The position numbers and the translations under genes are program-made. Below the pieces are notes generated by a model. The model had not been told where the DNA came from, did no database searches, and saw only the letters and a program-made list of their open reading frames with translations. Positions 1-64,000 of a stretch of 64,000 bases of DNA are shown here, piece after piece (positions within the stretch are counted from its first letter, which is position 1; each line of letters starts with the position of its first letter). This DNA comes from Bacillus sp. J37 (GTDB taxonomy: Bacteria; Bacillota; Bacilli; Bacillales; Bacillaceae): the NCBI RefSeq assembly GCF_000518865.1, contig NZ_KI912515.1:62001-126000 (forward strand), given 5' to 3'.

Positions 1-120
1 AAAAATTAGAATGGCAATGATAACGAGTGCAATGATATGACCGATCGTATTAGACATTCTCCATACCTTCACAGCATCGGAAGAGATCTCTCTTTTCGGC
101 TCATTAATATTGATATACAA
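1..120 (-). CDS. PH-domain (YdbS-like) membrane protein, N-terminal fragment
   Basis: An open frame runs off the left edge of the window. It begins with a TTG at 120 preceded by a GGAGGTG ribosome binding site (complement of 128-134), and translates to 40 residues: a polar start (INEPKREIS, then VKVWRM) followed by an entirely hydrophobic stretch (IIALVIIAIL). The EPKxxIS...KVWR opening followed by a membrane segment is how B. subtilis YdbS-type bacterial PH (bPH2) membrane proteins begin. Only the N-terminus is visible, so the family call is an inference from a short match. It is transcribed away from ldh. Confidence 0.5.
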   Translation of the reverse strand, partial: MYININEPKREISSDAVKVWRMSNTIGHIIALVIIAILIF

Positions 121-252
121 TGATCTTCACCTCCATAACATATACGAGATATACAGGAAAATAGTTTCATAATTATTGGGATTAATGTGTAAAACAGGTT
201 ATTCTATATGGTGTAAGGATAATCATGTAGATATAAAGGTGATTGACACTAG

Positions 253-1197
<945 letters not shown>

Positions 1198-1205
1198 AAC
1201 AGCGA

Positions 1206-1231
1206 AGGCCTGTCTCTACTGAAACAGGCCT
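1206..1231. terminator. hairpin between convergent ldh and the nucleotidase gene
   Basis: AGGCCTGT (1206-1213) pairs with ACAGGCCT (1224-1231) around a 10-nt loop in the 40-bp gap between two convergent genes. No long T-run follows on either strand, so it is at best a weak bidirectional terminator. Confidence 0.5.
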
Positions 1232-1236
1232 AAACA

Positions 1237-4200
1237 TTATAGATTAACTCTTTTGATTCGTCCTTCAGAATGATAATCAAATGGTGAAGGTAAAGTTTTA
1301 ACGTATTCAACAGTAGCATCAAGATCAACCGGACCTACTTCCATGTCTGTAGAAAGCTTTCCAATACTTGTGCTAATGTTTCCATACATATAGTTATTTA
1401 CCACAACTGAATATTCTTTTGCTGGATCAATCTTGCTTCCATCTGGCAGGAAGATATCCACGACTTTTCCGGATTTTGTTGTATCATCGTATGTGTACGT
1501 GTATGAAAAGCCGGAAATATGATAATCAAGACCTCTTGATGTAATCTGTTCATTAAGGATAACTTCTAAATCTGCACCACTTAAGTTTACTTTATTCAGG
1601 ACATTTCCAAATGGCTGAACGGCAAATAAATCACCGAATGTAACATCACCAGCTTCAAGGGGAGATCTTACACCGCCACCATTCATTAAGGCAAAATCTG
1701 ATTTCATAGCAGTTTTCATTCCATCTGCAATTAGATTACCTAAAGGAAGGTCACTTATTTCTTTTGTTGCTGGGTAGCCTTTTTCAAGAGTTGTTGTTAA
1801 TTTTCCCACAACTTCAGCTTTGATTGGCTCAATCTTTTCAGAATACTTCTTCATAATTTCAGCTACTGCTGGATCTGGATTGTATTTGTCTTGGTAAACA
1901 GTTTTAATCTCAGCGGTCTTACTAAAAATATCACCTGTAAATGGATCAATTTCTAAGTCAACATCAGAAAAGGCAGATCCATAAGAATAAGCTTGTACAA
2001 TCAGTTTATTATCTACTAATCTATTAACCTTTACATGATTATGAGCGGCAAAAATCACATCTACTTCATCGTGGATTTGTTCAGCAATTCTACTTGCATC
2101 AAAAGAATCTGTGTATCCCGTTTGTGTAGCAGGATTATGGGCTAAAACCACAATCGCTTCAACACCTTGTTCTTTTAGCTCTAGTGTATATTTATTAATT
2201 GCGTCAACCTCTTCTGTAATGTGCAGTGTTTCGTTACCTTTCCTTACGATCATAGACGGAGTTTCTTGTGTAACAACACCAATAACCCCAATTTTTTGAC
2301 CGCCTGTTTCCAATACTGTATAAGGATCAGTAATTAAATTTCCATCACTTGTGTCATAGGCATTTGCTGCAACAAGAGGAAAATTCATTCCGTCATAGCC
2401 TGGAGTACCGTTTGGATGATCTCCGCCATTCATCATTCTTTTTAGTTCATCAATACCTTCATCAAACTCATGGTTTCCTAAAGTTCCGGCATCAAATCCA
2501 ATCTCCTCTAATACTTCAACTGTTGGCTCATCTTGAAAGAGAGCTGAAACGAGAGGGCTACCGCCAATCATATCACCTGCATGAACAATAAGAGTGTTTG
2601 GGTTTGTTGCTTCTTCTTGTTTTAAAGCTGCAGCTGTGTATTCAATTTGTCCTGCTTTGGAATCACCTACATTTGTAACAGTATCTAACTGTCCATGTAA
2701 ATCATTTAGGCCTAAAAGCTGAATGTTCACTCCGCGATTAAGGTTAAAGGTAAAGATTCCAAAACCGTCAGCATCTGTTTTTTCAGTATAAGAGAATGGA
2801 CTACCGTCTGTTATATATTGCTCTGCCTTTGGCGAGGTTTTGAAAGTAACGTTCACATCACCTGATATTGGGGCAATAGACCAGTTATTATCAGCAGTTG
2901 GTGTTACTTCTTTTAGTTCGGAAATATAATCCATTAGAATTTGACGATTTTCATCAGCGGAATCAACAACTAATTCACTATTTTTTAGGCCTGGGAAGTT
3001 TCCACCGCCACCAGCACGATAGTTATTCGTTACAACAATAAATTCTTGCTCTGGATCGATTGGTTCACCATTATATTCTAAGTTCACAACACGACTAGAA
3101 TCAGGATGAATAAGTGCTCCATTTTTATCATAGCGAGCAGGTTTTGTGACATCAATTTGGTATTCAACACCATCAATGACATCAAAATTATAAACCGGGA
3201 AAGAAGGATCTAATAACTCCTGTTCAGTTGTTTTATTAGGGTCAATTGTATTAAATTTACCTGCTGACATTTCAATCCATTCTTTTACAATAGAGCCTTT
3301 TATTTTTACTGCTTTTAACGTATTGTCGTAAAGGTATAGGTCACCAGCACTACGGATTGTTAAATCACCTTTTTTAATTTCTGTATACTCTTCCACACCA
3401 TTGCGGCCTGCCTTAAAAGGTGCCCCAACTGATAGAATTGGAAGATCTTTTAATTCCGGCTTATTTAGTTCAATATAATTTTCTACATACCATTTTTGGG
3501 CATTCGTCACAACTTGGATAGATGGATCATCCTGAACTAACGCAAAGTAGCTATAAATATCATCTGTCGTAGTTCCAATTGGTGTATTTACATACTCAAT
3601 TGTTTTCTCATGAACATCATTTACCGCGTTTACGATGTTCTGATCGGCTTCAGTTTTTTCAGCAGATCTTGTAGAAGATTGAGAGCTGGAAACGTCCCAT
3701 TTACCTTTTACCTTTTGAAGGGTAAGGTCGATAATTCCAAGAGAACCACCGCCATATCCAGCCTGAACTGCTGCAACTCCATTAATTGTTCCTCTTTCAT
3801 TATCAACTCCCGGCAGAGGTTGTCCATTAGCATCTTTAAACAGTGCGTCTAAACTCGCAAGATCCTTAGCAGGGAATGTTTTGTGAGTGTGTGAAAAAGT
3901 GATTGCATCAATACCAGGTACCTTACTTAAGGCATATACTGTATCCTCAGTGTTTGCTTCATTACTGCTGAAGCCTGAATGTGCTAATGCAATAATTACA
4001 TCTGCTCCTTCTTCCTGCATTTGAGGAACATATTTTTCAGCACTTTCAACGATGTGTTTTGTGATGACTTTACCATCTAGATGTGCTTTATCCCATTCGT
4101 TAATTTGTGGTGGAACAAAGCCGATATAACCAATTTTAATGACTTTTGTTTTTCCAGATGAATCTGTCACTTTTTTGTTTACGACTTTATATGGGGTATA

Positions 4201-4752
4201 CTTATTTTCATCATTTGTAGGATTATCGTCATGATCATCTACATATACATTTGAGTTAATAACAGGAAAGCTTGCATCATCATAGACTTCATCCAAATAG
4301 TCTAAGCCATAGTTAAACTCATGATTTCCGAGTGTTGCCATGTCATAGTTCATGATGTTCATTGCTTCAATGGCTGGATGTACCTCTCCATCTTCAAGCG
4401 GGTCAATCTTTGCTTTGTAGGTGCCTAATGGAGTACCTTGAATGAGATCACCATTATCTACTAATACAGAGTTATCTACTTCTGATCGGGCTTGCTTCAC
4501 TAAGGTAGCCGTTTTGGCTAATCCGACTTTAGGAGCTTGGTCATTTTTGTAATAATCAAAGCTTAGTAGATTAGTATGAATGTCTGTTGTTTCCATAATC
4601 CGGAGTTCAACTTGTGATTGAACCTTTGAGGTAGCTGGCTTTGCTGCATGAACAACATTCGCCATAAAAGGTGCTGATAACAGGCTAATTGCAAGTGTGC
4701 TAGACAAAATCTTCAGACTATTTCGTTTGCTTTGCCATTTCATTCGATCCAT
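1237..4752 (-). CDS. secreted double-domain nucleotidase (2',3'-cyclic nucleotide 2'-phosphodiesterase/5'-nucleotidase, YfkN-like)
   Basis: Extracytoplasmic enzyme predicted to dephosphorylate nucleotides and cyclic nucleotides for phosphate and nucleoside scavenging. The 1171-residue chain has a Sec signal peptide (KR-rich start, hydrophobic core, cleavage after VHA near residue 36). It has two complete metallophosphoesterase/5'-nucleotidase units in tandem. The first has TTDIHTN, GDLIQGT, GNHEFNYG (about 141) and SHTHK; the second has LNDLHGQ, GDMIGGS, GNHEFDEG (about 760) and AHNH, followed by the substrate domain with NGGGVR (about 1030). This matches B. subtilis YfkN but is shorter: the chain ends soon after the second unit, without the sortase sorting signal and C-terminal membrane segment known for YfkN. 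The start could be the Met at 4743 instead. Single gene. Confidence 0.92.
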   Translation of the reverse strand: MDRMKWQSKRNSLKILSSTLAISLLSAPFMANVVHAAKPATSKVQSQVELRIMETTDIHTNLLSFDYYKNDQAPKVGLAKTATLVKQARSEVDNSVLVDNGDLIQGTPLGTYKAKIDPLEDGEVHPAIEAMNIMNYDMATLGNHEFNYGLDYLDEVYDDASFPVINSNVYVDDHDDNPTNDENKYTPYKVVNKKVTDSSGKTKVIKIGYIGFVPPQINEWDKAHLDGKVITKHIVESAEKYVPQMQEEGADVIIALAHSGFSSNEANTEDTVYALSKVPGIDAITFSHTHKTFPAKDLASLDALFKDANGQPLPGVDNERGTINGVAAVQAGYGGGSLGIIDLTLQKVKGKWDVSSSQSSTRSAEKTEADQNIVNAVNDVHEKTIEYVNTPIGTTTDDIYSYFALVQDDPSIQVVTNAQKWYVENYIELNKPELKDLPILSVGAPFKAGRNGVEEYTEIKKGDLTIRSAGDLYLYDNTLKAVKIKGSIVKEWIEMSAGKFNTIDPNKTTEQELLDPSFPVYNFDVIDGVEYQIDVTKPARYDKNGALIHPDSSRVVNLEYNGEPIDPEQEFIVVTNNYRAGGGGNFPGLKNSELVVDSADENRQILMDYISELKEVTPTADNNWSIAPISGDVNVTFKTSPKAEQYITDGSPFSYTEKTDADGFGIFTFNLNRGVNIQLLGLNDLHGQLDTVTNVGDSKAGQIEYTAAALKQEEATNPNTLIVHAGDMIGGSPLVSALFQDEPTVEVLEEIGFDAGTLGNHEFDEGIDELKRMMNGGDHPNGTPGYDGMNFPLVAANAYDTSDGNLITDPYTVLETGGQKIGVIGVVTQETPSMIVRKGNETLHITEEVDAINKYTLELKEQGVEAIVVLAHNPATQTGYTDSFDASRIAEQIHDEVDVIFAAHNHVKVNRLVDNKLIVQAYSYGSAFSDVDLEIDPFTGDIFSKTAEIKTVYQDKYNPDPAVAEIMKKYSEKIEPIKAEVVGKLTTTLEKGYPATKEISDLPLGNLIADGMKTAMKSDFALMNGGGVRSPLEAGDVTFGDLFAVQPFGNVLNKVNLSGADLEVILNEQITSRGLDYHISGFSYTYTYDDTTKSGKVVDIFLPDGSKIDPAKEYSVVVNNYMYGNISTSIGKLSTDMEVGPVDLDATVEYVKTLPSPFDYHSEGRIKRVNL

Positions 4753-4964
4753 CCATCCTTTAATTTAATATGAGTTTCCCAACGTGTCTCCTCCTAAATA
4801 TAGCAGAATAATTTTAGAATAAATGATGCTGGTAGTATAATGAATAGAAATGCCTATATTCTTTCTTTCGATCTATCGTAAATCTAGTTATGTTAGCGTG
4901 TATCGAGTGAAATAATAGGATGAAAATCATGTTTTGAATGCAGGTCATTAGTCTATGGACAATA

Positions 4965-5008
4965 CAAAAAAAGCTGACTTAATGAGGATCACATAACATT
5001 AAGTCAGC
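4965..5008 (-). terminator. intrinsic terminator after the DUF4956 gene
   Basis: A 12-bp perfect stem (CATTAAGTCAGC 4997-5008 with its complement 4973-4984) is followed on the minus strand by a run of seven T (4966-4972). It lies about 45 bp past the DUF4956 stop. The rest of the 300-bp gap 4753-5053 holds the 5' region of the nucleotidase gene, including an extra AGGAGGAG near 4790 followed only by a five-codon frame; no other gene was seen there. Confidence 0.85.
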
Positions 5009-5053
5009 ATTTACATATTTTTTTATTAGATAAACCAATTAAGGGACGATCAC

Positions 5054-5737
5054 TTAAGCTGTAAAATTACCGTCATAGCTTAACATAACAGCTGATTTTA
5101 CTGCATCCATATCAGATATATTATTGATGAATCCTAAATCTTCGTCTTTAACACGAATTTCGTATGTGACTTCATAGTCATGGCCAGGCATGACAGATTT
5201 AGATTTTACCGAATATTTTCTAGAGCTCTCAGATACAACATGTTCGATTGAATTTTCAACATTTAGGTCACTATATTTCACAATTAATAAATAAGGATTT
5301 TCAATTTTAATTTTGTTAATAAAAATGATCAGTACAGCTCCAATTAGGATAGAGCCAATCACAACTAGAGGGATAAATCCTGCTCCACATAAGATACCTG
5401 AAACGATAGCCCAGAAAATATAGACGATATCCATCGGATCTTTTATCGGTGTACGGAAACGAACAATTGATAATGCACCGACCATACCGAGTGATAACAG
5501 GACATTTGAAGAAATCCCCATAATGATTAAAGCTGTTGCCATCGACATGATGATAAGAGAAGTATTAAAGGTGTGTGAGTAAATAACACCTGAAAATGTT
5601 TTCTTATATACAAAGTAGATAAACAATCCTACAAAAAAAGCTACTAATAACCCGATAAGGGAGTCTACAATTGAAAAACTGCTTGTTTTTTCTAAAATAC
5701 TTGATTTGAAAATATCATTAAAAGATACATTTTCCAT
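5054..5737 (-). CDS. DUF4956 membrane protein
   Basis: A 227-residue integral membrane protein with about four hydrophobic segments in its first 140 residues and a soluble alpha/beta C-terminal domain. The central conserved stretch GMVGALSIVRFRTPIKDPMDIVY is the hallmark of the DUF4956 family. Biochemical function is not known. In many bacteria the family is encoded next to VTC-domain polyphosphate-polymerase-like proteins, exactly as here: it follows the VTC gene by 54 bp in the same direction and ends at a strong terminator. The two are therefore read as one operon, started from the direct-repeat promoter at 6531-6562. AGGAGG precedes the ATG. Confidence 0.9.
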   Translation of the reverse strand: MENVSFNDIFKSSILEKTSSFSIVDSLIGLLVAFFVGLFIYFVYKKTFSGVIYSHTFNTSLIIMSMATALIIMGISSNVLLSLGMVGALSIVRFRTPIKDPMDIVYIFWAIVSGILCGAGFIPLVVIGSILIGAVLIIFINKIKIENPYLLIVKYSDLNVENSIEHVVSESSRKYSVKSKSVMPGHDYEVTYEIRVKDEDLGFINNISDMDAVKSAVMLSYDGNFTA

Positions 5738-5791
5738 TCTTTTTTCCTCCTAAAATTCTTTTCCATTTACTGAATTACTCATTGTCTGTTC

Positions 5792-6490
5792 TTATCCATA
5801 CATTCGACTAATCTGGTATTTAGAATAAGCACCTGCTCTTAAGTTGTTGACTTGTAATAGTTGCTTAATAACTAAGGGTAAAAATTCATCATACTTAACT
5901 TCGAGCACAACAATATCAGGATCGGTGTCAATCATCGCTAAGTTCGGATTCAACACATCATTATTTCGAAAGCTTGTACGAATGGAGCCGTCAAAGGTAA
6001 CTCGAACATTCCCATATTTATAAATAAATACTTCTCTCTCATAATCAACGACTGTAAGTGGTTTTAGTTGGGAAAGGTTCATTTGATAATATAATTCCTG
6101 GATAAGAGGTCGTGAATCATGTTCCATCCAGGCTATATCTCCAAACCTTATTTGTTCATATTCGTCAGAAGTGATACGACATTTTTGTTTGTATGTTAAG
6201 TTATTTCGTTTGCTCTTTTTTTCTAAATTCAGATATAAGGTGTTAAAATCGTATAATCTTACCCGAAATTTATCACGCTCATAATAGCCTTCTTTTTTCT
6301 GATTTAGTACTTTATTTTCAAAGTTATCGAAGTAAACACTTCGAATAAAATACTTCCCGTCACTCTTTGCATGAGGGTCTACCTCCATATAGTGTTTTAG
6401 CTTATTTCTAAGCAGAAACACTTCTCTCTGTGTCATTTCATGCTTCAATTCTCGTCTACCCTTTGAGCCATTAAGGGTCATCGCCTTCAT
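5792..6490 (-). CDS. VTC-domain polyphosphate polymerase-like protein
   Basis: A 232-residue protein of the VTC (CYTH/triphosphate tunnel) family. It shows the basic tunnel residues and acidic metal ligands expected: RRELKHEM at the start, YFIRSVYFDN, DKFRVRLYD, LEKKSKRN with YKQKCR, and VTFDGSIR near the end, finishing with VLEVKYDEFLP. In yeast Vtc4 this fold makes polyphosphate from ATP; the substrate of the small bacterial versions is not established. The start is placed at the ATG at 6490 because AAAAAAGGAG (6501-6510) lies 10 nt upstream; the frame also opens at 6517, but that would leave almost no leader behind the mapped -10. Operon with DUF4956. Confidence 0.88.
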   Translation of the reverse strand: MKAMTLNGSKGRRELKHEMTQREVFLLRNKLKHYMEVDPHAKSDGKYFIRSVYFDNFENKVLNQKKEGYYERDKFRVRLYDFNTLYLNLEKKSKRNNLTYKQKCRITSDEYEQIRFGDIAWMEHDSRPLIQELYYQMNLSQLKPLTVVDYEREVFIYKYGNVRVTFDGSIRTSFRNNDVLNPNLAMIDTDPDIVVLEVKYDEFLPLVIKQLLQVNNLRAGAYSKYQISRMYG

Positions 6491-6530
6491 CCTTTTTTCT
6501 CTCCTTTTTTGTCTCAACTTCTGTGTTCAC

Positions 6531-6562
6531 ATTATTAGGGATGAACCTTAAACAAACCTTAA
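6531..6562 (-). promoter_or_regulatory. direct-repeat response-regulator box and -10 of the VTC-DUF4956 operon
   Basis: On the minus strand two perfect TTAAGGTT boxes (6562-6555 and 6551-6544) are separated by 3 bp, an 11-bp period. Six bp later comes TAATAAT (6537-6531), a good -10. The boxes take the place of a -35, the usual layout for OmpR-family activators. The identical arrangement, with the same spacing and the same -10, lies before the lipoprotein gene at 9001. The predicted transcript would start near 6524, giving a leader of about 33 nt. The regulator is inferred to be the adjacent OmpR-type protein. Confidence 0.72.
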
Positions 6563-6579
6563 AAGATTAAAAAGAATTC

Positions 6580-6616
6580 AAAAAAAAGGAGATTACGGTT
6601 TTGTAATCTCCTTTTT
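6580..6616 (-). terminator. intrinsic terminator at the end of the kinase gene
   Basis: GTAATCTCCTTTTT (6603-6616) pairs with AAAAAGGAGATTAC (6583-6596), and the minus strand continues with T residues. The stem overlaps the kinase stop codon at 6593. It insulates the regulator-kinase transcript from the VTC operon, which starts immediately beyond. Confidence 0.82.
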
Positions 6617-7909
6617 AGGTAGCCTAACTTTAAACGTAGTTCCTTTATGTTGATTTTGATTAACGGTAATCGTGCCATTATGTTTAGTCACGATCCAGTG
6701 TGCAATGGACAGCCCTAAACCGGTACCGCCTGTGTCACGGGAACGGGCACGATCTTCACGGTAAAAGCGATCAAAGATGTATTTCATGTTTTGTTTTTTA
6801 ATGCCAATTCCGGTATCTGTCACTTCAAGAACGATTTTATTGTCTTCAACATAGGTTTTTACACCAATGCTATCTTGTTCTGCCGTGTATTTTAATGCAT
6901 TATCAAGCAAAATAACAAGAAGCTGGTGAAGCCTTTGTTCGTCTGCTTCTATGTTTATTTTGCTATTCAGTTTTAACCAAAGATGCTTGTCCTGTGATTC
7001 CGCAATGTCAATATAAGGTGTACAAACATTGTTAACAAAGGAATCTACGTCGATCACTTGCTTAACAAGCTGTGTTTCAGCTGAATCAGCTCTTGCTAGA
7101 GTTAATAAGTCAGAAGTAAGTTTCGATAATCTTCTTGTTTCTGACAGACTCAGGGCAATATTCTCAAACTTGTTCATAATTTTTTCCTGAGGTTCTGTGA
7201 GTAATAACTCTAATTTATTTTGAATAATCGTCAAAGGTGTTCTCAATTCATGTGAGGCATTTTCAACAAACTCTGTTTGCTTGTTCCAAGATTGAATAAT
7301 AGGCTTCATCATTCTTTTTGATAAAACGAAACTTGCAGAAATTGATAGAGTAACAAAGACAGAGGAACAAAGAATAATGAGATTTCCAAAGTTATGGATG
7401 ATTGTTTGCTCTGCATCTGTGTTAATGAAAAGTTGGACATATTCGACATTATCGTTCTCATTTGTATCTTTGAAAACAATGTATCGGAAATCATATAAAT
7501 CATTAAGTGTTATATTTGTAATCACATCTAAATTTTGAGTATCCAATTCATAGTCTTGTAAATAATTTTCATATAAAGATGTTCCTATTTGGTCTTGGTT
7601 GATAATTTCTCCATTTTCATTCCAATTCACCATCATAATTCGGGGGTTTGGAAAATTCCTTTTCCTTTCGTCAGGTGGAAGTTCCCGATCAAGCTTGTTT
7701 TCATGCTTTAGAGAATTCATTCCTAATGTTTGATTTTCCAGTATCATTGATTTAAATTCCGTTAGTTCCTCGTCTGTTTTGGTAAAGAGGGTTGTTTGAA
7801 CCTGACCATAAATAATAAAGCCAAAGATCGTAAAAATAACGGAAAAGGCGATAAGGTTCAATACCATAAATGTAAGTTGTTCTTTTCGGAAAATTTTCTG
7901 CTTAAACAT
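6593..7909 (-). CDS. sensor histidine kinase
   Basis: Membrane-bound kinase of 438 residues. A first transmembrane helix lies near residues 12-38, followed by an extracytoplasmic sensing domain of about 135 residues and a second helix around 175-198. The dimerisation/phosphoacceptor motif is NASHELRTPLT near residue 218. The ATPase domain has the N-box (LLDNALKYT), DTGIGI, FDRFYR and GGTGLGLS. The ATG at 7909 is preferred: it overlaps the regulator stop by 8 nt and has GGTG 6 nt upstream; a start at 7921 would lack a ribosome binding site. It forms an operon with the upstream response regulator. The stimulus cannot be read from the sequence. Confidence 0.92.
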   Translation of the reverse strand: MFKQKIFRKEQLTFMVLNLIAFSVIFTIFGFIIYGQVQTTLFTKTDEELTEFKSMILENQTLGMNSLKHENKLDRELPPDERKRNFPNPRIMMVNWNENGEIINQDQIGTSLYENYLQDYELDTQNLDVITNITLNDLYDFRYIVFKDTNENDNVEYVQLFINTDAEQTIIHNFGNLIILCSSVFVTLSISASFVLSKRMMKPIIQSWNKQTEFVENASHELRTPLTIIQNKLELLLTEPQEKIMNKFENIALSLSETRRLSKLTSDLLTLARADSAETQLVKQVIDVDSFVNNVCTPYIDIAESQDKHLWLKLNSKINIEADEQRLHQLLVILLDNALKYTAEQDSIGVKTYVEDNKIVLEVTDTGIGIKKQNMKYIFDRFYREDRARSRDTGGTGLGLSIAHWIVTKHNGTITVNQNQHKGTTFKVRLPKKEITKP

Positions 7910-8588
7910 TGCCTTCACCATTCTCGGTTAGCATGTAGCCTAGACCACGAAATGTTTTGATGTATTGATCATAGCCGAACTTTTTTAAGGACTTCCGGAC
8001 ATTACTGCAATAGACCTCAACAACAGTAGTAGATGTATCGGATTCAAATCCCCATATTCGGTCAAAGATTTGCTCCTTTGTGAGGATCGTATTTTTGTTG
8101 TTGATTAAATACTCCAGAAGATCAAACTGTTTTCCATTTAGTTTTACAGTTTCATCTCCAATATAAGCTGTTTTGTTTTTTAGGTTCATTTTTAACTCTT
8201 TGAAGGAAATGACATGTTCCTTTAAATCCCCGCCAGCTCTTCTGACAATGGCCTCTAAACGTAAAAGTAGTTCTTCCCTGTGAAATGGTTTCACAAGATA
8301 ATCATCAGCGCCTACCTTAAAGCCTTGAATTTTATCATCAATGCCGTCTTTTGCAGTTAACATAATAACTGGCGTTTTAATCTGGTTCTTTCTTAGCTCT
8401 TGAAGGACTTCATAGCCATTCATATTAGGAAGCATGATGTCTAATATGATGCAGTCAAAGATATTTTGCTCGGCTAAATAAAGTCCTTCTTCTCCATCAA
8501 AAGCCTGTTCTGCCTCAAACATTTCTTTTGTTGTTTCTTTAATTGTTTCCGAGAGATATTTGTCATCTTCTATAATTAATAATTTCAT
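7902..8588 (-). CDS. OmpR/PhoB-family response regulator
   Basis: A 228-residue transcription regulator. Its N-terminal receiver domain has the acidic pair (IIEDD), the phosphoacceptor Asp in DCIILDIMLP, the conserved Thr (VIMLTAKD) and Lys (DYLVKPF). Its C-terminal winged helix ends in the typical FRGLGYML segment. It is the partner of the kinase that overlaps its 3' end. The neighbouring paired TTAAGGTT boxes with 11-bp period fit binding by a dimer of this family; that assignment is inference. A single imperfect box (AGCCTTAG, 8627-8634) lies upstream of its own gene. RBS is AGAGGTGATC. Confidence 0.93.
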   Translation of the reverse strand: MKLLIIEDDKYLSETIKETTKEMFEAEQAFDGEEGLYLAEQNIFDCIILDIMLPNMNGYEVLQELRKNQIKTPVIMLTAKDGIDDKIQGFKVGADDYLVKPFHREELLLRLEAIVRRAGGDLKEHVISFKELKMNLKNKTAYIGDETVKLNGKQFDLLEYLINNKNTILTKEQIFDRIWGFESDTSTTVVEVYCSNVRKSLKKFGYDQYIKTFRGLGYMLTENGEGNV

Positions 8589-8668
8589 TTTTGATCACCT
8601 CTATTATATTAATTACTTTTTAAAATAGCCTTAGTAAAATTTATTGCTTTATAAGAAGTATAGGGAGT

Positions 8669-8799
8669 GGTTGATTTCCGCTACAGGATGCTCCCTTTCC
8701 GTGGGGCGTGCGGTGAGCCTCCTCGACGCTTTGCGTCTGCGGGGTCTCACCTGCAGCGCTGCTCCCACAGGAGTCTCGCACCTTTCGCTCCAATCAACC
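8669..8799 (+). repeat. dispersed GC-rich palindromic repeat, family A, copy 1
   Basis: A 131-bp GC-rich block in an otherwise AT-rich gap, bounded by GGTTGATT (8669-8676) and AATCAACC (8792-8799), with inner inverted segments (GGGGCG...GGTGAGCC and GGTCTCACC...GGAGTCTCGCACC). The same element is present inverted at 43859-43990. It carries no gene. Similar non-coding elements are common between genes in Bacillus genomes. The rest of the 8589-9000 gap holds the regulator leader on the left and the lipoprotein promoter on the right. Confidence 0.85.
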
Positions 8800-8921
8800 A
8801 AAATAGTTTTTTATGCATAGGAATATGAACCTTAAAGAAAATCATTTTATAAAAACTAATAATAGATTTGATTATAGATCCAAATTTAGTTGAAATGCAA
8901 AATTATTTTGAAAAGATATTT

Positions 8922-8953
8922 TTAAGGTTTTATTAAGGTTCGTACTTAATAAT
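8922..8953 (+). promoter_or_regulatory. direct-repeat response-regulator box and -10 of the beta-helix lipoprotein gene
   Basis: Two perfect TTAAGGTT boxes (8922-8929 and 8933-8940, 11-bp period) are followed after 6 bp by TAATAAT (8947-8953). The geometry equals that at 6531-6562 on the other strand. This places the lipoprotein and the VTC-DUF4956 operon under the same control, most simply the adjacent two-component system. A lone AACCTTAA at 8828-8835 may be a further half-site. Confidence 0.72.
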
Positions 8954-9000
8954 GTTACTCACAAGGGAACAACAGTATAGAGAGAATAGGAGATGAAGGT

Positions 9001-11088
9001 ATGAAAAAAAGATCAACTTATTATAAATTAGCTGCAACCTTATTAAGTACAACCTTGTTATTTGCATGTACAAATAATGACACGACAACAGTCACAAGTG
9101 AGACAGAAGCAGAAACAGCTGGTACCAGTACATTAGTGAATACAGATGTAAGTAAACTAGTTAGTGAGGCTGTTTCCTATAAAGAGGATGATAGCTATAC
9201 AGATTGGGAAAAAGAGGACCCAACGTACATTGAATTAAATGGAACAGAGGCGGACTTTGATTCATCGGCTGCCGTTCTTTTTGATAATAATATGCTAACG
9301 ATAAAAACAGGTGGTACTTATGTGTTGAGCGGGCAATTGGATAATGGACAAATTGTTGTAGATGCGGAAGACAAAAATACCGTAAAGCTGATTTTAAATG
9401 GAGTGGACATTCAATCCTCAACAAGTTCAGCTATTTATGTGATGAATGCAGAAAAAACAACCCTTTCACTTGTGGAAGGTACAGAAAATACTGTCAGTGA
9501 TGCAGATCAGTATGTTTATGAAGATTCTTCTGAAGATGAGCCGAATGCAACCATTTTCAGTAAAGACGATCTTACAATCAATGGAACAGGAACGTTAATG
9601 GTTCACGGAAATTTTAATAATGGAATTGCAAGTAAAGATAAGTTGAAAATTACTGGTGGAACAATTGACATTCATGCAGTTGATGATGGGATCATGGGAC
9701 GAGATCTTGTAGCTGTAAAAGAAGGAACAATACAGATTGAAGCAGGTGGAGATGGAATCAAATCCACAAATGATGAAGATACGTCAAAAGGAACCATTGC
9801 ACTTGAAGGTGGAACATATGATATTACATCTGGAAACGATGCTATTCAATCTATTGCATCCTTATGGATAACGGATGGTACGTATACAATTAAATCTGGA
9901 GAAGGAAGTCCTGAAACGATTAGTAATCATGAAGAAAGAATGCCTGGACAAGAAACAAGTAAAGCTGCTACAACAACAGAATCTGAAAGCTATAAAGGAT
10001 TAAAAGCCTCTGTTGATATTGCAATAGGTGGTGGAAGCTTTACGATTGATTCTGAGGATGATGCAGTTCACAGTAATCAACATGTTACATTAGCAGGTGG
10101 TGAATTTACGATCTCTACAGGTGATGATGGAGTTCACGCTGATTCATCTGTTGCCACAACAGGCGGCAAGATCGACATCACAAAAAGTTATGAAGGAATT
10201 GAAGGGAAAAACATTACAATAGAAGACGGTGAAATTCAGCTTACATCAAGTGATGATGGATTTAATGTTGCTGGAGGGAATGATGCTTCAGGTATGGATA
10301 TGCCTGCAGCTGCTGCTGAAGGTAGTGGAACATTACAAATAAACGGCGGCTATATATCTGTAAATGCAGATGGTGATGGACTAGATTCCAATGGTTCTAT
10401 TTCCATGACAGATGGAGTCGTGATCGTCAATGGTCCGACAGAAAATATGAACGGTCCGCTGGATTACAATAGTAGCTTTAACATAACAGGTGGTTTCATT
10501 GTAGCCGTAGGAAGCTCAGGTATGAGCCAATCACATTCTGAAGATTCTTCACAGACAGGTGTCTTAATGACGTATCCTGAAATGCAGTCACCTGGTACAA
10601 TGATCCATCTTGAAGATCGTAATGGCAAAAATATAGTAAGCTTCACACCAGCTAAAGACTATCAAACGGTCTTTATTAGCTCACCTGAATTAACAAAAGA
10701 TGCTTCATATACGCTTTATTCTGGAGGAACATCAACAGGGGAGGAAGCAGACGGCCTATACACGGATGGAAGTGCTGAAGGTGGAACAAAGGTAATAGAC
10801 TTTACCATCTCTGAAACGGTCACATGGTTAAATGAGTCCGGTGTAACAGAAGCAGTTGTTAATGGCCCAGGAGGCGGTGGAGCACCTGGAAGTGGTAATC
10901 AAGCTCGACCTGATATGGGAAATCGTGATGATATGTTTTCTGATTTAGATGAGGAGACAAGACAAAAGATGCAGGAGATCATGGAGCAACAAAGAAATGG
11001 CACAATATCGCAGGAAGAAGCTCAAGCACAGCTGAAAGAGCTTGGTATAGAGATGCCTGAAAGAGGTGCTCCGCCAACAGAACAATAA
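9001..11088 (+). CDS. carbohydrate-binding beta-helix lipoprotein (Cthe_2159 family)
   Basis: A 695-residue surface lipoprotein. The signal sequence ends in LLFAC (lipid-modified Cys23), then comes a Thr/Glu-rich linker. About 450 residues of parallel beta-helix-like repeats follow, rich in GG, DD and DGxxxxD turns (VDDGIMG, GGDGIKST, GNDAIQS, SEDDAVHSN, TGDDGVHAD, SSDDGFNV, NADGDGLDSNG). This is the pattern of the Cthe_2159 family, whose founding member binds acidic sugars and calcium. The C-terminus has a Gly-rich linker and a charged helical tail (EETRQKMQEIMEQQ). It is divergent from the two-component/VTC/DUF4956 genes and shares their promoter boxes. The RBS is AGGAG before the ATG. Confidence 0.85.
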   Translation: MKKRSTYYKLAATLLSTTLLFACTNNDTTTVTSETEAETAGTSTLVNTDVSKLVSEAVSYKEDDSYTDWEKEDPTYIELNGTEADFDSSAAVLFDNNMLTIKTGGTYVLSGQLDNGQIVVDAEDKNTVKLILNGVDIQSSTSSAIYVMNAEKTTLSLVEGTENTVSDADQYVYEDSSEDEPNATIFSKDDLTINGTGTLMVHGNFNNGIASKDKLKITGGTIDIHAVDDGIMGRDLVAVKEGTIQIEAGGDGIKSTNDEDTSKGTIALEGGTYDITSGNDAIQSIASLWITDGTYTIKSGEGSPETISNHEERMPGQETSKAATTTESESYKGLKASVDIAIGGGSFTIDSEDDAVHSNQHVTLAGGEFTISTGDDGVHADSSVATTGGKIDITKSYEGIEGKNITIEDGEIQLTSSDDGFNVAGGNDASGMDMPAAAAEGSGTLQINGGYISVNADGDGLDSNGSISMTDGVVIVNGPTENMNGPLDYNSSFNITGGFIVAVGSSGMSQSHSEDSSQTGVLMTYPEMQSPGTMIHLEDRNGKNIVSFTPAKDYQTVFISSPELTKDASYTLYSGGTSTGEEADGLYTDGSAEGGTKVIDFTISETVTWLNESGVTEAVVNGPGGGGAPGSGNQARPDMGNRDDMFSDLDEETRQKMQEIMEQQRNGTISQEEAQAQLKELGIEMPERGAPPTEQ

Positions 11089-11097
11089 ACAAAAAAA

Positions 11098-11131
11098 GAA
11101 AAGAGTAGAGTGTTAATCCTCTACTCTTTTT
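11098..11131. terminator. bidirectional terminator
   Basis: AAGAGTAGAG (11101-11110) pairs with CTCTACTCTT (11119-11128). A T-run follows on the plus strand, and a long A-run before the stem gives T-runs on the minus strand, serving the lipoprotein gene and the convergent GH43 gene. Confidence 0.88.
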
Positions 11132-11140
11132 GCATATCAT

Positions 11141-12124
11141 TTACTCTTTATAAGGATCAATCGTCTGAATGGTGCCATCGTCGTTGTAGTGAAGTTCTGA
11201 GTATTTCACACTTCGCTTATGGTTCACTCCATCTGATAATGAAGAATCATGATAGAACAAATACCACTTATCCTCAAATTGAACAATGGAATGGTGTGTT
11301 GTCCAGCCGATAACAGGAGTAAGAATTTTTCCTTTATAGACGAAAGGACCTTGTGGGTTTTTACTCATGGCATACACAATATAATGAGTTGTACCTGTTG
11401 AGTAAGAGAGGTAGTAATAACCATTATATTTATGGACCCAAGCTCCTTCAAAAAATCGTCTATCTTCATCACCGGCTAGAATTGGATCTCCATTTTCATC
11501 GACAATTGAGATCTCTTGTGGTTTTCCTTTAAAGGAAAGCATATCATCTGATAACTCAGCTACAATTGGCCCTAGTGCAGGTTCATCTGCAGCCGGTTCT
11601 TTACCATTTGGGTCAAATGTACCTGTTTTCCACTTTTCAAGCTGGCCGCCCCAAAGACCGCCAAAATAAACATACGATTTGTTGTCGTCATCTACCAAAA
11701 CAGCAGGATCTATACTAAAGCTGCCAGGTATATAGTTTTCTTGTGGTGTGAAAGGACCTGCAGGGTTATCGCTTGTCGCTACACCAAGTCTGAAGATTTC
11801 ATTTTGGTCCCGTGCCGGAAAAAATAAATAATAGGTGTTGTTTTTATAAGCAGCATCAGGTGCCCAAAGCTGTTTCTTTGCCCATGGAATATCCTTTAGG
11901 TGAAGAACTTCACCATGATCCACACATGGAGAATCAAAATTGTCCATTGAGAGAACATGATAATCCTCCATTTTATACTGATCGCCATTATCATTCGATG
12001 GTTCGTCATGATCAAGGTCATGGGACGGATAAATATACAGTTTTCCCTCAAATACGTGTGCTGATGGATCTGCTGTGAAAATATGTTCCACAATTGGTTT
12101 GTTTGGCTTTGTTTTCGTTTCCAT
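11141..12124 (-). CDS. glycoside hydrolase family 43 protein
   Basis: A 327-residue five-bladed beta-propeller glycosidase, probably an arabinosidase/xylosidase acting on plant-wall oligosaccharides. The three catalytic acids are visible: Asp in FTADPSAHVF (general base, about 19), Asp in SIDPAVLVDDD, and Glu in FFEGAWVHK (acid). There is no signal peptide, so it should act on imported oligosaccharides. No sugar transporter or regulator gene is adjacent; it stands alone between the lipoprotein and a Bce-type transporter. Substrate specificity cannot be read from the sequence. A cre-like palindrome lies in its promoter. Confidence 0.9.
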   Translation of the reverse strand: METKTKPNKPIVEHIFTADPSAHVFEGKLYIYPSHDLDHDEPSNDNGDQYKMEDYHVLSMDNFDSPCVDHGEVLHLKDIPWAKKQLWAPDAAYKNNTYYLFFPARDQNEIFRLGVATSDNPAGPFTPQENYIPGSFSIDPAVLVDDDNKSYVYFGGLWGGQLEKWKTGTFDPNGKEPAADEPALGPIVAELSDDMLSFKGKPQEISIVDENGDPILAGDEDRRFFEGAWVHKYNGYYYLSYSTGTTHYIVYAMSKNPQGPFVYKGKILTPVIGWTTHHSIVQFEDKWYLFYHDSSLSDGVNHKRSVKYSELHYNDDGTIQTIDPYKE

Positions 12125-12150
12125 TTGATTACCCCTTATTCAGAAAGATT

Positions 12151-12176
12151 AGTAAGCGCTTAACACATCTATTATA
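12151..12176 (-). promoter_or_regulatory. promoter with cre-like palindrome for the GH43 gene
   Basis: A perfect TATAAT occurs on the minus strand at 12176-12171. Just downstream, at 12151-12164, is a palindromic core TAAGCGCTTA resembling a CcpA cre site, although the outer positions match the consensus poorly. Placement over the start point would suit repression by glucose. No good -35 is seen. Confidence 0.4.
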
Positions 12177-12226
12177 GCAGTGTCTTTCTAGTAAGTGAGT
12201 AATAAATCTATTATTTTTTAAAAAAT

Positions 12227-12251
12227 CAAAAAAGAGGACATTGTCCCCTTT
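12227..12251 (-). terminator. intrinsic terminator of the Bce-type operon
   Basis: On the minus strand AGGGGACA and TGTCCTCT form a short stem followed by TTTTTTGATTTTTT, directly after the permease stop. Confidence 0.75.
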
Positions 12252-12258
12252 ATTATGT

Positions 12259-14205
12259 TTATAAAGCACTCTTAATGACATTTTTATCATACATAACGGA
12301 TAGAACTGCAAAGATAGAATACAAGACTGTGTATAGCCCCATGACAATTAACATTGGTGTCCAAACCTCTGTTCCGAATAAGAACCAGCCTGATTGTACA
12401 GCAAAGTAGCTATGCAGAAGGCCTATGACTAGTGGTATTCCAAAGTTATAAACCTGTTTTACCTGAATCCCTTTTAGTAGGTCGGTTTGAGTAAAGCCAA
12501 GCTTTCGTAAGATTGTATAATTCGGTTTTTCATCTTCACTTTCATCCATCTGCTTGAAGTAAAGGATACAGCCGGATGTGATGAGGAAGGTTAAACCTAA
12601 GAAGCCTACGATGAACATAACAAGACCCATTTGATTTTTCTGACTGTTGCTTAAATTAAGCTGTGAGTCATGATTCTCACTTGTATCAAAGCCAAGGTCA
12701 TTAAATAGATCGTTTGCTGCTTGAACATCATCTTTATTTATTAAACTGATTCCGATATATTGACTTGATTCTCTTTGAATATCCTTGACAAGGTCTTTTT
12801 CCATTTGTTGAAATGTAGATTCATCAACAATAGCAGTTGGTAACCCGCCACTAGTGAAGTACCAGGAAATAGGGTAGTTCTTCTCAAGACCCAAGTATTG
12901 TTGATCGATAACCTCTTTGTTACCAACAAATGCAATTTCACCTGAGTCTTTCAACCCCATAAAGCTTTGTAGTAAGTCATTATATCCTGTGAAGATTGTT
13001 TCATCGGGTGAAACATCAATACCATCAATATCTTCATCACTTACAACAGGCATTTGCATTGAGTTTGGATCAGTATTTAATCCCTCAAGCTTCGTATTCA
13101 TGATATTTTTTACGTTTACATTAGCTTGAAGAACAGGAATGACTGTTTCTCGATAATCTATATTCTGCCCTGTTAATTTTTGTCTAAATTGCTCTGCATC
13201 CTTTTCAATTGTAAAAGAGAAATCGTCAGGAACACTATTATTAGCCATCTGCTCAGCTGAATAATAAGAGATATAACTTAGAGATAATAATCCGATGGCA
13301 AGGGCAGAAACTGCCGTAATAATTGTTAATAGCATGGCATTTGATTTCATACGAAACATAATAGAAGAAAGAGATAACACTTCATGAATATTTAGATATC
13401 CTTGCTTTTTTTTACGTATTACATTGGCAATAAAACGAACAGAGCCTTTGTAAAACAAATATGTTCCAATAATAACTGATCCAAGGATAAACACCATAGC
13501 TAAAAACAATGCATTCATTGACGTAAAATCTCCATCAAATAATTTCGATGAGACATAATATCCCGAAATAATAAGTGTTAATCCAAGAACTCCAGTTAGA
13601 ATTTCCACTACAGAGATCTTTTTTACTTTCTCCTCTGATGATGACTTCACTCTAAACAGTGATAAAATGCTCTGTTTTCTTATAAAAAGAAAATTCATTG
13701 CCATAATGACAAGATAAATCGCACTAAAGACGATGACTGTTTGGATAAAGGCCTGTGTGGAAAAGCGAAGAGTTGCGACGCTTTCTACAGCAGTAACCTT
13801 AAATAAAATTAGCGTAATCAGTTTTGAAAAGGAAAACCCGACAAAGATTCCAAGAATTAATGAACTAAAATATAGAATGATATTTTCCAAACTCAAAATA
13901 CGAAAAATCTCTTGTTTGGTCATTCCAATTAATTGAAATAAACCAATTTCTTTACTCCGCCTTTTGATAAAGATGGTGTTTGCATACAAGAGAAAAACAC
14001 CGACAATGGCAACAAGTAGAATCGAAGCCGATTTAATAGCCGCTCCACCCTTAATAGATCCTTTTGCAGCATCCATCGCAGGATCGTACTGTAAAGTAAC
14101 AAATGCAAAGTATAGAGCAACCGTGAAGATTAAGGCAAATGCATACAGAGAGTAATTTTTAATATTTTTCTTTAAGTTTCGAACAATTAGTTGATTAGTG
14201 CTCAT
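12259..14205 (-). CDS. BceB-type ABC transporter permease
   Basis: A 648-residue permease of the FtsX/BceB class. It has one N-terminal helix, paired helices around 60-210, and a large extracytoplasmic domain of about 210 residues (near 310-520) that in this family senses and binds peptide antibiotics. Three C-terminal helices follow. The sequence [23 protein letters not shown] is the conserved cytoplasmic coupling region. It overlaps the ATPase stop by 11 nt and forms the last gene of the regulator-kinase-ATPase-permease cluster. Members confer resistance to bacitracin-like or lantibiotic peptides and pass flux information to the kinase; the particular antibiotic here is unknown. Confidence 0.9.
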
Positions 14206-14956
14206 ATTGTACCCCGCCTAGAACACCTTGGGTTTTAATAATGTCTTTAAAGAACTCCTGTCTTTCCTGGACACCTTTATGCAATTGCGTGTAAATTTGT
14301 CCATCTTTAATAAAAATAACTCTGTGACAAAAACTTGCTGCAGTTGGATCATGTGTAACCATAATGATCGTTGCTTTTCGCTTTTGATTTAATTCACTCA
14401 GCTTTTGCAAAAGATCTGAAGCTGATTTGGAATCAAGTGCACCGGTCGGCTCATCAGCAAAAATAATACTAGGTTCATGAACAAATGCCCTTGCAGCAGA
14501 TGTACGTTGTTTTTGTCCGCCGGAGATTTCATTTGGATACTTGTTATGCAGTTCATGAATTCCCAGTTGTGTAGCTAAAGCTTCAAACTTTTCATTTGCT
14601 TCTTTTCGTGGAGTTTTTGTAATTGATAAAGGCAATAATATATTTTCCTTCACTGTTAAAGTATCTAGTAGATTATATTCCTGAAAGATAAATCCAAGAT
14701 GATGCTTCCGAAATTCAGCCAGTTGCTTCTCTTTCATTCTTGTCATTTCTTTTCCTTGTATGAAAATTGTGCCATCACTCACACGGTCAATTGATGAAAG
14801 AACATTTAGTAAGGTTGTTTTTCCAGATCCTGAAGCACCCATGATGCTGACAAATTCACCTTCCTCAATACTAATATCTATCCCCTTTAACACTTCCTGT
14901 TTATTGAACTTATTTCCAAAGCTTTTATGAATTTTCGTAGCTTCCAATACTTTCAT
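14195..14956 (-). CDS. BceA-type ABC transporter ATPase
   Basis: A 253-residue ATP-binding subunit powering the adjacent permease. It has Walker A (GASGSGKTT), Q-loop ([10 protein letters not shown]), signature (ISGGQKQR), Walker B ([12 protein letters not shown]) and the switch His (VTHD). The [10 protein letters not shown] form is typical for the MacB/LolD/BceA group. It begins about 100 bp after the kinase, behind a TATAAT at 14996-14991 and a TGACA-N4-TGTCA palindrome, so the ATPase-permease pair probably has its own inducible promoter. Confidence 0.92.
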
Positions 14957-15039
14957 TGTAAAAACTCCTTATCTTAAAAATGATACTTTCATTATATAAA
15001 GAGAGAAAAACCATTTCCTTCGATTAAGCTAACAAAATA

Positions 15040-15064
15040 AAAAAGCATGTGACAATGTTGTCAC
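15040..15064 (-). promoter_or_regulatory. palindrome acting as kinase terminator and probable regulator operator
   Basis: A near-perfect 24-bp palindrome with 10-bp arms (GCATGTGACA and TGTCACATGC) around ATGT overlaps the kinase stop codon. On the minus strand it is followed by TTTTTTATTTT, so it can end transcription. Its core, TGACA-N4-TGTCA (15050-15063), also fits the TNACA-N4-TGTNA pattern described for BceR-like regulators. It lies about 55 bp before the TATAAT (14996-14991) of the ATPase gene, where an activator would be expected. Confidence 0.6.
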
Positions 15065-16065
15065 ATGCCCATCACATCTATAAATTCATTTCTCTTTGAA
15101 AAGATCAATGTAAAGGTTGTCCCAACATATAATGTCGACTCTACCTCTATATGAATATGCAGGGTTTGGGCCACCTTTTTAGCTAAATATAAGCCCATTC
15201 CAGTAGAGGATTGATCAGAATGATTGGTAGTAGAAGTAAAGCCTTTGTCAAATATACGTGAAATATCTTTTGGATCAATTCCCCGGCCGGAGTCAGATAT
15301 TTGTAGGATGACCTGATTGTTTTGGGTTAGGCTTTTTACGGTAATATCTGAGTCTTCACTATACTTAACAGCATTTGTTAAAAGCTGTCTTATTATAAAG
15401 GCAAGCCACTTTGCGTCTGTTAACACTTCAGTTGTATTTAATTTAAGATCAAAACCTATTCTTTTTTGTATACACCAGGTTTGTAATGTCTTGATTTCAT
15501 CAAAAAGCAACTGCTCTAAATCTGTTTTTTCTATATGTAAATCATTCTCGATAAAACGTATTCTTTTTTGGTGAAGCTGCTGATCCAGTAATAAATGAAT
15601 TCTTAGCCACTCATACGTTACATCTGATTTGAGTTTTTGATCTTCAATCCTATCAAAAATCAAGTGCATAGCTGTTAACGGTGTTTTGACTTCATGAATC
15701 CATGAAAGAAGCTCATCTTTTTCCTGCTCAAGAATTATTTTGTTTTGAGAAGCTAATTGTTTTAATCTTTCTGTTTGTTCCGTGCTGCTTGTAGCAATGA
15801 TTTTCTCAAAAGGCGTTTCAGGATTGGGTAAATCTGTTGAATCAAAGTTATTTTCCCGTTCTCGTAACAATTTATAAAATTTCGTTTCCTTGTTGTATCG
15901 GAAGGTGAGGAAAATGATAAAAAGTAATGTGATAATAAAGACAATATAAAGAATAGGTTTAAGTGTTAATACTGGATCCAGATAAGCTACAAACAGGATG
16001 AGCAGCTGTATGGAAAAAATAAACAAGATCCAACTAATTCTCTCGATTAAAAACTCTTTAATCAT
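15061..16065 (-). CDS. BceS-type intramembrane-sensing histidine kinase
   Basis: A 334-residue kinase with two closely spaced N-terminal helices (about 10-28 and 33-53) and almost no extracytoplasmic loop. This is the intramembrane-sensing architecture that depends on the partner transporter for signal input. The phosphoacceptor region is LLSWIHEVKTPLTAM, the variant typical of BceS, followed by LLTNAVKYS, DSGRGI and STGMGLYLAKK. The start at 16065 is chosen because its ATG overlaps the regulator stop by 8 nt (ATGATTAA); earlier in-frame starts lie within the regulator. Confidence 0.92.
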   Translation of the reverse strand: MIKEFLIERISWILFIFSIQLLILFVAYLDPVLTLKPILYIVFIITLLFIIFLTFRYNKETKFYKLLRERENNFDSTDLPNPETPFEKIIATSSTEQTERLKQLASQNKIILEQEKDELLSWIHEVKTPLTAMHLIFDRIEDQKLKSDVTYEWLRIHLLLDQQLHQKRIRFIENDLHIEKTDLEQLLFDEIKTLQTWCIQKRIGFDLKLNTTEVLTDAKWLAFIIRQLLTNAVKYSEDSDITVKSLTQNNQVILQISDSGRGIDPKDISRIFDKGFTSTTNHSDQSSTGMGLYLAKKVAQTLHIHIEVESTLYVGTTFTLIFSKRNEFIDVMGM

Positions 16066-16750
16066 AGATGTCCTCTTCAATCGCACGATATCCTTGTCCT
16101 ACCTTTGTTTCTATATGATGTCCTAATCCTATTTCATCCAACCGTTTTCGAAGTCGATTGACATTAACGGTTAATGTATTATCACTTACAAATCGTTTAT
16201 CATCCCATAAGCTATTGATGATGTTTTCCCTGCTGACAATATTGTTCTTATGTTGAATAAGAAGCTTTAAAATAAACATCTCATTTTTGGTTAATTCAAT
16301 TGTTCCGGCATCATTGAATACTGCGTTTTTTTCAAAATCAACAGTAGCATTACACCATGTTTTCACATTTGTTTGTTCTGTACTATAGTCATACACGCGA
16401 CGTAAAATAGCCTGAATTTTCGCAATGAGAACATCAAAGTGAAAGGGCTTTTGAACAAAATCATCTGCTCCCAGCTGCATGGACATAACCATATCGGTCG
16501 GATGATCCCGTGACGATAAAAAGATAATAGGAACCTTTGAAACACTTCGAATCAATCGACACCAATGAAATCCATCAAACTTGGGCAATTGAATATCAAT
16601 GATGACAAGGTCAGGCTTATGATCTGTGAACTCCTGCATAACCTTATTAAAATCATGAATTCCTTCCACTTCATATGACCATCCGGCCAACCGCTCTTTG
16701 ACCTCATGAAATAAAGATCGATCATCCTCAATTAACAATATTTTAAACAC
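16058..16750 (-). CDS. BceR-type response regulator
   Basis: OmpR-family regulator of about 230 residues. The receiver domain has IEDD, the phosphoacceptor in LVIIDIQLPKFDG, IFLSSRD and FVQKPF. The C-terminal winged helix ends TKVGQGYRAI. It is predicted to switch on the downstream transporter genes when the kinase reports peptide-antibiotic flux. Three GTG codons could start translation; the one at 16750 has GGTG seven nt upstream and gives a normal FKILLIEDD beginning, while the frame extends to 16762. Confidence 0.92.
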   Translation of the reverse strand: MFKILLIEDDRSLFHEVKERLAGWSYEVEGIHDFNKVMQEFTDHKPDLVIIDIQLPKFDGFHWCRLIRSVSKVPIIFLSSRDHPTDMVMSMQLGADDFVQKPFHFDVLIAKIQAILRRVYDYSTEQTNVKTWCNATVDFEKNAVFNDAGTIELTKNEMFILKLLIQHKNNIVSRENIINSLWDDKRFVSDNTLTVNVNRLRKRLDEIGLGHHIETKVGQGYRAIEEDIYD

Positions 16751-16880
16751 TGCTTTCACCACACTGACATAAATTTAGCTGATAAGTAAAGTCTATAGCA
16801 AAAAATTCCTTTTTTCTATTATTATTGCTTTTTCTGAGAGGGGTAATGACAAAATAGAGTGATTTTTAGCGTGGAAATGT

Positions 16881-16900
16881 CTTTCATAGAGGTGATGAAA
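16881..16900. repeat. short CTTTCAT/ATGAAAG palindrome, family C
   Basis: CTTTCAT (16881-16887), 6 bp, then ATGAAAG (16894-16900), with flanks (AATGT, GTCC) like the copies at 36785-36905. It lies between the Bce regulator and the Dabb gene. Confidence 0.5.
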
Positions 16901-16917
16901 GTCCTTCTAATAGAATA

Positions 16918-16960
16918 AAGATAAAAAATAAGAAGGGCACAAAATAGCACCCTCCTCAAA
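16918..16960 (-). terminator. terminator of the Dabb gene
   Basis: On the minus strand AGGAGGGTGC pairs (with G-T pairs) with GTGCCCTTCT around TATTTT, followed by ATTTTTTATC. Confidence 0.65.
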
Positions 16961-16965
16961 CAAGC

Positions 16966-17259
16966 TTAAATCTCAATATCTACCCCAATACTATCAAGTC
17001 TGCCAGACTCACGGATAAATGCTGCAACTGCTTGATGATCTTCGTTTGCAGAATATGCGTCCAATGCAGCTTGATCCTCAAAACGAACCATAAGAATCAC
17101 TTGATATTCCTTGCTTTTTTCAGCCAGGTTTAATCCTGCTTGAATTTCTACAATCCCGGTTAATACCTCATCTAATGCTTTAAAACGTTTGATGACTTCC
17201 TGAAGCTGTTCTTGTGTTGTTTCTTCCCTGAATTTTAATAGAACTGTACGTTGAATCAT
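16966..17259 (-). CDS. Dabb (stress-responsive A/B barrel) domain protein
   Basis: A 97-residue single-domain protein of the Dabb family, a dimeric ferredoxin-like alpha/beta barrel. The opening IQRTVLLKFREETTQEQ, the central GLNLAEKSKEYQVILMVRFEDQAALDAY and the HQAVAAFI helix are the family's conserved parts. Bacterial members are mostly of unknown function; related folds include monooxygenases and plant stress proteins. It is divergent from aprX and monocistronic. The RBS is GGAGAG. Confidence 0.88.
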   Translation of the reverse strand: MIQRTVLLKFREETTQEQLQEVIKRFKALDEVLTGIVEIQAGLNLAEKSKEYQVILMVRFEDQAALDAYSANEDHQAVAAFIRESGRLDSIGVDIEI

Positions 17260-17434
17260 GCTATTCTCTCCATTCTAGTAAAAGTATCGTTGTTCATTTT
17301 ACAGATTACCAAATGATATAGCAATTATAAGAAATCTAGTAAATCGGTATTATTTTAAATAGAACTAGGATTTCTACCGTTCCTATTAAAATATCCCTTC
17401 ATATATTGCTACTAAACGATATGGAGGTGCTTTA

Positions 17435-18762
17435 ATGTTTGGCTACTCAATGATTCAAATGGTTCATACTCATGCAGACAAGATGGACCAGCCATTAAGA
17501 GAACAGATTTTAAACCTTTATGAGCCACTAAAATATACACCAATATTTTTTCACAAGACCATAGAAGAAATGATTAAAAGCAAAAAGAAGGTACCGGTTA
17601 TTATTGAATTTGAACAGGATCAATATGATAAGGGCTGTGAAGAATTAAATGGAACGATCCAAAAATGCCCTAATAGTCATATCAGACAGAATTTCCCAAG
17701 GGTATCATGTAGTAGTGTTGACCTTACACCAAATACGTTAGGGGAATTACTCACAACTTGTCATGGTATTAAAAGAATTCACTTAAACAGTGAAGTTCGT
17801 GCTTTATTAGATGTAGCAGTGCCATCGGCAAATGCCAAAAATGTAGTTAGAAATAACACTGTATTAACCGGAAAAGGAGTCAAAATTGCCATTATTGACA
17901 CAGGCATTTATCCACATGAAGATCTGAAAGGAAGAATTACTGACTTCGTTGATTTCGTTAATGGCCGGACAGATCCGTATGATGATAATGGCCATGGAAC
18001 ACACTGTGCAGGTGCAGCTGCAGGAAATGGCGCGGCTTCATCGCAAAAGTATAGAGGGTCGGCTCCTGAAGCTGATTTAGTTGGTATAAAAGTATTAAAT
18101 AGCATAGGATCAGGTTCTCTTGAATCGATTATGCAAGGAGTGGAATGGTGTATTCAATACAATGAGCAACATCCTACAGACAAAATTGATATCATGAACT
18201 TATCTCTAGGTGCGACCACTCAAGCGTACAGTAATGAAAATAAAGATCCTATGGTTCAAATGGTTGAAGCTGCATGGCAGGTATTGTTGTTTGTGCTGCA
18301 GCAGGGAATGAAGGACCTGAAAGTCAAACAATTGCTAGTCCTGGAATAAGTGATCAAGTCATTACGGTTGGAGCATTAGATGATCGAAACACTGCTAGCA
18401 CTAAAAAGGATGATGTGATTGCCGGCTTTTCAAGTCGAGGTCCAACTATTTACGGAGTCGTTAAGCCGGATATTGTTGCTCCAGGTGTTAATATTGTCTC
18501 CTTAAGATCACCTAATTCTTATTTAGATAAGTTTCAAAGAGCAAACCGGGTTGGGCAAGCATACTTTACGTTATCAGGGACATCAATGGCTACTCCGATT
18601 TGCGCAGGTGTCGTTGCCTTAATGAAACAGCAAAATCCGTCCTTACCACCACAAAAGATTAAACAGTTATTAAAAAAAGGCGCAGATTTTTGGAAGGGAA
18701 GAGATCCAAATATATATGGAGTAGGATATATTAATGCGGAAAAATCCATTCCTAAAAGATAA
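17435..18762 (+). pseudogene. aprX: subtilisin-like serine protease AprX, frameshifted
   Basis: An S8-family intracellular protease split across two frames. The first part (17435-18349) holds the N-terminal region, catalytic Asp155 (IDTGIYPH) and His about 187 (DDNGHGTHCAG). The second part, open from before 18274 to 18762, holds the oxyanion-loop region (VVCAAAGNEGP) and the catalytic Ser at 18582 (GTSMATP). Together they cover the whole of B. subtilis AprX, collinear to the last residues. The frame changes around GCATGGCAGG at 18271-18281: one base (or four, to match the usual W-x-A-G spacing) is missing. It is either a genuine inactivating deletion or a sequence error; everything else is intact. 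RBS is GGAGGTGC. Confidence 0.85.
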
Positions 18763-18786
18763 GTTATTTCCTAAGAAATGAAAATA

Positions 18787-18822
18787 GGCAGTCAACCGTT
18801 TGATGGCAGACTGCCCTGTCTT
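18787..18822. terminator. bidirectional terminator
   Basis: GGCAGTC (18787-18793) pairs with GACTGCC (18809-18815), followed on the plus strand by a T-rich tail. It separates aprX from the convergent siderophore operon. Confidence 0.7.
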
Positions 18823-19830
18823 TTATTTCTTAAGTAATAAATACACAAAGTAGGGTGCACCTATCAGTGCCACCATAATCCCCGCAGGTAGCCCATCGGG
18901 TTCAATTAAATTACGTCCTACTGTATCAGCAAACAATAAGAGAAAACCGCCAACTAATACTGCAATAGGAATAAACAATTGATTTCTTGGACCTACCAGG
19001 GCTCTTGCGATATGAGGTGCCATTAGCCCAATAAAGGAAATTCCGCCTGTTACAGATACAGCAGAGGCTGCAAGCGCGACAGCTGTTAACAATAAAACAA
19101 TCCGTTCTTTTTCAATAGAAAGACCAACACCGACTGCCACCGGTTCACTAAGGCTAAGAATGTTCAGACGGTTGGCTTTGTAAAGTGTAAAAGGGATAAG
19201 GATAATTAGCCAAGGAAGAAGGGCGAGAATAAACGGCCAGTCTGTACCCCATATATTTCCTGCCAACCACTTGGCAATAAAGTCAACTTTTACGCGATCC
19301 GCAGATGAAATGAGAACAATCATTAGGCCTGATAGAGCAAGTGAAAAACCTACCCCGATCAAGACCAGTCTAATTGGTTGTAATCCCACCTTTCGGTCAT
19401 AAGAAAAAACATAAATTAAGATGGCTGTCACGAGAGCGCCAAGAAAAGCAACGATCGGCAGCATATAGATAAATGAGCCTGAATCAATTGGGAAAAATAA
19501 ATAAAACAACGCAATTGCTGCCCCTGCACCGGAGTTTATTCCAATAATACCAGGCTCAGCTAACTCATTTCTCGTAATACCTTGCAGGATTGCTCCTGAT
19601 AATGCAAGTGCCATTCCTGCCAGCAGGGTAATTATAATTCGGGGCATGCGGATAGAAAATAAAACGAATTCATCCTTAAATGTTCCCTGGCCAAGGAGAG
19701 TAGGAATCATCCGGTTGTATGAGACAGAAGAAGTCCCAAGTCCCAGCCCAATAATAATTGTTAGGATAATAAGTACAATAAAAATAGCAATAAAAAGCCG
19801 CTGTTTTTTGACTAATGATGTTTGAATCAT
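18823..19830 (-). CDS. siderophore ABC transporter permease (FecCD family), second subunit
   Basis: A 335-residue permease with about nine or ten transmembrane helices. It has the FecCD/BtuC motifs: MALALSGAILQGITRNELAEPGIIGINSGA and the cytoplasmic GGISFIGLMAPHIAR coupling segment. It forms the membrane channel with the preceding FecCD protein for ferric-siderophore import. Its ATG overlaps the upstream permease stop by 4 nt (ATGA). Last gene of a Fur-controlled operon: ATPase, binding protein, permease, permease. Confidence 0.93.
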   Translation of the reverse strand: MIQTSLVKKQRLFIAIFIVLIILTIIIGLGLGTSSVSYNRMIPTLLGQGTFKDEFVLFSIRMPRIIITLLAGMALALSGAILQGITRNELAEPGIIGINSGAGAAIALFYLFFPIDSGSFIYMLPIVAFLGALVTAILIYVFSYDRKVGLQPIRLVLIGVGFSLALSGLMIVLISSADRVKVDFIAKWLAGNIWGTDWPFILALLPWLIILIPFTLYKANRLNILSLSEPVAVGVGLSIEKERIVLLLTAVALAASAVSVTGGISFIGLMAPHIARALVGPRNQLFIPIAVLVGGFLLLFADTVGRNLIEPDGLPAGIMVALIGAPYFVYLLLKK

Positions 19831-20906
19831 GAGAATGCCCTGCCTCCTTTCTTGACAATAAGTAAGAAGAAGGGGATGCCCATGACGGCAACAATTGCAA
19901 CCACCGGTGTTTCAAATGGAGCGTTCATCGTCCGGCCAAGGGTATCAGCTAAAAGCATGAAGGCTGCACCAACAATTGCTGACATCGGAATAATAAAACG
20001 ATAATCGGTTCCAACAATAGCCCTTGCTATGTGTGGAATCATAAGACCGATAAAAGCCATATTTCCAACAAGTGCGACTGAAGCACCTGCAAGTAAGATA
20101 ATCATAATGAAAAGAACGACTTTAATTTGAAAGGTCTTTTGACCAAGTCCAACTGCCACTTCTTCACTTAAACTAAGAATCGTTAACTGTTTTGAGAAAA
20201 ACAATGTAATAATCATTCCAATGATAATTACAGGTACGATGATTTGTAACTGAGACCAGGTTGTACCAACCAAACCTCCTGCTGTCCACATAGAAACATC
20301 TTTGGAAGTTTTCGAATAAAGACCAATTCCTTCTGCAATTGCATAGAGAAATGCTGAAATAGCAGAGCCGGCTAATACAATACGAATAGGGGAAAAACCG
20401 CCTTTTTTCATTGAGCCTATTCCAAATACTAATAAAGCCCCAACGCCAGCACCAATAAAGCAGGAAACCATCACCCAAAAGTAATTAGCTGATGGTAAAA
20501 ATGAAACCATGATTGCGAGCGCAGCATTAGCACCTGCCGTTAATCCAAGTAACCCGGGATCTGCAAGTGGATTCCTTGTCATTCCCTGCATAATAGCACC
20601 GGAAGTAGCAAGTGCTGCACCAACAAAAATTGCAGCAACCTCACGAGGTAATCGAATCTCCCGAATGATGGTGATTTTCTCATTTGTTATATTCGACATA
20701 ACCGAAAGCCACACATCTTTAACAGAAATATCGGCGGCTCCAAATACTAAAGAAATGATAAATAAACAGATAAATACTAGGATAGCAGCAACATATTTAA
20801 ATATAAATGGAAAGAATAGTTGGGTGTTCTTTTTCATGTATCTCATCTTTTCTTTGGATATTTTGGCCAGTGTAACGTTTACATAATGTTCTAAAGTCCT
20901 ATTCAT
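19827..20906 (-). CDS. siderophore ABC transporter permease (FecCD family), first subunit
   Basis: A permease of up to 359 residues with the FecCD signatures GAIMQGMTRNPLADPGLLGLTAGA and GNMAFIGLMIPHIAR and about ten hydrophobic helices. It pairs with the next gene to form the transmembrane dimer. The N-terminus is uncertain: the frame opens at 20906 without a convincing ribosome binding site, and Mets at 20846 or 20837 (KKNTQLFF...) give a more typical length. It is separated from the binding-protein gene by a strong hairpin. Confidence 0.9.
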   Translation of the reverse strand: MNRTLEHYVNVTLAKISKEKMRYMKKNTQLFFPFIFKYVAAILVFICLFIISLVFGAADISVKDVWLSVMSNITNEKITIIREIRLPREVAAIFVGAALATSGAIMQGMTRNPLADPGLLGLTAGANAALAIMVSFLPSANYFWVMVSCFIGAGVGALLVFGIGSMKKGGFSPIRIVLAGSAISAFLYAIAEGIGLYSKTSKDVSMWTAGGLVGTTWSQLQIIVPVIIIGMIITLFFSKQLTILSLSEEVAVGLGQKTFQIKVVLFIMIILLAGASVALVGNMAFIGLMIPHIARAIVGTDYRFIIPMSAIVGAAFMLLADTLGRTMNAPFETPVVAIVAVMGIPFFLLIVKKGGRAFS

Positions 20907-20913
20907 ACTTTAA

Positions 20914-20950
20914 CAAAAAATAGAGAGGAATTCTTTAAAAGAATTCCTCT
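20914..20950 (-). terminator. internal terminator-like hairpin in the siderophore operon
   Basis: AGAGGAATTCTTT (20924-20936) and AAAGAATTCCTCT (20938-20950) form a long stem. The minus strand then reads CTATTTTTTG. It lies between the binding-protein gene and the permeases, so only part of the transcripts would continue, a common way to make more binding protein than membrane subunits. Confidence 0.75.
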
Positions 20951-20975
20951 GTACCCAAAAACCAATGCTTGCCCC

Positions 20976-21914
20976 TTATTTTTCACCTAAAAATGATTCT
21001 TTAAAGAAGGCTAATTGGTGTTCTAGTGTGATTGGATCACTGAAGGATGCACCATTTCCTTCCATTTCATATACTTGATTGTTTTTCACAGCAGGAATGT
21101 TTTTATATGTTTCAGTTTCCTGGAATGAAGTATCTGCATCTGAATATTTACTTAAAATGACGTAATCACCGGCATATTCAGGAAGAACCTCAGCTGAAAG
21201 AGTATAGTAACCAGATTCCAATGCAACTTCTTTTACTTTTTCAGGCATTTTTAAGCCCATTCCTTGATAAAGAATTTCTGTTCCTCTTGCCCAGTTATCG
21301 CCGTATACATATAAATCTTTTCCATAGCTTTCAATGACAGATACTGTTGCATCTTCACCAATTTTTGCTTTAATTTCTTTACCGGTTTCTTCTACACGGG
21401 ATTTGAAATCTTCCACCCATGCTTTAGCTTCTTCTTCTTTGTTTAAAAGCTTACCGATTTCTAGATGCTGTGTTAAGTAATCAACTTTACCCCATGTATA
21501 TGTGACAGTTGGAGCAATTTCACTTAGCTTATCGACGTTTTTAATTGTGGAAAGTCCAATAATTAAATCCGGCTCTAGTTCAATAATTTCTTCTAAGCTT
21601 TCATCCGTTACTTCTACAGCATCTTTTAATTCATCTGCAAGAATTGGGCTGTTGATCGCCCATGATTCAGCACCTACTACGTTTACTCCTAGATCAAGAA
21701 CATTACCGGCAAATCCGGAAAGTAACACAACACGTTGCGGGTCAGCCGGAACTTCAACAGGTCCATTTTCAGACTCATATGTAATGGTTTCCGGTTGTTT
21801 ATTTTCAGGAGGGATGCTTCCGTTTCCTTCATTTTCAGATGTTGAATCATTGTTGCCGCATGCACTAATAACTAGCAACAGCAGCAGCGTGAATGGAATT
21901 AACAGTTTCTTCAT
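20976..21914 (-). CDS. iron-siderophore ABC transporter substrate-binding lipoprotein
   Basis: A 312-residue lipoprotein that captures a ferric siderophore outside the membrane. The signal sequence is LLLLLVISAC (lipid Cys19), followed by an Asn/Ser/Glu linker and a two-lobed type III binding fold (PQRVVLLSGFAGNVLDLGV, LEPDLIIGLS, then GxGLKMP and YAGDYVIL). It resembles the hydroxamate-type binding proteins of Bacillus, but the exact siderophore is not readable. The start is the ATG at 21914 behind AAGGGAG; the open frame extends further upstream inside the ATPase gene. The coding overlap with the ATPase is 50 bp. Confidence 0.92.
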   Translation of the reverse strand: MKKLLIPFTLLLLLVISACGNNDSTSENEGNGSIPPENKQPETITYESENGPVEVPADPQRVVLLSGFAGNVLDLGVNVVGAESWAINSPILADELKDAVEVTDESLEEIIELEPDLIIGLSTIKNVDKLSEIAPTVTYTWGKVDYLTQHLEIGKLLNKEEEAKAWVEDFKSRVEETGKEIKAKIGEDATVSVIESYGKDLYVYGDNWARGTEILYQGMGLKMPEKVKEVALESGYYTLSAEVLPEYAGDYVILSKYSDADTSFQETETYKNIPAVKNNQVYEMEGNGASFSDPITLEHQLAFFKESFLGEK

Positions 21915-22710
21915 TTTTTTCTTCTCCCTTAAGTAAATTATATGTGATGCACATCGGCTTGTTTGTACGTGGATCTGTTCCAACTTCAGCATCGATATTG
22001 AAAACTTTCTTTAATACATCATGTGTGATAACTTCTTTACAATCACCGGCTTTTATGACCTGACCATCTTTTAACGCAATAATATAGTCAGCAAATCGCG
22101 CAGCTTGGTTTAAATCATGTAAAACCATAACAATAGTACGTTCTTGTTCTTGGTTAAGCTTTTGGAGAAGTTCAAGCACTTCCAGTTGGTGAGCCATATC
22201 TAAGTAGGTTGTAGGCTCATCTAAAAAGATGATGTCTGTTTCCTGAGCAAGGGCCATTGCAATCCAAACTCTTTGACGTTGACCCCCTGATAAGGCATCA
22301 ACGGGTCTGAATTTAAAGTCCTTTGTTCCCGTTACTTCAAGTGCCCAATCAATTACTTCATAATCTTTTTTTGTTAAACGACCAAAGCCTTTTTGATAGG
22401 GGAAGCGTCCATAAGATACTAGTTCGCCTACGGTTAACCCACTGGCGCTTTCAGGTGTTTGGGGAAGGATTGCCATTTTCTTCGCGAGAATTTTTGTATT
22501 TTCCTTAGAAATATCTCCTCCGTCCAAAACGACATTTCCCGATTGATGTGGAATGATTCTTGTAATAGCCTTTAATAAAGTAGATTTTCCACAACCATTA
22601 GAGCCAATGATGGTTGTAATTTTTTTATCTGGAATCTCTACACTAAGATCTTTTACAATCAACCGTTCACCATATCCGATTTTTAAATTATTAGTGTAAA
22701 GGCGAACCAT
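21865..22710 (-). CDS. siderophore ABC transporter ATPase (FecE/FhuC type)
   Basis: A 281-residue ATPase with Walker A (GSNGCGKSTLL), Q-loop (ILPQTPES), signature (LSGGQRQR), Walker B (IIFLDEPTTYLD) and switch His (VLHDLNQAARFAD). This is the FecE/FhuC subgroup, close to B. subtilis YusV. It is first in the operon, behind a TTGACA-17-TAGAAT promoter (22877-22849, minus strand) with a Fur box just downstream. RBS is CGGAGG. Confidence 0.93.
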   Translation of the reverse strand: MVRLYTNNLKIGYGERLIVKDLSVEIPDKKITTIIGSNGCGKSTLLKAITRIIPHQSGNVVLDGGDISKENTKILAKKMAILPQTPESASGLTVGELVSYGRFPYQKGFGRLTKKDYEVIDWALEVTGTKDFKFRPVDALSGGQRQRVWIAMALAQETDIIFLDEPTTYLDMAHQLEVLELLQKLNQEQERTIVMVLHDLNQAARFADYIIALKDGQVIKAGDCKEVITHDVLKKVFNIDAEVGTDPRTNKPMCITYNLLKGEEKNEETVNSIHAAAVASY

Positions 22711-22818
22711 ATATGTAACCTCCGTTTATATAGGTTTTTTTGAATATCAGAATGTATAGAGTTAACTTAGTTTTTATGTCTAACAGCCGTTTATACGCAA
22801 AAAAAGAAATGATTGTAA

Positions 22819-22833
22819 TGAAAATGATTATCA
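22819..22833 (-). promoter_or_regulatory. Fur box of the siderophore operon
   Basis: TGAAAATGATTATCA matches the 7-1-7 Fur inverted repeat (TGATAAT-N-ATTATCA) with one mismatch. It lies about 15 bp downstream of the operon's -10, so bound Fur would block transcription when iron is plentiful. Confidence 0.85.
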
Positions 22834-22923
22834 TTACTGAATAATTAAATTCTATAATTCCATTTTACTATTGTCAACGTATAATTTCATGTTGTAAAAG
22901 TTAGGAAAGCGTTGTATAGTAAA

Positions 22924-22944
22924 TGAGAATGATAATCATTGATA
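22924..22944 (+). promoter_or_regulatory. Fur box of the flavoprotein gene
   Basis: Two overlapping 7-1-7 matches (22924-22938 and 22930-22944) centred on GATAATCATT lie right after the TATAGT -10 (22915-22920; -35 TTGTAA 22892-22897, 17-bp spacer). Confidence 0.8.
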
Positions 22945-22966
22945 TCCAAGCTAAGGAGTGAAAGGA

Positions 22967-24016
22967 ATGGACTCACAAGAAATATATGATGTAACAATCA
23001 TTGGGGGAGGGCCAGCAGGACTTTACTCAGCTTTTTATAGTGGACTTAGAGAAATGAAAACAAAATTAATTGAATTTCAACCACAGCTCGGTGGAAAAAT
23101 ACATGTATATCCCGAAAAAATGATATGGGATATTGGTGGGCAAACACCTATTCTTGGAGAAAAATTAATTGAACAATTAGTTCAACAAGCATTAACATTT
23201 GATCCAACAGTTGTTTTAGGTGAAAAAATTGAATCGATTTCACGTGATGAAAATGGAATGTTTACATTGTTAGCTTCCTCAGGATATAAGCATTTATCAA
23301 AAACAGTCATTATTGCTGTTGGCGGTGGTATATTAAATCCGCAAAAGCTTGAAATTGAAGGAGCAGAAAAGTTTGAGGTTTCAAATCTCCATTATACAGT
23401 AAAATCGTTAAAACGATTTAAAGATCGTACGGTTGTCATTTCAGGTGGAGGGAACTCAGCAATAGACTGGGCCAATGAACTGGAACCAATTGCAAAAAAG
23501 GTGTATTTAGTACATAGAAAGCCAAACTTAACCGGACATGAAGCCCAAATCACACAATTGATGAATAGCACAGCTACTTGCATTTATCGAACATCAATTA
23601 CAAAGCTAATTGCTCGTGAAAATCATGAAGATATTGAAAAGGTAGAATTAACAAATCAAGAATCAGGAGAAGTCACCTATTTACCTGTAGATGAGGTCAT
23701 TATTAATCATGGTTATGAACGAGATGCATCATTACTTAAAAATAGTCAGTTGGCTGTATCCTTAATTGATCATTATTTTGTTGAAGGCACTTCCAGTAGT
23801 GAATCTTCAATTAAAGGAATGTATGCAGCGGGTGATATTTTGAAGCATGAAGGAAAACTTAACCTGATTGCAGGAGCTTTTCAAGATGCAGCAAATGCTG
23901 TAAATAAGGCAAAGCAATATATTCAACCGGACGCTTATGAAGTTGGAATGGTGTCTTCACATAATGAGTTATTTAAAGAACGGAATAGAGATCTTGTGAA
24001 GCAGATGATCAAATAA
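22967..24016 (+). CDS. ferredoxin/flavodoxin-NADP reductase-like flavoprotein (YumC/YcgT family)
   Basis: A 349-residue thioredoxin-reductase-fold enzyme. It has the N-terminal FAD motif (TIIGGGPAGLYSAFYSG), the NADPH motif (VVISGGGNSAIDWANEL) and the C-terminal AAGDI segment with LIAGAFQDAANAV. The redox-active CxxC of true thioredoxin reductases is absent, which defines the Bacillus-type ferredoxin-NADP reductases. Control by Fur and divergence from the siderophore importer suggest it supplies electrons for reductive iron release; that role is inferred. The start is the ATG at 22967, since AAGGAG (22953-22958) overlaps the upstream GTG. Confidence 0.88.
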   Translation: MDSQEIYDVTIIGGGPAGLYSAFYSGLREMKTKLIEFQPQLGGKIHVYPEKMIWDIGGQTPILGEKLIEQLVQQALTFDPTVVLGEKIESISRDENGMFTLLASSGYKHLSKTVIIAVGGGILNPQKLEIEGAEKFEVSNLHYTVKSLKRFKDRTVVISGGGNSAIDWANELEPIAKKVYLVHRKPNLTGHEAQITQLMNSTATCIYRTSITKLIARENHEDIEKVELTNQESGEVTYLPVDEVIINHGYERDASLLKNSQLAVSLIDHYFVEGTSSSESSIKGMYAAGDILKHEGKLNLIAGAFQDAANAVNKAKQYIQPDAYEVGMVSSHNELFKERNRDLVKQMIK

Positions 24017-24022
24017 TGTTAA

Positions 24023-24052
24023 TGTCCCATTATGTTTATGGGGCATTTTTTT
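24023..24052 (+). terminator. intrinsic terminator
   Basis: TGTCCCAT (24023-24030) pairs with ATGGGGCA (24038-24045), followed by seven T. Confidence 0.88.
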
Positions 24053-24114
24053 AGTATAAATAAATATTTTATTTGTATCATGTAAAATCTGCCTTAGGAA
24101 GAGTAAGTGAAAAA

Positions 24115-24264
24115 GCCTACCATTCCTCACCAGCACAAAAAGCACATGATCGGAAGATAGATGCTTAATTAAGGAAACAAGGATTTAAAGTCACGAGGGT
24201 AAGTGGCAGCAACATTGTAAAACGTATGCCCCATGTTCTAAAGAGAGTAAATAACAAGGTTGAA
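24115..24264 (+). pseudogene. relic of a small DUF559/VSR-like nuclease domain
   Basis: In one frame the segment reads AYHSSPAQKAHDRKIDA, a stop (TAA 24166-24168), then LRKQGFKVTRVSGSNIVK and a short helical end. The order H-x-S-x-x-Q-x-x-x-D-x-x-x-D, then L-x-x-x-G-x-x-V-x-R-x-x-G-S-x-I, is the C-terminal half of endonuclease-like DUF559 domains. There is no start codon, no ribosome binding site and an internal stop, so it is a decayed fragment. The remaining part of the 24053-24536 gap shows only an incomplete GAGAG hairpin (24270-24300) and AT-rich DNA. Confidence 0.45.
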
Positions 24265-24536
24265 TTAATAAGAGAGAAGGCTAGAAACCCTCTCTCTCCG
24301 ATTTATCAAAATCAATTTCTTGCTCCTTTATTTCTTCCTTTATTCTATTTCAAGAGATTTCCATAATTAAACTAGTTGATTAATTAACCTTCCGGTATAT
24401 ATAATTAATAAAAGAGTGCTAATTAATCTTTAAAAATTTTTAATCGATACCTAACAAAGTCTTAGGAAAGAATGACAAAAATAGCAAAGGTCATTCGTTG
24501 TGAAAATTCTGGTAAGTAAAAAAGGGGGATACATCT

Positions 24537-25271
24537 ATGAAAAGAAAAGTGACTTATCTTTTCATTAGTCTCGTTGCAATAATCATGATAGGTTTTCTTG
24601 GTTTCTTTACATGGTCACAACAAACGTATGAGCCATCGCAAAAGCTTTATACACTGGTAAATAAAAAGGACATTAAGTATGACAAAGATTGGATTATCTT
24701 CAACTCAAAAGATAATAATCAAGTGGGAATTGTATTGTATCCTGGGGCAAAAGTAGAACCGGAAGCATATAGTTACTACGGTAAACAATTAGCAAAGCAA
24801 GGTTATCTAGCCGTTATACCTAATGTAAATCTTAACTTCGCATTGTTTGACTCGAACAAAGCACAAGAGATAATAGATACTTACTCCTCTGTCCAAAAAT
24901 GGATTGTAGGTGGTCATTCTTTAGGCGGTGTTACTGCATCTAAATTTGCGTATAATCACCCTAAAGAAATTGATGGTGTGTTCTTGTTAGGTTCTTACCC
25001 TGATGAAGGAACTGATTTCTCAAAAAGGAATCTTCCTATGCTTTCAATCTATGGTGAAAAAGATGGTTTATCAACGGTAGAGAAAATTGAAGATACAAAG
25101 CATTTGTTGTCAAAAAAAACAACCATGCATGAAATAAAAGGTGGTAACCATGGTCAATTTGGCATTTATGGAGCACAAAAAGGGGACTTTAAATCATCTA
25201 TAACTGTAAAGAAACAACAGGACGAAATGGTTAGTGTTACTACGACATGGATAAAAGAAAATATTAATTAA
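24537..25271 (+). CDS. membrane-anchored alpha/beta hydrolase
   Basis: A 244-residue hydrolase with one N-terminal transmembrane helix (about 5-25) that anchors the catalytic domain outside. The nucleophile elbow is GGHSLGG (Ser about 130); the acid is probably the Asp in YGEKDGLS and the catalytic His is in GGNHGQFG. It belongs to the dienelactone-hydrolase/PF12695-like group; the substrate is unknown. RBS is AAAGGGGG. It stands alone in an accessory stretch next to a nuclease relic. The gap after it (25272-25490) contains only an unsupported 38-codon frame. Confidence 0.85.
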   Translation: MKRKVTYLFISLVAIIMIGFLGFFTWSQQTYEPSQKLYTLVNKKDIKYDKDWIIFNSKDNNQVGIVLYPGAKVEPEAYSYYGKQLAKQGYLAVIPNVNLNFALFDSNKAQEIIDTYSSVQKWIVGGHSLGGVTASKFAYNHPKEIDGVFLLGSYPDEGTDFSKRNLPMLSIYGEKDGLSTVEKIEDTKHLLSKKTTMHEIKGGNHGQFGIYGAQKGDFKSSITVKKQQDEMVSVTTTWIKENIN

Positions 25272-25490
25272 CAATTTGTTATAAGAGAATTCTGTTGAAG
25301 GGTGATGTTTATAAGTCAATGGATCTTTTAATTAAAGCCTTATGAGCAAAAAACATTCCAGTCAAAAGGTAAAAGTAAAAAATAGTACACGTGTTGATTG
25401 GAGAAGTTGCGAATCGCTAAATAAACAAAATGACACTAAAATACATTATGAGACTTAGATCTTTTTACTTAAATAATCAAGGAGAAAAAA

Positions 25491-26156
25491 ATGATTGATA
25501 CAATACTCTATTTTCTGCTTAGTATTTGCTATTTAACGTTGCTTCTTTTAAGTATAAAACTTATACAAAAGAGAACCGTATCCTTTTATATGATATTTCT
25601 ACCTCTTGTTATAGTTGGTCTGATTTACGATAATATCATCATTTCTATGGGATCATTTATCGGCGAAGGTAATGTACTCCTTTTTTTAAGTGTGTTTCGC
25701 TTTTGGTACCATGCTTTATTTACGCCTACTCTTTTACTTTTTGCTTACGGAGTAGCTAAGCAGTCTAAACTTCAATGGGCTAACAAATTTATATTCAAAA
25801 TCACCTTTCTAATGGGTACACTTGCTCTTATAAGCTATGAGATTATAGAGACGATTAATAAAAATCCGGCAATAATACGCGAGTATGGCATCGTTCGATA
25901 TACTCTTGTAGGAGTCTCTGGTCCACCTTTAATGGTTATTATTGTGGCATTCATTTTGCTTATTGTTGGAGTATCCCTATATCGCAAAACACGATGGACG
26001 ATAATGATGATTGGGGTAGCTATTATGATTGCAGGAAGTGCTATACCTATTAACCTTCCAAGTACAGCTATAATCAACTTATTTGAGTTGTTCTTTATCT
26101 TTTCTTTATTTTTAACTCAGCGTTATATTTCTTTATCAATAGATGATAGAGAGTAA
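25491..26156 (+). CDS. multi-pass membrane protein of unknown function
   Basis: A 221-residue protein with about seven hydrophobic segments spread over its whole length and short polar loops; charged residues cluster after helices (KLIQKR, YRKTRW). No catalytic motif or family signature was recognised. RBS is AAGGAG, 8 nt before the ATG. The reading frame stays open for another 72 codons after the TAA at 26154-26156 (next entry). Function not assigned. Confidence 0.7.
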   Translation: MIDTILYFLLSICYLTLLLLSIKLIQKRTVSFYMIFLPLVIVGLIYDNIIISMGSFIGEGNVLLFLSVFRFWYHALFTPTLLLFAYGVAKQSKLQWANKFIFKITFLMGTLALISYEIIETINKNPAIIREYGIVRYTLVGVSGPPLMVIIVAFILLIVGVSLYRKTRWTIMMIGVAIMIAGSAIPINLPSTAIINLFELFFIFSLFLTQRYISLSIDDRE

Positions 26157-26375
26157 AATAATGTCTTTTATTCTTATGAGATACTCCACGTAATTGTTGG
26201 ACTACTTATTAGCTTTGCATGCGTTTATCTTTCATTTAGGAAATTAAAAGGTAAAATTCCAAATGTTTCTCTTGTCAGTAAAAAAACAAAGTTAGTTAAG
26301 TGGATTTTATGGTGTGAGTCTTTAAATTTATATCCAAAAGAGAAAATTAAGAAGCTTAGATATTGCAGAATATGA
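26157..26375 (+). other. 72-codon open frame in phase with the preceding gene, no start codon
   Basis: Directly after the stop of the membrane protein the same phase stays open to a TGA at 26373-26375. It encodes a hydrophobic helix (ILHVIVGLLISFACVYLSF) and a basic tail (KKTKLVKWILW). No ATG, GTG or TTG opens it and no ribosome binding site is present. It may be the severed 3' end of a longer gene, a readthrough extension, or chance. Confidence 0.3.
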
Positions 26376-26458
26376 TATATTTCGAGGGGAATTCTAGTTA
26401 TTCAATTTTGTTTAAAAGGCAGCCCTCTATTTGGCTGGAAATGATAATGGAGGTTTTC

Positions 26459-27301
26459 ATGGATAAACAACTGGCTGTAGTAACAGGAGCATCAAGTGGG
26501 TTTGGGTTATTAATTTCTCTGGAGTTTGCGAAAAAAGGCTTTTATGTTATTGCGACAATGAGGGATATAAAGAAACGATTCATGTTGATAGAGGAAGCTG
26601 AGCGTTATGGAATAAGAGATGATATTGAAGTATTCCCATTAGATGTAACGTCAAAGGATTCCATTGATCAATGGAAAGATTTTATCAACTCAAAAGGTCG
26701 AATTGATGTTCTTTTGAACAATGCCGGTTTTGCCGGAGCAGGATTTGCTGAAGAAGTTTCGCTTGAAGAATATCGTCAACAGTTCGAGACAAACTTTTTT
26801 GGAGTTATTGGGGTGACACAGGCCATATTACCAATGATGAGAAAGCAGGGGAGGGGGAAGATTATAAACATGAGCAGCATTAGTGGACGTGTTGGCTTCC
26901 CGGGTCTATCTCCATATGTTTCCTCCAAGTATGCACTTGAAGGATGGAGTGAATCGCTAAGGTTGGAGCTCAAACCATTTGGGATAGATGTTGTCTTAAT
27001 AGAACCTGGCTCCTATCAAACAAGTATCTGGACCAGTGGTAAACAGATAACTGATAAATCGTTACATAAAGATTCTCCGTATTATAAAGTAATGACAAAA
27101 CTGGAGCAGTATATTGAAAAAGGATCCGCTTCATTTGGTAATCCTTCTGATGTATCCAGATTTGTTGCATCAATTGCAGTGAAAGAGGGGACATCATTAC
27201 GATATCCAATAGGGAAGGGAGTTAAATCTTCTATTCTATTAAAAACAATTTTACCCTGGTCATGGTTAGAAAAATTCATTCTAAAAAAACTGATGAAATA
27301 G
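26459..27301 (+). CDS. short-chain dehydrogenase/reductase
   Basis: A 280-residue NAD(P)-dependent oxidoreductase of the classical SDR family. It shows TGASSGFG (cofactor), DVTSKDS, NNAGFAG, the catalytic Ser in MSSISGR and YVSSKYALEG (Tyr-x3-Lys). The ATG at 26459 is chosen because GGAGG lies 5 nt upstream; the frame continues upstream without support. The RLELKPFGIDVVLIEPG segment is typical of SDRs acting on lipids or steroids, but the substrate is unknown. Followed by a terminator. Confidence 0.9.
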   Translation: MDKQLAVVTGASSGFGLLISLEFAKKGFYVIATMRDIKKRFMLIEEAERYGIRDDIEVFPLDVTSKDSIDQWKDFINSKGRIDVLLNNAGFAGAGFAEEVSLEEYRQQFETNFFGVIGVTQAILPMMRKQGRGKIINMSSISGRVGFPGLSPYVSSKYALEGWSESLRLELKPFGIDVVLIEPGSYQTSIWTSGKQITDKSLHKDSPYYKVMTKLEQYIEKGSASFGNPSDVSRFVASIAVKEGTSLRYPIGKGVKSSILLKTILPWSWLEKFILKKLMK

Positions 27302-27338
27302 GAGACTGCTTTTTGGCATGTCTCTATTTTTAATTTTT
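27297..27338 (+). terminator. intrinsic terminator of the SDR gene
   Basis: AATAGGAGAC (27297-27306) pairs, with one bulged G, with GTCTCTATT (27320-27328); T-runs follow. Confidence 0.75.
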
Positions 27339-27473
27339 TACATAGCAACAAAGTTAAGTAGCCTAATTCTTTCAACAAAATCCTTCATTTTTTTCTATTA
27401 AAAGACATCTAGTAGGGAATCTAACTAAGTCAAAAGACAGGGTTTTTTAGGTCGAATAGCAACGAATTTTGTA

Positions 27474-27620
27474 TGTTTACAGAGTTGTATACATGTACAC
27501 AAAACGTATACTTGATGTATACAAACCTGTTTACTTGTATACAAACATGAATGCATAGCGGTTTAATAGGATGTATACAATTTTGTTTCGGGTGTAAACA
27601 AATTCGTAAACATGTATTCA
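27474..27620. repeat. candidate parC centromere: octamer array in three 28-bp triads
   Basis: Eleven copies of an octamer close to TGTATACA lie upstream of the parM-like gene. Nine form three identical layouts of octamer, 4 bp, octamer, octamer: 27474/27486/27494, 27516/27528/27536 and 27593/27605/27613. Single copies lie at 27505 and 27572. Five are exactly TGTATACA; the others differ by one or two bases. Direct repeats placed before an actin-like/ribbon-helix-helix gene pair are the normal form of a type II plasmid centromere and of autoregulation by the DNA-binding partner. Function here is inferred. The rest of the 27339-27717 gap holds the promoter region and nothing else recognisable. 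Confidence 0.75.
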
Positions 27621-27717
27621 TATTGAACACATCGAAAGTATGATTGACGCTCTTACCCCATCCCCTTACTCTTGAAGTAGTAGAATTAATATTCATTTTT
27701 AGGAGAGGGATGGTTTT

Positions 27718-28890
27718 ATGAGTAAAACAAGAATAACAGCTGTTGATGTTGGTAATGATTGCGTGAAAGCTCTGTTTGGAAAAGGAGATTACGAATTATA
27801 TATTCCTAACGTCATTGCGAGAGACACAGAAGATCGCCCTGTCATAGGTATAGAAGAGTTAAATGAAAAGAACCCTTTAGATGGTATTCATATTAGAGTT
27901 CACTCCCCTGCCCTTAAAGAGAACAATGCGATTTATCGGGTAGGGAACTTAGCAACGAAAAGCGATAATCCAAGTGAGTTGGATCCAGGCAGCAGCAAGT
28001 CTGAGGAAGATCAAACACTTGTCATGCTTTTTACTTCATTAGCATTGGATGCTGTACGTGAAGAAAACAGCAATATTTTCAAAAAGACAAATAATGTCAT
28101 TGATGCAAATTACACACTTGGGACAGGCTTGCCACTTCGTGAAGTGAAAGAAGGAAAAGATGTAGGGTATCGTTCACAATTATTAGGCTCTGTTCATCAG
28201 GTGGAATTTCTAGTAACGCCAAAGTACCAGGGAATAAAGGTTAATATTAAGTTTGATGAAGTAAAAGTATATCCTGAAGGGTTTGCGGCTTATATTAATC
28301 TGGTGATGGACAAGGATTTAAAAATCATCAATCGTGATTTAATAGATAAGCAGATTTTAATTCAAGATATTGGTGGTTTATCAACAGATGTTGCGGTGAT
28401 TAAGAATCGAAATGTTGATGATGATAAAGCACAAGGCTTTAATTTAGGTGTTTCAGAATCATTAGAAGCGATAAGAGAAGAAATTCGAACAAAGCACGGA
28501 GTTGAGCTTGATAGCCGCCGTGATGTTGTGGATATTATTACAAGAAAAAATGACCGACATCATATAATGGTAAAAGGAAGCCGTACAAATGTCCATGACA
28601 TTACAGACCGCATTCTTCTTGAACTGGCAAAGAAACAATACCGTCATCTTCGTAATGTTTGGCAAAAAAACTCCCAAACTGAAATCTGCTATTTCGTTGG
28701 AGGAGGATCTATTGTTTTAAAAGAGTATATTAAGATGTTAAATAATAGTTTAGATGGCTATAATATTGAATTCTTTGAAGATGAAAAGGAAAGCATCTGG
28801 ATGATGGCGAACGCATACTATAAATTAATATCTGACTTTGTTAGAAAAACAAGTGAACCACAAAAGAAAAACGAGAAGCAAACAGTCTAA
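27718..28890 (+). CDS. ParM/StbA-like actin homologue
   Basis: A 390-residue actin-fold ATPase. Phosphate-1 motif is AVDVGNDCVKALFG (about 8-21), phosphate-2 is QDIGGLSTDVAVI (about 222-234), and the adenosine motif is CYFVGGGSIVLKEYI (about 324-338), with a C-terminal helix and basic tail. It matches the ParM/StbA and Alp-type plasmid segregation group rather than MreB or FtsA. Polymers of such proteins push or pull DNA bound by a partner; here the partner is the next gene, 19 bp downstream. AGGAGAGGG precedes the ATG. Finding it in a chromosomal context among housekeeping genes is unusual. Confidence 0.88.
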   Translation: MSKTRITAVDVGNDCVKALFGKGDYELYIPNVIARDTEDRPVIGIEELNEKNPLDGIHIRVHSPALKENNAIYRVGNLATKSDNPSELDPGSSKSEEDQTLVMLFTSLALDAVREENSNIFKKTNNVIDANYTLGTGLPLREVKEGKDVGYRSQLLGSVHQVEFLVTPKYQGIKVNIKFDEVKVYPEGFAAYINLVMDKDLKIINRDLIDKQILIQDIGGLSTDVAVIKNRNVDDDKAQGFNLGVSESLEAIREEIRTKHGVELDSRRDVVDIITRKNDRHHIMVKGSRTNVHDITDRILLELAKKQYRHLRNVWQKNSQTEICYFVGGGSIVLKEYIKMLNNSLDGYNIEFFEDEKESIWMMANAYYKLISDFVRKTSEPQKKNEKQTV

Positions 28891-28909
28891 AACAAATTAA
28901 GGTGGTTAC

Positions 28910-29506
28910 ATGAATAAAAAGGGTGCACCAACAATAAAAAGGGGACAAGCTATTACATTTCGCCTTCCATCTGATACACCTGATCATCTTATAAAACAGT
29001 TGGAAAAGCTTAAACAAACTGAAAAACGAAACTTTTCAAGTAAAATCGCAGAATTTGTTTTAGAAGGCGTTGGAAGCTCCTTAGCAAAGGATAGAGAAAT
29101 GATTAGTCTACCAATGCCCAAGCATTTATCAAAAGATCAGCGGAATTGGTTGAAACATTCACACTCAGAAGCATTGCTGGGAAGTATTGTCTATCAAATT
29201 TTATCAGATCCCGTAAGAGCAACTTCTATTTTGGCTTCATTAACAAGTAATGCGTTGGATATTGATGAAGCATTGTACTTGCAGGAAGTGGATATTGATG
29301 GAAATCAGGACCTTGAACAGGTAGAAATCGTTGAGTCGGCAAAACCTGAAGAAGAAGAGATTCCAAGTCTTGACGATGATGATATAGTAGACTTTGATTT
29401 TGACAGAATAGAAAGAGAGCTTGCATCTACTAAAGAGGAGGCTCAAGAGGAATCAGAAGATATGGAAGATCTTCTGGGGGACTTTTTAGCAAAAATGAAT
29501 AAATAA
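28910..29506 (+). CDS. ParR-like DNA-binding adaptor protein
   Basis: A 198-residue protein whose N-terminal 50 residues (ITFRLPSDTPDHLIKQLEKLK, then NFSSKIAEFVLEGV) look like a ribbon-helix-helix DNA-binding fold. The second half is strongly acidic (EEEEIPSLDDDDIVDFDFD) and ends with a short amphipathic helix (MEDLLGDFLAKMNK) of the kind that contacts the actin filament in ParR proteins. Sequence similarity to known ParR families was not evident by eye; the call rests on fold pattern, size and position in the parM operon. RBS is AAGGTGG. Confidence 0.72.
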   Translation: MNKKGAPTIKRGQAITFRLPSDTPDHLIKQLEKLKQTEKRNFSSKIAEFVLEGVGSSLAKDREMISLPMPKHLSKDQRNWLKHSHSEALLGSIVYQILSDPVRATSILASLTSNALDIDEALYLQEVDIDGNQDLEQVEIVESAKPEEEEIPSLDDDDIVDFDFDRIERELASTKEEAQEESEDMEDLLGDFLAKMNK

Positions 29507-29510
29507 AAAG

Positions 29511-29559
29511 CGTGAGGAATAAGACTTAGATAGGTGCAAATTACTGAGTCATCCTCACG
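29511..29559 (+). terminator. hairpin after the parM-parR pair
   Basis: CGTGAGGA (29511-29518) pairs with TCCTCACG (29552-29559); an inner GACTTAG/CTGAGTC stem extends it. The downstream tail is only moderately T-rich. Confidence 0.65.
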
Positions 29560-29580
29560 TAAATATTTTAAAAAAATGCA

Positions 29581-29610
29581 TTGACAGAAATATTGGGAAA
29601 ATAATACAAT
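29581..29610 (+). promoter_or_regulatory. sigma-A promoter of the bmrCD leader
   Basis: TTGACA (29581-29586) and TACAAT (29605-29610) with an 18-bp spacer, about 40 bp before the leader peptide start. Confidence 0.75.
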
Positions 29611-29651
29611 GAAGCAAGATCATATTTTTAACAGAATTGGAGGGTTACAAA

Positions 29652-29732
29652 ATGGAAAATGTAATGATGAATAAACCATTAAAAATTTCATATTGTAAAG
29701 TGACCCGCCAACAACAACGTTCATTTTTTTGA
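29652..29732 (+). CDS. leader peptide of the bmrCD-like operon
   Basis: A 26-codon frame behind a GGAGGG site, ending with the motif RQQQRSFF just before the stop. Its last third (29700-29708) is complementary to the left arm of the following terminator, so ribosome position can choose between antiterminator and terminator. B. subtilis bmrCD is known to be controlled by ribosome-mediated attenuation in the leader gene bmrB; this peptide is shorter but sits in the same place. Confidence 0.7.
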   Translation: MENVMMNKPLKISYCKVTRQQQRSFF

Positions 29733-29758
29733 AAACTTTTTTGGTAACGTTTATTCCT

Positions 29759-29793
29759 AACGCAGGTCACGATTATCGTGATGTGCGTTTTTA
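29759..29793 (+). terminator. first attenuator of the bmrCD-like operon
   Basis: Outer arms AACGCA (29759-29764) and TGCGTT (29784-29789) enclose TCACGAT/ATCGTGA (29767-29773, 29775-29781), followed by a T-run. The segment GCAGGTCAC (29762-29770) can instead pair with GTGACCCGC (29700-29708) inside the leader peptide, with one mismatch, which would undo the terminator. Confidence 0.78.
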
Positions 29794-29805
29794 TATTGTT
29801 TGATC

Positions 29806-29837
29806 AGGTATTATGCACACTCGCATAATGCCTTTTT
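29806..29837 (+). terminator. second attenuator of the bmrCD-like operon
   Basis: AGGTATTATGC (29806-29816) pairs with GCATAATGCCT (29823-29833) with one G-T pair, followed by TTTTT. A second full terminator before the transporter genes. Confidence 0.75.
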
Positions 29838-29913
29838 GTGTCTTATTTTCCAAATCCGGGCTTTTTAGCTCGTTTATATAGATTGATTTCATATGAAGAA
29901 GGGAGTTATTAAG

Positions 29914-29967
29914 ATGGTGAAGCATTTGATTAATCGTATTGATTTAGATTGGATGAAGGGTGGCTAA
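29914..29967 (+). CDS. second short upstream frame before bmrC
   Basis: A 17-codon frame (stop at 29965) with AAGGGAG eight nt before its ATG; an in-phase ATG at 29893 would lengthen it by seven codons. It ends 40 bp before the transporter start. It may couple translation or be a remnant; no homology recognised. Confidence 0.35.
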   Translation: MVKHLINRIDLDWMKGG

Positions 29968-30007
29968 CCGGATTGACATTCATTCATATTAAGGGGAGGG
30001 ATTGTAG

Positions 30008-31756
30008 GTGTTTTCAGTATTTGGGAAATTAGGCTGGTTCTTTAAAGAACATTGGAGACGGTATGCAGTTGCCGTTTCGTTATTAATTATTGTTAGTATA
30101 TTAGACGTGATTCCGCCAAAAATTATTGGGATTGCTATTGATGATATTCAGTTTGGTCAAATGACAGGGGAGCGGTTATGGGAGCTATTATTTTTCTTCA
30201 TTGCTCTTATCATTCTTAGTTATGGAATTACCTATGTATGGATGTACCAGTTGTTTGGTGGGGCACACCTTATTGAACGGATTCTGAGATACCGGTTCAT
30301 GAGACATTTATTATCAATGACTCCAAGTTTTTATGAAAAAAATCGAACTGGGGATTTAATGGCCAGAGCGACAAATGATTTAAAGGCGATTTCATTGACA
30401 GCAGGGTTTGGGATTCTCACGTTAGTGGATTCGACGATCTTCATGATCATTATTATTTTTGTGATGGGGTTTACGATTAGCTGGCAGCTTACACTGGCTG
30501 CACTCATTCCGTTGCCGCTAATGGCTATAGCGATCAACTATTTCGGAAAGCTCATTCACAAGCGCTTTACGGTTGCCCAGGATGCCTTTGGAGACTTAAA
30601 TGACAATGTGCTTGAATCAGTAGCAGGTGTTCGGGTTATTCGCGCATATGTACAGGAAAAGGCGGATGAACAGCGTTTTAAGAACATGACTGAAGATGTG
30701 TATGAGAAAAACATTGCAGTCGCAAAAGTTGATGCCCTTTTTGAACCGACGATTAAAATATTAGTAGGTTTAAGTTATTGTATAGGGTTGGGGTATGGTG
30801 CATATCTTGTTTTTCATCAGATGATTACACTAGGAGAGCTTGTAAGCTTTAATATATACCTCGGAATGCTGATTTGGCCAATGTTCGCGGTTGGAGAATT
30901 GATAAACATCCTCCAACGTGGAAACGCTTCATTAGATCGGGTGAATGAAATCCTTACTTATGAAGAGGATGTAAAGGATGTGCATGAACCAATTCAGCTA
31001 AATATTCCCGAGGAAATTGTTTTCTCACATGTGACATTTCAATATCCAACGTCATCAACGGAAAACCTTCGGGACATCAGCTTAAAGGTGAAAAGAGGCC
31101 AAACAATCGGCATTGTTGGAAAAACGGGTTCAGGTAAAACAACCTTGCTCAAGCAGCTGATACGGGAGTATCCAACAGGTACAGGTGAAATTTTGATTTC
31201 AGGTCAGCGGATTGAATCCATCCTACTGGACACACTTCATTCCTGGATTGGATATGTTCCACAAGAGCAAATCTTATTTTCCAGAACGATTCGCGAAAAT
31301 TTACAGTTTGGAAAAGAACAGGTGACAGAGGAAGAAATTGAGGAAGCACTCCGCTTAGCCGCTTTTGAAAATGATCTGTCTGTTCTTCCGAAAGGATTAG
31401 AAACATTAGTCGGCGAAAAGGGTGTGGCTCTTTCCGGTGGGCAAAAGCAAAGAATCTCGATTGCCCGCGCTTTAATAAAGGATCCTGAAATTCTGCTACT
31501 TGATGATGCAATGTCGGCAGTTGATGGAAAAACGGAAGCTAAAATTATCGGAAATATCCGAGAGGAGCGGAAAGGGAAAACCACTTTTATTTCTGCTCAT
31601 CGTATATCTGCTGTTCAGCATGCAGATTGGATTATTGTGATGGATGAAGGAAAAATCGTGGAAGAAGGAACACATGATCAGCTGATTCAGCTTGGCAAGT
31701 GGTATAAAACGCAACATGATCGTCAACAAGCTGATTCGTATGGAGAGGTGAGCTAA
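30008..31756 (+). CDS. bmrC: heterodimeric ABC multidrug exporter subunit, BmrC-like
   Basis: A 582-residue half-transporter with six N-terminal helices (about 15-310) and a C-terminal ATPase domain. It has Walker A (GIVGKTGSGKTT), signature ALSGGQKQR, Walker B ILLLDDAMSAVD and His-loop SAHRIS. The residue after Walker B is Asp where the catalytic Glu is expected, so its own site is the degenerate one, as in B. subtilis BmrC (YheI, 585 residues). It pairs with the next gene, whose ATG directly follows this stop. It exports drugs across the membrane. GTG start behind GGGGAGGG. Expression is gated by the leader at 29581-29837. Confidence 0.9.
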   Translation: MFSVFGKLGWFFKEHWRRYAVAVSLLIIVSILDVIPPKIIGIAIDDIQFGQMTGERLWELLFFFIALIILSYGITYVWMYQLFGGAHLIERILRYRFMRHLLSMTPSFYEKNRTGDLMARATNDLKAISLTAGFGILTLVDSTIFMIIIIFVMGFTISWQLTLAALIPLPLMAIAINYFGKLIHKRFTVAQDAFGDLNDNVLESVAGVRVIRAYVQEKADEQRFKNMTEDVYEKNIAVAKVDALFEPTIKILVGLSYCIGLGYGAYLVFHQMITLGELVSFNIYLGMLIWPMFAVGELINILQRGNASLDRVNEILTYEEDVKDVHEPIQLNIPEEIVFSHVTFQYPTSSTENLRDISLKVKRGQTIGIVGKTGSGKTTLLKQLIREYPTGTGEILISGQRIESILLDTLHSWIGYVPQEQILFSRTIRENLQFGKEQVTEEEIEEALRLAAFENDLSVLPKGLETLVGEKGVALSGGQKQRISIARALIKDPEILLLDDAMSAVDGKTEAKIIGNIREERKGKTTFISAHRISAVQHADWIIVMDEGKIVEEGTHDQLIQLGKWYKTQHDRQQADSYGEVS

Positions 31757-33790
31757 ATGAAGAAAGATTCAACAGGAAAACGACTCTTCCGCTATGCACT
31801 CCTCTATAAACGAACAATCTTGATTGCTCTTGCTATGTTAACCTTTGCTGTCGGAGCAGAACTAACAGGACCGTTTATCGCAAAGAGAATGATCGATCAT
31901 CATATGATGGGAATTGAAAAACCCTGGGTTGAAGTGCAGGAAAAGGATGATCAAACAGTCGTTTATCAAGATCAATTATTCAAAAAGAATGAGAATTTAT
32001 CAGAGAGTGATTCACTTGGGAGCAATGAACTCCAAATTGTGCAGGTCGGTCGTTCTTTTTATGTGACAGAAGAGCATCTGCCTTTCGATGGAGAACGCTC
32101 ACTATCCGGTAATACATTAACAATTAGAAACGGATCACAAGAAGCAAGCTATGAGGTGAATAAACTATCAAGTCAAGAGCTGCTAACCTTTTATCAACCA
32201 GAGATTCGACCAATTGTTATGCTGCTCAGCTTTTATGTAGGATTGTTGCTTATCGCAGCCATCTTTCAATATGGAAAAACACTATTACTTCAAAAGGCGG
32301 CAAATCGTATTATTCAAAAAATGCGAACGGACGTTTTTGAACACATCCAGCGGGTGCCGATTCAATATTTTGATAACCTGCCGGCAGGGAAGGTAGTAGC
32401 ACGTGTAACGAACGATACAGAGGCTATAAGAGAATTATATGTTAAAGTGCTTGCGAGCTTCTTTACAAGCGGGATTTATATGACGGGAATTTTTGTTGCT
32501 TTATTTTTCCTGGATGTAAAGCTTGCTTTAATCACATTACTTCTGTTGCCAATTCTTATAGCTTGGACTGTCTTTTATCGAAAATTTGCTTCAAAATATA
32601 ATCATTTAATTCGTACAAGAGTCAGTGATATAAATGGGATGGTAAATGAATCGATTCAAGGTATGACAATTATTCGGGCATTTCGAAGAAAAAAGCAAAC
32701 GATCAATGAGTTCGAAGTATTAAATAAGGAGCACTTTACTTATCAAAATAAACTCTTAAGTCTAAATGCCCTTACATCACACAACCTTGTAAATGTTCTG
32801 CGAAACATTGCCTTTGTTGTACTCATTTGGTATTTTGGCGGGCAATCCCTCACAGCTGCAGGAATGATATCAATTGGTGTTCTCTATGCTTTTGTTGACT
32901 ATTTAAACCGATTATTCCAGCCGGTAACAGATATCGTTAATCAACTTGCACAGCTTGAGCAGGCGCGGGTTGCTGCAGAGCGGGTTTTTGAATTGCTCGA
33001 TGAAAAGGGAGAAGAAGTCAATGTAGAGCAACTTCCTCGTTTTGAAGGAAACGTCGAGTTTAAAGATGTTTCTTTTTCTTACAATGGCGAGAATGATGTG
33101 TTAAAGAATATCTCTTTTACAGCCAAAAAAGGAGAAACAGTAGCATTAGTCGGGCATACAGGTTCAGGGAAAAGCTCCATTATCAATCTGTTATTTCGTT
33201 ACTATGACATTAATAGAGGGATGATTACGATTGACGGTATGGATACAAGTGAAATTCCTCGTCAACAGCTCAGAAAGCATATGGGAATTGTTTTGCAAGA
33301 TCCGTTTCTATTCACGGGGACAATAGAAACGAATGTGAGCTTGGATAATCCTGAGATTTCGAAAGAAACAATTAGAGAGGCACTGTGCAATGTTGGGGCG
33401 GAAAGATTTATTAAACAGCTACCTAAGCAATTTGAAGAGCCTGTGCTAGAAAAGGGAAGTACTTTATCGGCAGGTGAAAGACAGCTTATCTCATTTGCGC
33501 GTGCCCTTGCCTATGATCCGGCCATTTTAATTTTGGATGAGGCAACGGCCAATATCGATACAGAAACAGAGGCCATTATTCAAAAGGCCTTAAATGTTGT
33601 GAAAGAAGGTAGAACAACATTTGTGATTGCCCACAGACTTTCGACCATTCGAAATGCCGATCAAATTCTCGTATTGGATCATGGTGAAATAGTGGAAAGA
33701 GGAAATCATGAGGAATTGCTCGAGAAAAAAGGAAAATACTATAAAATGCATCAATTGCAATTAGGCAAAGAAATGGTAAATGCGGGATGA
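31757..33790 (+). CDS. bmrD: heterodimeric ABC multidrug exporter subunit, BmrD-like
   Basis: A 677-residue half-transporter matching BmrD (YheH, 673 residues). An insertion of about 100 residues (near 55-150), forming an extracytoplasmic domain between helices 1 and 2, is typical for this subunit. The ATPase domain has VALVGHTGSGKSS, Walker B ILILDEATANID with the proper catalytic Glu, and AHRLS; its signature is the altered LSAGERQL. In the dimer its Walker B Glu faces the normal LSGGQ of the partner, giving one active site. RBS is GGAGAGGTGAG across the end of bmrC. Confidence 0.92.
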   Translation: MKKDSTGKRLFRYALLYKRTILIALAMLTFAVGAELTGPFIAKRMIDHHMMGIEKPWVEVQEKDDQTVVYQDQLFKKNENLSESDSLGSNELQIVQVGRSFYVTEEHLPFDGERSLSGNTLTIRNGSQEASYEVNKLSSQELLTFYQPEIRPIVMLLSFYVGLLLIAAIFQYGKTLLLQKAANRIIQKMRTDVFEHIQRVPIQYFDNLPAGKVVARVTNDTEAIRELYVKVLASFFTSGIYMTGIFVALFFLDVKLALITLLLLPILIAWTVFYRKFASKYNHLIRTRVSDINGMVNESIQGMTIIRAFRRKKQTINEFEVLNKEHFTYQNKLLSLNALTSHNLVNVLRNIAFVVLIWYFGGQSLTAAGMISIGVLYAFVDYLNRLFQPVTDIVNQLAQLEQARVAAERVFELLDEKGEEVNVEQLPRFEGNVEFKDVSFSYNGENDVLKNISFTAKKGETVALVGHTGSGKSSIINLLFRYYDINRGMITIDGMDTSEIPRQQLRKHMGIVLQDPFLFTGTIETNVSLDNPEISKETIREALCNVGAERFIKQLPKQFEEPVLEKGSTLSAGERQLISFARALAYDPAILILDEATANIDTETEAIIQKALNVVKEGRTTFVIAHRLSTIRNADQILVLDHGEIVERGNHEELLEKKGKYYKMHQLQLGKEMVNAG

Positions 33791-33848
33791 TAGAGGTTTC
33801 ATTTGCCTAAATAGAGGGAAGGGTACAAGTAATAGGAGGTAATTGTTC

Positions 33849-33953
33849 ATGAAAATGGTAAAAAAACTCATAAAATGGGCACCAATTATCTACCCGATTG
33901 TTAAGAAAATCCTTCACAAACGTAAGACAGGTAATATGAGATCAGGAATATAA
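33849..33953 (+). CDS. small basic membrane-active or membrane-anchored peptide
   Basis: A 34-codon gene with a perfect AGGAGGT site seven nt upstream of its ATG. The product has a short hydrophobic helix (WAPIIYPIVKKIL) flanked by lysines and a basic tail. It lies 58 bp after bmrD and before the operon terminator, so it is probably transcribed with the exporter. Function unknown; it could be an accessory subunit or a regulator of the transporter. Confidence 0.65.
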   Translation: MKMVKKLIKWAPIIYPIVKKILHKRKTGNMRSGI

Positions 33954-33959
33954 AATGGA

Positions 33960-33992
33960 AGAGCTGGCCATAAAATGATGGCCAGCTCTTTT
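33960..33992. terminator. strong bidirectional terminator
   Basis: AGAGCTGGCCAT (33960-33971) pairs perfectly with ATGGCCAGCTCT (33978-33989), followed by TTTT. Confidence 0.9.
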
Positions 33993-34716
33993 AATGTCTA
34001 ATAGGCGGAAGGGGAATTTGCGGTTCTTTTGCTAAAGAAATATGTAACGCCTGGTCATGATTGACAGATGCGTAAAAGATTTGGTGATAATCAATAATGC
34101 CATGCCGAGATAGTTGTTGCCGGAGCCACTCTTCATCGAGGTTTAAATAATTTAAAGAGTCTTTATAGACATTTCCTTCTATAATGACAGGAAAGGATAT
34201 ATTATTTCCAGTTGGCTGAAGATCAAGGTCCTCTTTCGTTACAGTTTGCTTAGAGATCTTCTTCAATACACTTAGTGCACCATCTGCCTCAATGACCGCT
34301 AAATCAACCTCTGCAGGATCAAAAACATTTTTTCCCCTCAACATCTGAAGAATATTATCAATGGAATATCCTATTTTCTTCATATTATCAACTAAGAAGT
34401 TTCCATCTTTGATGACAAGGGTTGGCTCAAATGTAATGAGTTTTCCGAATCTCCGGCTTTTTATTTTCCAATGAGTAACGAGTTTTTGAAGAAGTCCAAT
34501 CATGACAATGGTAAATGCAGTTGGAAGATGTTTAATTTCAGGATCAGCGATGTCAGCACCAACAACCGCTCCTAAGATAATAATAATGAGAAAATCAAAA
34601 ATGGGTAATTCCCCAATTGTTCTCTTTCCCATATAGATGGTGGTAAACAAGAGTAAAGGAAGGATTGTCACGATTCGTCCAAGAACAATCAACAAATCCT
34701 TTAGCGTCTCTTCCAT
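33991..34716 (-). CDS. DUF421 (YetF-like) membrane protein
   Basis: A 241-residue protein with three N-terminal helices (about 10-90) and a C-terminal alpha/beta domain. The motif GKRTIGELPIFDFLIIIILGAVVGADIADPE and the later EPTLVIKDGNFLVDNMKKIGYSIDNIL with AVIEADGALSVLKK are the DUF421/YetF signature. The family is widespread in spore formers and has no firm biochemical role. Monocistronic, convergent with the exporter operon. Confidence 0.9.
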   Translation of the reverse strand: MEETLKDLLIVLGRIVTILPLLLFTTIYMGKRTIGELPIFDFLIIIILGAVVGADIADPEIKHLPTAFTIVMIGLLQKLVTHWKIKSRRFGKLITFEPTLVIKDGNFLVDNMKKIGYSIDNILQMLRGKNVFDPAEVDLAVIEADGALSVLKKISKQTVTKEDLDLQPTGNNISFPVIIEGNVYKDSLNYLNLDEEWLRQQLSRHGIIDYHQIFYASVNHDQALHISLAKEPQIPLPPIRH

Positions 34717-34803
34717 CCTTTTGCCTCCTTAAATGATATCAATAGGCAAAGGATTTCCATAAATAGAAAGATAGATACATGAGTTGTTTTATAGGATGTG
34801 ATT

Positions 34804-36051
34804 TTATGCTTTAGGTTCAGGAACTTTTGTAAGAATCACAAAACCAATAATAAAGAGAATAACAAGACTGAAAACACCCAGGCTGGAATTACCGGTTAAT
34901 TGTGCAGTCATTGCTACAAGTAAAGGACCCATAATTGATGCAAACTTTCCAAAAATATTATAAAAACCGAAGAATTCATTTGCTTTTTCTTTTGGAATAA
35001 GCTTGGCAAAATAAGATCTACTTAGAGCCTGAATGCCTCCTTGTGACGTAGCGACAAGCATGGCAAGGATCCAGAAGTCCAACGTGGTCTCAAGAAAATA
35101 TGCGTAAATACAAACGATCATGTAAATGAAGATGCCAACATACAACATTTTTTTACCTGTAAACGTTTCAGAAAGCCTTCCGTACAGAATAGAAAATGGT
35201 GCTGCTACCACTTGTGTAACAAAGAGCACAATAAGGAGGTCTGTTGAGCCGATTCCCAAATCAGTCCCATAGGCAGTGGACATGGTGATAATTGTTCCGA
35301 CTCCATCAATATAGAAAAAATAAGCAAGAAGAAATAAAAATAATGCCCGATGTTTTCGAATTTCAGTCAAGGTGTTCCAAAGTCTTTTGAAGCTGTTCAT
35401 AACTGGATTTCGTTCCCGCTTTATAAAGTGATGCTGTTGAACATGCTTAAGCAATGGAATCGTAAAAATCCCCCACCATACAGCTGTGATGATAAATGCT
35501 ATTTTACTTGCCATAACAGTTGAAATTGGCAGGATTCCATTTTGTGATAAAACAATAATTGCGATGCTTATGATAAATGGAATCGTACTTCCGATATAAC
35601 CTAAACCGTATCCGCGGGCAGACACAAGATTCATTCTGGATTCAGATGTCACATCTACTAAAAATGCATCATAAAAAATATTGGTTCCTGAAAAACCAAT
35701 GGTTGCGAGTGTATAGCAAACTAACAAAAGAACCCATTGTTCCGCGGGAATAAAGGCAAGAATTCCGGTAAACCCAATCCCTAGTAAAAAAAAGAACGAA
35801 AAGAAACGTTTTTTATATCCCTGATAATCAGCGATTGTCCCTAAAATCGGGCCAAGCATCGCTAAAATAAAGGTTGCAATGGCAATCGTATATCCTAAAT
35901 AAGCGGTAGAATCTGCCGGGCTAACCCCCGCATTTGTCGCTGCGCTTTTATAAAAAATGGGAAACACAGCTGTTGAAATAATAATAGAATAGGCAGAGCT
36001 ACCCCAATCATAGAAAATCCAACTATTCTCTTCTTTTGAAAAACGCCTCAT
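34804..36051 (-). CDS. MFS transporter, UMF1 (YxiO-like) family
   Basis: A 415-residue, 12-helix transporter. The opening EENSWIFYDWGSSAYSIIISTAVFPIFYK, the GPILGTIADYQGYKKR loop and the SFAKLIPKEKANEFFGFYNIFGKFASIMGPLL segment identify the UMF1/Atg22-like family, to which B. subtilis YxiO belongs. Eukaryotic relatives export amino acids from the vacuole; the bacterial substrate is unknown. The start at 36051 follows GGGAGG by 8 nt; earlier in-frame Mets are badly placed. Confidence 0.9.
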   Translation of the reverse strand: MRRFSKEENSWIFYDWGSSAYSIIISTAVFPIFYKSAATNAGVSPADSTAYLGYTIAIATFILAMLGPILGTIADYQGYKKRFFSFFFLLGIGFTGILAFIPAEQWVLLLVCYTLATIGFSGTNIFYDAFLVDVTSESRMNLVSARGYGLGYIGSTIPFIISIAIIVLSQNGILPISTVMASKIAFIITAVWWGIFTIPLLKHVQQHHFIKRERNPVMNSFKRLWNTLTEIRKHRALFLFLLAYFFYIDGVGTIITMSTAYGTDLGIGSTDLLIVLFVTQVVAAPFSILYGRLSETFTGKKMLYVGIFIYMIVCIYAYFLETTLDFWILAMLVATSQGGIQALSRSYFAKLIPKEKANEFFGFYNIFGKFASIMGPLLVAMTAQLTGNSSLGVFSLVILFIIGFVILTKVPEPKA

Positions 36052-36243
36052 ACTCATGGCCTCCCTAGTAGATGTACAATCATATTTTACAAGATTTTCA
36101 AGGCGAAAATAGAACAATACAAAAATTTAATATTTGGTTAATAAAGCATTAACATTAAGATAGTGATAATGATGGTTCCGTTTACATTTATGTATATTCC
36201 AAGGAGGAAAAAATAATCCAACCCCAAAGAAGAGTTAGATTAT

Positions 36244-36684
36244 TTACGTAGTGGTAAGCTCCATGACAGTAGAGACATCAGTAAACCCCAGGTTTTCATA
36301 TAAATGCTTTGCGGGGTTACCTGTATAAACATTCAGCATAACTTTTTGAAATCCTTCTGCTTTTAATTGTTGGATCGCTGAATGCATGAGCTGTTTTCCC
36401 AGCCCTATCTTTCTGTAAAGCGGAAAAACGTAAAGAGAAGTAATGGAACCTGTTTTCTGAACATTAACAGGACTGAAATCAGGCCCAATTAGTACCCACC
36501 CTGCCATTTGATTTTGGTCAACAGCAATAAGATAATAAGACCCACTGTTTAATAACGGTACAAACATATTCATTCCCATTTGCACATCATTATGAACCAA
36601 CCCCATGGTGCTTTCAGACATGACATTTATCGTCATATAAAGAAGAGTGTTTGTTTCACTTTGATCTGCCTTCCTAATTATCAT
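36244..36684 (-). CDS. GNAT-family N-acetyltransferase
   Basis: A 146-residue single-domain acetyltransferase. The acetyl-CoA loop is in FPLYRKIGLGKQLMHSAIQQL (Q/R-x-x-G-x-G/A pattern), followed by the conserved NVYTGNPAKHLYENLGF. Substrate not predictable. The start at 36684 follows GAGGTG by 6 nt. The 36118-36243 gap contains a stray AAGGAGG with no start codon after it. Confidence 0.88.
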   Translation of the reverse strand: MIIRKADQSETNTLLYMTINVMSESTMGLVHNDVQMGMNMFVPLLNSGSYYLIAVDQNQMAGWVLIGPDFSPVNVQKTGSITSLYVFPLYRKIGLGKQLMHSAIQQLKAEGFQKVMLNVYTGNPAKHLYENLGFTDVSTVMELTTT

Positions 36685-36784
36685 AAGAAGCACCTCACTA
36701 GAATCTCAGATAGCATAGTATATGAATGGAGGCTCTTGATGTGCCTTGCGGTAAGACAAAACGGGGGCGAATGGGGAAGGAAAA

Positions 36785-36905
36785 GTTCTTCATAGCGTTG
36801 CTGAAGGACCTAACTCGGTTAAATGAGAAAAGAAAAGTCCTTCATACAGGTGATGAAGGACAAAACTGGAAATAAAAGAGAAAAGAGAAAGTCTTTCATA
36901 TCTCT
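36785..36905. repeat. three short CCTTCAT/ATGAAGG palindromes in tandem, family C
   Basis: GTTCTTCA...TGAAGGAC (36785-36809), GTCCTTCAT...ATGAAGGAC (36837-36861) and a half copy GTCTTTCATA (36891-36900), each preceded by GAAAA or GAGAAA. They are related to the palindrome at 16881-16900. Non-coding. Confidence 0.6.
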
Positions 36906-36908
36906 TTT
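36874..36908 (-). terminator. probable terminator of pepT
   Basis: On the minus strand AAAAGAGA (36908-36901) and TCTCTTTT (36888-36881) form an A/T-rich stem with further T residues after it, about 30 bp past the pepT stop. Confidence 0.5.
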
Positions 36909-36936
36909 ATTTACGCTTCCAATACTCAAACAGAAT

Positions 36937-38169
36937 TTAAGCTCTTTTTTCTAATAACTTACAGATTTCAACAATTGTATTTGTTGCTTTTATCATATTA
37001 TCAACTGAAATAAACTCAAACTTTCCGTGGAAGTTTTCTCCCCCTGTGAACACATTCGGAGTTGGCAAGCCCATATAGGAAAGCTGGGAGCCGTCAGTAC
37101 CGCCGCGAATTGGTTCAACAATAGGTGTAATGCCCAGGTTTTCCATTGCTTGATAAGCGATATCTACTAAGTATTTAACAGGTTCTATTTTATCTTTCAT
37201 GTTGTAATATTGGTCCTTCAGTTCCAGTACGATTGCGTCTTCACCATAAACTTGCTTGAATTCATTAACAAGATCTATGATCGTTTGTTTTCTTGTTTCA
37301 AAAATTTGTTTATCATGGTCGCGAATGATGTAATGGACTTTTGTTTGTTCGACATCACCGGTGAATGAAATGAGATGATAGAACCCTTCATATCCTTCAG
37401 TAAATTCAGGGGCTTCCATTGCCGGTAGCTTGGATTGAAAAGCCATGGCGATTTTCGCTGAGTTCACCATTTTTCCTTTTGCTGTGCCCGGATGAACATT
37501 ATTTCCATTAAATGTAATTTTTGCAGCAGCAGCATTAAAGCTTTCATATTGAAGCTCTCCAAGTGGGCCCCCATCAATAGTGTAGGCAAAGTCTGCTCCA
37601 AATGCCTCTACATCAAATTTATGAGGACCTCTGCCGATTTCTTCGTCGGGAGTAAAGGCAACTCGGATTCTTCCGTGTTTTATATCAGGGTTAGCAATTA
37701 GGTAGCGCATCGCACTCATGATTTCAGCAATACCTGCTTTATTATCTGCTCCTAACAATGTTTTTCCATCTGTTGTCATAAGCGTATGTCCTTGGTAATT
37801 TGCCAGGTTGGGAAATTGGTTCGGCGAAAGGATAACTCCCAGTTCCTGATTGAGTGTGATGTCTCCTCCATCATAGGACTCTACAACTTGAGGGTTAACG
37901 TTTTTTCCAGTAAAATCAGTCGCTGTGTCAAGATGAGCTAAAAACCCGACAGTAGGAATATTCTTATCTGTATTAGAGGGCAGAGTAGCCATTACATATC
38001 CGTTTTCATCAACTGTTACATCCTTCATGCCGATAGAATGTAATTCATCGACTAACAGCTTACCTAAAGTAAGTTGACCAGGAGTAGATGGACAAGCTTC
38101 ATTTTCTTCGTTAGATTGGGTGTCAATGACAACATACCGTGTAAAACGATCAATGATTTCTTTTTTCAT
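36937..38169 (-). CDS. pepT: peptidase T (tripeptide aminopeptidase)
   Basis: A 410-residue M20-family zinc aminopeptidase removing the N-terminal residue from tripeptides. Zinc ligands and catalytic residues are visible: [49 protein letters not shown], and the C-terminal His in [15 protein letters not shown]. The dimerisation insert begins at [24 protein letters not shown]. Length equals the family standard. RBS AAGGAAGGA. Monocistronic. Confidence 0.96.
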
Positions 38170-38231
38170 AAAGATTTCCTTCCTTTTTGTAAGAGTTATC
38201 TCTATCGGAATTTATAAGTTTTGTACTTAGT

Positions 38232-38378
38232 TTCGGTGGCTAGCTCCAGCGCCTATCATACTTCAGATCATCTCCTACGATAAGTCAACATCGGTTCGCT
38301 TCGCTTACCGGGTTTCCTAAATCTTTAGTCAATGCTCCTCCAGTTTGTACGGCGATGATCAAGGCGCTTGCGCTTTTC
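38232..38378 (+). repeat. dispersed repeat, family B, copy 1
   Basis: About 147 bp beginning TCGGTGGCTAGCTCCAGCGC and ending GATCAAGGCGCTTGCGCTTTTC-like sequence, in the gap between treR and pepT. The ends recur in the shorter element at 63004-63069. Such CTAGCTCC...CTTGCGCTTTTC elements are frequent between Bacillus genes. Non-coding. Confidence 0.7.
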
Positions 38379-38420
38379 TAATTTTATCATGCTAAAAAGT
38401 ACTCTTGCCAATTTTGAGAC

Positions 38421-38456
38421 AAAAAACAAGCATTGAACCTTAAGCCCAATGCTTGT
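38421..38456 (-). terminator. terminator of the trehalose operon
   Basis: CAATGCTTGT (38447-38456) with ACAAGCATTG (38426-38435) makes a 10-bp stem followed on the minus strand by TTTTTT, directly after treR. Confidence 0.88.
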
Positions 38457-39175
38457 TACACGCTGCGTCTGGCAAAGTCAATAAAGCGGAATTTATCAAG
38501 GCGATGCCGTGATTCGGTGTATTGAAACAAACTTGTGTTTTCCAAATACACATAGTTTTTGACAACAACGATATGAGAAAAGCCTTCTAAATCAAGGTGT
38601 TTTCTGTCTTCATCTGTACAATCCTCTACAACAATTTCCTTTTTGGCAAAGCTGATATTTAAATTGAGTTGATGTTCAAGATACTCGTAAATAGAGCCTT
38701 CACAAATTTCCTTTGTAAGGGTAGGGACATGTTTCTTTAAAAAGTAGTCCTTGTCCAAAATGATGTTAACCCCATTTATTTCACGTGAACGGGTAACCTT
38801 CCATACCTCATCACTACTCGTGGCATCCAACTGTTGCTTTAAAAAATCATCCGGCTTAATAAGACCAAAATCATGAACCCTTGTAATAACTGATTCCATC
38901 TGTAGATTTTTGGATACTTCCTTAAAACTTACCAGCCCTGAGATGGGAAAACTCATTTTTTGAACATCAATGACAACTGATCCTTTCCCTTTAATTTTCT
39001 GGATAAAGCCGTTTTGAGATAAAAGGTTAAGAGCTTTACGAATGGTTTCCCTGCTCGTATCGTATTGAATCGCTAAATCATTTTCAGACGGTAAAACCTC
39101 ACCAGGTTTCACCTCACCGGCTTTAATGCGATCTGTTAGTTCTTTATATATTGTTAGGTATTTATTTTGTCTCAT
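38456..39175 (-). CDS. treR: trehalose operon repressor, GntR family
   Basis: A 239-residue repressor with an N-terminal winged helix (YKELTDRIKAGEVKPGEVLPSENDLA, RETIRKALNLL, GFIQKIKGKGSVV) and a C-terminal UTRA effector domain that binds trehalose 6-phosphate. It is last gene of treP-treA-treR, as in B. subtilis, and should act at the two palindromes before treP. The start at 39175 follows GGTG by 6 nt; an upstream in-frame Met is less likely. Confidence 0.94.
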   Translation of the reverse strand: MRQNKYLTIYKELTDRIKAGEVKPGEVLPSENDLAIQYDTSRETIRKALNLLSQNGFIQKIKGKGSVVIDVQKMSFPISGLVSFKEVSKNLQMESVITRVHDFGLIKPDDFLKQQLDATSSDEVWKVTRSREINGVNIILDKDYFLKKHVPTLTKEICEGSIYEYLEHQLNLNISFAKKEIVVEDCTDEDRKHLDLEGFSHIVVVKNYVYLENTSLFQYTESRHRLDKFRFIDFARRSV

Positions 39176-39331
39176 TTTTATCACCATCCCTATCTTACCA
39201 TGAACAGGTGAAGGATGTTAAAATGACTATTTTGTTAAAGTGAGACTTCAATCTGTGGGGAGGAGCGAAACTTATCACGCTTAATGCGCCTTTGTTTCTC
39301 CCAAATTTAGAATTTGGAGCCCTACTGCCCG

Positions 39332-41020
39332 TTAAGAATGGGACAAATGATACACAACCGATTCATAAGGGCGCAATGTCATATTCTTAAATGACAGCCC
39401 CGTATCATCATAATTAGATATGAGGATTTTTGGTTTATATCCATCTACCTCAACAGAATCAGGTAGGATAAACGTTGCCGGGCTGTCATAAAAATTATTT
39501 AGCACTAAAAGCTTCTCCGTAGGTGTACTTCGTAAATAGGCAAAAATAGATGGATCATTTTCTACTAAAAGCTCGTAATGACCAGTTGTGATAATATCAT
39601 ATTCTTTACGTAAAGTTATGAGTTTTTGATAATGATAAAAAATGGAGTCTTTATCTGCAACTGCGTTTTCTGCATTAATTTGTTGATAATTATTAGCTAC
39701 ATTTATCCAAGGAGATCCTGTTGTGAAACCGGCATGCTTAGAATCATTCCATTGGACTGGTGTTCTCGAATTATCACGTGATTTATGCTGCAGAATTTCA
39801 AGAATCTCTTCTTCTTGCATCCCTTTGTCTTTTAATATCTTGTACATATTTAATGATTCAACATCTCGATATTCATCAATAGATGTGAACTTAGGATCTG
39901 TCATCCCAAATTCTTCTCCCTGATAAATATAAGGAGTACCCTGCATCATGTGAATCGTTGTTGCCAGCATCTTGGCTGATTCATTACGAAATTCGTCATC
40001 ATTTCCATAGCGGGACACAACTCTTGGCTGGTCATGGTTACACCAGAATAAAGCATTCCATCCTCCACCTGCATTCATGCCTGTTTGCCAGGAAGAAAGA
40101 ATTTTTTTCAATGCAAGGAAATCCATATCACCAATTGCCCATTTCTCCCCATTAGGATAATCAACCTTTAAGTGATGAAAATTAAACGTCATGCTTAATT
40201 CTCCACGTTCAGGATTTGAATATTGTATGCAGTGATCAATGGTTGTTGAGGACATTTCACCGACTGTCAAGCTGTCATACTTTGAAAAGACTTCTTTGTT
40301 CATTTCATGAATAAATTCGTGTACACGTGGACCGTCTGTATAGAATTTTCTACCGTCACCAGGTGCAATGGAACCATCATCATCAGGGAAGTTTTGGTCC
40401 TTTGAGATTAAGTTAATGACATCAAGTCTGAAGCCATCGACCCCTTTTTCAAACCAAAAGTTCATCATATTGTACACTTCTTTTCGCAGCTCTTCGTTCT
40501 CCCAGTTAAGATCGGCCTGTGTAACATCAAATAAATGGAGGTAGTACTGTTCTGTTTCTTCGTCATATTCCCAGGCAGGACCACCAAATTTAGAAACCCA
40601 ATTAGTTGGTTCAGAACCGTCTTCCTTCGGGTCTTTCCAAATATAATAATCACGATATGGGCTTGATTTGGACTTTTTCGCTTCTTTAAACCAGATATGT
40701 TCTGTTGATGTATGGTTGACGACAATATCCATGATCACTTTAATGCCAAGCTGATGGGACTTTTCTAGTAGCTCATCAAAGTCATTCATTGTTCCGTATT
40801 CTTCATGTATTGCATAATAATCACTAATATCATATCCATTATCTTTTTGAGGTGAAGCATAGATAGGTGTTAACCATATCACATCAACACCGAGGTTTTT
40901 TAAATAGGATAACTTGCTAATAATTCCTTGAATATCTCCTACACCATTTCCGGATGTATCACAAAAGCTTTTTGGATATATTTGATATACGACTGATTTT
41001 TTCCACCAAGGGTTACTCAA
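39332..41020 (-). CDS. treA: trehalose-6-phosphate hydrolase
   Basis: A 562-residue cytoplasmic GH13 enzyme splitting trehalose 6-phosphate to glucose and glucose 6-phosphate. It has the four conserved regions: DIVVNHTS, GFRLDVINL (nucleophile Asp), VGEMSS (acid Glu) and WCNHDQPR (stabilising Asp). It starts WWKKSVVYQIYPKSF as other phospho-alpha-glucosidases do. The TTG at 41020 is chosen: GGTGGTG lies 6 nt upstream and the length then equals that of B. subtilis TreA. Between treP and treR. Confidence 0.95.
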   Translation of the reverse strand: MSNPWWKKSVVYQIYPKSFCDTSGNGVGDIQGIISKLSYLKNLGVDVIWLTPIYASPQKDNGYDISDYYAIHEEYGTMNDFDELLEKSHQLGIKVIMDIVVNHTSTEHIWFKEAKKSKSSPYRDYYIWKDPKEDGSEPTNWVSKFGGPAWEYDEETEQYYLHLFDVTQADLNWENEELRKEVYNMMNFWFEKGVDGFRLDVINLISKDQNFPDDDGSIAPGDGRKFYTDGPRVHEFIHEMNKEVFSKYDSLTVGEMSSTTIDHCIQYSNPERGELSMTFNFHHLKVDYPNGEKWAIGDMDFLALKKILSSWQTGMNAGGGWNALFWCNHDQPRVVSRYGNDDEFRNESAKMLATTIHMMQGTPYIYQGEEFGMTDPKFTSIDEYRDVESLNMYKILKDKGMQEEEILEILQHKSRDNSRTPVQWNDSKHAGFTTGSPWINVANNYQQINAENAVADKDSIFYHYQKLITLRKEYDIITTGHYELLVENDPSIFAYLRSTPTEKLLVLNNFYDSPATFILPDSVEVDGYKPKILISNYDDTGLSFKNMTLRPYESVVYHLSHS

Positions 41021-41064
41021 TATAAACACCACCGTTGTGTATTTTTTACTTCTATGGATGAAAT

Positions 41065-41100
41065 GCAAGAAAAGGGACATACATCTCGTCCCTTTCTTGC
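41065..41100 (-). other. intercistronic hairpin between treP and treA
   Basis: GCAAGAAA and GGGAC (41065-41078, one bulge) pair with GTCCC and TTTCTTGC (41088-41100), directly after the treP stop. No T-run follows on the minus strand, so it looks like an mRNA stability or processing hairpin rather than a terminator. Confidence 0.6.
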
Positions 41101-41101
41101 A

Positions 41102-42502
41102 TTATTTTTCCTTTTTAATTTTAGCTAACAAATAGGTTAAACCAAACGGTACAACAAGGACAATGGCCATTCCGATAAAGAATGAAGGCCAGAATTGTGA
41201 ATCAATTGATAAGAAGCCCGGTAATCCGCCAACTCCAATTGAAAATGCCTTCACTCCATTAATGGAGATAAATAAACCTGCGATAGCAGAGCCAATTAGT
41301 GCTGCAATGAATGGGTAACGATAACGCAAATTCACACCGAACATGGCTGGCTCTGTAACACCCAGCCAAGCAGAAATACTTGATGTTAACGCTAAGCCCT
41401 TTTGTTTCTCTTCTTTTAAAATAAGCATCATTGCAAATGCAGCAGAGCCTTGTGCAATATTTGAAAGAGCAAGCATTGGCCAGAGGAATGTTCCTCCTGC
41501 ATTTGCTAATTGAATATCAACAGCTAGGAAAGTATGATGCATACCTGTTACAACTAATAAAGCATATAATCCGCCATAGATAAGTCCGCCAAGTGCAGCA
41601 AAGTTTTCAAAGATCGCAATAACTCCATCTGTTAATACATTTCCTATTGCGAATGTCACAGGTCCAATAACAATGAATGAAGCAAAACCTGTGATTAATA
41701 GTGTTAGTGGAGGAACAACTAACAGCTGAATCCCGTCAGGAACATGTTTTCTTAAAAAGACTTCCAATTTAGCTAGTAAGAATGAGGCAACTAAAATCGG
41801 TAAAACCTGGCCTTGATAGCCGATTTTTTCCACTTCTAATCCGAATAGGTTCCAGGTAGGAATTTCTTCAGCAGAACCATATCCCCAAGCATTTAATAAA
41901 TCCGGATGTACCAACATTAAACCGAGCACAATTCCGAGTAAAGGACTTCCACCGAAACGATTAACAGCTGACCAACCGATGAGTCCTGGTAAAAAGGTAA
42001 AGGCTGTATTAGCAATTAAGTTAATAATGTTAGCCAGGTCTGCCCATTGTGGATAAACGTCAACAAGTGATTGCTCATCAAAGAAAATACCTGGTCCTGT
42101 TAAGATGTTATTAATTCCCATTAATAACCCGGCAGTTACGATGGCCGGGAGAATTGGTATAAAGATGTCAGCCAATGTTTTTATGGCACGTTGAAGAGGA
42201 TTTAAATTCTTTTCAGAAGCCTTCTTCACATCATCTTTTGATGCCTCTCCTACTCCTGTTTGCTGAACAAGCTCTTTATAAACTTTATCTACAGTTCCCT
42301 GACCGATGACAACCTGAAACTGTCCATTTGTTGAAAAAGACCCTTTTACTAATGAAATGTCTTCAAGTGCTTCTTTATTTACTTTTCCTTCATCTACTAA
42401 AGCAAAGCGTAAACGTGTTACACAGTGTGTAGCTGCGGAAATATTATCTTTTCCACCAATGGCATCTATAATTTGGCTCACTTGTTTTTGATCGACACTC
42501 AT
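41102..42502 (-). CDS. treP: PTS trehalose-specific EIIBC
   Basis: A 466-residue phosphotransferase permease that imports trehalose as the 6-phosphate. The N-terminal EIIB domain carries the phosphorylated Cys27 (THCVTRLRF). The EIIC domain follows, with about ten helices, the GLLMGINN region and the conserved AWLGVTEPAMFGVNLRYRYPF stretch. No EIIA domain is attached, as in B. subtilis TreP, which uses a general EIIA. First gene of the operon; RBS GGGAGGG. Confidence 0.95.
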   Translation of the reverse strand: MSVDQKQVSQIIDAIGGKDNISAATHCVTRLRFALVDEGKVNKEALEDISLVKGSFSTNGQFQVVIGQGTVDKVYKELVQQTGVGEASKDDVKKASEKNLNPLQRAIKTLADIFIPILPAIVTAGLLMGINNILTGPGIFFDEQSLVDVYPQWADLANIINLIANTAFTFLPGLIGWSAVNRFGGSPLLGIVLGLMLVHPDLLNAWGYGSAEEIPTWNLFGLEVEKIGYQGQVLPILVASFLLAKLEVFLRKHVPDGIQLLVVPPLTLLITGFASFIVIGPVTFAIGNVLTDGVIAIFENFAALGGLIYGGLYALLVVTGMHHTFLAVDIQLANAGGTFLWPMLALSNIAQGSAAFAMMLILKEEKQKGLALTSSISAWLGVTEPAMFGVNLRYRYPFIAALIGSAIAGLFISINGVKAFSIGVGGLPGFLSIDSQFWPSFFIGMAIVLVVPFGLTYLLAKIKKEK

Positions 42503-42573
42503 GGTTTTCCCTCCCGTATAGTATCCTTTTACTTGTTATATAGCGTTTTCATTTAGGAATGAAGTTTCGAAAC

Positions 42574-42624
42574 TTGTATATACAACTATGGTATTATCAT
42601 AAATCTGTATATACATGTTGTCAA
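42574..42624 (-). promoter_or_regulatory. treP promoter with two TreR operators
   Basis: On the minus strand TTGACA (42624-42619), 17 bp, then TATGAT (42601-42596). TGTATATACA (42606-42615) lies in the spacer, and TTGTATATACAA (42574-42585) lies downstream, 31 bp centre to centre (three turns). Both match the B. subtilis TreR operators. A cre-like sequence (TGAAAACGCTAT on the minus strand, about 42540-42552) lies between the promoter and treP. Confidence 0.88.
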
Positions 42625-42743
42625 CAAAAATAAAATCGGTTTCATTTTTAGTAACCTTTTTATTAAATTGTTTCATTGAATTACTTATACATAACATGGT
42701 AAAACTGAAAGGAGTTTTGAGTGGACAGAAAGGAATACAAAAA

Positions 42744-43766
42744 ATGACTTATGAAAGAATAATTGACCAATATATCACAACAAATGATCGGTTTCTGCAA
42801 GAGTTTATTGCCCAAACTCTTCACGATTATCCGAATAAAAAACGCGAATGGACGAGGATTTTACTACAAGAAGCTGTAGAAAATCCTGAGAAAGCATCAC
42901 TTCTCTTATATGTAAAGATGGATCCCGAGGATGAAGAAACATCGAATATGATAGAAAAGGGAATAGGCAGGGTACATGATAGTATTCGTCATTTTTTTGC
43001 CCAATTATTATTGGACTTTACCCCTGATACCATCTTGAGAAACCAGCATTTATTAACGGATTTCATTCAAGAACAAGACTGGGATCTTTATAGAGTGCTT
43101 GTAGAAGGCTCCGAAGATGAAGTGTGGAGGGAGTACATAAATATCCTGACCAGACTTGAGAGTGAAAGCAGCTTTGATATGAATACTTATCTTTTAGCTA
43201 AGAAGGTTGCTTCTACCCTGGTGAAAAGGGAGTACATATCGAAGGATCAAGTATTGATGATGTTTGAAGCGAATAGAAATGAAGAATGGTTTCAATATGA
43301 CGGATATTTAGCCGTCTATATGATGGGACTAATGGTGATGAAAGAAGCCACAGTTCAACTCTCCTCTCTTTTAACAAGAGACGATGATATGCTGCTGGAA
43401 GAAGTATCAGAAGCACTTATCACATTCCAAACCGATGAAGTTGTTGAAGCTGTGAAGGTTTACCTAAGTGATGAGGAAGTCAATATCTTTGTCACTTCAA
43501 TTATCGAAAATATAAAATCAGAACATGCCGTAAATGAATTGCGAAAAGCTTATCATCAGGTAGAAGAAAATTTACAGGGAACAATTTTCGAAGCATTAGT
43601 CCATCAGCTATCACCATTAGCAGAACCCGAAATACGTGATTATTTAAATAAAGTAGAATCATCATCGTTCATTGACATCGACCTTCTGGCATACAGTTAC
43701 TTCAAAATTCTCGGAATCGATCATCCAAAATTAGAGATGTGGGAAGATGCTTTACATATGAGATGA
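42744..43766 (+). CDS. alpha-helical repeat (HEAT-like) protein of unknown function
   Basis: A 340-residue acidic, almost entirely helical protein without membrane segments or cysteine clusters. Pairs of amphipathic helices recur (TTNDRFLQEFIAQTL, SIRHFFAQLLLDF, DMLLEEVSEALITFQ, AVNELRKAYHQVEENL), in the manner of HEAT/Armadillo scaffolds. No catalytic motif seen. The frame is open from 42615, but the ATG at 42744 has AAAGGA upstream and begins the helical part; the earlier segment overlaps the treP promoter. Function not assigned; a scaffold or adaptor role is likely from the fold. Confidence 0.7.
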   Translation: MTYERIIDQYITTNDRFLQEFIAQTLHDYPNKKREWTRILLQEAVENPEKASLLLYVKMDPEDEETSNMIEKGIGRVHDSIRHFFAQLLLDFTPDTILRNQHLLTDFIQEQDWDLYRVLVEGSEDEVWREYINILTRLESESSFDMNTYLLAKKVASTLVKREYISKDQVLMMFEANRNEEWFQYDGYLAVYMMGLMVMKEATVQLSSLLTRDDDMLLEEVSEALITFQTDEVVEAVKVYLSDEEVNIFVTSIIENIKSEHAVNELRKAYHQVEENLQGTIFEALVHQLSPLAEPEIRDYLNKVESSSFIDIDLLAYSYFKILGIDHPKLEMWEDALHMR

Positions 43767-43858
43767 TAATTGTGGTAAACCTTAGCGTGAGTTGCTTTAT
43801 AAATAGGAATTGTTTATATAAAAGTTTTTTATAGTTTTAAAAAACGGAATACTAATTA

Positions 43859-43990
43859 GGTTGATTGAAGCGGAAGGTGCGAGACTCCTGTGGGAGTAGC
43901 GGGGCAGGTGAGATCCCACAGGCGCGCAGCTTACGAGGAAGCTCACCGCCCGCCCCACGGAAAGCGAGCATCCTGGAGCTTCAATCAACC
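43859..43990 (-). repeat. dispersed GC-rich palindromic repeat, family A, copy 2
   Basis: A 132-bp GC-rich element bounded by GGTTGATTG (43859-43867) and CAATCAACC (43982-43990). It is the inverted counterpart of 8669-8799 and collinear with it. It occupies the gap between the convergent helical-repeat and adenine deaminase genes; a 76-codon frame inside it is not a gene. Confidence 0.85.
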
Positions 43991-44036
43991 AAAAGCAATA
44001 CTTATTACAATGCAACAAGGTTTGCAATGAAAAGCC

Positions 44037-45767
44037 CTACTGAATAACCTCAATATGCTTAAAATCCTTCACCTGAAACAGTCCTAAATCTGTTAATTTA
44101 AGTTCCGGAATAACAGGTAATGCTAAAAACGACATGGTCAAAAAAGGATTGAAATCTCCGGAAAAACCAATTTCAATCAATGCCTTATCTATTTCCTGCA
44201 GACTTTCATTAATTTGTATAAAAGGAGCCGTCGTCATTAAACCTGAAATTTCAAGTGGCAATGATGCAATCACCTCATCATCCTTCACTACAACTAAGCC
44301 CCCTCCCATTGCTTTTAAAACGTCTATTGCCTTTAGAAGATCTTGATCATTTGTCCCGATTGCGATGATGTTATGAGAGTCATGTGCAACCGTGGAAGCA
44401 ATGGCTCCAGACGTTAAGCCGAACCCTTTTACAATACCTAACCCGATATTTCCTGTAGAGGAATGTCGTTCAATCACAGTCATTTTAAGCTGATCTTTTG
44501 TGATTGAAGGTTGGAAGTGACCATTCTCTGAAGTGATTTTTTCCACTACATGCTTTGTGATAATTTTATTCGGGATGATTTCAATCATATTGGCCGATGC
44601 ACCTTTTGGACAGGGTAGTTGGATATCTTCATGGCCTATTTCATTAATATGAATCGTATCTAACAAGGAGGAAGGTATCATATCTGCTTTATAAGAAGAA
44701 TGTACACAATGACCTTCTTCTGCAATGAGTTCTCCTTTAATGAATACTTGGTTAACTTTAACGGTTTGCAGATCTTCTAAAAAGACAAGATCGGCATCAT
44801 ATCCGGGAGCAATTGCTCCTTTTGTTGTTAATCCAAAACACTCAGCTGCATGAAGTGTTGCCATTTGGTAGGCAGTGATCGGATCTATTCCATTTTCAAT
44901 AGATAGGAAAATGTTATAATCAATGCTTCCTTCTGCGATCAAGTCATCTAAGTGTTTATCATCTGTAACAAATAGGCAGCGTCTCGCATTTCGTTCTGTA
45001 ATAACGGGCAATATCGCTTTTACATCTCGGGCTGCTGAACCTTCCCTCAGCATCACATACATCCCTCTTTTTAACCTTTCATGTGCTTCCTCGGGAGTGA
45101 CACATTCATGATCTGTTTTAATACCTGCAGCTGCATATACATTTAAAGCATCTCCAGTAATCCCGGCTGCATGACCATCAATTTTTTTTCCAAGTTGATG
45201 AGCATCAGAGAGCTTTTCCATCATCATTTGTTCTTGATGAAAGACGGATGGAAAATCCATTACTTCTGCAAGACCAAGTACATTGTCTTCTTGATAAAAT
45301 TCCCTTAAATCATTGGCTGATAATGTAGCTCCTGCGTTTTCAAATGGTGTGGCAGGAACACATGATGGCAGCATGAAGAATATGTTTAGAGGAAGGTTTT
45401 TAGCGGAATCAATCATAAATTGAATGCCGGCCTTACCACTTACATTTGCAATTTCATGCGGGTCGGCAATGACTGTAGTAACACCGTGTGGAACGACAAC
45501 CTGTGAAAACTGCTGTGGAGTGACCATGGCGGATTCAATGTGTACATGACCGTCGATAAATCCGGGAGAAATATAGTTTCTATTTGCATCAATGATTTTT
45601 TCACCCTCATATTGTCCAATTCCGATGATGATTCCATCTTGAATCGCAATGTCCTCTTCAATAATTTCACCATTAAATACGTCAATGATTTTTCCGTTCT
45701 TTATCACGATATCAGCTTTTACCTTTTTTGCGGATGCAGCTAGTTTTCTAGTTAAAGATTGATTCAT
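44037..45767 (-). CDS. adeC: adenine deaminase
   Basis: A 576-residue amidohydrolase converting adenine to hypoxanthine and ammonia in purine salvage. Metal-binding motif is PGFIDGHVHIESAM; also DPHEIANV, KIDGHAAGI, the DDKH Asp and the C-terminal HDSHNIIAIG segment that marks adenine deaminases. The ATG at 45767 follows AAAGGAGC. A promoter and terminator hairpin lie in its leader (45834-45939). Hypoxanthine from it could meet the nucleoside phosphorylase at 57.6 kb in purine salvage. Confidence 0.95.
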   Translation of the reverse strand: MNQSLTRKLAASAKKVKADIVIKNGKIIDVFNGEIIEEDIAIQDGIIIGIGQYEGEKIIDANRNYISPGFIDGHVHIESAMVTPQQFSQVVVPHGVTTVIADPHEIANVSGKAGIQFMIDSAKNLPLNIFFMLPSCVPATPFENAGATLSANDLREFYQEDNVLGLAEVMDFPSVFHQEQMMMEKLSDAHQLGKKIDGHAAGITGDALNVYAAAGIKTDHECVTPEEAHERLKRGMYVMLREGSAARDVKAILPVITERNARRCLFVTDDKHLDDLIAEGSIDYNIFLSIENGIDPITAYQMATLHAAECFGLTTKGAIAPGYDADLVFLEDLQTVKVNQVFIKGELIAEEGHCVHSSYKADMIPSSLLDTIHINEIGHEDIQLPCPKGASANMIEIIPNKIITKHVVEKITSENGHFQPSITKDQLKMTVIERHSSTGNIGLGIVKGFGLTSGAIASTVAHDSHNIIAIGTNDQDLLKAIDVLKAMGGGLVVVKDDEVIASLPLEISGLMTTAPFIQINESLQEIDKALIEIGFSGDFNPFLTMSFLALPVIPELKLTDLGLFQVKDFKHIEVIQ

Positions 45768-45833
45768 TAGGAAAAAGCTCCTTTCCTTTGCTGGTAGTAT
45801 GTTCCCCAATTGATTTTATTTAAATGACTGTAA

Positions 45834-45939
45834 TAAAAAACCGCAAGAAAAAGATACTTCTCTTTGCGGGTGTCATCCAGACGTTTATATTTTCTTATAG
45901 ATTAGCATACATTTTAAAGTGTGTAACATATCGTGTCAA
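45834..45939 (-). promoter_or_regulatory. adeC leader: promoter followed by a terminator hairpin
   Basis: On the minus strand TTGACA (45939-45934), 17 bp, TAAAAT (45916-45911) forms a good sigma-A promoter. About 40 nt past the expected start a hairpin (CCGCAA...TTGCGG, 45869-45841) is followed by TTTTTT (45840-45835), still about 70 bp before adeC. An early AAGAAAA (45897-45890 region) can pair with the hairpin's TTTTCTT. This reads as an attenuation leader, though the hairpin could simply end the upstream phosphoesterase transcript. It does not match the purine riboswitch. Confidence 0.5.
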
Positions 45940-45984
45940 CATATATTACATGGTGTTTTTGATATGTTTGCGAAAGAAGGACAT

Positions 45985-47973
45985 CTATGATTCTCTAAAT
46001 GGGTCAAATTGGAGTTGCTCCTCTGCATTTATTAGTAAAGTATTTTGTATGGCCGTTCTTTTACCTTGAAGAAGCCCAAGGTTATTTTGTGTTTCGACAA
46101 TAGTTCCGTGTTCTAGTGACTGATAGCTAATTCCCTCTTCCCAGTATGTGACGGTGTTATCGTGATTTGAGTTTTCTAACTCAGTCCATGCTCCATCTTT
46201 TTTGCCAAACCTTTTCGCAATCGGTTCATTTCTGCGTAAAGTGTTAAGTCGCATAATCAGTTTTATCATACTGCCTGTTAACCAATCAAAACTTATATTT
46301 TTCATCGGACTGCTTGTTACTTGGTAAATGGAAAGCTCTTCACCATTCAGGCTGACATTTGCCTTTACAGCTGAGGCATAATGAACATCACCTGACAAAA
46401 TGATGCATTTTCTTAATTGATGTTTTGATAAAAAGTGAAGGAAAGAATAAAAACCGGCCAAATTGTATTTCCACGCCTCAATATCTAATTGATATTGAAC
46501 AGAAGCTCCAAAGTATTGAAAAGGATACACTTGTTTTCTTAAAAAGGATTCTATTACATCTATTCCGTATAAAGGTGTGGGTGATGCTATGCGAAGGATA
46601 TCACCTTTTTTCCATTTGGAATCTTTAAGCAATTGCTCTAGTAATGTCCATCCCTTTTGTCCAATTAAGATGGGCGTCTTCACAGTCTCGTTTATAAGAT
46701 GCAGCAGTTTTACTTTTGCTTTCGAAGAATCATATTCTCGAAGTGTACGAGTATCTAAGCAAAGAGTGAGAGGTGTTGTTGGTGCGATGAAGTGCCATGA
46801 GTCAAACGATAATAGTGTATCCTGCCATTTTTGATAGGGTTGAGATCCAATCGGATATGTTTTTACATATTGTTGCATGGTTTCGATGAAATCATCATGA
46901 AATGTATCTGGTTGATTTCCCCAACCTTGAAATGCCCAAAATGCTGTTAGGCCATTGCAAATGATATGTTTACCAAGAGACGTTTCATATACATCTTTGT
47001 TCCATTCGGCTGAGATGTTCCAATCGTCTGTTATATCGTGATCATCAAAGATCATATAGGTCGGGATATTGGCTAGTACTCTTCTTACTTTTGATGTGTT
47101 TCGGCAAAAATCGTGAAGTTCTTCCAGTTGTTCTTCATCAAGATTTGTAAGGAATCCATTCTGCTCATGATGAAGTAAATTCCATATAACAGGGCTCCAG
47201 CTTAGCAGGTACATCGCTGCATACTCACCGAAAGTTATCAGATGGTTGTGTGCATGTGAGGATGTAAAGTTACATAATGTTTCAACAATCTCCTGTCTGC
47301 CTTGAACTTTGTATAAGTGATGTAAATGTTGCTCAAGTTTAGGTTCAACTAAAGTAAGATCTTCATTTTCACCAATCATTTCGTGTACGATTAATTGAAG
47401 ATAAGGGACAAGTGGGTCTGCGATGTCATCAGCATATATTTGATCTCCAAGCATAAAAAGAGAGCCGGGTCGTAAATTAAGATCAAACCGATGTTGCTGG
47501 AGGACTTGATCAGCACTCGGTAAGGCATCTTGTCCTTTTCCATGTGCTTTTCGACAGGATCCATATAAGACAGGGGACTCATTTTTTGAGTTAATATAAA
47601 AGGTTGGATAGCCTAATCCTTCGTAAACAAGTGAATCTGGATGGTTTGCGGTTAATAAGTGAAAGCTGTCGAGATCATATGTTTGAGCGTCTTTTTCTAG
47701 ATAAAGGTTATAGCCCAGTAGTTCTTCGACAGGAAATTTTTTTTGAGTCGGACGTACGTTGATTAAATGGACAAACAACTTTTTTCCTAAGTTTATTGTT
47801 TTTGTTTGTGAGTGGACTGGAAAAAAGTTATCATTTATGCCCTTTTCTGATTTATGAATAGTCAATACCTTTGCTGTAATGGATACTTCTTCACTAGTTG
47901 CCAGCCAAATTGTCACTTGATTAGTGTCTACTCGACGAAGGATCGGACCGGATAGAATCATAGGTATTTGCAC
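45985..47973 (-). CDS. PhoD-like metallophosphoesterase/alkaline phosphatase family protein
   Basis: A 662-residue protein of the PhoD-like phosphatase family. An N-terminal Ig-like domain (GPILRRVDTNQVTIWLA) precedes the metallophosphoesterase core, with LYGSCRKAHG, FMLGDQIYADD, YMIFDDHDITDDWN and ILSGDVHYASAV as metal-binding blocks. There is no signal peptide or twin-arginine motif, unlike secreted PhoD, so it is probably cytoplasmic and its substrate is open. Monocistronic. Confidence 0.86.
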   Translation of the reverse strand: MQIPMILSGPILRRVDTNQVTIWLATSEEVSITAKVLTIHKSEKGINDNFFPVHSQTKTINLGKKLFVHLINVRPTQKKFPVEELLGYNLYLEKDAQTYDLDSFHLLTANHPDSLVYEGLGYPTFYINSKNESPVLYGSCRKAHGKGQDALPSADQVLQQHRFDLNLRPGSLFMLGDQIYADDIADPLVPYLQLIVHEMIGENEDLTLVEPKLEQHLHHLYKVQGRQEIVETLCNFTSSHAHNHLITFGEYAAMYLLSWSPVIWNLLHHEQNGFLTNLDEEQLEELHDFCRNTSKVRRVLANIPTYMIFDDHDITDDWNISAEWNKDVYETSLGKHIICNGLTAFWAFQGWGNQPDTFHDDFIETMQQYVKTYPIGSQPYQKWQDTLLSFDSWHFIAPTTPLTLCLDTRTLREYDSSKAKVKLLHLINETVKTPILIGQKGWTLLEQLLKDSKWKKGDILRIASPTPLYGIDVIESFLRKQVYPFQYFGASVQYQLDIEAWKYNLAGFYSFLHFLSKHQLRKCIILSGDVHYASAVKANVSLNGEELSIYQVTSSPMKNISFDWLTGSMIKLIMRLNTLRRNEPIAKRFGKKDGAWTELENSNHDNTVTYWEEGISYQSLEHGTIVETQNNLGLLQGKRTAIQNTLLINAEEQLQFDPFRES

Positions 47974-48051
47974 TGTTCGGAGTCACCACCATAAAAATAG
48001 GTATTTATCCTACGTTATTCATAGTTAAGAATTTGGTGAGGAGGATAACAG

Positions 48052-48102
48052 GTGTTTATGTTGAAAGATTTGCTTAAAAATGAATTCTTCATTAAACTCT
48101 AA
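48052..48102 (+). CDS. possible 16-codon peptide upstream of the ThrE-like genes
   Basis: A GTG-initiated frame with a very good GAGGAG site seven nt upstream encodes a short Leu/Lys/Phe peptide and stops 20 bp before the ThrE-like gene, which itself lacks a strong site. It may be a leader peptide for translational coupling; no homology recognised. Confidence 0.28.
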   Translation: MFMLKDLLKNEFFIKL

Positions 48103-48121
48103 CTAGATATTTTACAATGGG

Positions 48122-48889
48122 ATGGTGGAGCCGGTGACTAATAACCAAAACCAAACCTTTGATGTGATCGAGGTGTGTTTGCTGGCGGGTAAGATTATGC
48201 TCAGGAGTGGTGCAGAAACATATCGGGTGGAAGATACAATGATGAGAATTGCGGCAGCTTTTGGTATTGCAGATTCCCATAGCTATGTCACACCAACAGG
48301 GATTATTTTTTCTGTAAGCAGTAAAACACCCACACAACTAGTCAGAATTGTGGATCGTTCAACTGATTTACAAAAAGTAGCAAAGGTTAATGGGATTTCA
48401 AGGAAAATTAGTAATGGAGAACTCTCTGTAGAGGAGGCGTACAATCAGCTAAAAGTAATTGAGCTTGATGCACATGCCTATCCGATTTGGGTGCAAATTG
48501 CTGCTGCTTCTATTGCGAGTGGATGCTTTCTTATTATGTTTCAAGGAACTTGGTCGGACTTCTTACCGGCTGTTGTGGCTGGAGGCATTGGATTTTCAAG
48601 CTTGATCTATATTCATCAACTTGTTGAAATAAAATTTTTTGCAGAATTTCTGGCTTCATTACTTATCGGGCTATTATCAGTCTTTTTTGTGGTCCTTAAT
48701 ATAGGGACAGAACTTGATAAAATTATCATTGGGTCCGTGATGCCATTAGTACCGGGTCTATTAATTACAAATGCTGTAAGAGATTTAATGGCAGGCCATT
48801 TAGTGTCAGGAATATCAAAAGGTGCAGAGGCGTTTTTAACGGCATTTGCGATAGGAGCAGGTGTTGCGGTTGTCTTTTCGTTTTATTAA
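48122..48889 (+). CDS. ThrE-family exporter, N-terminal-type subunit (YjjP-like)
   Basis: A 255-residue protein of the ThrE/DUF1212 family. A cytoplasmic N-terminal domain (LLAGKIMLRSGAETYRVEDTMMRIA, TPTGIIFSV, NGISRKISNG) is followed by five helices with MPLVPGLLITNAVRDLMAGHLVSG. With the next gene it makes a two-piece version of the threonine/serine or organic-acid exporter. Start uncertain: ATG at 48122 has no good site, and a GTG at 48134 is possible. Confidence 0.88.
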   Translation: MVEPVTNNQNQTFDVIEVCLLAGKIMLRSGAETYRVEDTMMRIAAAFGIADSHSYVTPTGIIFSVSSKTPTQLVRIVDRSTDLQKVAKVNGISRKISNGELSVEEAYNQLKVIELDAHAYPIWVQIAAASIASGCFLIMFQGTWSDFLPAVVAGGIGFSSLIYIHQLVEIKFFAEFLASLLIGLLSVFFVVLNIGTELDKIIIGSVMPLVPGLLITNAVRDLMAGHLVSGISKGAEAFLTAFAIGAGVAVVFSFY

Positions 48890-48934
48890 AAAGTCTCAAA
48901 TGGGCCGCTTCCGTATGTTTAAGGGGGTTTTTGT

Positions 48935-49387
48935 TTGATTGAACAGGTGTTCACAAGCTTTGTCGCATCAGCTGCATTTGGGATTATTTTTAATGCTCCT
49001 GTAAAAGCTCTATTGCGGGCCGGGCTTGTCGGCATGATTGGTTGGATGATTTATATCGGCCTGTATGAATATTCGAATGATAGCGTGGTTTCAACGTTGA
49101 TTGCCTCATTTTTTATTGCCATTATTAGTCAATTTTATGCAAAAAGGCATAAGACACCTGTTATCATTTTTAATGTTTCAGGAATCATTCCATTAGTACC
49201 GGGTGGTTTAGCATATGATGCAATGCGGCAGGTTGTAGAAAATCATTATAATGAAGCAATAGCACTTGCAGCCAAAGCCTTTATGATTTCAGGATCAATT
49301 GCCATCGGATTGGTTTTATCAGAAGTGATGAATCAAATCATTCGTAAGGTGAAAAATAGAGGGAATAAACAATCTATCAGATCTTAA
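48935..49387 (+). CDS. ThrE-family exporter, C-terminal-type subunit (YjjB-like)
   Basis: A 150-residue, four-to-five-helix protein of the DUF3815 part of the ThrE family. It has ASAAFGIIFNAP, the RHKTPVIIFNVSGIIPLVPGGLAYDAM motif and a basic tail. It completes the split transporter begun 45 bp upstream. TTG start behind AAGGGGG. Confidence 0.88.
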   Translation: MIEQVFTSFVASAAFGIIFNAPVKALLRAGLVGMIGWMIYIGLYEYSNDSVVSTLIASFFIAIISQFYAKRHKTPVIIFNVSGIIPLVPGGLAYDAMRQVVENHYNEAIALAAKAFMISGSIAIGLVLSEVMNQIIRKVKNRGNKQSIRS

Positions 49388-49461
49388 ATAAATTTGATCT
49401 TAAATAATTGGTAAGTCTAATGTATAATGTTTTAATTATGAATAGTGAGGTATTTAAAAAA

Positions 49462-50361
49462 ATGAATGCATTTATAAAAAATCAAATACAACAATTTCAG
49501 GATAACAATCAAAATCGCGGACGTTTATTAGTTAGCTGTCCGGACCAACCTGGTATTGTATCTACCATTTCTAAATTCTTATTTTCACATAATGCGAATA
49601 TTATTGAATCAAGTCAGTATTCGACAAATCCGGAAGGTGGTACATTTTTTATTCGGATTGAGTTTGAATGTCCAAACCTGAAGGAAAAAGCATCTGAGAT
49701 GGAAAATCAATTTGGTGACATCGCGAAAGAATTTTCGATGGAATGGAAACTGACTCATGTATACAATATGAAAAAGGTGGCCATTTTTGTCTCAAAAGAG
49801 CTGCACTGTTTATTAGAGCTAATTTGGGAATGGCAAAGTGGCGACTTAATGGCAGACATTGCTATGGTTATTAGCAATCATGAGGAAGCAAGAGAAGTTG
49901 TCGAGCCTTTGAACATTCCATTCTATTATATCCCGGCAAATAAGGATATTCGTGAACAAGTGGAAGAAAAGCAGCTAGAGCTTTTAAAAGAACACAATAT
50001 TGATTTGATTATTTTAGCTCGTTATATGCAAATTTTAACGCCAAAGTTTGTGTCAGCAAATCCAAATAAAATTATCAATATTCACCACTCATTCTTACCT
50101 GCTTTTATCGGGGCAAGACCATATGAACGTGCATATGGACGTGGTGTAAAATTAATTGGTGCTACATCCCATTACGTAACAAACGACCTGGACGAAGGCC
50201 CGATTATTGAACAAGACATTAGCCGTGTTGATCATCGTGACAATGTGGACAGCTTAAAGAAAATCGGACGATCTGTTGAACGAAGTGTACTGGCAAGAGC
50301 TGTTAAATGGCATTTAGAGGATCGAATTCTTGTTCATGAAAATAAAACAATTGTCTTTTAA
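49462..50361 (+). CDS. purU: formyltetrahydrofolate deformylase
   Basis: A 299-residue enzyme hydrolysing 10-formyl-tetrahydrofolate to formate and tetrahydrofolate, balancing one-carbon units for purine synthesis. An N-terminal ACT domain (LLVSCPDQPGIVSTISKFLF) precedes the formyltransferase domain with the catalytic Asn-His-Asp set: IINIHHSFLPAFIGARPY and GATSHYVTNDLDEGPIIEQ. The ATG at 49462 follows GTGAGGT; the open frame continues further upstream. Length matches B. subtilis YkkE. Confidence 0.94.
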   Translation: MNAFIKNQIQQFQDNNQNRGRLLVSCPDQPGIVSTISKFLFSHNANIIESSQYSTNPEGGTFFIRIEFECPNLKEKASEMENQFGDIAKEFSMEWKLTHVYNMKKVAIFVSKELHCLLELIWEWQSGDLMADIAMVISNHEEAREVVEPLNIPFYYIPANKDIREQVEEKQLELLKEHNIDLIILARYMQILTPKFVSANPNKIINIHHSFLPAFIGARPYERAYGRGVKLIGATSHYVTNDLDEGPIIEQDISRVDHRDNVDSLKKIGRSVERSVLARAVKWHLEDRILVHENKTIVF

Positions 50362-50367
50362 TCAATG

Positions 50368-50398
50368 AGAGGGGTTCGAATTTTTTCGAACCTCTTTT
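50368..50398 (+). terminator. terminator of purU
   Basis: GAGGGGTTCGAA pairs with TTCGAACCTC around TTTT, followed by TTTT. Confidence 0.88.
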
Positions 50399-50442
50399 GT
50401 GTATAGCGAAAAAGTGGACTTTTTAAAAAAGCAGGTCAACTT

Positions 50443-50529
50443 TGCAAGAAAAGTTCAAGATTTGCAAAATAATCGTAAAATCTGCAAAAAAATGTCCAAC
50501 TCTGCAAAATTCGCAGTTTTTTTGCAAAA
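50443..50529. repeat. TGCAAAA array, five copies at exact 20-bp intervals
   Basis: TGCAA begins at 50443, 50463, 50483, 50503 and 50523, each extended by A residues (TGCAAGA once, TGCAAAA four times). The spacing is exactly 20 bp, about two helical turns, and sequence between copies varies. A similar array lies at 59533-59640. No gene occurs in the 50399-50664 gap. Confidence 0.8.
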
Positions 50530-50664
50530 TTACGCTGAAAGAAGCTCTCGAATGTAAAAATCTGACAGTTCAGAACCCGCATATTAAACTGCCACCAATT
50601 TAAATAACGAACTTTTCAAAAAAGTGATACAATATGAGCAATAAAAAGTATGCGGAGGTACGTT

Positions 50665-51486
50665 ATGAAGCGACTAAATGGCAAAACAATAGCCCTTGCA
50701 GGTCAGCGTAAATCTGAAGAGTTAAGTAAATTAGTAGAAAACTTAGGTGGGCAAGCGTTAATTCGTCCGGCACAGGGAACTGTTTTTTTAGACGATACAA
50801 ATGTAGAAAAAGAAATTCATGCCCTCATTGACGGTAACTATGAATGGCTCATCTTTACAACAGGACTTGGAACAGACAAGCTTTATCAAACAGCTGCCAA
50901 CATGGGATTAGGTGAACAATTCCTCCAAGCCTTAACAAATGCAAAAATTGCAGCAAGAGGTTACAAAACTGTCAATGTTCTTAAAAAGATGGGGTTAACG
51001 CCAGATGTTAGGGATGATGACGGGAGTACGGCCGGTTTGGTGCGAGAATTACGTGGACATTCTTTAAAAGGATGCCGGGTGGCTCTGCAGCTTCATGGTG
51101 ATCCAGCACCCCTTTTAATAGACTTTCTTGAAGAACAGCAAGCAGAATATCGGGAAATTCTTCCTTATAAGCACATCCCGCCAAAGCCTGAAGTGATGGA
51201 ACAGCTTGTTCGTGAAATTCTAGCTGGAAAAATAGATGCAGTGAATTTCACAAGTACGCCACAGGCCAGATTTTTAATGTCTTATGCAAAAGAACATGGA
51301 CTGGAAAAGGAACTCTTAGAGGCATTTTCTACAAATGTGATGGCTGTTTCCGTTGGAAAAGTAACAGCACAGGCATTAAGAGAAGTTGGAATTACAAGAA
51401 TGGTTGTTCCAGAGGAAGAACGTATGGGAAGTGCCATCATTGCGTTGGTCAATTATTATAAAGGACTGGAAGAGAACACAAACTAA
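50665..51486 (+). CDS. uroporphyrinogen-III synthase (HemD-like)
   Basis: A 273-residue protein with the two-lobed HemD fold. Recognisable are LNGKTIALAGQRKSEELSKLVENLGGQALIRPAQ, LIFTTGLGTDKLY, the cross-lobe linker, VNFTSTPQARFLMSYA and VGKVTAQALREVGI. The family makes the cyclic tetrapyrrole precursor of haem and sirohaem. It is outside a hem operon; in bacilli such extra HemD-like proteins can serve sirohaem for nitrite reductase, which is encoded 12 kb away (nasD), but a link is only suggested. The ATG at 50665 follows GGAGGT. Confidence 0.85.
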   Translation: MKRLNGKTIALAGQRKSEELSKLVENLGGQALIRPAQGTVFLDDTNVEKEIHALIDGNYEWLIFTTGLGTDKLYQTAANMGLGEQFLQALTNAKIAARGYKTVNVLKKMGLTPDVRDDDGSTAGLVRELRGHSLKGCRVALQLHGDPAPLLIDFLEEQQAEYREILPYKHIPPKPEVMEQLVREILAGKIDAVNFTSTPQARFLMSYAKEHGLEKELLEAFSTNVMAVSVGKVTAQALREVGITRMVVPEEERMGSAIIALVNYYKGLEENTN

Positions 51487-51490
51487 TAAA

Positions 51491-51524
51491 TGCCTGACAT
51501 CCTTTTAGGATGTCAGGCATTTTA
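51491..51524. terminator. bidirectional terminator
   Basis: TGCCTGACATCC (51491-51502) pairs perfectly with GGATGTCAGGCA (51508-51519), followed by TTTTATT, between convergent genes. Confidence 0.92.
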
Positions 51525-51528
51525 TTGT

Positions 51529-51987
51529 TTAAGACCGACTCACAAAGAACGGCAAAGATTCAACTCCAAGTAAGCGGGCATATGTGAATAGTTGACCTTT
51601 ATGGTGAATTTCGTGGTCTTTTCCGCTTTCAAGCAGGACTAAACCAGGCATCTTCATACCGGCAAATTCAACAATTGCAGCAAGTTGATCTTCAGTTAAA
51701 GATTCCAGCTTAGATTTTGTCTGATTTGTTTGAGATTTTACTAACGCTTTTAGTTCGCTTATTGTTTCGATTTGTGATGATCCTGTTGGAGGAGTAAACT
51801 CTCCATTTTTCACAGTATCAGCAAACATTTCCATCGCACCTGAAATATGTAAGACAAGTCCTGAAAGTGACATAGCTTCTTCCCATGGTTTATAGCTAAG
51901 ATGTTGATCTTCAAATGTATCAAGTAATTCATGTAGTACTTTGCGGTGTCTCATCCAGCCTGAAACTAACTCATTGATTCTTGCCAT
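51529..51987 (-). CDS. DinB-family protein
   Basis: A 152-residue four-helix-bundle protein with the DinB/YfiT metal-binding histidines: one in LSGLVLHISGAME and two in GKDHEIHHKGQLFTYARLLG. Members include thiol transferases and damage-inducible proteins of unknown activity. Monocistronic. The ATG at 51987 is favoured, with GGGAG 9 nt upstream; the frame also opens at 51996. Confidence 0.88.
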   Translation of the reverse strand: MARINELVSGWMRHRKVLHELLDTFEDQHLSYKPWEEAMSLSGLVLHISGAMEMFADTVKNGEFTPPTGSSQIETISELKALVKSQTNQTKSKLESLTEDQLAAIVEFAGMKMPGLVLLESGKDHEIHHKGQLFTYARLLGVESLPFFVSRS

Positions 51988-52192
51988 GCGTACCATCTCC
52001 CTAATAAAAGTTCAATTCAATACAATTATATCTCAAAGTTAAAGAAATAACTTTGATTATGCTTCATTGTTCCTTCTGTTGCGGCTCATATTTAAAATTG
52101 TGAATAATAATATTATTTCAGAAATAGATCTTGCATTATTTTCATTTTTCTTTAAAATAAGAAATAATTTAATTTTTCGACAAATTTAGATA

Positions 52193-52228
52193 AAATGCTC
52201 TTCCTGTTAAAGGGAAGGGCGTTTTTTG
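52193..52228 (+). terminator. orphan terminator upstream of the nucleoside transporter
   Basis: GCTCTTCC and GGGAAGGGC form a stem followed by six T on the plus strand. No plus-strand gene ends here: the upstream gene is on the other strand. Candidate promoter TTGCAT (52131) and TAAAAT (52153), 16-bp spacer, lie before it, so a short untranslated RNA is possible. Confidence 0.5.
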
Positions 52229-52231
52229 TAT

Positions 52232-52276
52232 AAAATACGAACATTATAAACAAAAAATATAAAAATGTTTGTATTT
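52232..52276 (+). promoter_or_regulatory. probable PurR control region (paired PurBoxes)
   Basis: AAATACGAACATT (52233-52245) and, inverted, AATGTTTGTATTT (52264-52276) face each other 18 bp apart. This is the layout of Bacillus PurBoxes (core CGAAC with AT flanks, two in opposite orientation). The position before a nucleoside importer fits purine-dependent repression. Spacing is slightly larger than usual. Confidence 0.55.
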
Positions 52277-52352
52277 AATGTTTATTTAACTAATAAGTTA
52301 GTGTATATTTGTCAGTAGATGAAAAAAACACGAAAATAGAGGTGGGTCTTAC

Positions 52353-53369
52353 GTGAAAAAGTTATTTATGTTTATTGCATTATTCACATTCCTGCTTGCT
52401 GGTTGTGGAGCAAATGAAACATCAAATTCAGCAGGCGATCAAAAAGAAGAAAAGGCAAAGAAAATCGCACTTGTTTTACCGGAAAAAATCGGGGTGAATC
52501 CTTTCTTCCAGCAAATGGACGATGGCGCTAAGGAAGCTGCTGAGGAATTTGGTTTTGAGCTTAAAACAATTGAATCAACAGACCATTCTGCAATTGAAGA
52601 AAACTTACGTGTAGCTGTTGCAGAAGGCTATGACTTAATTATTACGTCTTCTTTTGAATCAGAGGATGCGTTAAAGAAAGTGGCAGGAGAAAATCCTGAT
52701 CAACAATTTGCGATTATCGATACAACGGTTGATTTACCAAATGTGCGCAGCGTAAATTTTAGAGAGCATGAAGCAGCTTACCTTTTAGGTGCAGCAGCTG
52801 GTCTGTCAACAAAAACAAATACAGTTGGTATGGTAGCTGCAATGGATATTCCGCTTTTGAAAAAATGGACAGTTGCCTTTGAAGAGGGCCTAAAAGCAAC
52901 AAATCCTGATGCAGAATATATTGTGAACTTTGTAGGAAGCTTTGATGACCCTGCAAAAGCAAAAGAGCTTGCTTTATTACAAGCATCAAAAGGTGCAGAT
53001 TTTATTGCTGGTGCGGCAGCTGTTGGTGACCTTGGTGTATTCGAAGCTGCAGAAGAAAAAGGGTTCTATACAGCTGGACAAGATATTGACCGTACAGAGC
53101 TGGACCCGGATCACATCGTTCTTTCTCAGTTAAAAGGAACAGATGCAGTAGCTTACGAAACAATCAAGGCTTTTTCTGAAGGTACGTATGAGCCGGGTGT
53201 TGTTGCTTACGGCTTAAAAGAAGAAGGTGTTGGGTTAACATATGTTACACATGAGAGTGAAACACCATTAAGTGACTTTGTCGGACAAGAAGTCATTGAT
53301 CAAGTAACAGCAATAAAAGAAGATATTGTCAGTGGAAAGCTGGAAGTTAAAAATCCTTTAGAGAACTAA
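52353..53369 (+). CDS. nupN: BMP-family nucleoside-binding lipoprotein
   Basis: A 338-residue lipoprotein (signal LFTFLLAGC, lipid Cys18) of the basic membrane protein/PnrA family that delivers nucleosides to an ABC importer. Family blocks are DDGAKEAAEEFG, the central FREHEAAYLLGAAAGL, VGMVAAMDIP, GAAAVGDLGVFEAAEE and YTAGQDIDRTELDPD. Matches B. subtilis NupN (YufN). GTG start behind GAGGTGGG. First of a six-gene run ending at 58324. Confidence 0.93.
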   Translation: MKKLFMFIALFTFLLAGCGANETSNSAGDQKEEKAKKIALVLPEKIGVNPFFQQMDDGAKEAAEEFGFELKTIESTDHSAIEENLRVAVAEGYDLIITSSFESEDALKKVAGENPDQQFAIIDTTVDLPNVRSVNFREHEAAYLLGAAAGLSTKTNTVGMVAAMDIPLLKKWTVAFEEGLKATNPDAEYIVNFVGSFDDPAKAKELALLQASKGADFIAGAAAVGDLGVFEAAEEKGFYTAGQDIDRTELDPDHIVLSQLKGTDAVAYETIKAFSEGTYEPGVVAYGLKEEGVGLTYVTHESETPLSDFVGQEVIDQVTAIKEDIVSGKLEVKNPLEN

Positions 53370-53388
53370 ATAGAATAGACATCCGAAG

Positions 53389-53415
53389 CCGACTACAAAC
53401 TTTTGCAGTCGGTTT
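53389..53415 (+). other. intercistronic hairpin after nupN
   Basis: CCGACT (53389-53394) pairs with AGTCGG (53407-53412), followed by TTT. It is a weak terminator or stabiliser between the binding protein and ATPase, a usual way to favour binding-protein mRNA. Confidence 0.55.
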
Positions 53416-53444
53416 CCCAATGCTTATCGGAGGGAGGCTGAAAA

Positions 53445-54965
53445 ATGACGACACGGTTAGAAATGAAATATATGACGAAGATGTACGGAAGCTTTATTGC
53501 AAATGATTCCATTTCACTTTCACTTAAAGCTGGGGAGGTCCATGCAGTAGTTGGTGAAAACGGAGCTGGAAAAACAACTCTAATGAGAATGCTGTACGGA
53601 ATGGAGCAGCCAACCTCAGGTGAAATTTTTATAGATGGCAAGCGTGTGACATTTACCAATCCTAATGATGCAATCAAAAATCGAATTGGTATGGTGCATC
53701 AGCATTTTATGTTGTTTCCTGATTTTACGGCAGCAGAAAATATTGTGATTGGTCATGAACCGAAGAAGGCAGGATTTTTTAATCGGAAAAAAGCAACCGA
53801 GCTGGTTCAAGAACTAGTAGAAACATATCAGATTCCAGTTAGGCCGAACGCGAAAACAGCTAATTGCTCTATTGGAGAGCAGCAGCGCATTGAAATCTTA
53901 AAAGTTCTGTATCAGGGTGCGGATATCATTATTTTAGATGAGCCTTCTGCAGTGCTAACACCTATTGAAGTCAAAGGTCTGCTAAAAACAATTCGCCAGC
54001 TGGCTGATCAAGGAAAAAGCATTATCCTTATCACACATAAGCTTCGTGAAGTAATGGAAGTTGCCGATTCAATAACCGTTCTTCGTAACGGAAAAGTCAC
54101 AGGGAATGTGACAAAAGAACAAACCTCTGTTGATGAGCTCGCAAAGTTAATGGTAGGGCGTGAGCTCCATGATTTAACTGAACGTATGCAAATGAATGGG
54201 GAAGCAATTCTTGAAATAAAAAATGTCACGGTACAGGAAAAGGACAACAAGCCTTTATTAGATGATATATCTCTGACTGTGAACCGCGGAGAAATTGTTG
54301 GAATTGCTGGTGTTTCAGGAAATGGTCAATCAGAGCTTCTCCAAGTGATATCCGGATTACGATCAGTGAAAAAGGGATCCATTCATTTAGGCGGAAAGAA
54401 TACGACAAACCAATCGGTTCTTTCAATTCGTGATAATGGGTTGTCCCATATTCCGGAGGACCGTTATTTATGGGGAGCAGCGAAACAGGCAACTGTTGAA
54501 GAAACAGGGCTGATGGGCTATCACAAAAAACCTCAGTATCGTTCTTATTCCTTTTTAAGGAAAGCTCCATTCCGAAAGCTGGTTAACAGCTGGATTGAGA
54601 AGTTTGAAATCAAAGCAGGCTCACTTGAGGAAAAGGCAGGAAATTTATCAGGTGGTAATCTGCAAAAGCTTATCGTTGCAAGAGAGCTTGGTCAGGAAAC
54701 ACCACTTTTAATTGCAGCAGAACCAACTCGTGGAGTGGATATTGGTGCGATGGAGTATATTCATGAAGCACTTATTGAAAAGCGAAATAAAGGAGAAGCT
54801 GTTCTGCTCGTCTCTTCAGAATTAAGTGAAATCATGGCATTATCTGATCGTATTCTCGTCATGTATGAAGGAGAAATTGCCGGGGAAATGGATCGTCAGA
54901 ACGCAACAGAAGAAGCAATCAGTGTTTTAATGGCAGGAGGAAATCACCATGAAAGTAAAAACTAG
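53445..54965 (+). CDS. nupO: nucleoside ABC transporter ATPase (double NBD)
   Basis: A 506-residue protein with two fused ATPase domains of the sugar/nucleoside type. The first has Walker A GENGAGKTTLMRM and Walker B IIILDEPSAVLTP. The second has the degenerate GVSGNGQSELL and signature LSGGNLQKLIVARE followed by AAEPTRGVDIGAMEYI, as in RbsA/NupO. It drives the NupP-NupQ channel. RBS GGAGGGAGG. Confidence 0.95.
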   Translation: MTTRLEMKYMTKMYGSFIANDSISLSLKAGEVHAVVGENGAGKTTLMRMLYGMEQPTSGEIFIDGKRVTFTNPNDAIKNRIGMVHQHFMLFPDFTAAENIVIGHEPKKAGFFNRKKATELVQELVETYQIPVRPNAKTANCSIGEQQRIEILKVLYQGADIIILDEPSAVLTPIEVKGLLKTIRQLADQGKSIILITHKLREVMEVADSITVLRNGKVTGNVTKEQTSVDELAKLMVGRELHDLTERMQMNGEAILEIKNVTVQEKDNKPLLDDISLTVNRGEIVGIAGVSGNGQSELLQVISGLRSVKKGSIHLGGKNTTNQSVLSIRDNGLSHIPEDRYLWGAAKQATVEETGLMGYHKKPQYRSYSFLRKAPFRKLVNSWIEKFEIKAGSLEEKAGNLSGGNLQKLIVARELGQETPLLIAAEPTRGVDIGAMEYIHEALIEKRNKGEAVLLVSSELSEIMALSDRILVMYEGEIAGEMDRQNATEEAISVLMAGGNHHESKN

Positions 54966-56025
54966 TCTCATACCATTACTTCGCCCTTTACTTCAGCCGT
55001 TCATTGCCATTCTAATCGGGTTGATAACGGGAGCCATTGCCATCAGCATTGCTGGTGAGCCAGTACTAGCTTCATATAAAGAGATGTGGAACGGTGCTTT
55101 TGGTAACTTTTACTTCCTTACATCAACATTGGCAAGAGCAACTCCGATTATGTTGATTGGATTAGGTGTTGCCCTGGCGTTCCGTGCAGGGGTATTTAAC
55201 CTTGGTGCTGAAGGACAAATGGTATTGGGGGCTGTCAGTGCCGCCCTTGCAGGTGTCTATTTGCCTGGCAGTGGAATTGGTAAAATGATTCTTGTTTTAC
55301 TTGTCGGAATTATTGCTGGCGGACTATGGTCATTGTTTGCAGGCTGGCTTGAAGCTAAATTTAAAGTTCAACTATTAATTTCTACCTTGCTTTTAAACTA
55401 TATAGCTGTGTTATTTGCAAGCTACTTAGTTTCAGATCCATTCCAAGATAAAACAGGTTCAGCGGCACTTGCACAAACGGCCATGCTTGAACAAAGTGTT
55501 TGGTTGCCAAAGCTGTTCCAAGGGATGAGTGTTCATTGGGGCTTTGTTATTGCGGTTGCAGCTGCTCTTATCATGTATATCATTTTTAAGACAACTTCTG
55601 CTGGATATGAAGTAAAAATGCTTGGATTTAACCCATTTTTCGCTTCTTACGGCGGTGTGAACAGAATCAAGGTGATGCTGACGAGTATGTTTATCAGTGG
55701 AGCATTATCAGGTCTTGCCGGTACGGTAGAGGTATTGGGAACACAGTACCGCTTTGTAGATGGTGCACTAACAGGACCTGGATTAGCGTGGACGGGTTTA
55801 ATGGCAACACTTCTGGCAAACTCTCATCCTATCGGTACGGCAGTTACCTCGATCTTTTTGGCTGCTCTTGAAACAGGGGCAATGGGACTGGAGCGAAATA
55901 CACAGGTTCCTCTTGAGGTTTCCAGTATTATTCAATCGGTTTTAATCTTATTTATATCTGCAAAAATCACGTTGAAGTGGTGGAAACGAAAATCGAAAGC
56001 GGGTGGTTCAAATGGAACTATTTGA
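54949..56025 (+). CDS. nupP: nucleoside ABC transporter permease
   Basis: A 358-residue permease with eight to ten helices of the BPD_transp_2 family. It has GLGVALAFRAGVFNLGAEGQMVLGAVSAA near the start and FISGALSGLAGTVEVLGTQYRF later. It overlaps the ATPase gene by 17 bp with AGGAGG in the overlap. Partner of NupQ. Confidence 0.94.
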   Translation: MKVKTSLIPLLRPLLQPFIAILIGLITGAIAISIAGEPVLASYKEMWNGAFGNFYFLTSTLARATPIMLIGLGVALAFRAGVFNLGAEGQMVLGAVSAALAGVYLPGSGIGKMILVLLVGIIAGGLWSLFAGWLEAKFKVQLLISTLLLNYIAVLFASYLVSDPFQDKTGSAALAQTAMLEQSVWLPKLFQGMSVHWGFVIAVAAALIMYIIFKTTSAGYEVKMLGFNPFFASYGGVNRIKVMLTSMFISGALSGLAGTVEVLGTQYRFVDGALTGPGLAWTGLMATLLANSHPIGTAVTSIFLAALETGAMGLERNTQVPLEVSSIIQSVLILFISAKITLKWWKRKSKAGGSNGTI

Positions 56026-56929
56026 TTTAACACTATTAAGCTCGACCATTCGCATGGTAACACCCATTCTCCTTGCTGCATTAGGTGGAGCATTATGTGC
56101 ACGTGTAGGATTATTCAATGTGGGATTGGAAGGGTTAATCTTAATCGGTGCCTTCTCGGCTATCGTAGGAAATCATGTAACAGGTAGTGTGTTTCTAGCG
56201 GTTGTATTTGCAGCATTCATGTCATTGTTGTTTTCAATGCTTTTTGCTTTTATGACGATCAATCTGAAAGCAAATGATATCGTTGTCGGTGTAGCCATAA
56301 ACTTCTTAGCACTTGGTTTAACCACTTTTGCTCTTCGGACAATATTCGATGTAAAAGGTGCTTATTATGATAAAAACATGCAGGGACTTCCGAAATGGGA
56401 TATTCCGGTTATTGAGGATATTCCAGTCATCAGTTCCTTATTTTCAGGACATTCTCCACTTGTCTATTTATCGTTCTTAATTGCCATCTTGTTATATATT
56501 TTCTTATATAGAACGGTAACGGGTTTTCGGGTATTATCTGTTGGGATGAACCCTGTAGCAGCGAGGAGTTTAGGGCTGAAAGTAGGCTCACTTCAATATA
56601 TGGCTATCGCTTTGTCCGGTATTTTATGCGGACTAGCAGGTGCCCAGCTTTCATTGGGACAAGTAACAATGTTTACTGAAGGTATGACAGCAGGGCGCGG
56701 ATTTATTGCACTTGTAGCGACAATGCTAGGTCAATCACACCCAATTGGGATTATTGGCTCAAGTTTATTATTCGGTTTCATGGATGCGATAAGTATAAGA
56801 CTTCAAGGGTTTTCTTTACCAACTCAATTTACACAAATGCTTCCATATGCCATCACAATCATTGCTATGTTCCTATTGAGAGATCGTGGAATGGGATCAC
56901 AACAAGGTAACCAACAGAGCGGAAGATAG
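56012..56929 (+). CDS. nupQ: nucleoside ABC transporter permease
   Basis: A 305-residue permease, same family as NupP, with LGGALCARVGLFNVGLEGLILIGAFSAI and LSGILCGLAGAQLSLGQVTMFTEGMTAGRGFIALVATMLG. The ATG at 56012 has GGGTGG five nt upstream and overlaps nupP by 14 bp; a GTG at 56003 is less likely. Confidence 0.94.
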   Translation: MELFDLTLLSSTIRMVTPILLAALGGALCARVGLFNVGLEGLILIGAFSAIVGNHVTGSVFLAVVFAAFMSLLFSMLFAFMTINLKANDIVVGVAINFLALGLTTFALRTIFDVKGAYYDKNMQGLPKWDIPVIEDIPVISSLFSGHSPLVYLSFLIAILLYIFLYRTVTGFRVLSVGMNPVAARSLGLKVGSLQYMAIALSGILCGLAGAQLSLGQVTMFTEGMTAGRGFIALVATMLGQSHPIGIIGSSLLFGFMDAISIRLQGFSLPTQFTQMLPYAITIIAMFLLRDRGMGSQQGNQQSGR

Positions 56930-56943
56930 AAAGGAAGGGTAAT

Positions 56944-57606
56944 ATGAAAAAAGCAGATCGAATTAAACGAATGAAAGTACCGGCGGTTGATCCAAAACTA
57001 GCAAAGCGTCTTCCGCCTGGTCAGGTGCTAACCGAGCGTTTTCCAATACTGCACGAAGGAGAAGTACCTACCTATGACATGGCTAAATGGACACTACGAA
57101 TCTTTGGAGCGGTTAATAAAGAAGTGACTCTTTCGTATGACGATATCATGAAGATGAAGCAATCATCGGTTACAAGTGACATCCACTGTGTGACAAGATG
57201 GTCCCGTTTTGATAACACTTTTACAGGTGTGAAATTTCAAGATTTCATGAAGGAATTGGGTCTTGAAGCAAAAGGGAAATATGTCATGCTGCATGCAGAT
57301 CAAGATTATACGGCAAACTTAGCTTTATCAGATCTTGACCGGGATGACGTCCTGCTTGCCCATTCGTTTGAAAATGAACCGTTAACTGATAAACATGGTT
57401 GGCCGTTGCGCCTCGTTGTTCCACATCTTTATTTCTGGAAAAGTGTGAAGTGGATTAGAGGAATTGAATTTATCGATGAAAACCAACCAGGATTCTGGGA
57501 GCAAAATGGCTTCCATATAAACGGTGACCCGTTCAAAGAGGAGAGATTTTCCGGTGAAGATTTACCGATTCCCGAGGATGAATGGGAGAGAAAAGATTAT
57601 GACTGA
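56944..57606 (+). CDS. molybdopterin-dependent sulfite oxidase-like protein (YuiH-like)
   Basis: A 220-residue protein of the oxidoreductase molybdopterin-binding (SUOX) fold. Key features are WTLRIFGAV, the cofactor-ligating Cys in SDIHCVTRWSRFD, GVKFQDFM, the DQDYTANLALSDL stretch and LVVPHLYFWKSVKWIRGIEF. It lacks a signal peptide and a haem or dimerisation domain. It resembles B. subtilis YuiH. It lies 14 bp after nupQ and its stop overlaps the start of the nucleoside phosphorylase, so it is embedded in the nucleoside operon; its substrate is unknown. Confidence 0.87.
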   Translation: MKKADRIKRMKVPAVDPKLAKRLPPGQVLTERFPILHEGEVPTYDMAKWTLRIFGAVNKEVTLSYDDIMKMKQSSVTSDIHCVTRWSRFDNTFTGVKFQDFMKELGLEAKGKYVMLHADQDYTANLALSDLDRDDVLLAHSFENEPLTDKHGWPLRLVVPHLYFWKSVKWIRGIEFIDENQPGFWEQNGFHINGDPFKEERFSGEDLPIPEDEWERKDYD

Positions 57607-58324
57607 TATGCTTCCTAATTTAAAAATAAATCCTGAGGAATTACCAAAAAGAATCATCGTTTGTGGTGATCCCGGACGTGCGGAACAAATGGCTGGTTTA
57701 CTAGATAATGGACAGCCTCTTGCAAAAAATCGCGAGTATCACAGTTATAAAGGCAGCTGGAATGGTGTTGAAGTGGCGGTTGTGAGTCATGGTGTTGGTT
57801 CACCGGGAGCGGCAGTTTGTTTTGAAGAATTAATAAAAGGCGGAGCGGAAGTTCTCATTCGTGTTGGAACAGCAGGATCTTACCAAAAAGACATTCAGCC
57901 GGGACATCTGGTGATCAGCACAGCAGCAGTCAGAATGGATGGCTTAACACGTCAGCTAGTGCCTGAGGGGTTCCCTGCTATTGCAAACCGTCAGATTGTG
58001 GATAAACTAGTTAAGGCTGCATCATCAAGGCAACAACAGGCTCATGAAGGAATCACATTAACATTGGATGTGTTTTACACAGGGGTTGTTCCTTTTCCAC
58101 ATGAACTGTACAAACAAGCCGGTGTATTAGCAGTAGAAATGGAAAATTCAGCATTATTTACAATCGGAGCGATTCGTGGAGTGAAAACGGGGGCAATCTT
58201 AGCTATCGATGGATTTGCAGATGCGGATTTGAGTAATGAATATAACCCTCATACTGGTGTCGTTACAAAGGCAATTGAGCAGGAAGCGCTTGTTGCGTTG
58301 GATGCATTGGTGGCTGGAGAGTGA
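57599..58324 (+). CDS. nucleoside phosphorylase (PNP/UDP family)
   Basis: A 241-residue enzyme splitting nucleosides with phosphate into base and ribose 1-phosphate. Phosphate-binding GDPGRAEQM and VRVGTAGSYQ, the purine/pyrimidine site EMENSALFTIGA and the catalytic Asp in AIDGFADAD are the family marks. Whether purine or uridine is preferred is not decided by eye. The ATG at 57599 lies within the upstream stop (8-nt overlap) with GGGAGAG eight nt before it. It would use nucleosides brought in by NupNOPQ. Confidence 0.9.
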   Translation: MTDMLPNLKINPEELPKRIIVCGDPGRAEQMAGLLDNGQPLAKNREYHSYKGSWNGVEVAVVSHGVGSPGAAVCFEELIKGGAEVLIRVGTAGSYQKDIQPGHLVISTAAVRMDGLTRQLVPEGFPAIANRQIVDKLVKAASSRQQQAHEGITLTLDVFYTGVVPFPHELYKQAGVLAVEMENSALFTIGAIRGVKTGAILAIDGFADADLSNEYNPHTGVVTKAIEQEALVALDALVAGE

Positions 58325-58329
58325 AGGGA

Positions 58330-58362
58330 AGAGTGTGATCAATTAGAGTTCACACTCTTTTT
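58330..58362 (+). terminator. terminator of the nucleoside operon
   Basis: AGAGTGTGA (58330-58338) pairs with TCACACTCT (58350-58358), followed by TTTTT. Confidence 0.88.
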
Positions 58363-58467
58363 CTATGGTAGTAAAGCAAATAAATTTTGTTAGCGCTTCA
58401 TTTGTATTATAATAAAGCTTGTCAAAAAAGTGGAAATCGATTTCCTAAAAGGGATGGTGGAGAAAAA

Positions 58468-59451
58468 ATGAAATATCGTCAACTTGGTGATACAGCTCTA
58501 AACATAAGTGAGCTCAGTTTTGGAACTTGGGCTATTGGAGGCTCATGGGGAAAATCAGATGATGAGGAAGCGCTAAAAGGGCTTGAACGCGCAATGGATG
58601 CCGGTGTTAATTTCTTTGATACAGCGGATGTATATGGAGATGGCCATAGTGAAGAGCTTTTGGCAAAGGCAACAAAGGGAAAAGAAGATAAAATCCATAT
58701 CGCGACAAAGTTTTGCCGTGCAGGAGATATTTTCGACCCGGAAACATATTCTGAAAAAGCAGTGACAGAGTACTGTGAAGCAAGTTTGAAAAGACTTCAA
58801 CGCGACACAATTGATCTATATCAAATTCATTGCCCACCAATGGAAATTCTTAAAAATGGACAAGTTTTTGAAGTGCTCGATAAGCTTCAGCAACAGGGGA
58901 AAATCCGCCATTATGGAGTAAGTGTTGAAACAGTGGAAGAAGGTCTATTCTGCTTAGAGCAATCTAATGTGAAAGCACTTCAGGTTATTTTTAATATTTT
59001 CCGCCAAAAGGCAATTCCAGAATTGCTTCCGCAGGCAAAAGCAAAAGGCGTCGGCTTATTGGCACGTGTTCCTTTAGCGAGCGGGCTGCTAACAGGCAAG
59101 TTCACAACAAATGCTACATTTGAAGCTGATGATCATCGCAACTTTAACAAAGATGGTGATGCATTTAATGTTGGTGAAACATTTGCAGGTGTTGAATTCT
59201 CGAAAGGAGTGGAGCTAAGTCAAAAGCTTAACTGGATCGCAGAAGGTCGTGGAAATATGGCACGAGCGGCCCTTCGCTGGATTTTAGATCATGAGGAGAT
59301 TACAACAGTAATTCCAGGTTTCAAAACAGTAAAACAAGTTGAGGATAACTTACAAGCGACTGAAGTACCTTCTTTTAGTGAAACAGAGCTGAAGAGATTA
59401 ACTGATTTCTATGCAGAAGAGATACATCCGAATATTCGAGGGGTGTACTAG
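58468..59451 (+). CDS. aldo/keto reductase
   Basis: A 327-residue NADPH-dependent TIM-barrel oxidoreductase. The catalytic tetrad is visible: Asp and Tyr in FFDTADVYGDGHSEELL, Lys in IHIATKF and His in LYQIHCPP; cofactor-binding WILDHEEITTVIPGFKTVKQVEDNL follows. Typical of the AKR group acting on sugars or aldehydes. The ATG at 58468 follows GGTGGAG. Monocistronic. Confidence 0.92.
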   Translation: MKYRQLGDTALNISELSFGTWAIGGSWGKSDDEEALKGLERAMDAGVNFFDTADVYGDGHSEELLAKATKGKEDKIHIATKFCRAGDIFDPETYSEKAVTEYCEASLKRLQRDTIDLYQIHCPPMEILKNGQVFEVLDKLQQQGKIRHYGVSVETVEEGLFCLEQSNVKALQVIFNIFRQKAIPELLPQAKAKGVGLLARVPLASGLLTGKFTTNATFEADDHRNFNKDGDAFNVGETFAGVEFSKGVELSQKLNWIAEGRGNMARAALRWILDHEEITTVIPGFKTVKQVEDNLQATEVPSFSETELKRLTDFYAEEIHPNIRGVY

Positions 59452-59459
59452 AATAATAG

Positions 59460-59492
59460 AAAAAAGGATAGAAGCTCTTCTATCCTTTTTTT
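59460..59492 (+). terminator. terminator of the aldo/keto reductase gene
   Basis: AAAAAGGATAGAAG (59461-59474) with CTTCTATCCTTTTT (59477-59490), then further T. Confidence 0.9.
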
Positions 59493-59532
59493 GGTGTGTC
59501 CTGATGGTGTGGGCGGTGCGAAATTTGGCGAA

Positions 59533-59640
59533 TGCAAGTATTTAGGGAAATGTTGCAAAAAAACTAATTATTTGCAAAAAAAAATTGTGTAGCTGCAAAA
59601 AATATATGAAAGTTACAAAATTACACTTTATAGCTGCAAA
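59533..59640. repeat. TGCAAAA array, six copies at about 20-bp intervals
   Basis: Copies begin at 59533 (TGCAAG), 59554, 59573, 59594, 59614 (TACAAAA) and 59635: intervals 21, 19, 21, 20, 21. Same motif and period as the array at 50443-50529. The gap is otherwise empty and lies between convergent genes. Confidence 0.75.
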
Positions 59641-59679
59641 AATCAGGTCAAGGCATCTGGTAGAGCCATCATTTTCAAT

Positions 59680-59717
59680 AAAAAAAAACTGCCTACCAAC
59701 AGTGGTAAGCAGTTTTT
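59680..59717 (-). terminator. terminator of the MFS gene
   Basis: On the minus strand AAACTGCTTACCA and TGGTAGGCAGTTT pair and are followed by a T-run. Confidence 0.88.
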
Positions 59718-59725
59718 CAACTATC

Positions 59726-60943
59726 TTATAAGCTCGATTCCTTCAATTCCATTGCTGAAGGAGAAGCCTTCTTCCGATTTTGTACATATTTGTACATAAA
59801 CACGACTGAAATTAAAAACAAACCGGCTAATAAATAAAGAGTTTGATAGCCTAATTGAGCGGCAACGATTCCTAGTACAAAAGATCCGGCAGCAATACCT
59901 GAATCGAATAGGGTAAAGAATGTGGCGGTTGCATGTGCACTTCTATGATGTTCGGTTGATTGTACCGCGAGCGTTTGGAAGCAAGGGACAATGGTTCCGT
60001 ATCCTAATCCGATGAAGGCACCGGCTAAAAGGAACATAAAAGTATTATGAGAAATACTTAATAATAGAAGTCCGACTATAAAAAAGGCGATTGCCGGATA
60101 GATGACGATATTTGGTCCTTTTGTATCAAATAAACGACCACTAAAAGGTCTGGACGCAATCATCACAACAGCAAAGACAACAAAGAAATAGCTCGCTGCA
60201 TCTAACAGCTCTAATTCATTGGCATACATTGAAATAAACGATAAAACACTTGAATATGCAAAAGCAACTAAGCTTCCTACCAAGGCAATCGGCAGTGCCT
60301 TTCCATCTAATAGATCCTGTACCTGAAGACGTTTCTTTTCGACCGGTGCCGTTCTGGTTACTTCATATACTTTACTAAAAGCTGTAAACAATACACCGAC
60401 TGTAATTAAAAATGCGAGAACAAAGAAAAGAGTTGTAAACGATGTGAATTGTAAAAGAGTAAGAGCAAGAAAGGGTCCGCAAACAACGGCGAAGTTCGTT
60501 GACATGACAAAATAACCAAGTCCTTCACCACGTCTTTTTACAGGTACCATATCAGCAGCTATAGACCCGGTAGCAGTTGTGGCAATGCTGAACCAAATGC
60601 CATGAACAAAACGTAAGATTAGAAGAAATGCATAATTGTCGATCCATAAATACATAAAAGAGCATACTGTAAAGAGAATCATACTAATCATTAACATACG
60701 TTTTTTGCCGAAATCCTGGAGAAGTTTTCCGGAAAAAGGACGAACAAAAATAGCAGATAATAAGAAAATCGTGACAATGAGTCCTCCATCAACACTTGAA
60801 CGGCCTAAATCATTCACAACGTATATCGGTAATGACGTGAGTAATCCGTAAAATGCCAGAAATATAAAGAAGTTACTGAGAAAAATGCTGATAAAGCCTT
60901 TTGTCCATATTGGTTGTTTTTCAGTTTGATTCATATGTTTCAT
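59726..60943 (-). CDS. MFS efflux transporter
   Basis: A 405-residue, 12-helix major facilitator with the loop RPFSGKLLQDFGKKRM (motif A) after helix 2, AFIGLGYGTIVPCFQTLAV in helix 10 and a short basic C-terminal tail. It most resembles drug/sugar efflux permeases. It is five bp downstream of a MarR-family regulator and very likely controlled by it. Substrate unknown. Confidence 0.9.
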   Translation of the reverse strand: MKHMNQTEKQPIWTKGFISIFLSNFFIFLAFYGLLTSLPIYVVNDLGRSSVDGGLIVTIFLLSAIFVRPFSGKLLQDFGKKRMLMISMILFTVCSFMYLWIDNYAFLLILRFVHGIWFSIATTATGSIAADMVPVKRRGEGLGYFVMSTNFAVVCGPFLALTLLQFTSFTTLFFVLAFLITVGVLFTAFSKVYEVTRTAPVEKKRLQVQDLLDGKALPIALVGSLVAFAYSSVLSFISMYANELELLDAASYFFVVFAVVMIASRPFSGRLFDTKGPNIVIYPAIAFFIVGLLLLSISHNTFMFLLAGAFIGLGYGTIVPCFQTLAVQSTEHHRSAHATATFFTLFDSGIAAGSFVLGIVAAQLGYQTLYLLAGLFLISVVFMYKYVQNRKKASPSAMELKESSL

Positions 60944-60948
60944 TCCAC

Positions 60949-61368
60949 CTAACTTTCATTTGATTTGCCAAGTTTTTTCAAGAGAGTATATAAAAGCTCT
61001 TGTTCATCATCTTTTAAGTTGGCAACCATCGTTTGTTCGAAGTTCTTTACATCTTGCTCAACCTCAGGGAGAAGATCGAGTGCCTTTTCTGTAAGAGAAA
61101 CAAGTCTTTCCCTCTTGTCACTTCCGGGTGTCCGTTTTACCCATCCGCTTTCCTCTAATTTAACTAGTGTTCTTGTAATAGTTGGTGCTTCAACATTTAA
61201 ATAACGCCAAATATCACTTTGTGTCATTGGACCGTTTGATTTTAAACAATAAAGAATGGACCATTGTGAGCTGTATAGTCCATGTTTTTGTAAGTATTCA
61301 TTTACTTCCTTTGTCATATGTCTTGTTTGTTGATAGAGCATATGGAAGAGTTTATTTGTTTCGATCAA
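60949..61368 (-). CDS. MarR-family transcriptional regulator
   Basis: A 139-residue winged-helix repressor: LYSSQWSILYCLKSNGPMTQSDIWRYLNVEAPTITRTLVKLEESGWVKRTPGSDKRERLVSLTEKA covers the whole DNA-binding domain, with flanking dimerisation helices. It should repress itself and the MFS gene through the paired palindromes upstream and release them on ligand binding. The TTG at 61368 is preferred because GAGGTG is 6 nt upstream; a GTG at 61377 lies inside that site. Confidence 0.9.
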   Translation of the reverse strand: MIETNKLFHMLYQQTRHMTKEVNEYLQKHGLYSSQWSILYCLKSNGPMTQSDIWRYLNVEAPTITRTLVKLEESGWVKRTPGSDKRERLVSLTEKALDLLPEVEQDVKNFEQTMVANLKDDEQELLYTLLKKLGKSNES

Positions 61369-61386
61369 CGTTATCACCTCAATTTA

Positions 61387-61430
61387 TTTACCTAGGTAAG
61401 TAATGATTGAAATATTTACTTAGGTAAATA
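61387..61430 (-). promoter_or_regulatory. paired MarR-type operators
   Basis: TTTACCTAGGTAAG (61387-61400) and TATTTACTTAGGTAAATA (61413-61430) are two palindromes with core TTTACYTAGGTAAA, centres 28 bp apart, directly before the MarR gene. Confidence 0.8.
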
Positions 61431-61479
61431 TCCAACTATACTAGGATACCAGAAATATTCATTTTGTAAAGAGGAAGGT

Positions 61480-61509
61480 AAAAAACTCCAGCCACAGTGT
61501 GACTGGAGT
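61480..61509 (-). terminator. terminator of nasA
   Basis: On the minus strand ACTCCAGTCAC pairs with GTGGCTGGAGT around TGT-like loop residues, followed by TTTTTT. Confidence 0.82.
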
Positions 61510-61523
61510 CATGTAAAAAGAAG

Positions 61524-62729
61524 CTAGATTTTTACCGTATCTTCTTTCATCTTCCAAGCTTTCTTCCATGAATGACTTACTAAGAGCAGAATTGAAAATG
61601 CCACCAATGCAACGATTGAAAATGTGATGAATCCAGAAGCATATGAACCTGTCATTTCTTTCATTGTACCTAAGATATTTGGTAAGAAGAAACCGCCAAT
61701 CCCGCCGGCTGCTCCGACAATTCCTGTGATCATCCCGATTTCTTTTTGAAAACGTTGTGGCACCAGTTGGAATACAGCACCATTTCCCATACCCAGGCAC
61801 ATCATTCCAACGAAAAGTAATGCTGTGATGGCAAATAACGGAGGTAATTGACTAACCCCAAGCATACACACTGCAACACCGATAAATAGAAAAGAAAGTA
61901 CCTTTACTCCACCAACTTTATCTGAGATAAACCCTCCAACCGGACGGAAGAAGCTTCCGGCTGCTACACATAAAGTCACGAAATCCCCGGCTTGAACAGA
62001 TGATAAATTGTATTCATCAACAAAGAACATACTTAGAAAGCTTGATAACCCGACAAATCCACCGAAAGTTACACTATATAAAATACAGAAAAACCAAGTA
62101 TCTCTATGTGCAAAAACTTTAAAGTAATTCGCAAGCGGCTGTGGTGCAGGTTGTGAAGGTGCATCTTTCGCTAAAATAATAAAAATAATAAACGTAATAA
62201 GTAATGGAATAAGAGCAAATCCCATTGTAATATGCCACCCAAACTGTTCAGCTAAACGTGGACCGAATAGAGTCGCAATAAGTGTACCACTATTTCCAGC
62301 TCCTGCTATTCCCATTGCCAAACCTTGAAGATGTGGAGGATACCATCTACTCGCCATGGGCAGAGCAACAGCAAAACTTGCACCTGCTACCCCCAATAAA
62401 ATTCCGATCATATATAGTTCAGGTAAGGTTGTTCCTGCAAATAGGCCCCAAAGAAGCGGGATAGTTGTAATCGACATACCTAAAATGGCTGTTCGTTTAG
62501 GACCAAATCGATCGGTTAAAATCCCCAGCACGATCCGGAAAAATGAGCCTGCAAGAATTGGGGTGGCAACAATTAACCCTTTTTGTGAGGGTGATAAGCC
62601 GAATTCCTGTGTAATAAACACTCCTAGAGCTCCAAGCATTACCCAGATCATAAAGCTTACATCAAAATACAAAAAAGAGGAAAAAAGTGTCTTTGGATGA
62701 CCGCTGGTTTTTAAATCAGATAGTTTCAT
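61524..62729 (-). CDS. nasA: nitrate/nitrite transporter (NarK/NasA family)
   Basis: A 401-residue, 12-helix MFS permease. The nitrate signature motifs are visible: [22 protein letters not shown] in helix 5 and [19 protein letters not shown] in helix 11, with [15 protein letters not shown] and [13 protein letters not shown] holding the substrate-site arginines. Length equals B. subtilis NasA. It imports nitrate for assimilation and is divergent from nasD. The ATG at 62729 follows AAAGGAG. Confidence 0.92.
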
Positions 62730-62834
62730 TGTGAATCTCCTTTCATTTTCCATTCCTGAATAAAGATTTTCTCATTTTCTGTCTTGTTGTATGTCGCTTA
62801 TTATAGGAGTCGAAAAAGGAGTAGAAAAGATACT

Positions 62835-62851
62835 TGTAAGGAAATGTAACG
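62835..62851. promoter_or_regulatory. candidate TnrA box
   Basis: TGTAAGGAAATGTAACG fits the 17-bp TGTNA-N7-TNACA pattern of TnrA/GlnR sites except for the last base. It lies about 105 bp before nasA in the divergent region shared with nasD, where nitrogen control is expected. Confidence 0.4.
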
Positions 62852-62913
62852 TGAAAATATGAACAATATAAAAGTGAAGGAAACGAAAAAAAGTATATAA
62901 GAAGAAACTGAGA

Positions 62914-62940
62914 ATTCTTGTTAGCTTATCTAACAAGAAT
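62914..62940. promoter_or_regulatory. perfect 11-bp inverted repeat in the nasA-nasD region
   Basis: ATTCTTGTTAG (62914-62924), loop CTTAT, CTAACAAGAAT (62930-62940), followed by AATTTTCTG. It could be an operator, or a hairpin in the nasD leader. The rest of the 355-bp gap holds the candidate TnrA box and repeat B2. Confidence 0.55.
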
Positions 62941-63003
62941 AATTTTCTGTGAACTAATATATGAAATAATGGATTTATTAAAAAAGTCTGACCATTTGTG
63001 AAG

Positions 63004-63069
63004 GTGTCTAGCGCAAGCGTCTAGCTCCGAGCACAGTACGTGCGAAGTGATCAAGGGCTTGCGCTTTTC
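63004..63069 (+). repeat. dispersed repeat, family B, copy 2, in the nasD leader
   Basis: A 66-bp element starting GTGTCTAGCGC and ending GGGCTTGCGCTTTTC, a short relative of 38232-38378. GCGCAAGC (63012-63019) pairs with GCTTGCGC (63057-63064). It ends just before the nasD ribosome binding site. Confidence 0.7.
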
Positions 63070-63084
63070 GTAAGGAGGGTTAAC

Positions 63085-64000
63085 ATGAAGCAAAGATTGG
63101 TAGTAATCGGGAATGGAATGGCAGGAGTCCGATGTGTGGAGGAAATTTTAAAACAAAATAAATATCAATTTGACATAACGATTATTGGAAGTGAGCCTCA
63201 TGTCAACTATAATCGAATTCTCTTATCATCTGTGTTACAGGGTGAGATGACATTTCCGGAAATAACAATGAACAATATCGAGTGGTACCAAAAATACCAG
63301 ATCACATTATACTCAGGTGAAACAGCAACGAAAATAGATACGAAGCTCAAAAAAATCACAACAGATAAAAACCGTATCATTCCGTTTGATAAATTAATTT
63401 TTGCAACAGGTTCCTCACCGTTTGTTCTACCTCTTCCTGGAGTTGAAAAACCGGGAGTAGTCACATTCCGGACTATTGAAGATTGTGAAGCAATACTTGA
63501 AGGTGCTAAGAGGTTCAAAAAGGCAATTGTCATTGGTGGCGGAGTATTAGGGCTTGAGGCAGCTAGAGGATTGTTGAATCTGGGATTGGATGTAAAGGTT
63601 GTGCACAATACCGACTATCTCATGCAACGTCAGCTGGATGCCAAAGCATCAAGTATGCTTCAAAAGGAGTTAGAACAACAAGGGATCGGTTTCCTTTTAG
63701 GAAAAGTGACAAAGGAAATTAGTGGAAACGATCGGGTCGAGGAAGTTGAATTTACAGATGGTACAAAGGTAGAAGCAGACCTCGTCGTCATGTCGGTTGG
63801 TGTTGTTCCTAATACCAGCTTAGCTAAGGAATCGGGTCTCACTACAAATAGAGGGATTGTGGTTAATGATTTCATGGAAACAAGTATTCCTGATATATAT
63901 GCAGTTGGGGAATGTGTTGAACACAATGGCGTTGTATACGGTCTTGTAAAACCTCTTTATGAACAAGGAAAAGTTCTGGCTAAGTTTATTTGTAATAAAC
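63085..64000 (+). CDS. nasD: assimilatory nitrite reductase large subunit (NasD/NirB), N-terminal part
   Basis: An open frame of 305 codons runs off the right edge. The N-terminal NAD(P)H:FAD oxidoreductase part is present: FAD motif LVVIGNGMAGVRCVEEIL, EPHVNYNRILLSSVL, ATGSSPFVLPLPG, the NADH motif AIVIGGGVLGLEAARGL and the second FAD segment DIYAVGECVEHNG. This start and order are those of NirB/NasD; the sirohaem/4Fe-4S domain lies beyond the window. It reduces nitrite to ammonium. AAGGAGGG precedes the ATG. Divergent from nasA. Confidence 0.92.
   Translation, partial: MKQRLVVIGNGMAGVRCVEEILKQNKYQFDITIIGSEPHVNYNRILLSSVLQGEMTFPEITMNNIEWYQKYQITLYSGETATKIDTKLKKITTDKNRIIPFDKLIFATGSSPFVLPLPGVEKPGVVTFRTIEDCEAILEGAKRFKKAIVIGGGVLGLEAARGLLNLGLDVKVVHNTDYLMQRQLDAKASSMLQKELEQQGIGFLLGKVTKEISGNDRVEEVEFTDGTKVEADLVVMSVGVVPNTSLAKESGLTTNRGIVVNDFMETSIPDIYAVGECVEHNGVVYGLVKPLYEQGKVLAKFICNK

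Follow-up and report, generated by a model that had tools for sequence, protein, structure and literature searches.

An origin-region parC-parM-parR-like cassette in Bacillus sp. J37 and other Bacillales, with a likely role in moving or positioning the chromosome origin

In the window, which is the whole 64,000-nucleotide stretch of Bacillus sp. J37 DNA that was analysed, a cluster of short repeats precedes two genes whose reading frames are at the coordinates given in the original prediction (Table 1). The first gene encodes an actin-like ATPase. Its product scores above the Pfam cut-offs for Alp7A_like_C (8.9e-39), MreB-like_C (4e-13), and ALP_N (6.1e-9), and matches PHROG 691, annotated as 'partition protein', at 4.3e-42. 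The Pfam ParM model is just under its cut-off (24.8 of 27.4 bits) and the NCBIfam matches are all under theirs, the plasmid ParM model far under. Residues D10, G12, N13, D217, G219, G220, T223, D224, and G328-G330 are invariant across 27 aligned relatives, and these are presumably the actin-type nucleotide-site motifs. The protein is therefore identified as a ParM-type actin-family ATPase, as in type II partition systems. Its AlphaFold2 model (mean pLDDT 45.8) is too poor for the closed beta-barrel subdomain to be judged. Five PDB sequences match it at E up to 1, and the ParM of Staphylococcus plasmid pSK41 is not among them. The window belongs to a Metabacillus genome, and its ParM is matched at 100 % in Metabacillus halosaccharovorans DSM 25387 and in a M. 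niabensis strain.

For comparison between species, named genomes were scanned and 417 loci with a ParM relative were found, of which the best 80 were taken; these and the window's own locus make up the 81 loci used below, a set that is therefore biased to close relatives. In all 81, parR directly follows parM, starting 9-23 bp past it. The parR-like product matches no family at a meaningful score in Pfam, PHROGs, or NCBIfam, and its closest named relative is from Metabacillus halosaccharovorans (97 % identity). Over residues 9-128 it has 30-39 % identity to the gene that follows parM in 13 plasmid records (tblastn). A conservation profile was made over the 81 sequences and, in an alignment of 59 sequences, the layout is a conserved part at residues 9-60, a conserved helical middle part, a variable acidic linker, and a conserved tail. 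For residues 9-60, an extended stretch followed by helices at 25-37 and 42-60 is predicted, in a part of the AlphaFold2 model where block means reach 71-85 across residues 11-50. The model as a whole has a mean pLDDT of 63.4, and a structure search with it gave no recognised fold match. In the tail, MEDLLGDFLAKMNK, residues L189, F192, M196, and N197 are invariant in the 59 sequences, and L188, G190, L193, and K198 are kept in at least 90 %. In plasmid ParR proteins, a head for DNA binding is joined through a flexible arm to a short tip, and the tip binds the ParM filament end. By analogy, the tail on its acidic linker is proposed to be a hook that contacts ParM.

Table 1. Features of the cassette, with positions in the window
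Feature	Position	Strand	Basis
parC-like array of 12 degenerate TGTAWACA octamers	27474..27620	.	Sequence reading, shuffles, layout kept elsewhere
Octamers 1-8	27474..27555	.	Each at most 1.5 bp off one 10.5-bp phase, same helix face
Octamers 9-12	27572..27620	.	Phase offset 2.5-5 bp relative to octamers 1-8
parM, actin-like ATPase, 390 aa	27718..28890	+	Pfam, PHROG 691, invariant residues
parR-like partner, 198 aa	28910..29506	+	Follows parM, similar to plasmid neighbour gene
ParR residues 9-60, predicted ribbon-helix-helix-like DNA-binding part	28934..29089	+	AlphaFold2, secondary structure only
ParR C-terminal tail, residues 185-198, proposed ParM hook	29462..29503	+	Conservation

The array is at its predicted location, and the octamer cluster described there is present, with 12 positions found rather than the eleven counted originally. 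The octamers start at 27474, 27486, 27494, 27505, 27516, 27528, 27536, 27548, 27572, 27593, 27605, and 27613, giving offsets of 0, 12, 20, 31, 42, 54, 62, 74, 98, 119, 131, and 139 from the first. Compared with TGTATACA, four are perfect, four have one mismatch, and four have two. Three 28-bp triads had been reported as identical; those at 27474-27501, 27516-27543, and 27593-27620 do share the spacing 8+4+8+8, but their letters differ. The separation of 42 bp between the first two holds, as the starts at 27474 and 27516 show. The average spacing of octamers 1-8 is 74/7 = 10.6 bp, approximately one per helical turn.

That the array does not arise by chance, as had been argued, is supported by 5000 Markov shuffles of the 416-bp intergenic stretch. 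In this stretch, TGTATACA is present four times without mismatch (0.02 expected, shuffle maximum 2) and eight times with at most one mismatch (0.41 expected, shuffle maximum 3), both far over the shuffled counts. With up to two mismatches there are 14 sites (3.9 expected); because the shuffle maximum is 13, the four two-mismatch octamers are weak one by one. There is no clear excess over the whole 64-kb window, where 40 sites with at most one mismatch compare with 31 expected and 9 out of 100 shuffles reach 40. The octamers are therefore unusual only as a cluster. Based on the array, its layout, and the shuffles, the operon has beside it the repeat array that is characteristic of type II systems.

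Comparisons between the 81 loci also support conservation of the array. At least seven octamer sites are within 400 bp 5′ of parM in 79 of them (median 13); control windows from the same loci (n=754) contain a mean of 0.95 sites and a maximum of 5. When the 12 offsets of the window are used as a template for the 78 other array-bearing loci, a median of 11 out of 12 positions is filled (range 7-12). Random site placement fills 6.0 on average, and 71 of the 78 exceed the random 95th percentile. The spacing ladder is therefore kept across loci while the letters of single octamers drift. The search for a strict triad motif, allowing up to two mismatches, covered 34 genomes, all but one of which are assembled in four contigs or fewer. 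The motif is present at the cassette locus in 31 of the 34 and has 109 matches in total, 103 of which are no more than 2 kb from parM, therefore there is essentially a single centromere-like site per chromosome. The reversed-pattern control gave 10 matches in all 34 genomes. Second arrays are present in a few species: 1-2 kb upstream in G009, G367, G327, and G014, the last of which also has a decayed second parM, and 0.7-0.8 kb beyond parM in G044, at approximately the end of parR.

It is expected that ParR regulates its own operon at the array, which is immediately 5′ of parM. It could be that this is all the array does, as an operator for autorepression by ParR, and that the ParM filaments position cytoskeletal, membrane, or protein components with no DNA cargo. 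On a plasmid relative from Paenibacillus, the octamers are likewise within 100 bp of the start codon, around promoter-like hexamers recognized by eye. However, 12 sites with helical phasing in a conserved 147-bp layout exceed the need of an operator, a further array is present in some species at 1-2 kb from parM on one side or the other, and three Alp7A-type plasmid relatives carry just 1, 3, and 4 TGTAWACA-like octamers against approximately 12 here. From these plasmid counts, it is probable that the chromosomal lineage has expanded its array. An operator would also leave the place of the cassette on the chromosome, described below, unexplained, and the array being an operator only is considered unlikely.

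The order was sampled with 397 genomes, and the ParM family was identified in 201 of these, including that of the window, and in 56 of 136 genera, with a best E of at most 7e-201 in each of the 201 genomes. The three order-wide searches have the same 397 genomes among the matches listed. Beyond the order, in a 398-genome sample of the class, ParM is present in eight genomes of two families. Within the genus of the window, it was found in 13 out of 20 genomes, one of these with a split parM (G007) and one with a partial gene at a contig edge. With absences from 196 of the 397 genomes and from 7 of the 20, as well as the split gene, the cassette is not essential. Since close relatives do without it, it is dispensable, and its absence from many species makes it an aid rather than a necessity. 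ParM was not found in G221, which is Priestia megaterium by its SpoIIE, nor, in the 397-genome search, in any of ten B. subtilis-like genomes (genus g6, so called because all ten have a RacA match above the cut-off).

Where the cassette is present, its ParM has changed almost as slowly as DnaA. When 20 genomes are compared in 190 pairs, DnaA has a median identity of 0.840, ParM of 0.812, and ParR of 0.561. Distances of ParM and DnaA are correlated (Mantel r 0.709, with none of 5000 permutations as high), and the rank correlation of their identities is modest, at 0.31. In eight pairs examined, dN/dS is 0-0.039 for DnaA, 0.006-0.018 for ParM (the four pairs with measurable dS), and 0.067-0.348 for ParR (five pairs). 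No ParM match was present in 50,697 phage records. Among 72,556 plasmid records there were 37 matches, the top-ranked at 43 %, and no copy of at least 60 % identity. Judged from these sequence comparisons, the cassette is a chromosomal lineage with largely vertical inheritance.

To place the cassette, 57 ParM-bearing genomes in few contigs were chosen, a part of all such genomes in the sample. A single contig carries both parM and dnaA in 56 of these, the exception being G335, where the contigs differ. Together with the Pfam and PHROG matches and the array, this supports the original assignment as a chromosomal type II cassette of ParM, ParR, and parC; with presence in 201 of 397 genomes, it is chromosome-encoded and lineage-conserved, as chromosomal ParMs are. 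In all 56, the distance from parM to dnaA is 34.2-286.7 kb, with a median of 93.1 kb. The gene is always on the upstream side of dnaA and on the other strand, and the cassette is therefore transcribed away from dnaA. In the Bacillus-like group, the replication origin is usually at dnaA. If that is the case here, transcription of the cassette runs with the replication fork. The dnaA of the window genome is on another contig, therefore its distance is borrowed from G005, whose ParM is a 100 % match to that of the window and is 126.9 kb from dnaA. Outside the order, the distance in G585 is 50.6 kb; G659, with a contig that does not start at dnaA, is left out. Because the cassette in all 56 genomes keeps a constant side and is no more than 290,000 bases from the origin, it is likely that it helps to move or position the chromosome origin. 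A stable place is not peculiar to it, as gene order around the origin is generally stable in this order: the core gene spoIIE is 70-85 kb from dnaA on the other side in the 22 of 56 genomes with a listed place. The place of the cassette may thus, at least in part, be a sign of age and vertical descent and not of a requirement.

The genes next to the cassette vary from locus to locus. Besides ParM and ParR, the commonest family within approximately 8 kb is present at 19 of the 81 loci. A check of synteny had been suggested, and it upholds a chromosomal place, on the same side of dnaA in 56 of 56 genomes, but not a fixed set of neighbours. In the window, the flanks are a short-chain dehydrogenase/reductase (SDR) gene ending at 27301 and an ABC transporter gene pair from 30008. 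The SDR gene also adjoins the array in six genomes of the same genus; in all 28 measured genomes of other genera (G335 left out) it is at least 351 kb from dnaA, with a median of 1646 kb, distances which for 12 of the 28 use genome sizes rounded to 100 kb and which may be affected by SDR paralogy. Genes for htrA-like and rlmH products are within 8 kb of the cassette at 6-7 of the 81 loci.

Plasmids are the best-known carriers of type II systems, and related ParMs are present on the 37 plasmid records, so the cassette could be what is left of a plasmid or mobile element that had integrated, with no chromosomal role. As predicted, there is no replication or transfer gene nearby, nor an integration gene, among the 14 neighbouring proteins over approximately 9 kb on each side, two of which matched nothing in Pfam under the thresholds applied (shorter open reading frames were left out). 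There is also no break in base composition, the GC content being 0.33-0.41 over 20-38 kb. The frames of parM and parR are open at all 81 loci, and the purifying selection on ParM, with dN/dS close to that of DnaA, is joined by conservation near that of DnaA, order-wide spread, and a single side of the origin wherever it was measured. A remnant is therefore highly improbable. The original prediction had proposed a plasmid remnant kept for a chromosomal role, or a DNA-positioning system; the remnant is contradicted, while a chromosomal role in positioning is favoured, origin-proximal wherever measured.

The plasmid relatives include those of B. methanolicus pBM69 and of Peribacillus and Paenibacillus plasmids. 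The alp7 system of B. subtilis plasmid pLS20 is a plasmid partition system of the Alp7A type. Relatives of this type share with the cassette the gene order, 40-43 % identity in ParM (20 of the 37 records listed), and a related N-terminal half of ParR, and the Paenibacillus plasmid also has octamers with 12-bp spacing. In contrast, ParR of three of these plasmids is 143-149 aa, compared with 198 here, with a different C-terminal tail. Alp7A and AlfA systems are carried on plasmids, whereas the cassette has no plasmid copy of at least 60 % identity and shares a contig with dnaA in 56 of the 57 genomes. The plasmid relatives likely point, by sequence similarity, to the source of this kind of system.

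These same likenesses, in gene order and ParM and in the octamer shared with the Paenibacillus plasmid, would fit a ParMR that acts in trans on resident plasmids, stabilizing them or destabilizing them through competing parC sites. Against this, the strict motif is at the cassette's own chromosomal locus in 31 of the 34 genomes, the ParR tails of the three plasmids are unlike the chromosomal ones, and both near-DnaA conservation and an origin-bound place would be unexpected for a trait that faces plasmids. Action on plasmids is thus judged improbable.

Ali et al. (2025; PMC12270681) have characterised chromosomal ParMs, in cParCMR systems from Desulfitobacterium hafniense and Clostridium botulinum. 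This kind of system is therefore known, and the view that type II systems belong to plasmids was too strong. The same paper lists cParMR-1 and -2 of Bacillus tropicus and describes Bt-cParM as conserved across several chromosomes of Bacillus. The cassette resembles cParCMR in being a chromosomal ParM-type actin with a neighbouring ParR, conserved in its lineage, but sequence similarity is very weak (E 0.1 for Dh-cParM1). In the main text of PMC12270681, 'oriC' is present in the reference list only, and the description of cParCMR compared here includes neither an origin position nor an array shared between genera, both of which the cassette has. What appears to be new here is the origin-bound place, the array architecture, the form of ParR, and the breadth, the B. 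tropicus cParMs having been compared by description only. In a literature search that left subscription papers mostly aside, no published origin-bound, single-centromere, order-wide ParMRC lineage with a longer ParR was found.

Two other systems are useful for comparison. In the parMRC of pSK41, parC repeats are likewise immediately 5′ of parM-parR, and ParR is described as binding parC as a dimer of dimers and building an extended segrosome (PMC4911067); that system is plasmid-borne with 10-bp direct repeats, whereas palindromic octamers on an 8/12-bp ladder are present here. ParABS (Soj/Spo0J/parS; PMC7333895), as described there, also combines an origin-near centromere-like site, a DNA-binding adaptor, and an ATPase, but its ATPase is of the ParA Walker type and its site is different, the ATPase here being an actin. 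Two ParB-family genes are present in all 57 genomes of the chosen set, taken without G190 and with the genome of the window, and the cassette would therefore supplement ParABS.

Based on comparative sequence evidence, the best-supported interpretation, considered somewhat more probable than not, is that this is an origin-region parC-parM-parR cassette in which ParR would bind the array and likely couple it to ParM filaments that move or position sister origins. ParR dimers would occupy the octamers at about one per helical turn and build a nucleoprotein scaffold, which may resemble the extended segrosome described for pSK41 (PMC4911067). The conserved C-terminal tail, reaching out by way of the variable acidic linker, would touch the ParM filament end. 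Early duplication of the locus in each round of replication would give two parC complexes flanking growing ParM filaments, and filament growth between or from the two parC copies would push or hold the sister origins.

A stronger form of this is a second, actin-driven centromere in the Bacillales, in which ParM spindles from a single oriC-near parC separate sister origins, possibly mainly at sporulation. This is put forward tentatively, at a little under an even chance. One site per genome, an origin-proximal place, kept architecture, selection near that on DnaA, and coexistence with ParB are the marks that would be expected of such a centromere. If true, a type II system would for the first time have the host chromosome as its cargo. 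The question of what chromosomal ParMs do becomes directly testable in cultivable Bacillales, among which Alkalihalophilus pseudofirmus OF4 carries the cassette. The lack of the cassette from the ten B. subtilis-like genomes would explain the silence of the usual model.

In B. subtilis, RacA and Soj/Spo0J move or anchor the origin region at asymmetric division. A role of the cassette mainly in sporulation, with the origin region being moved or anchored at that division, would fit the distribution of SpoIIE, since ParM is present in none of 16 SpoIIE-less genomes and in 201 of 381 with SpoIIE (Fisher 9e-6, uncorrected for kinship). However, the 16 SpoIIE-less genomes come from just seven genera and are 2.5-3.8 Mb in size, and 180 of the 381 SpoIIE-bearing genomes are without ParM. 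A mainly sporulation-linked role is accordingly judged quite unlikely. ParM and RacA-like genes are also unlinked in their distribution: 118 genomes have both, 83 have ParM only, 105 have RacA only, and 91 have neither (p 0.31), therefore the cassette is not a substitute for RacA.

Among the 397 sampled genomes of the order, the ParM family of the window was present in 201 of the 381 genomes with SpoIIE and in none of the 16 without it, counts that are uncorrected for kinship. Because ParM is absent from every genome that lacks SpoIIE (16/16), an association with sporulation is suggested.

The Paenibacillus plasmid pPPKN03045 (locus L160) carries a shorter form of the window's array, with four octamers of the same TGTATACA type approximately 50-100 bp 5′ of parM. 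These form two pairs, with 12-bp spacing, flanking promoter-like hexamers recognized by eye, and this array may also serve as an operator. A second octamer array is located ~1-1.3 kb 5′ of parM in three genomes, G009 (L153), G367 (L155), and G327 (L156), and 0.7-0.8 kb beyond the end of parM in G044 (L154).

G014 has a second, decayed parM (C1:5477673-5478949; many stops, 49-59 % identity) accompanied by octamer arrays next to the intact cassette, a sign of an earlier tandem duplication. In G007 (C1:2501785-2502953), parM is split: one open frame covers residues 1-245 and another residues 237-390, possibly a recent loss inside the genus.

Beyond the cassette, the promoter-like pair, small ORF, and terminator-like hairpins ahead of the ABC transporter genes together look like a leader-peptide attenuator of that pair (29581-29833). 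Such an attenuator is known for bmrB-bmrCD in B. subtilis. Elsewhere in the window, a subtilisin-like protease, identified by eye, is split by an apparent frameshift, either genuine or a sequencing error.

Leader region and split protease features in the window
Feature	Position	Remarks
Promoter-like pair	29581-29610	TTGACA-18-TACAAT, strong; 5′ of ABC transporter pair (30008)
26-codon ORF	29653-29733	MENVMMNKPLKISYCKVTRQQQRSFF; read by eye
Terminator-like hairpin	29766-29782	Ahead of ABC transporter pair (30008)
Terminator-like hairpin	29806-29833	Ahead of ABC transporter pair (30008)
Protease, first ORF	17435-18349	Overlaps second ORF, different frame
Protease, second ORF	18274-18762	Overlaps first ORF, different frame
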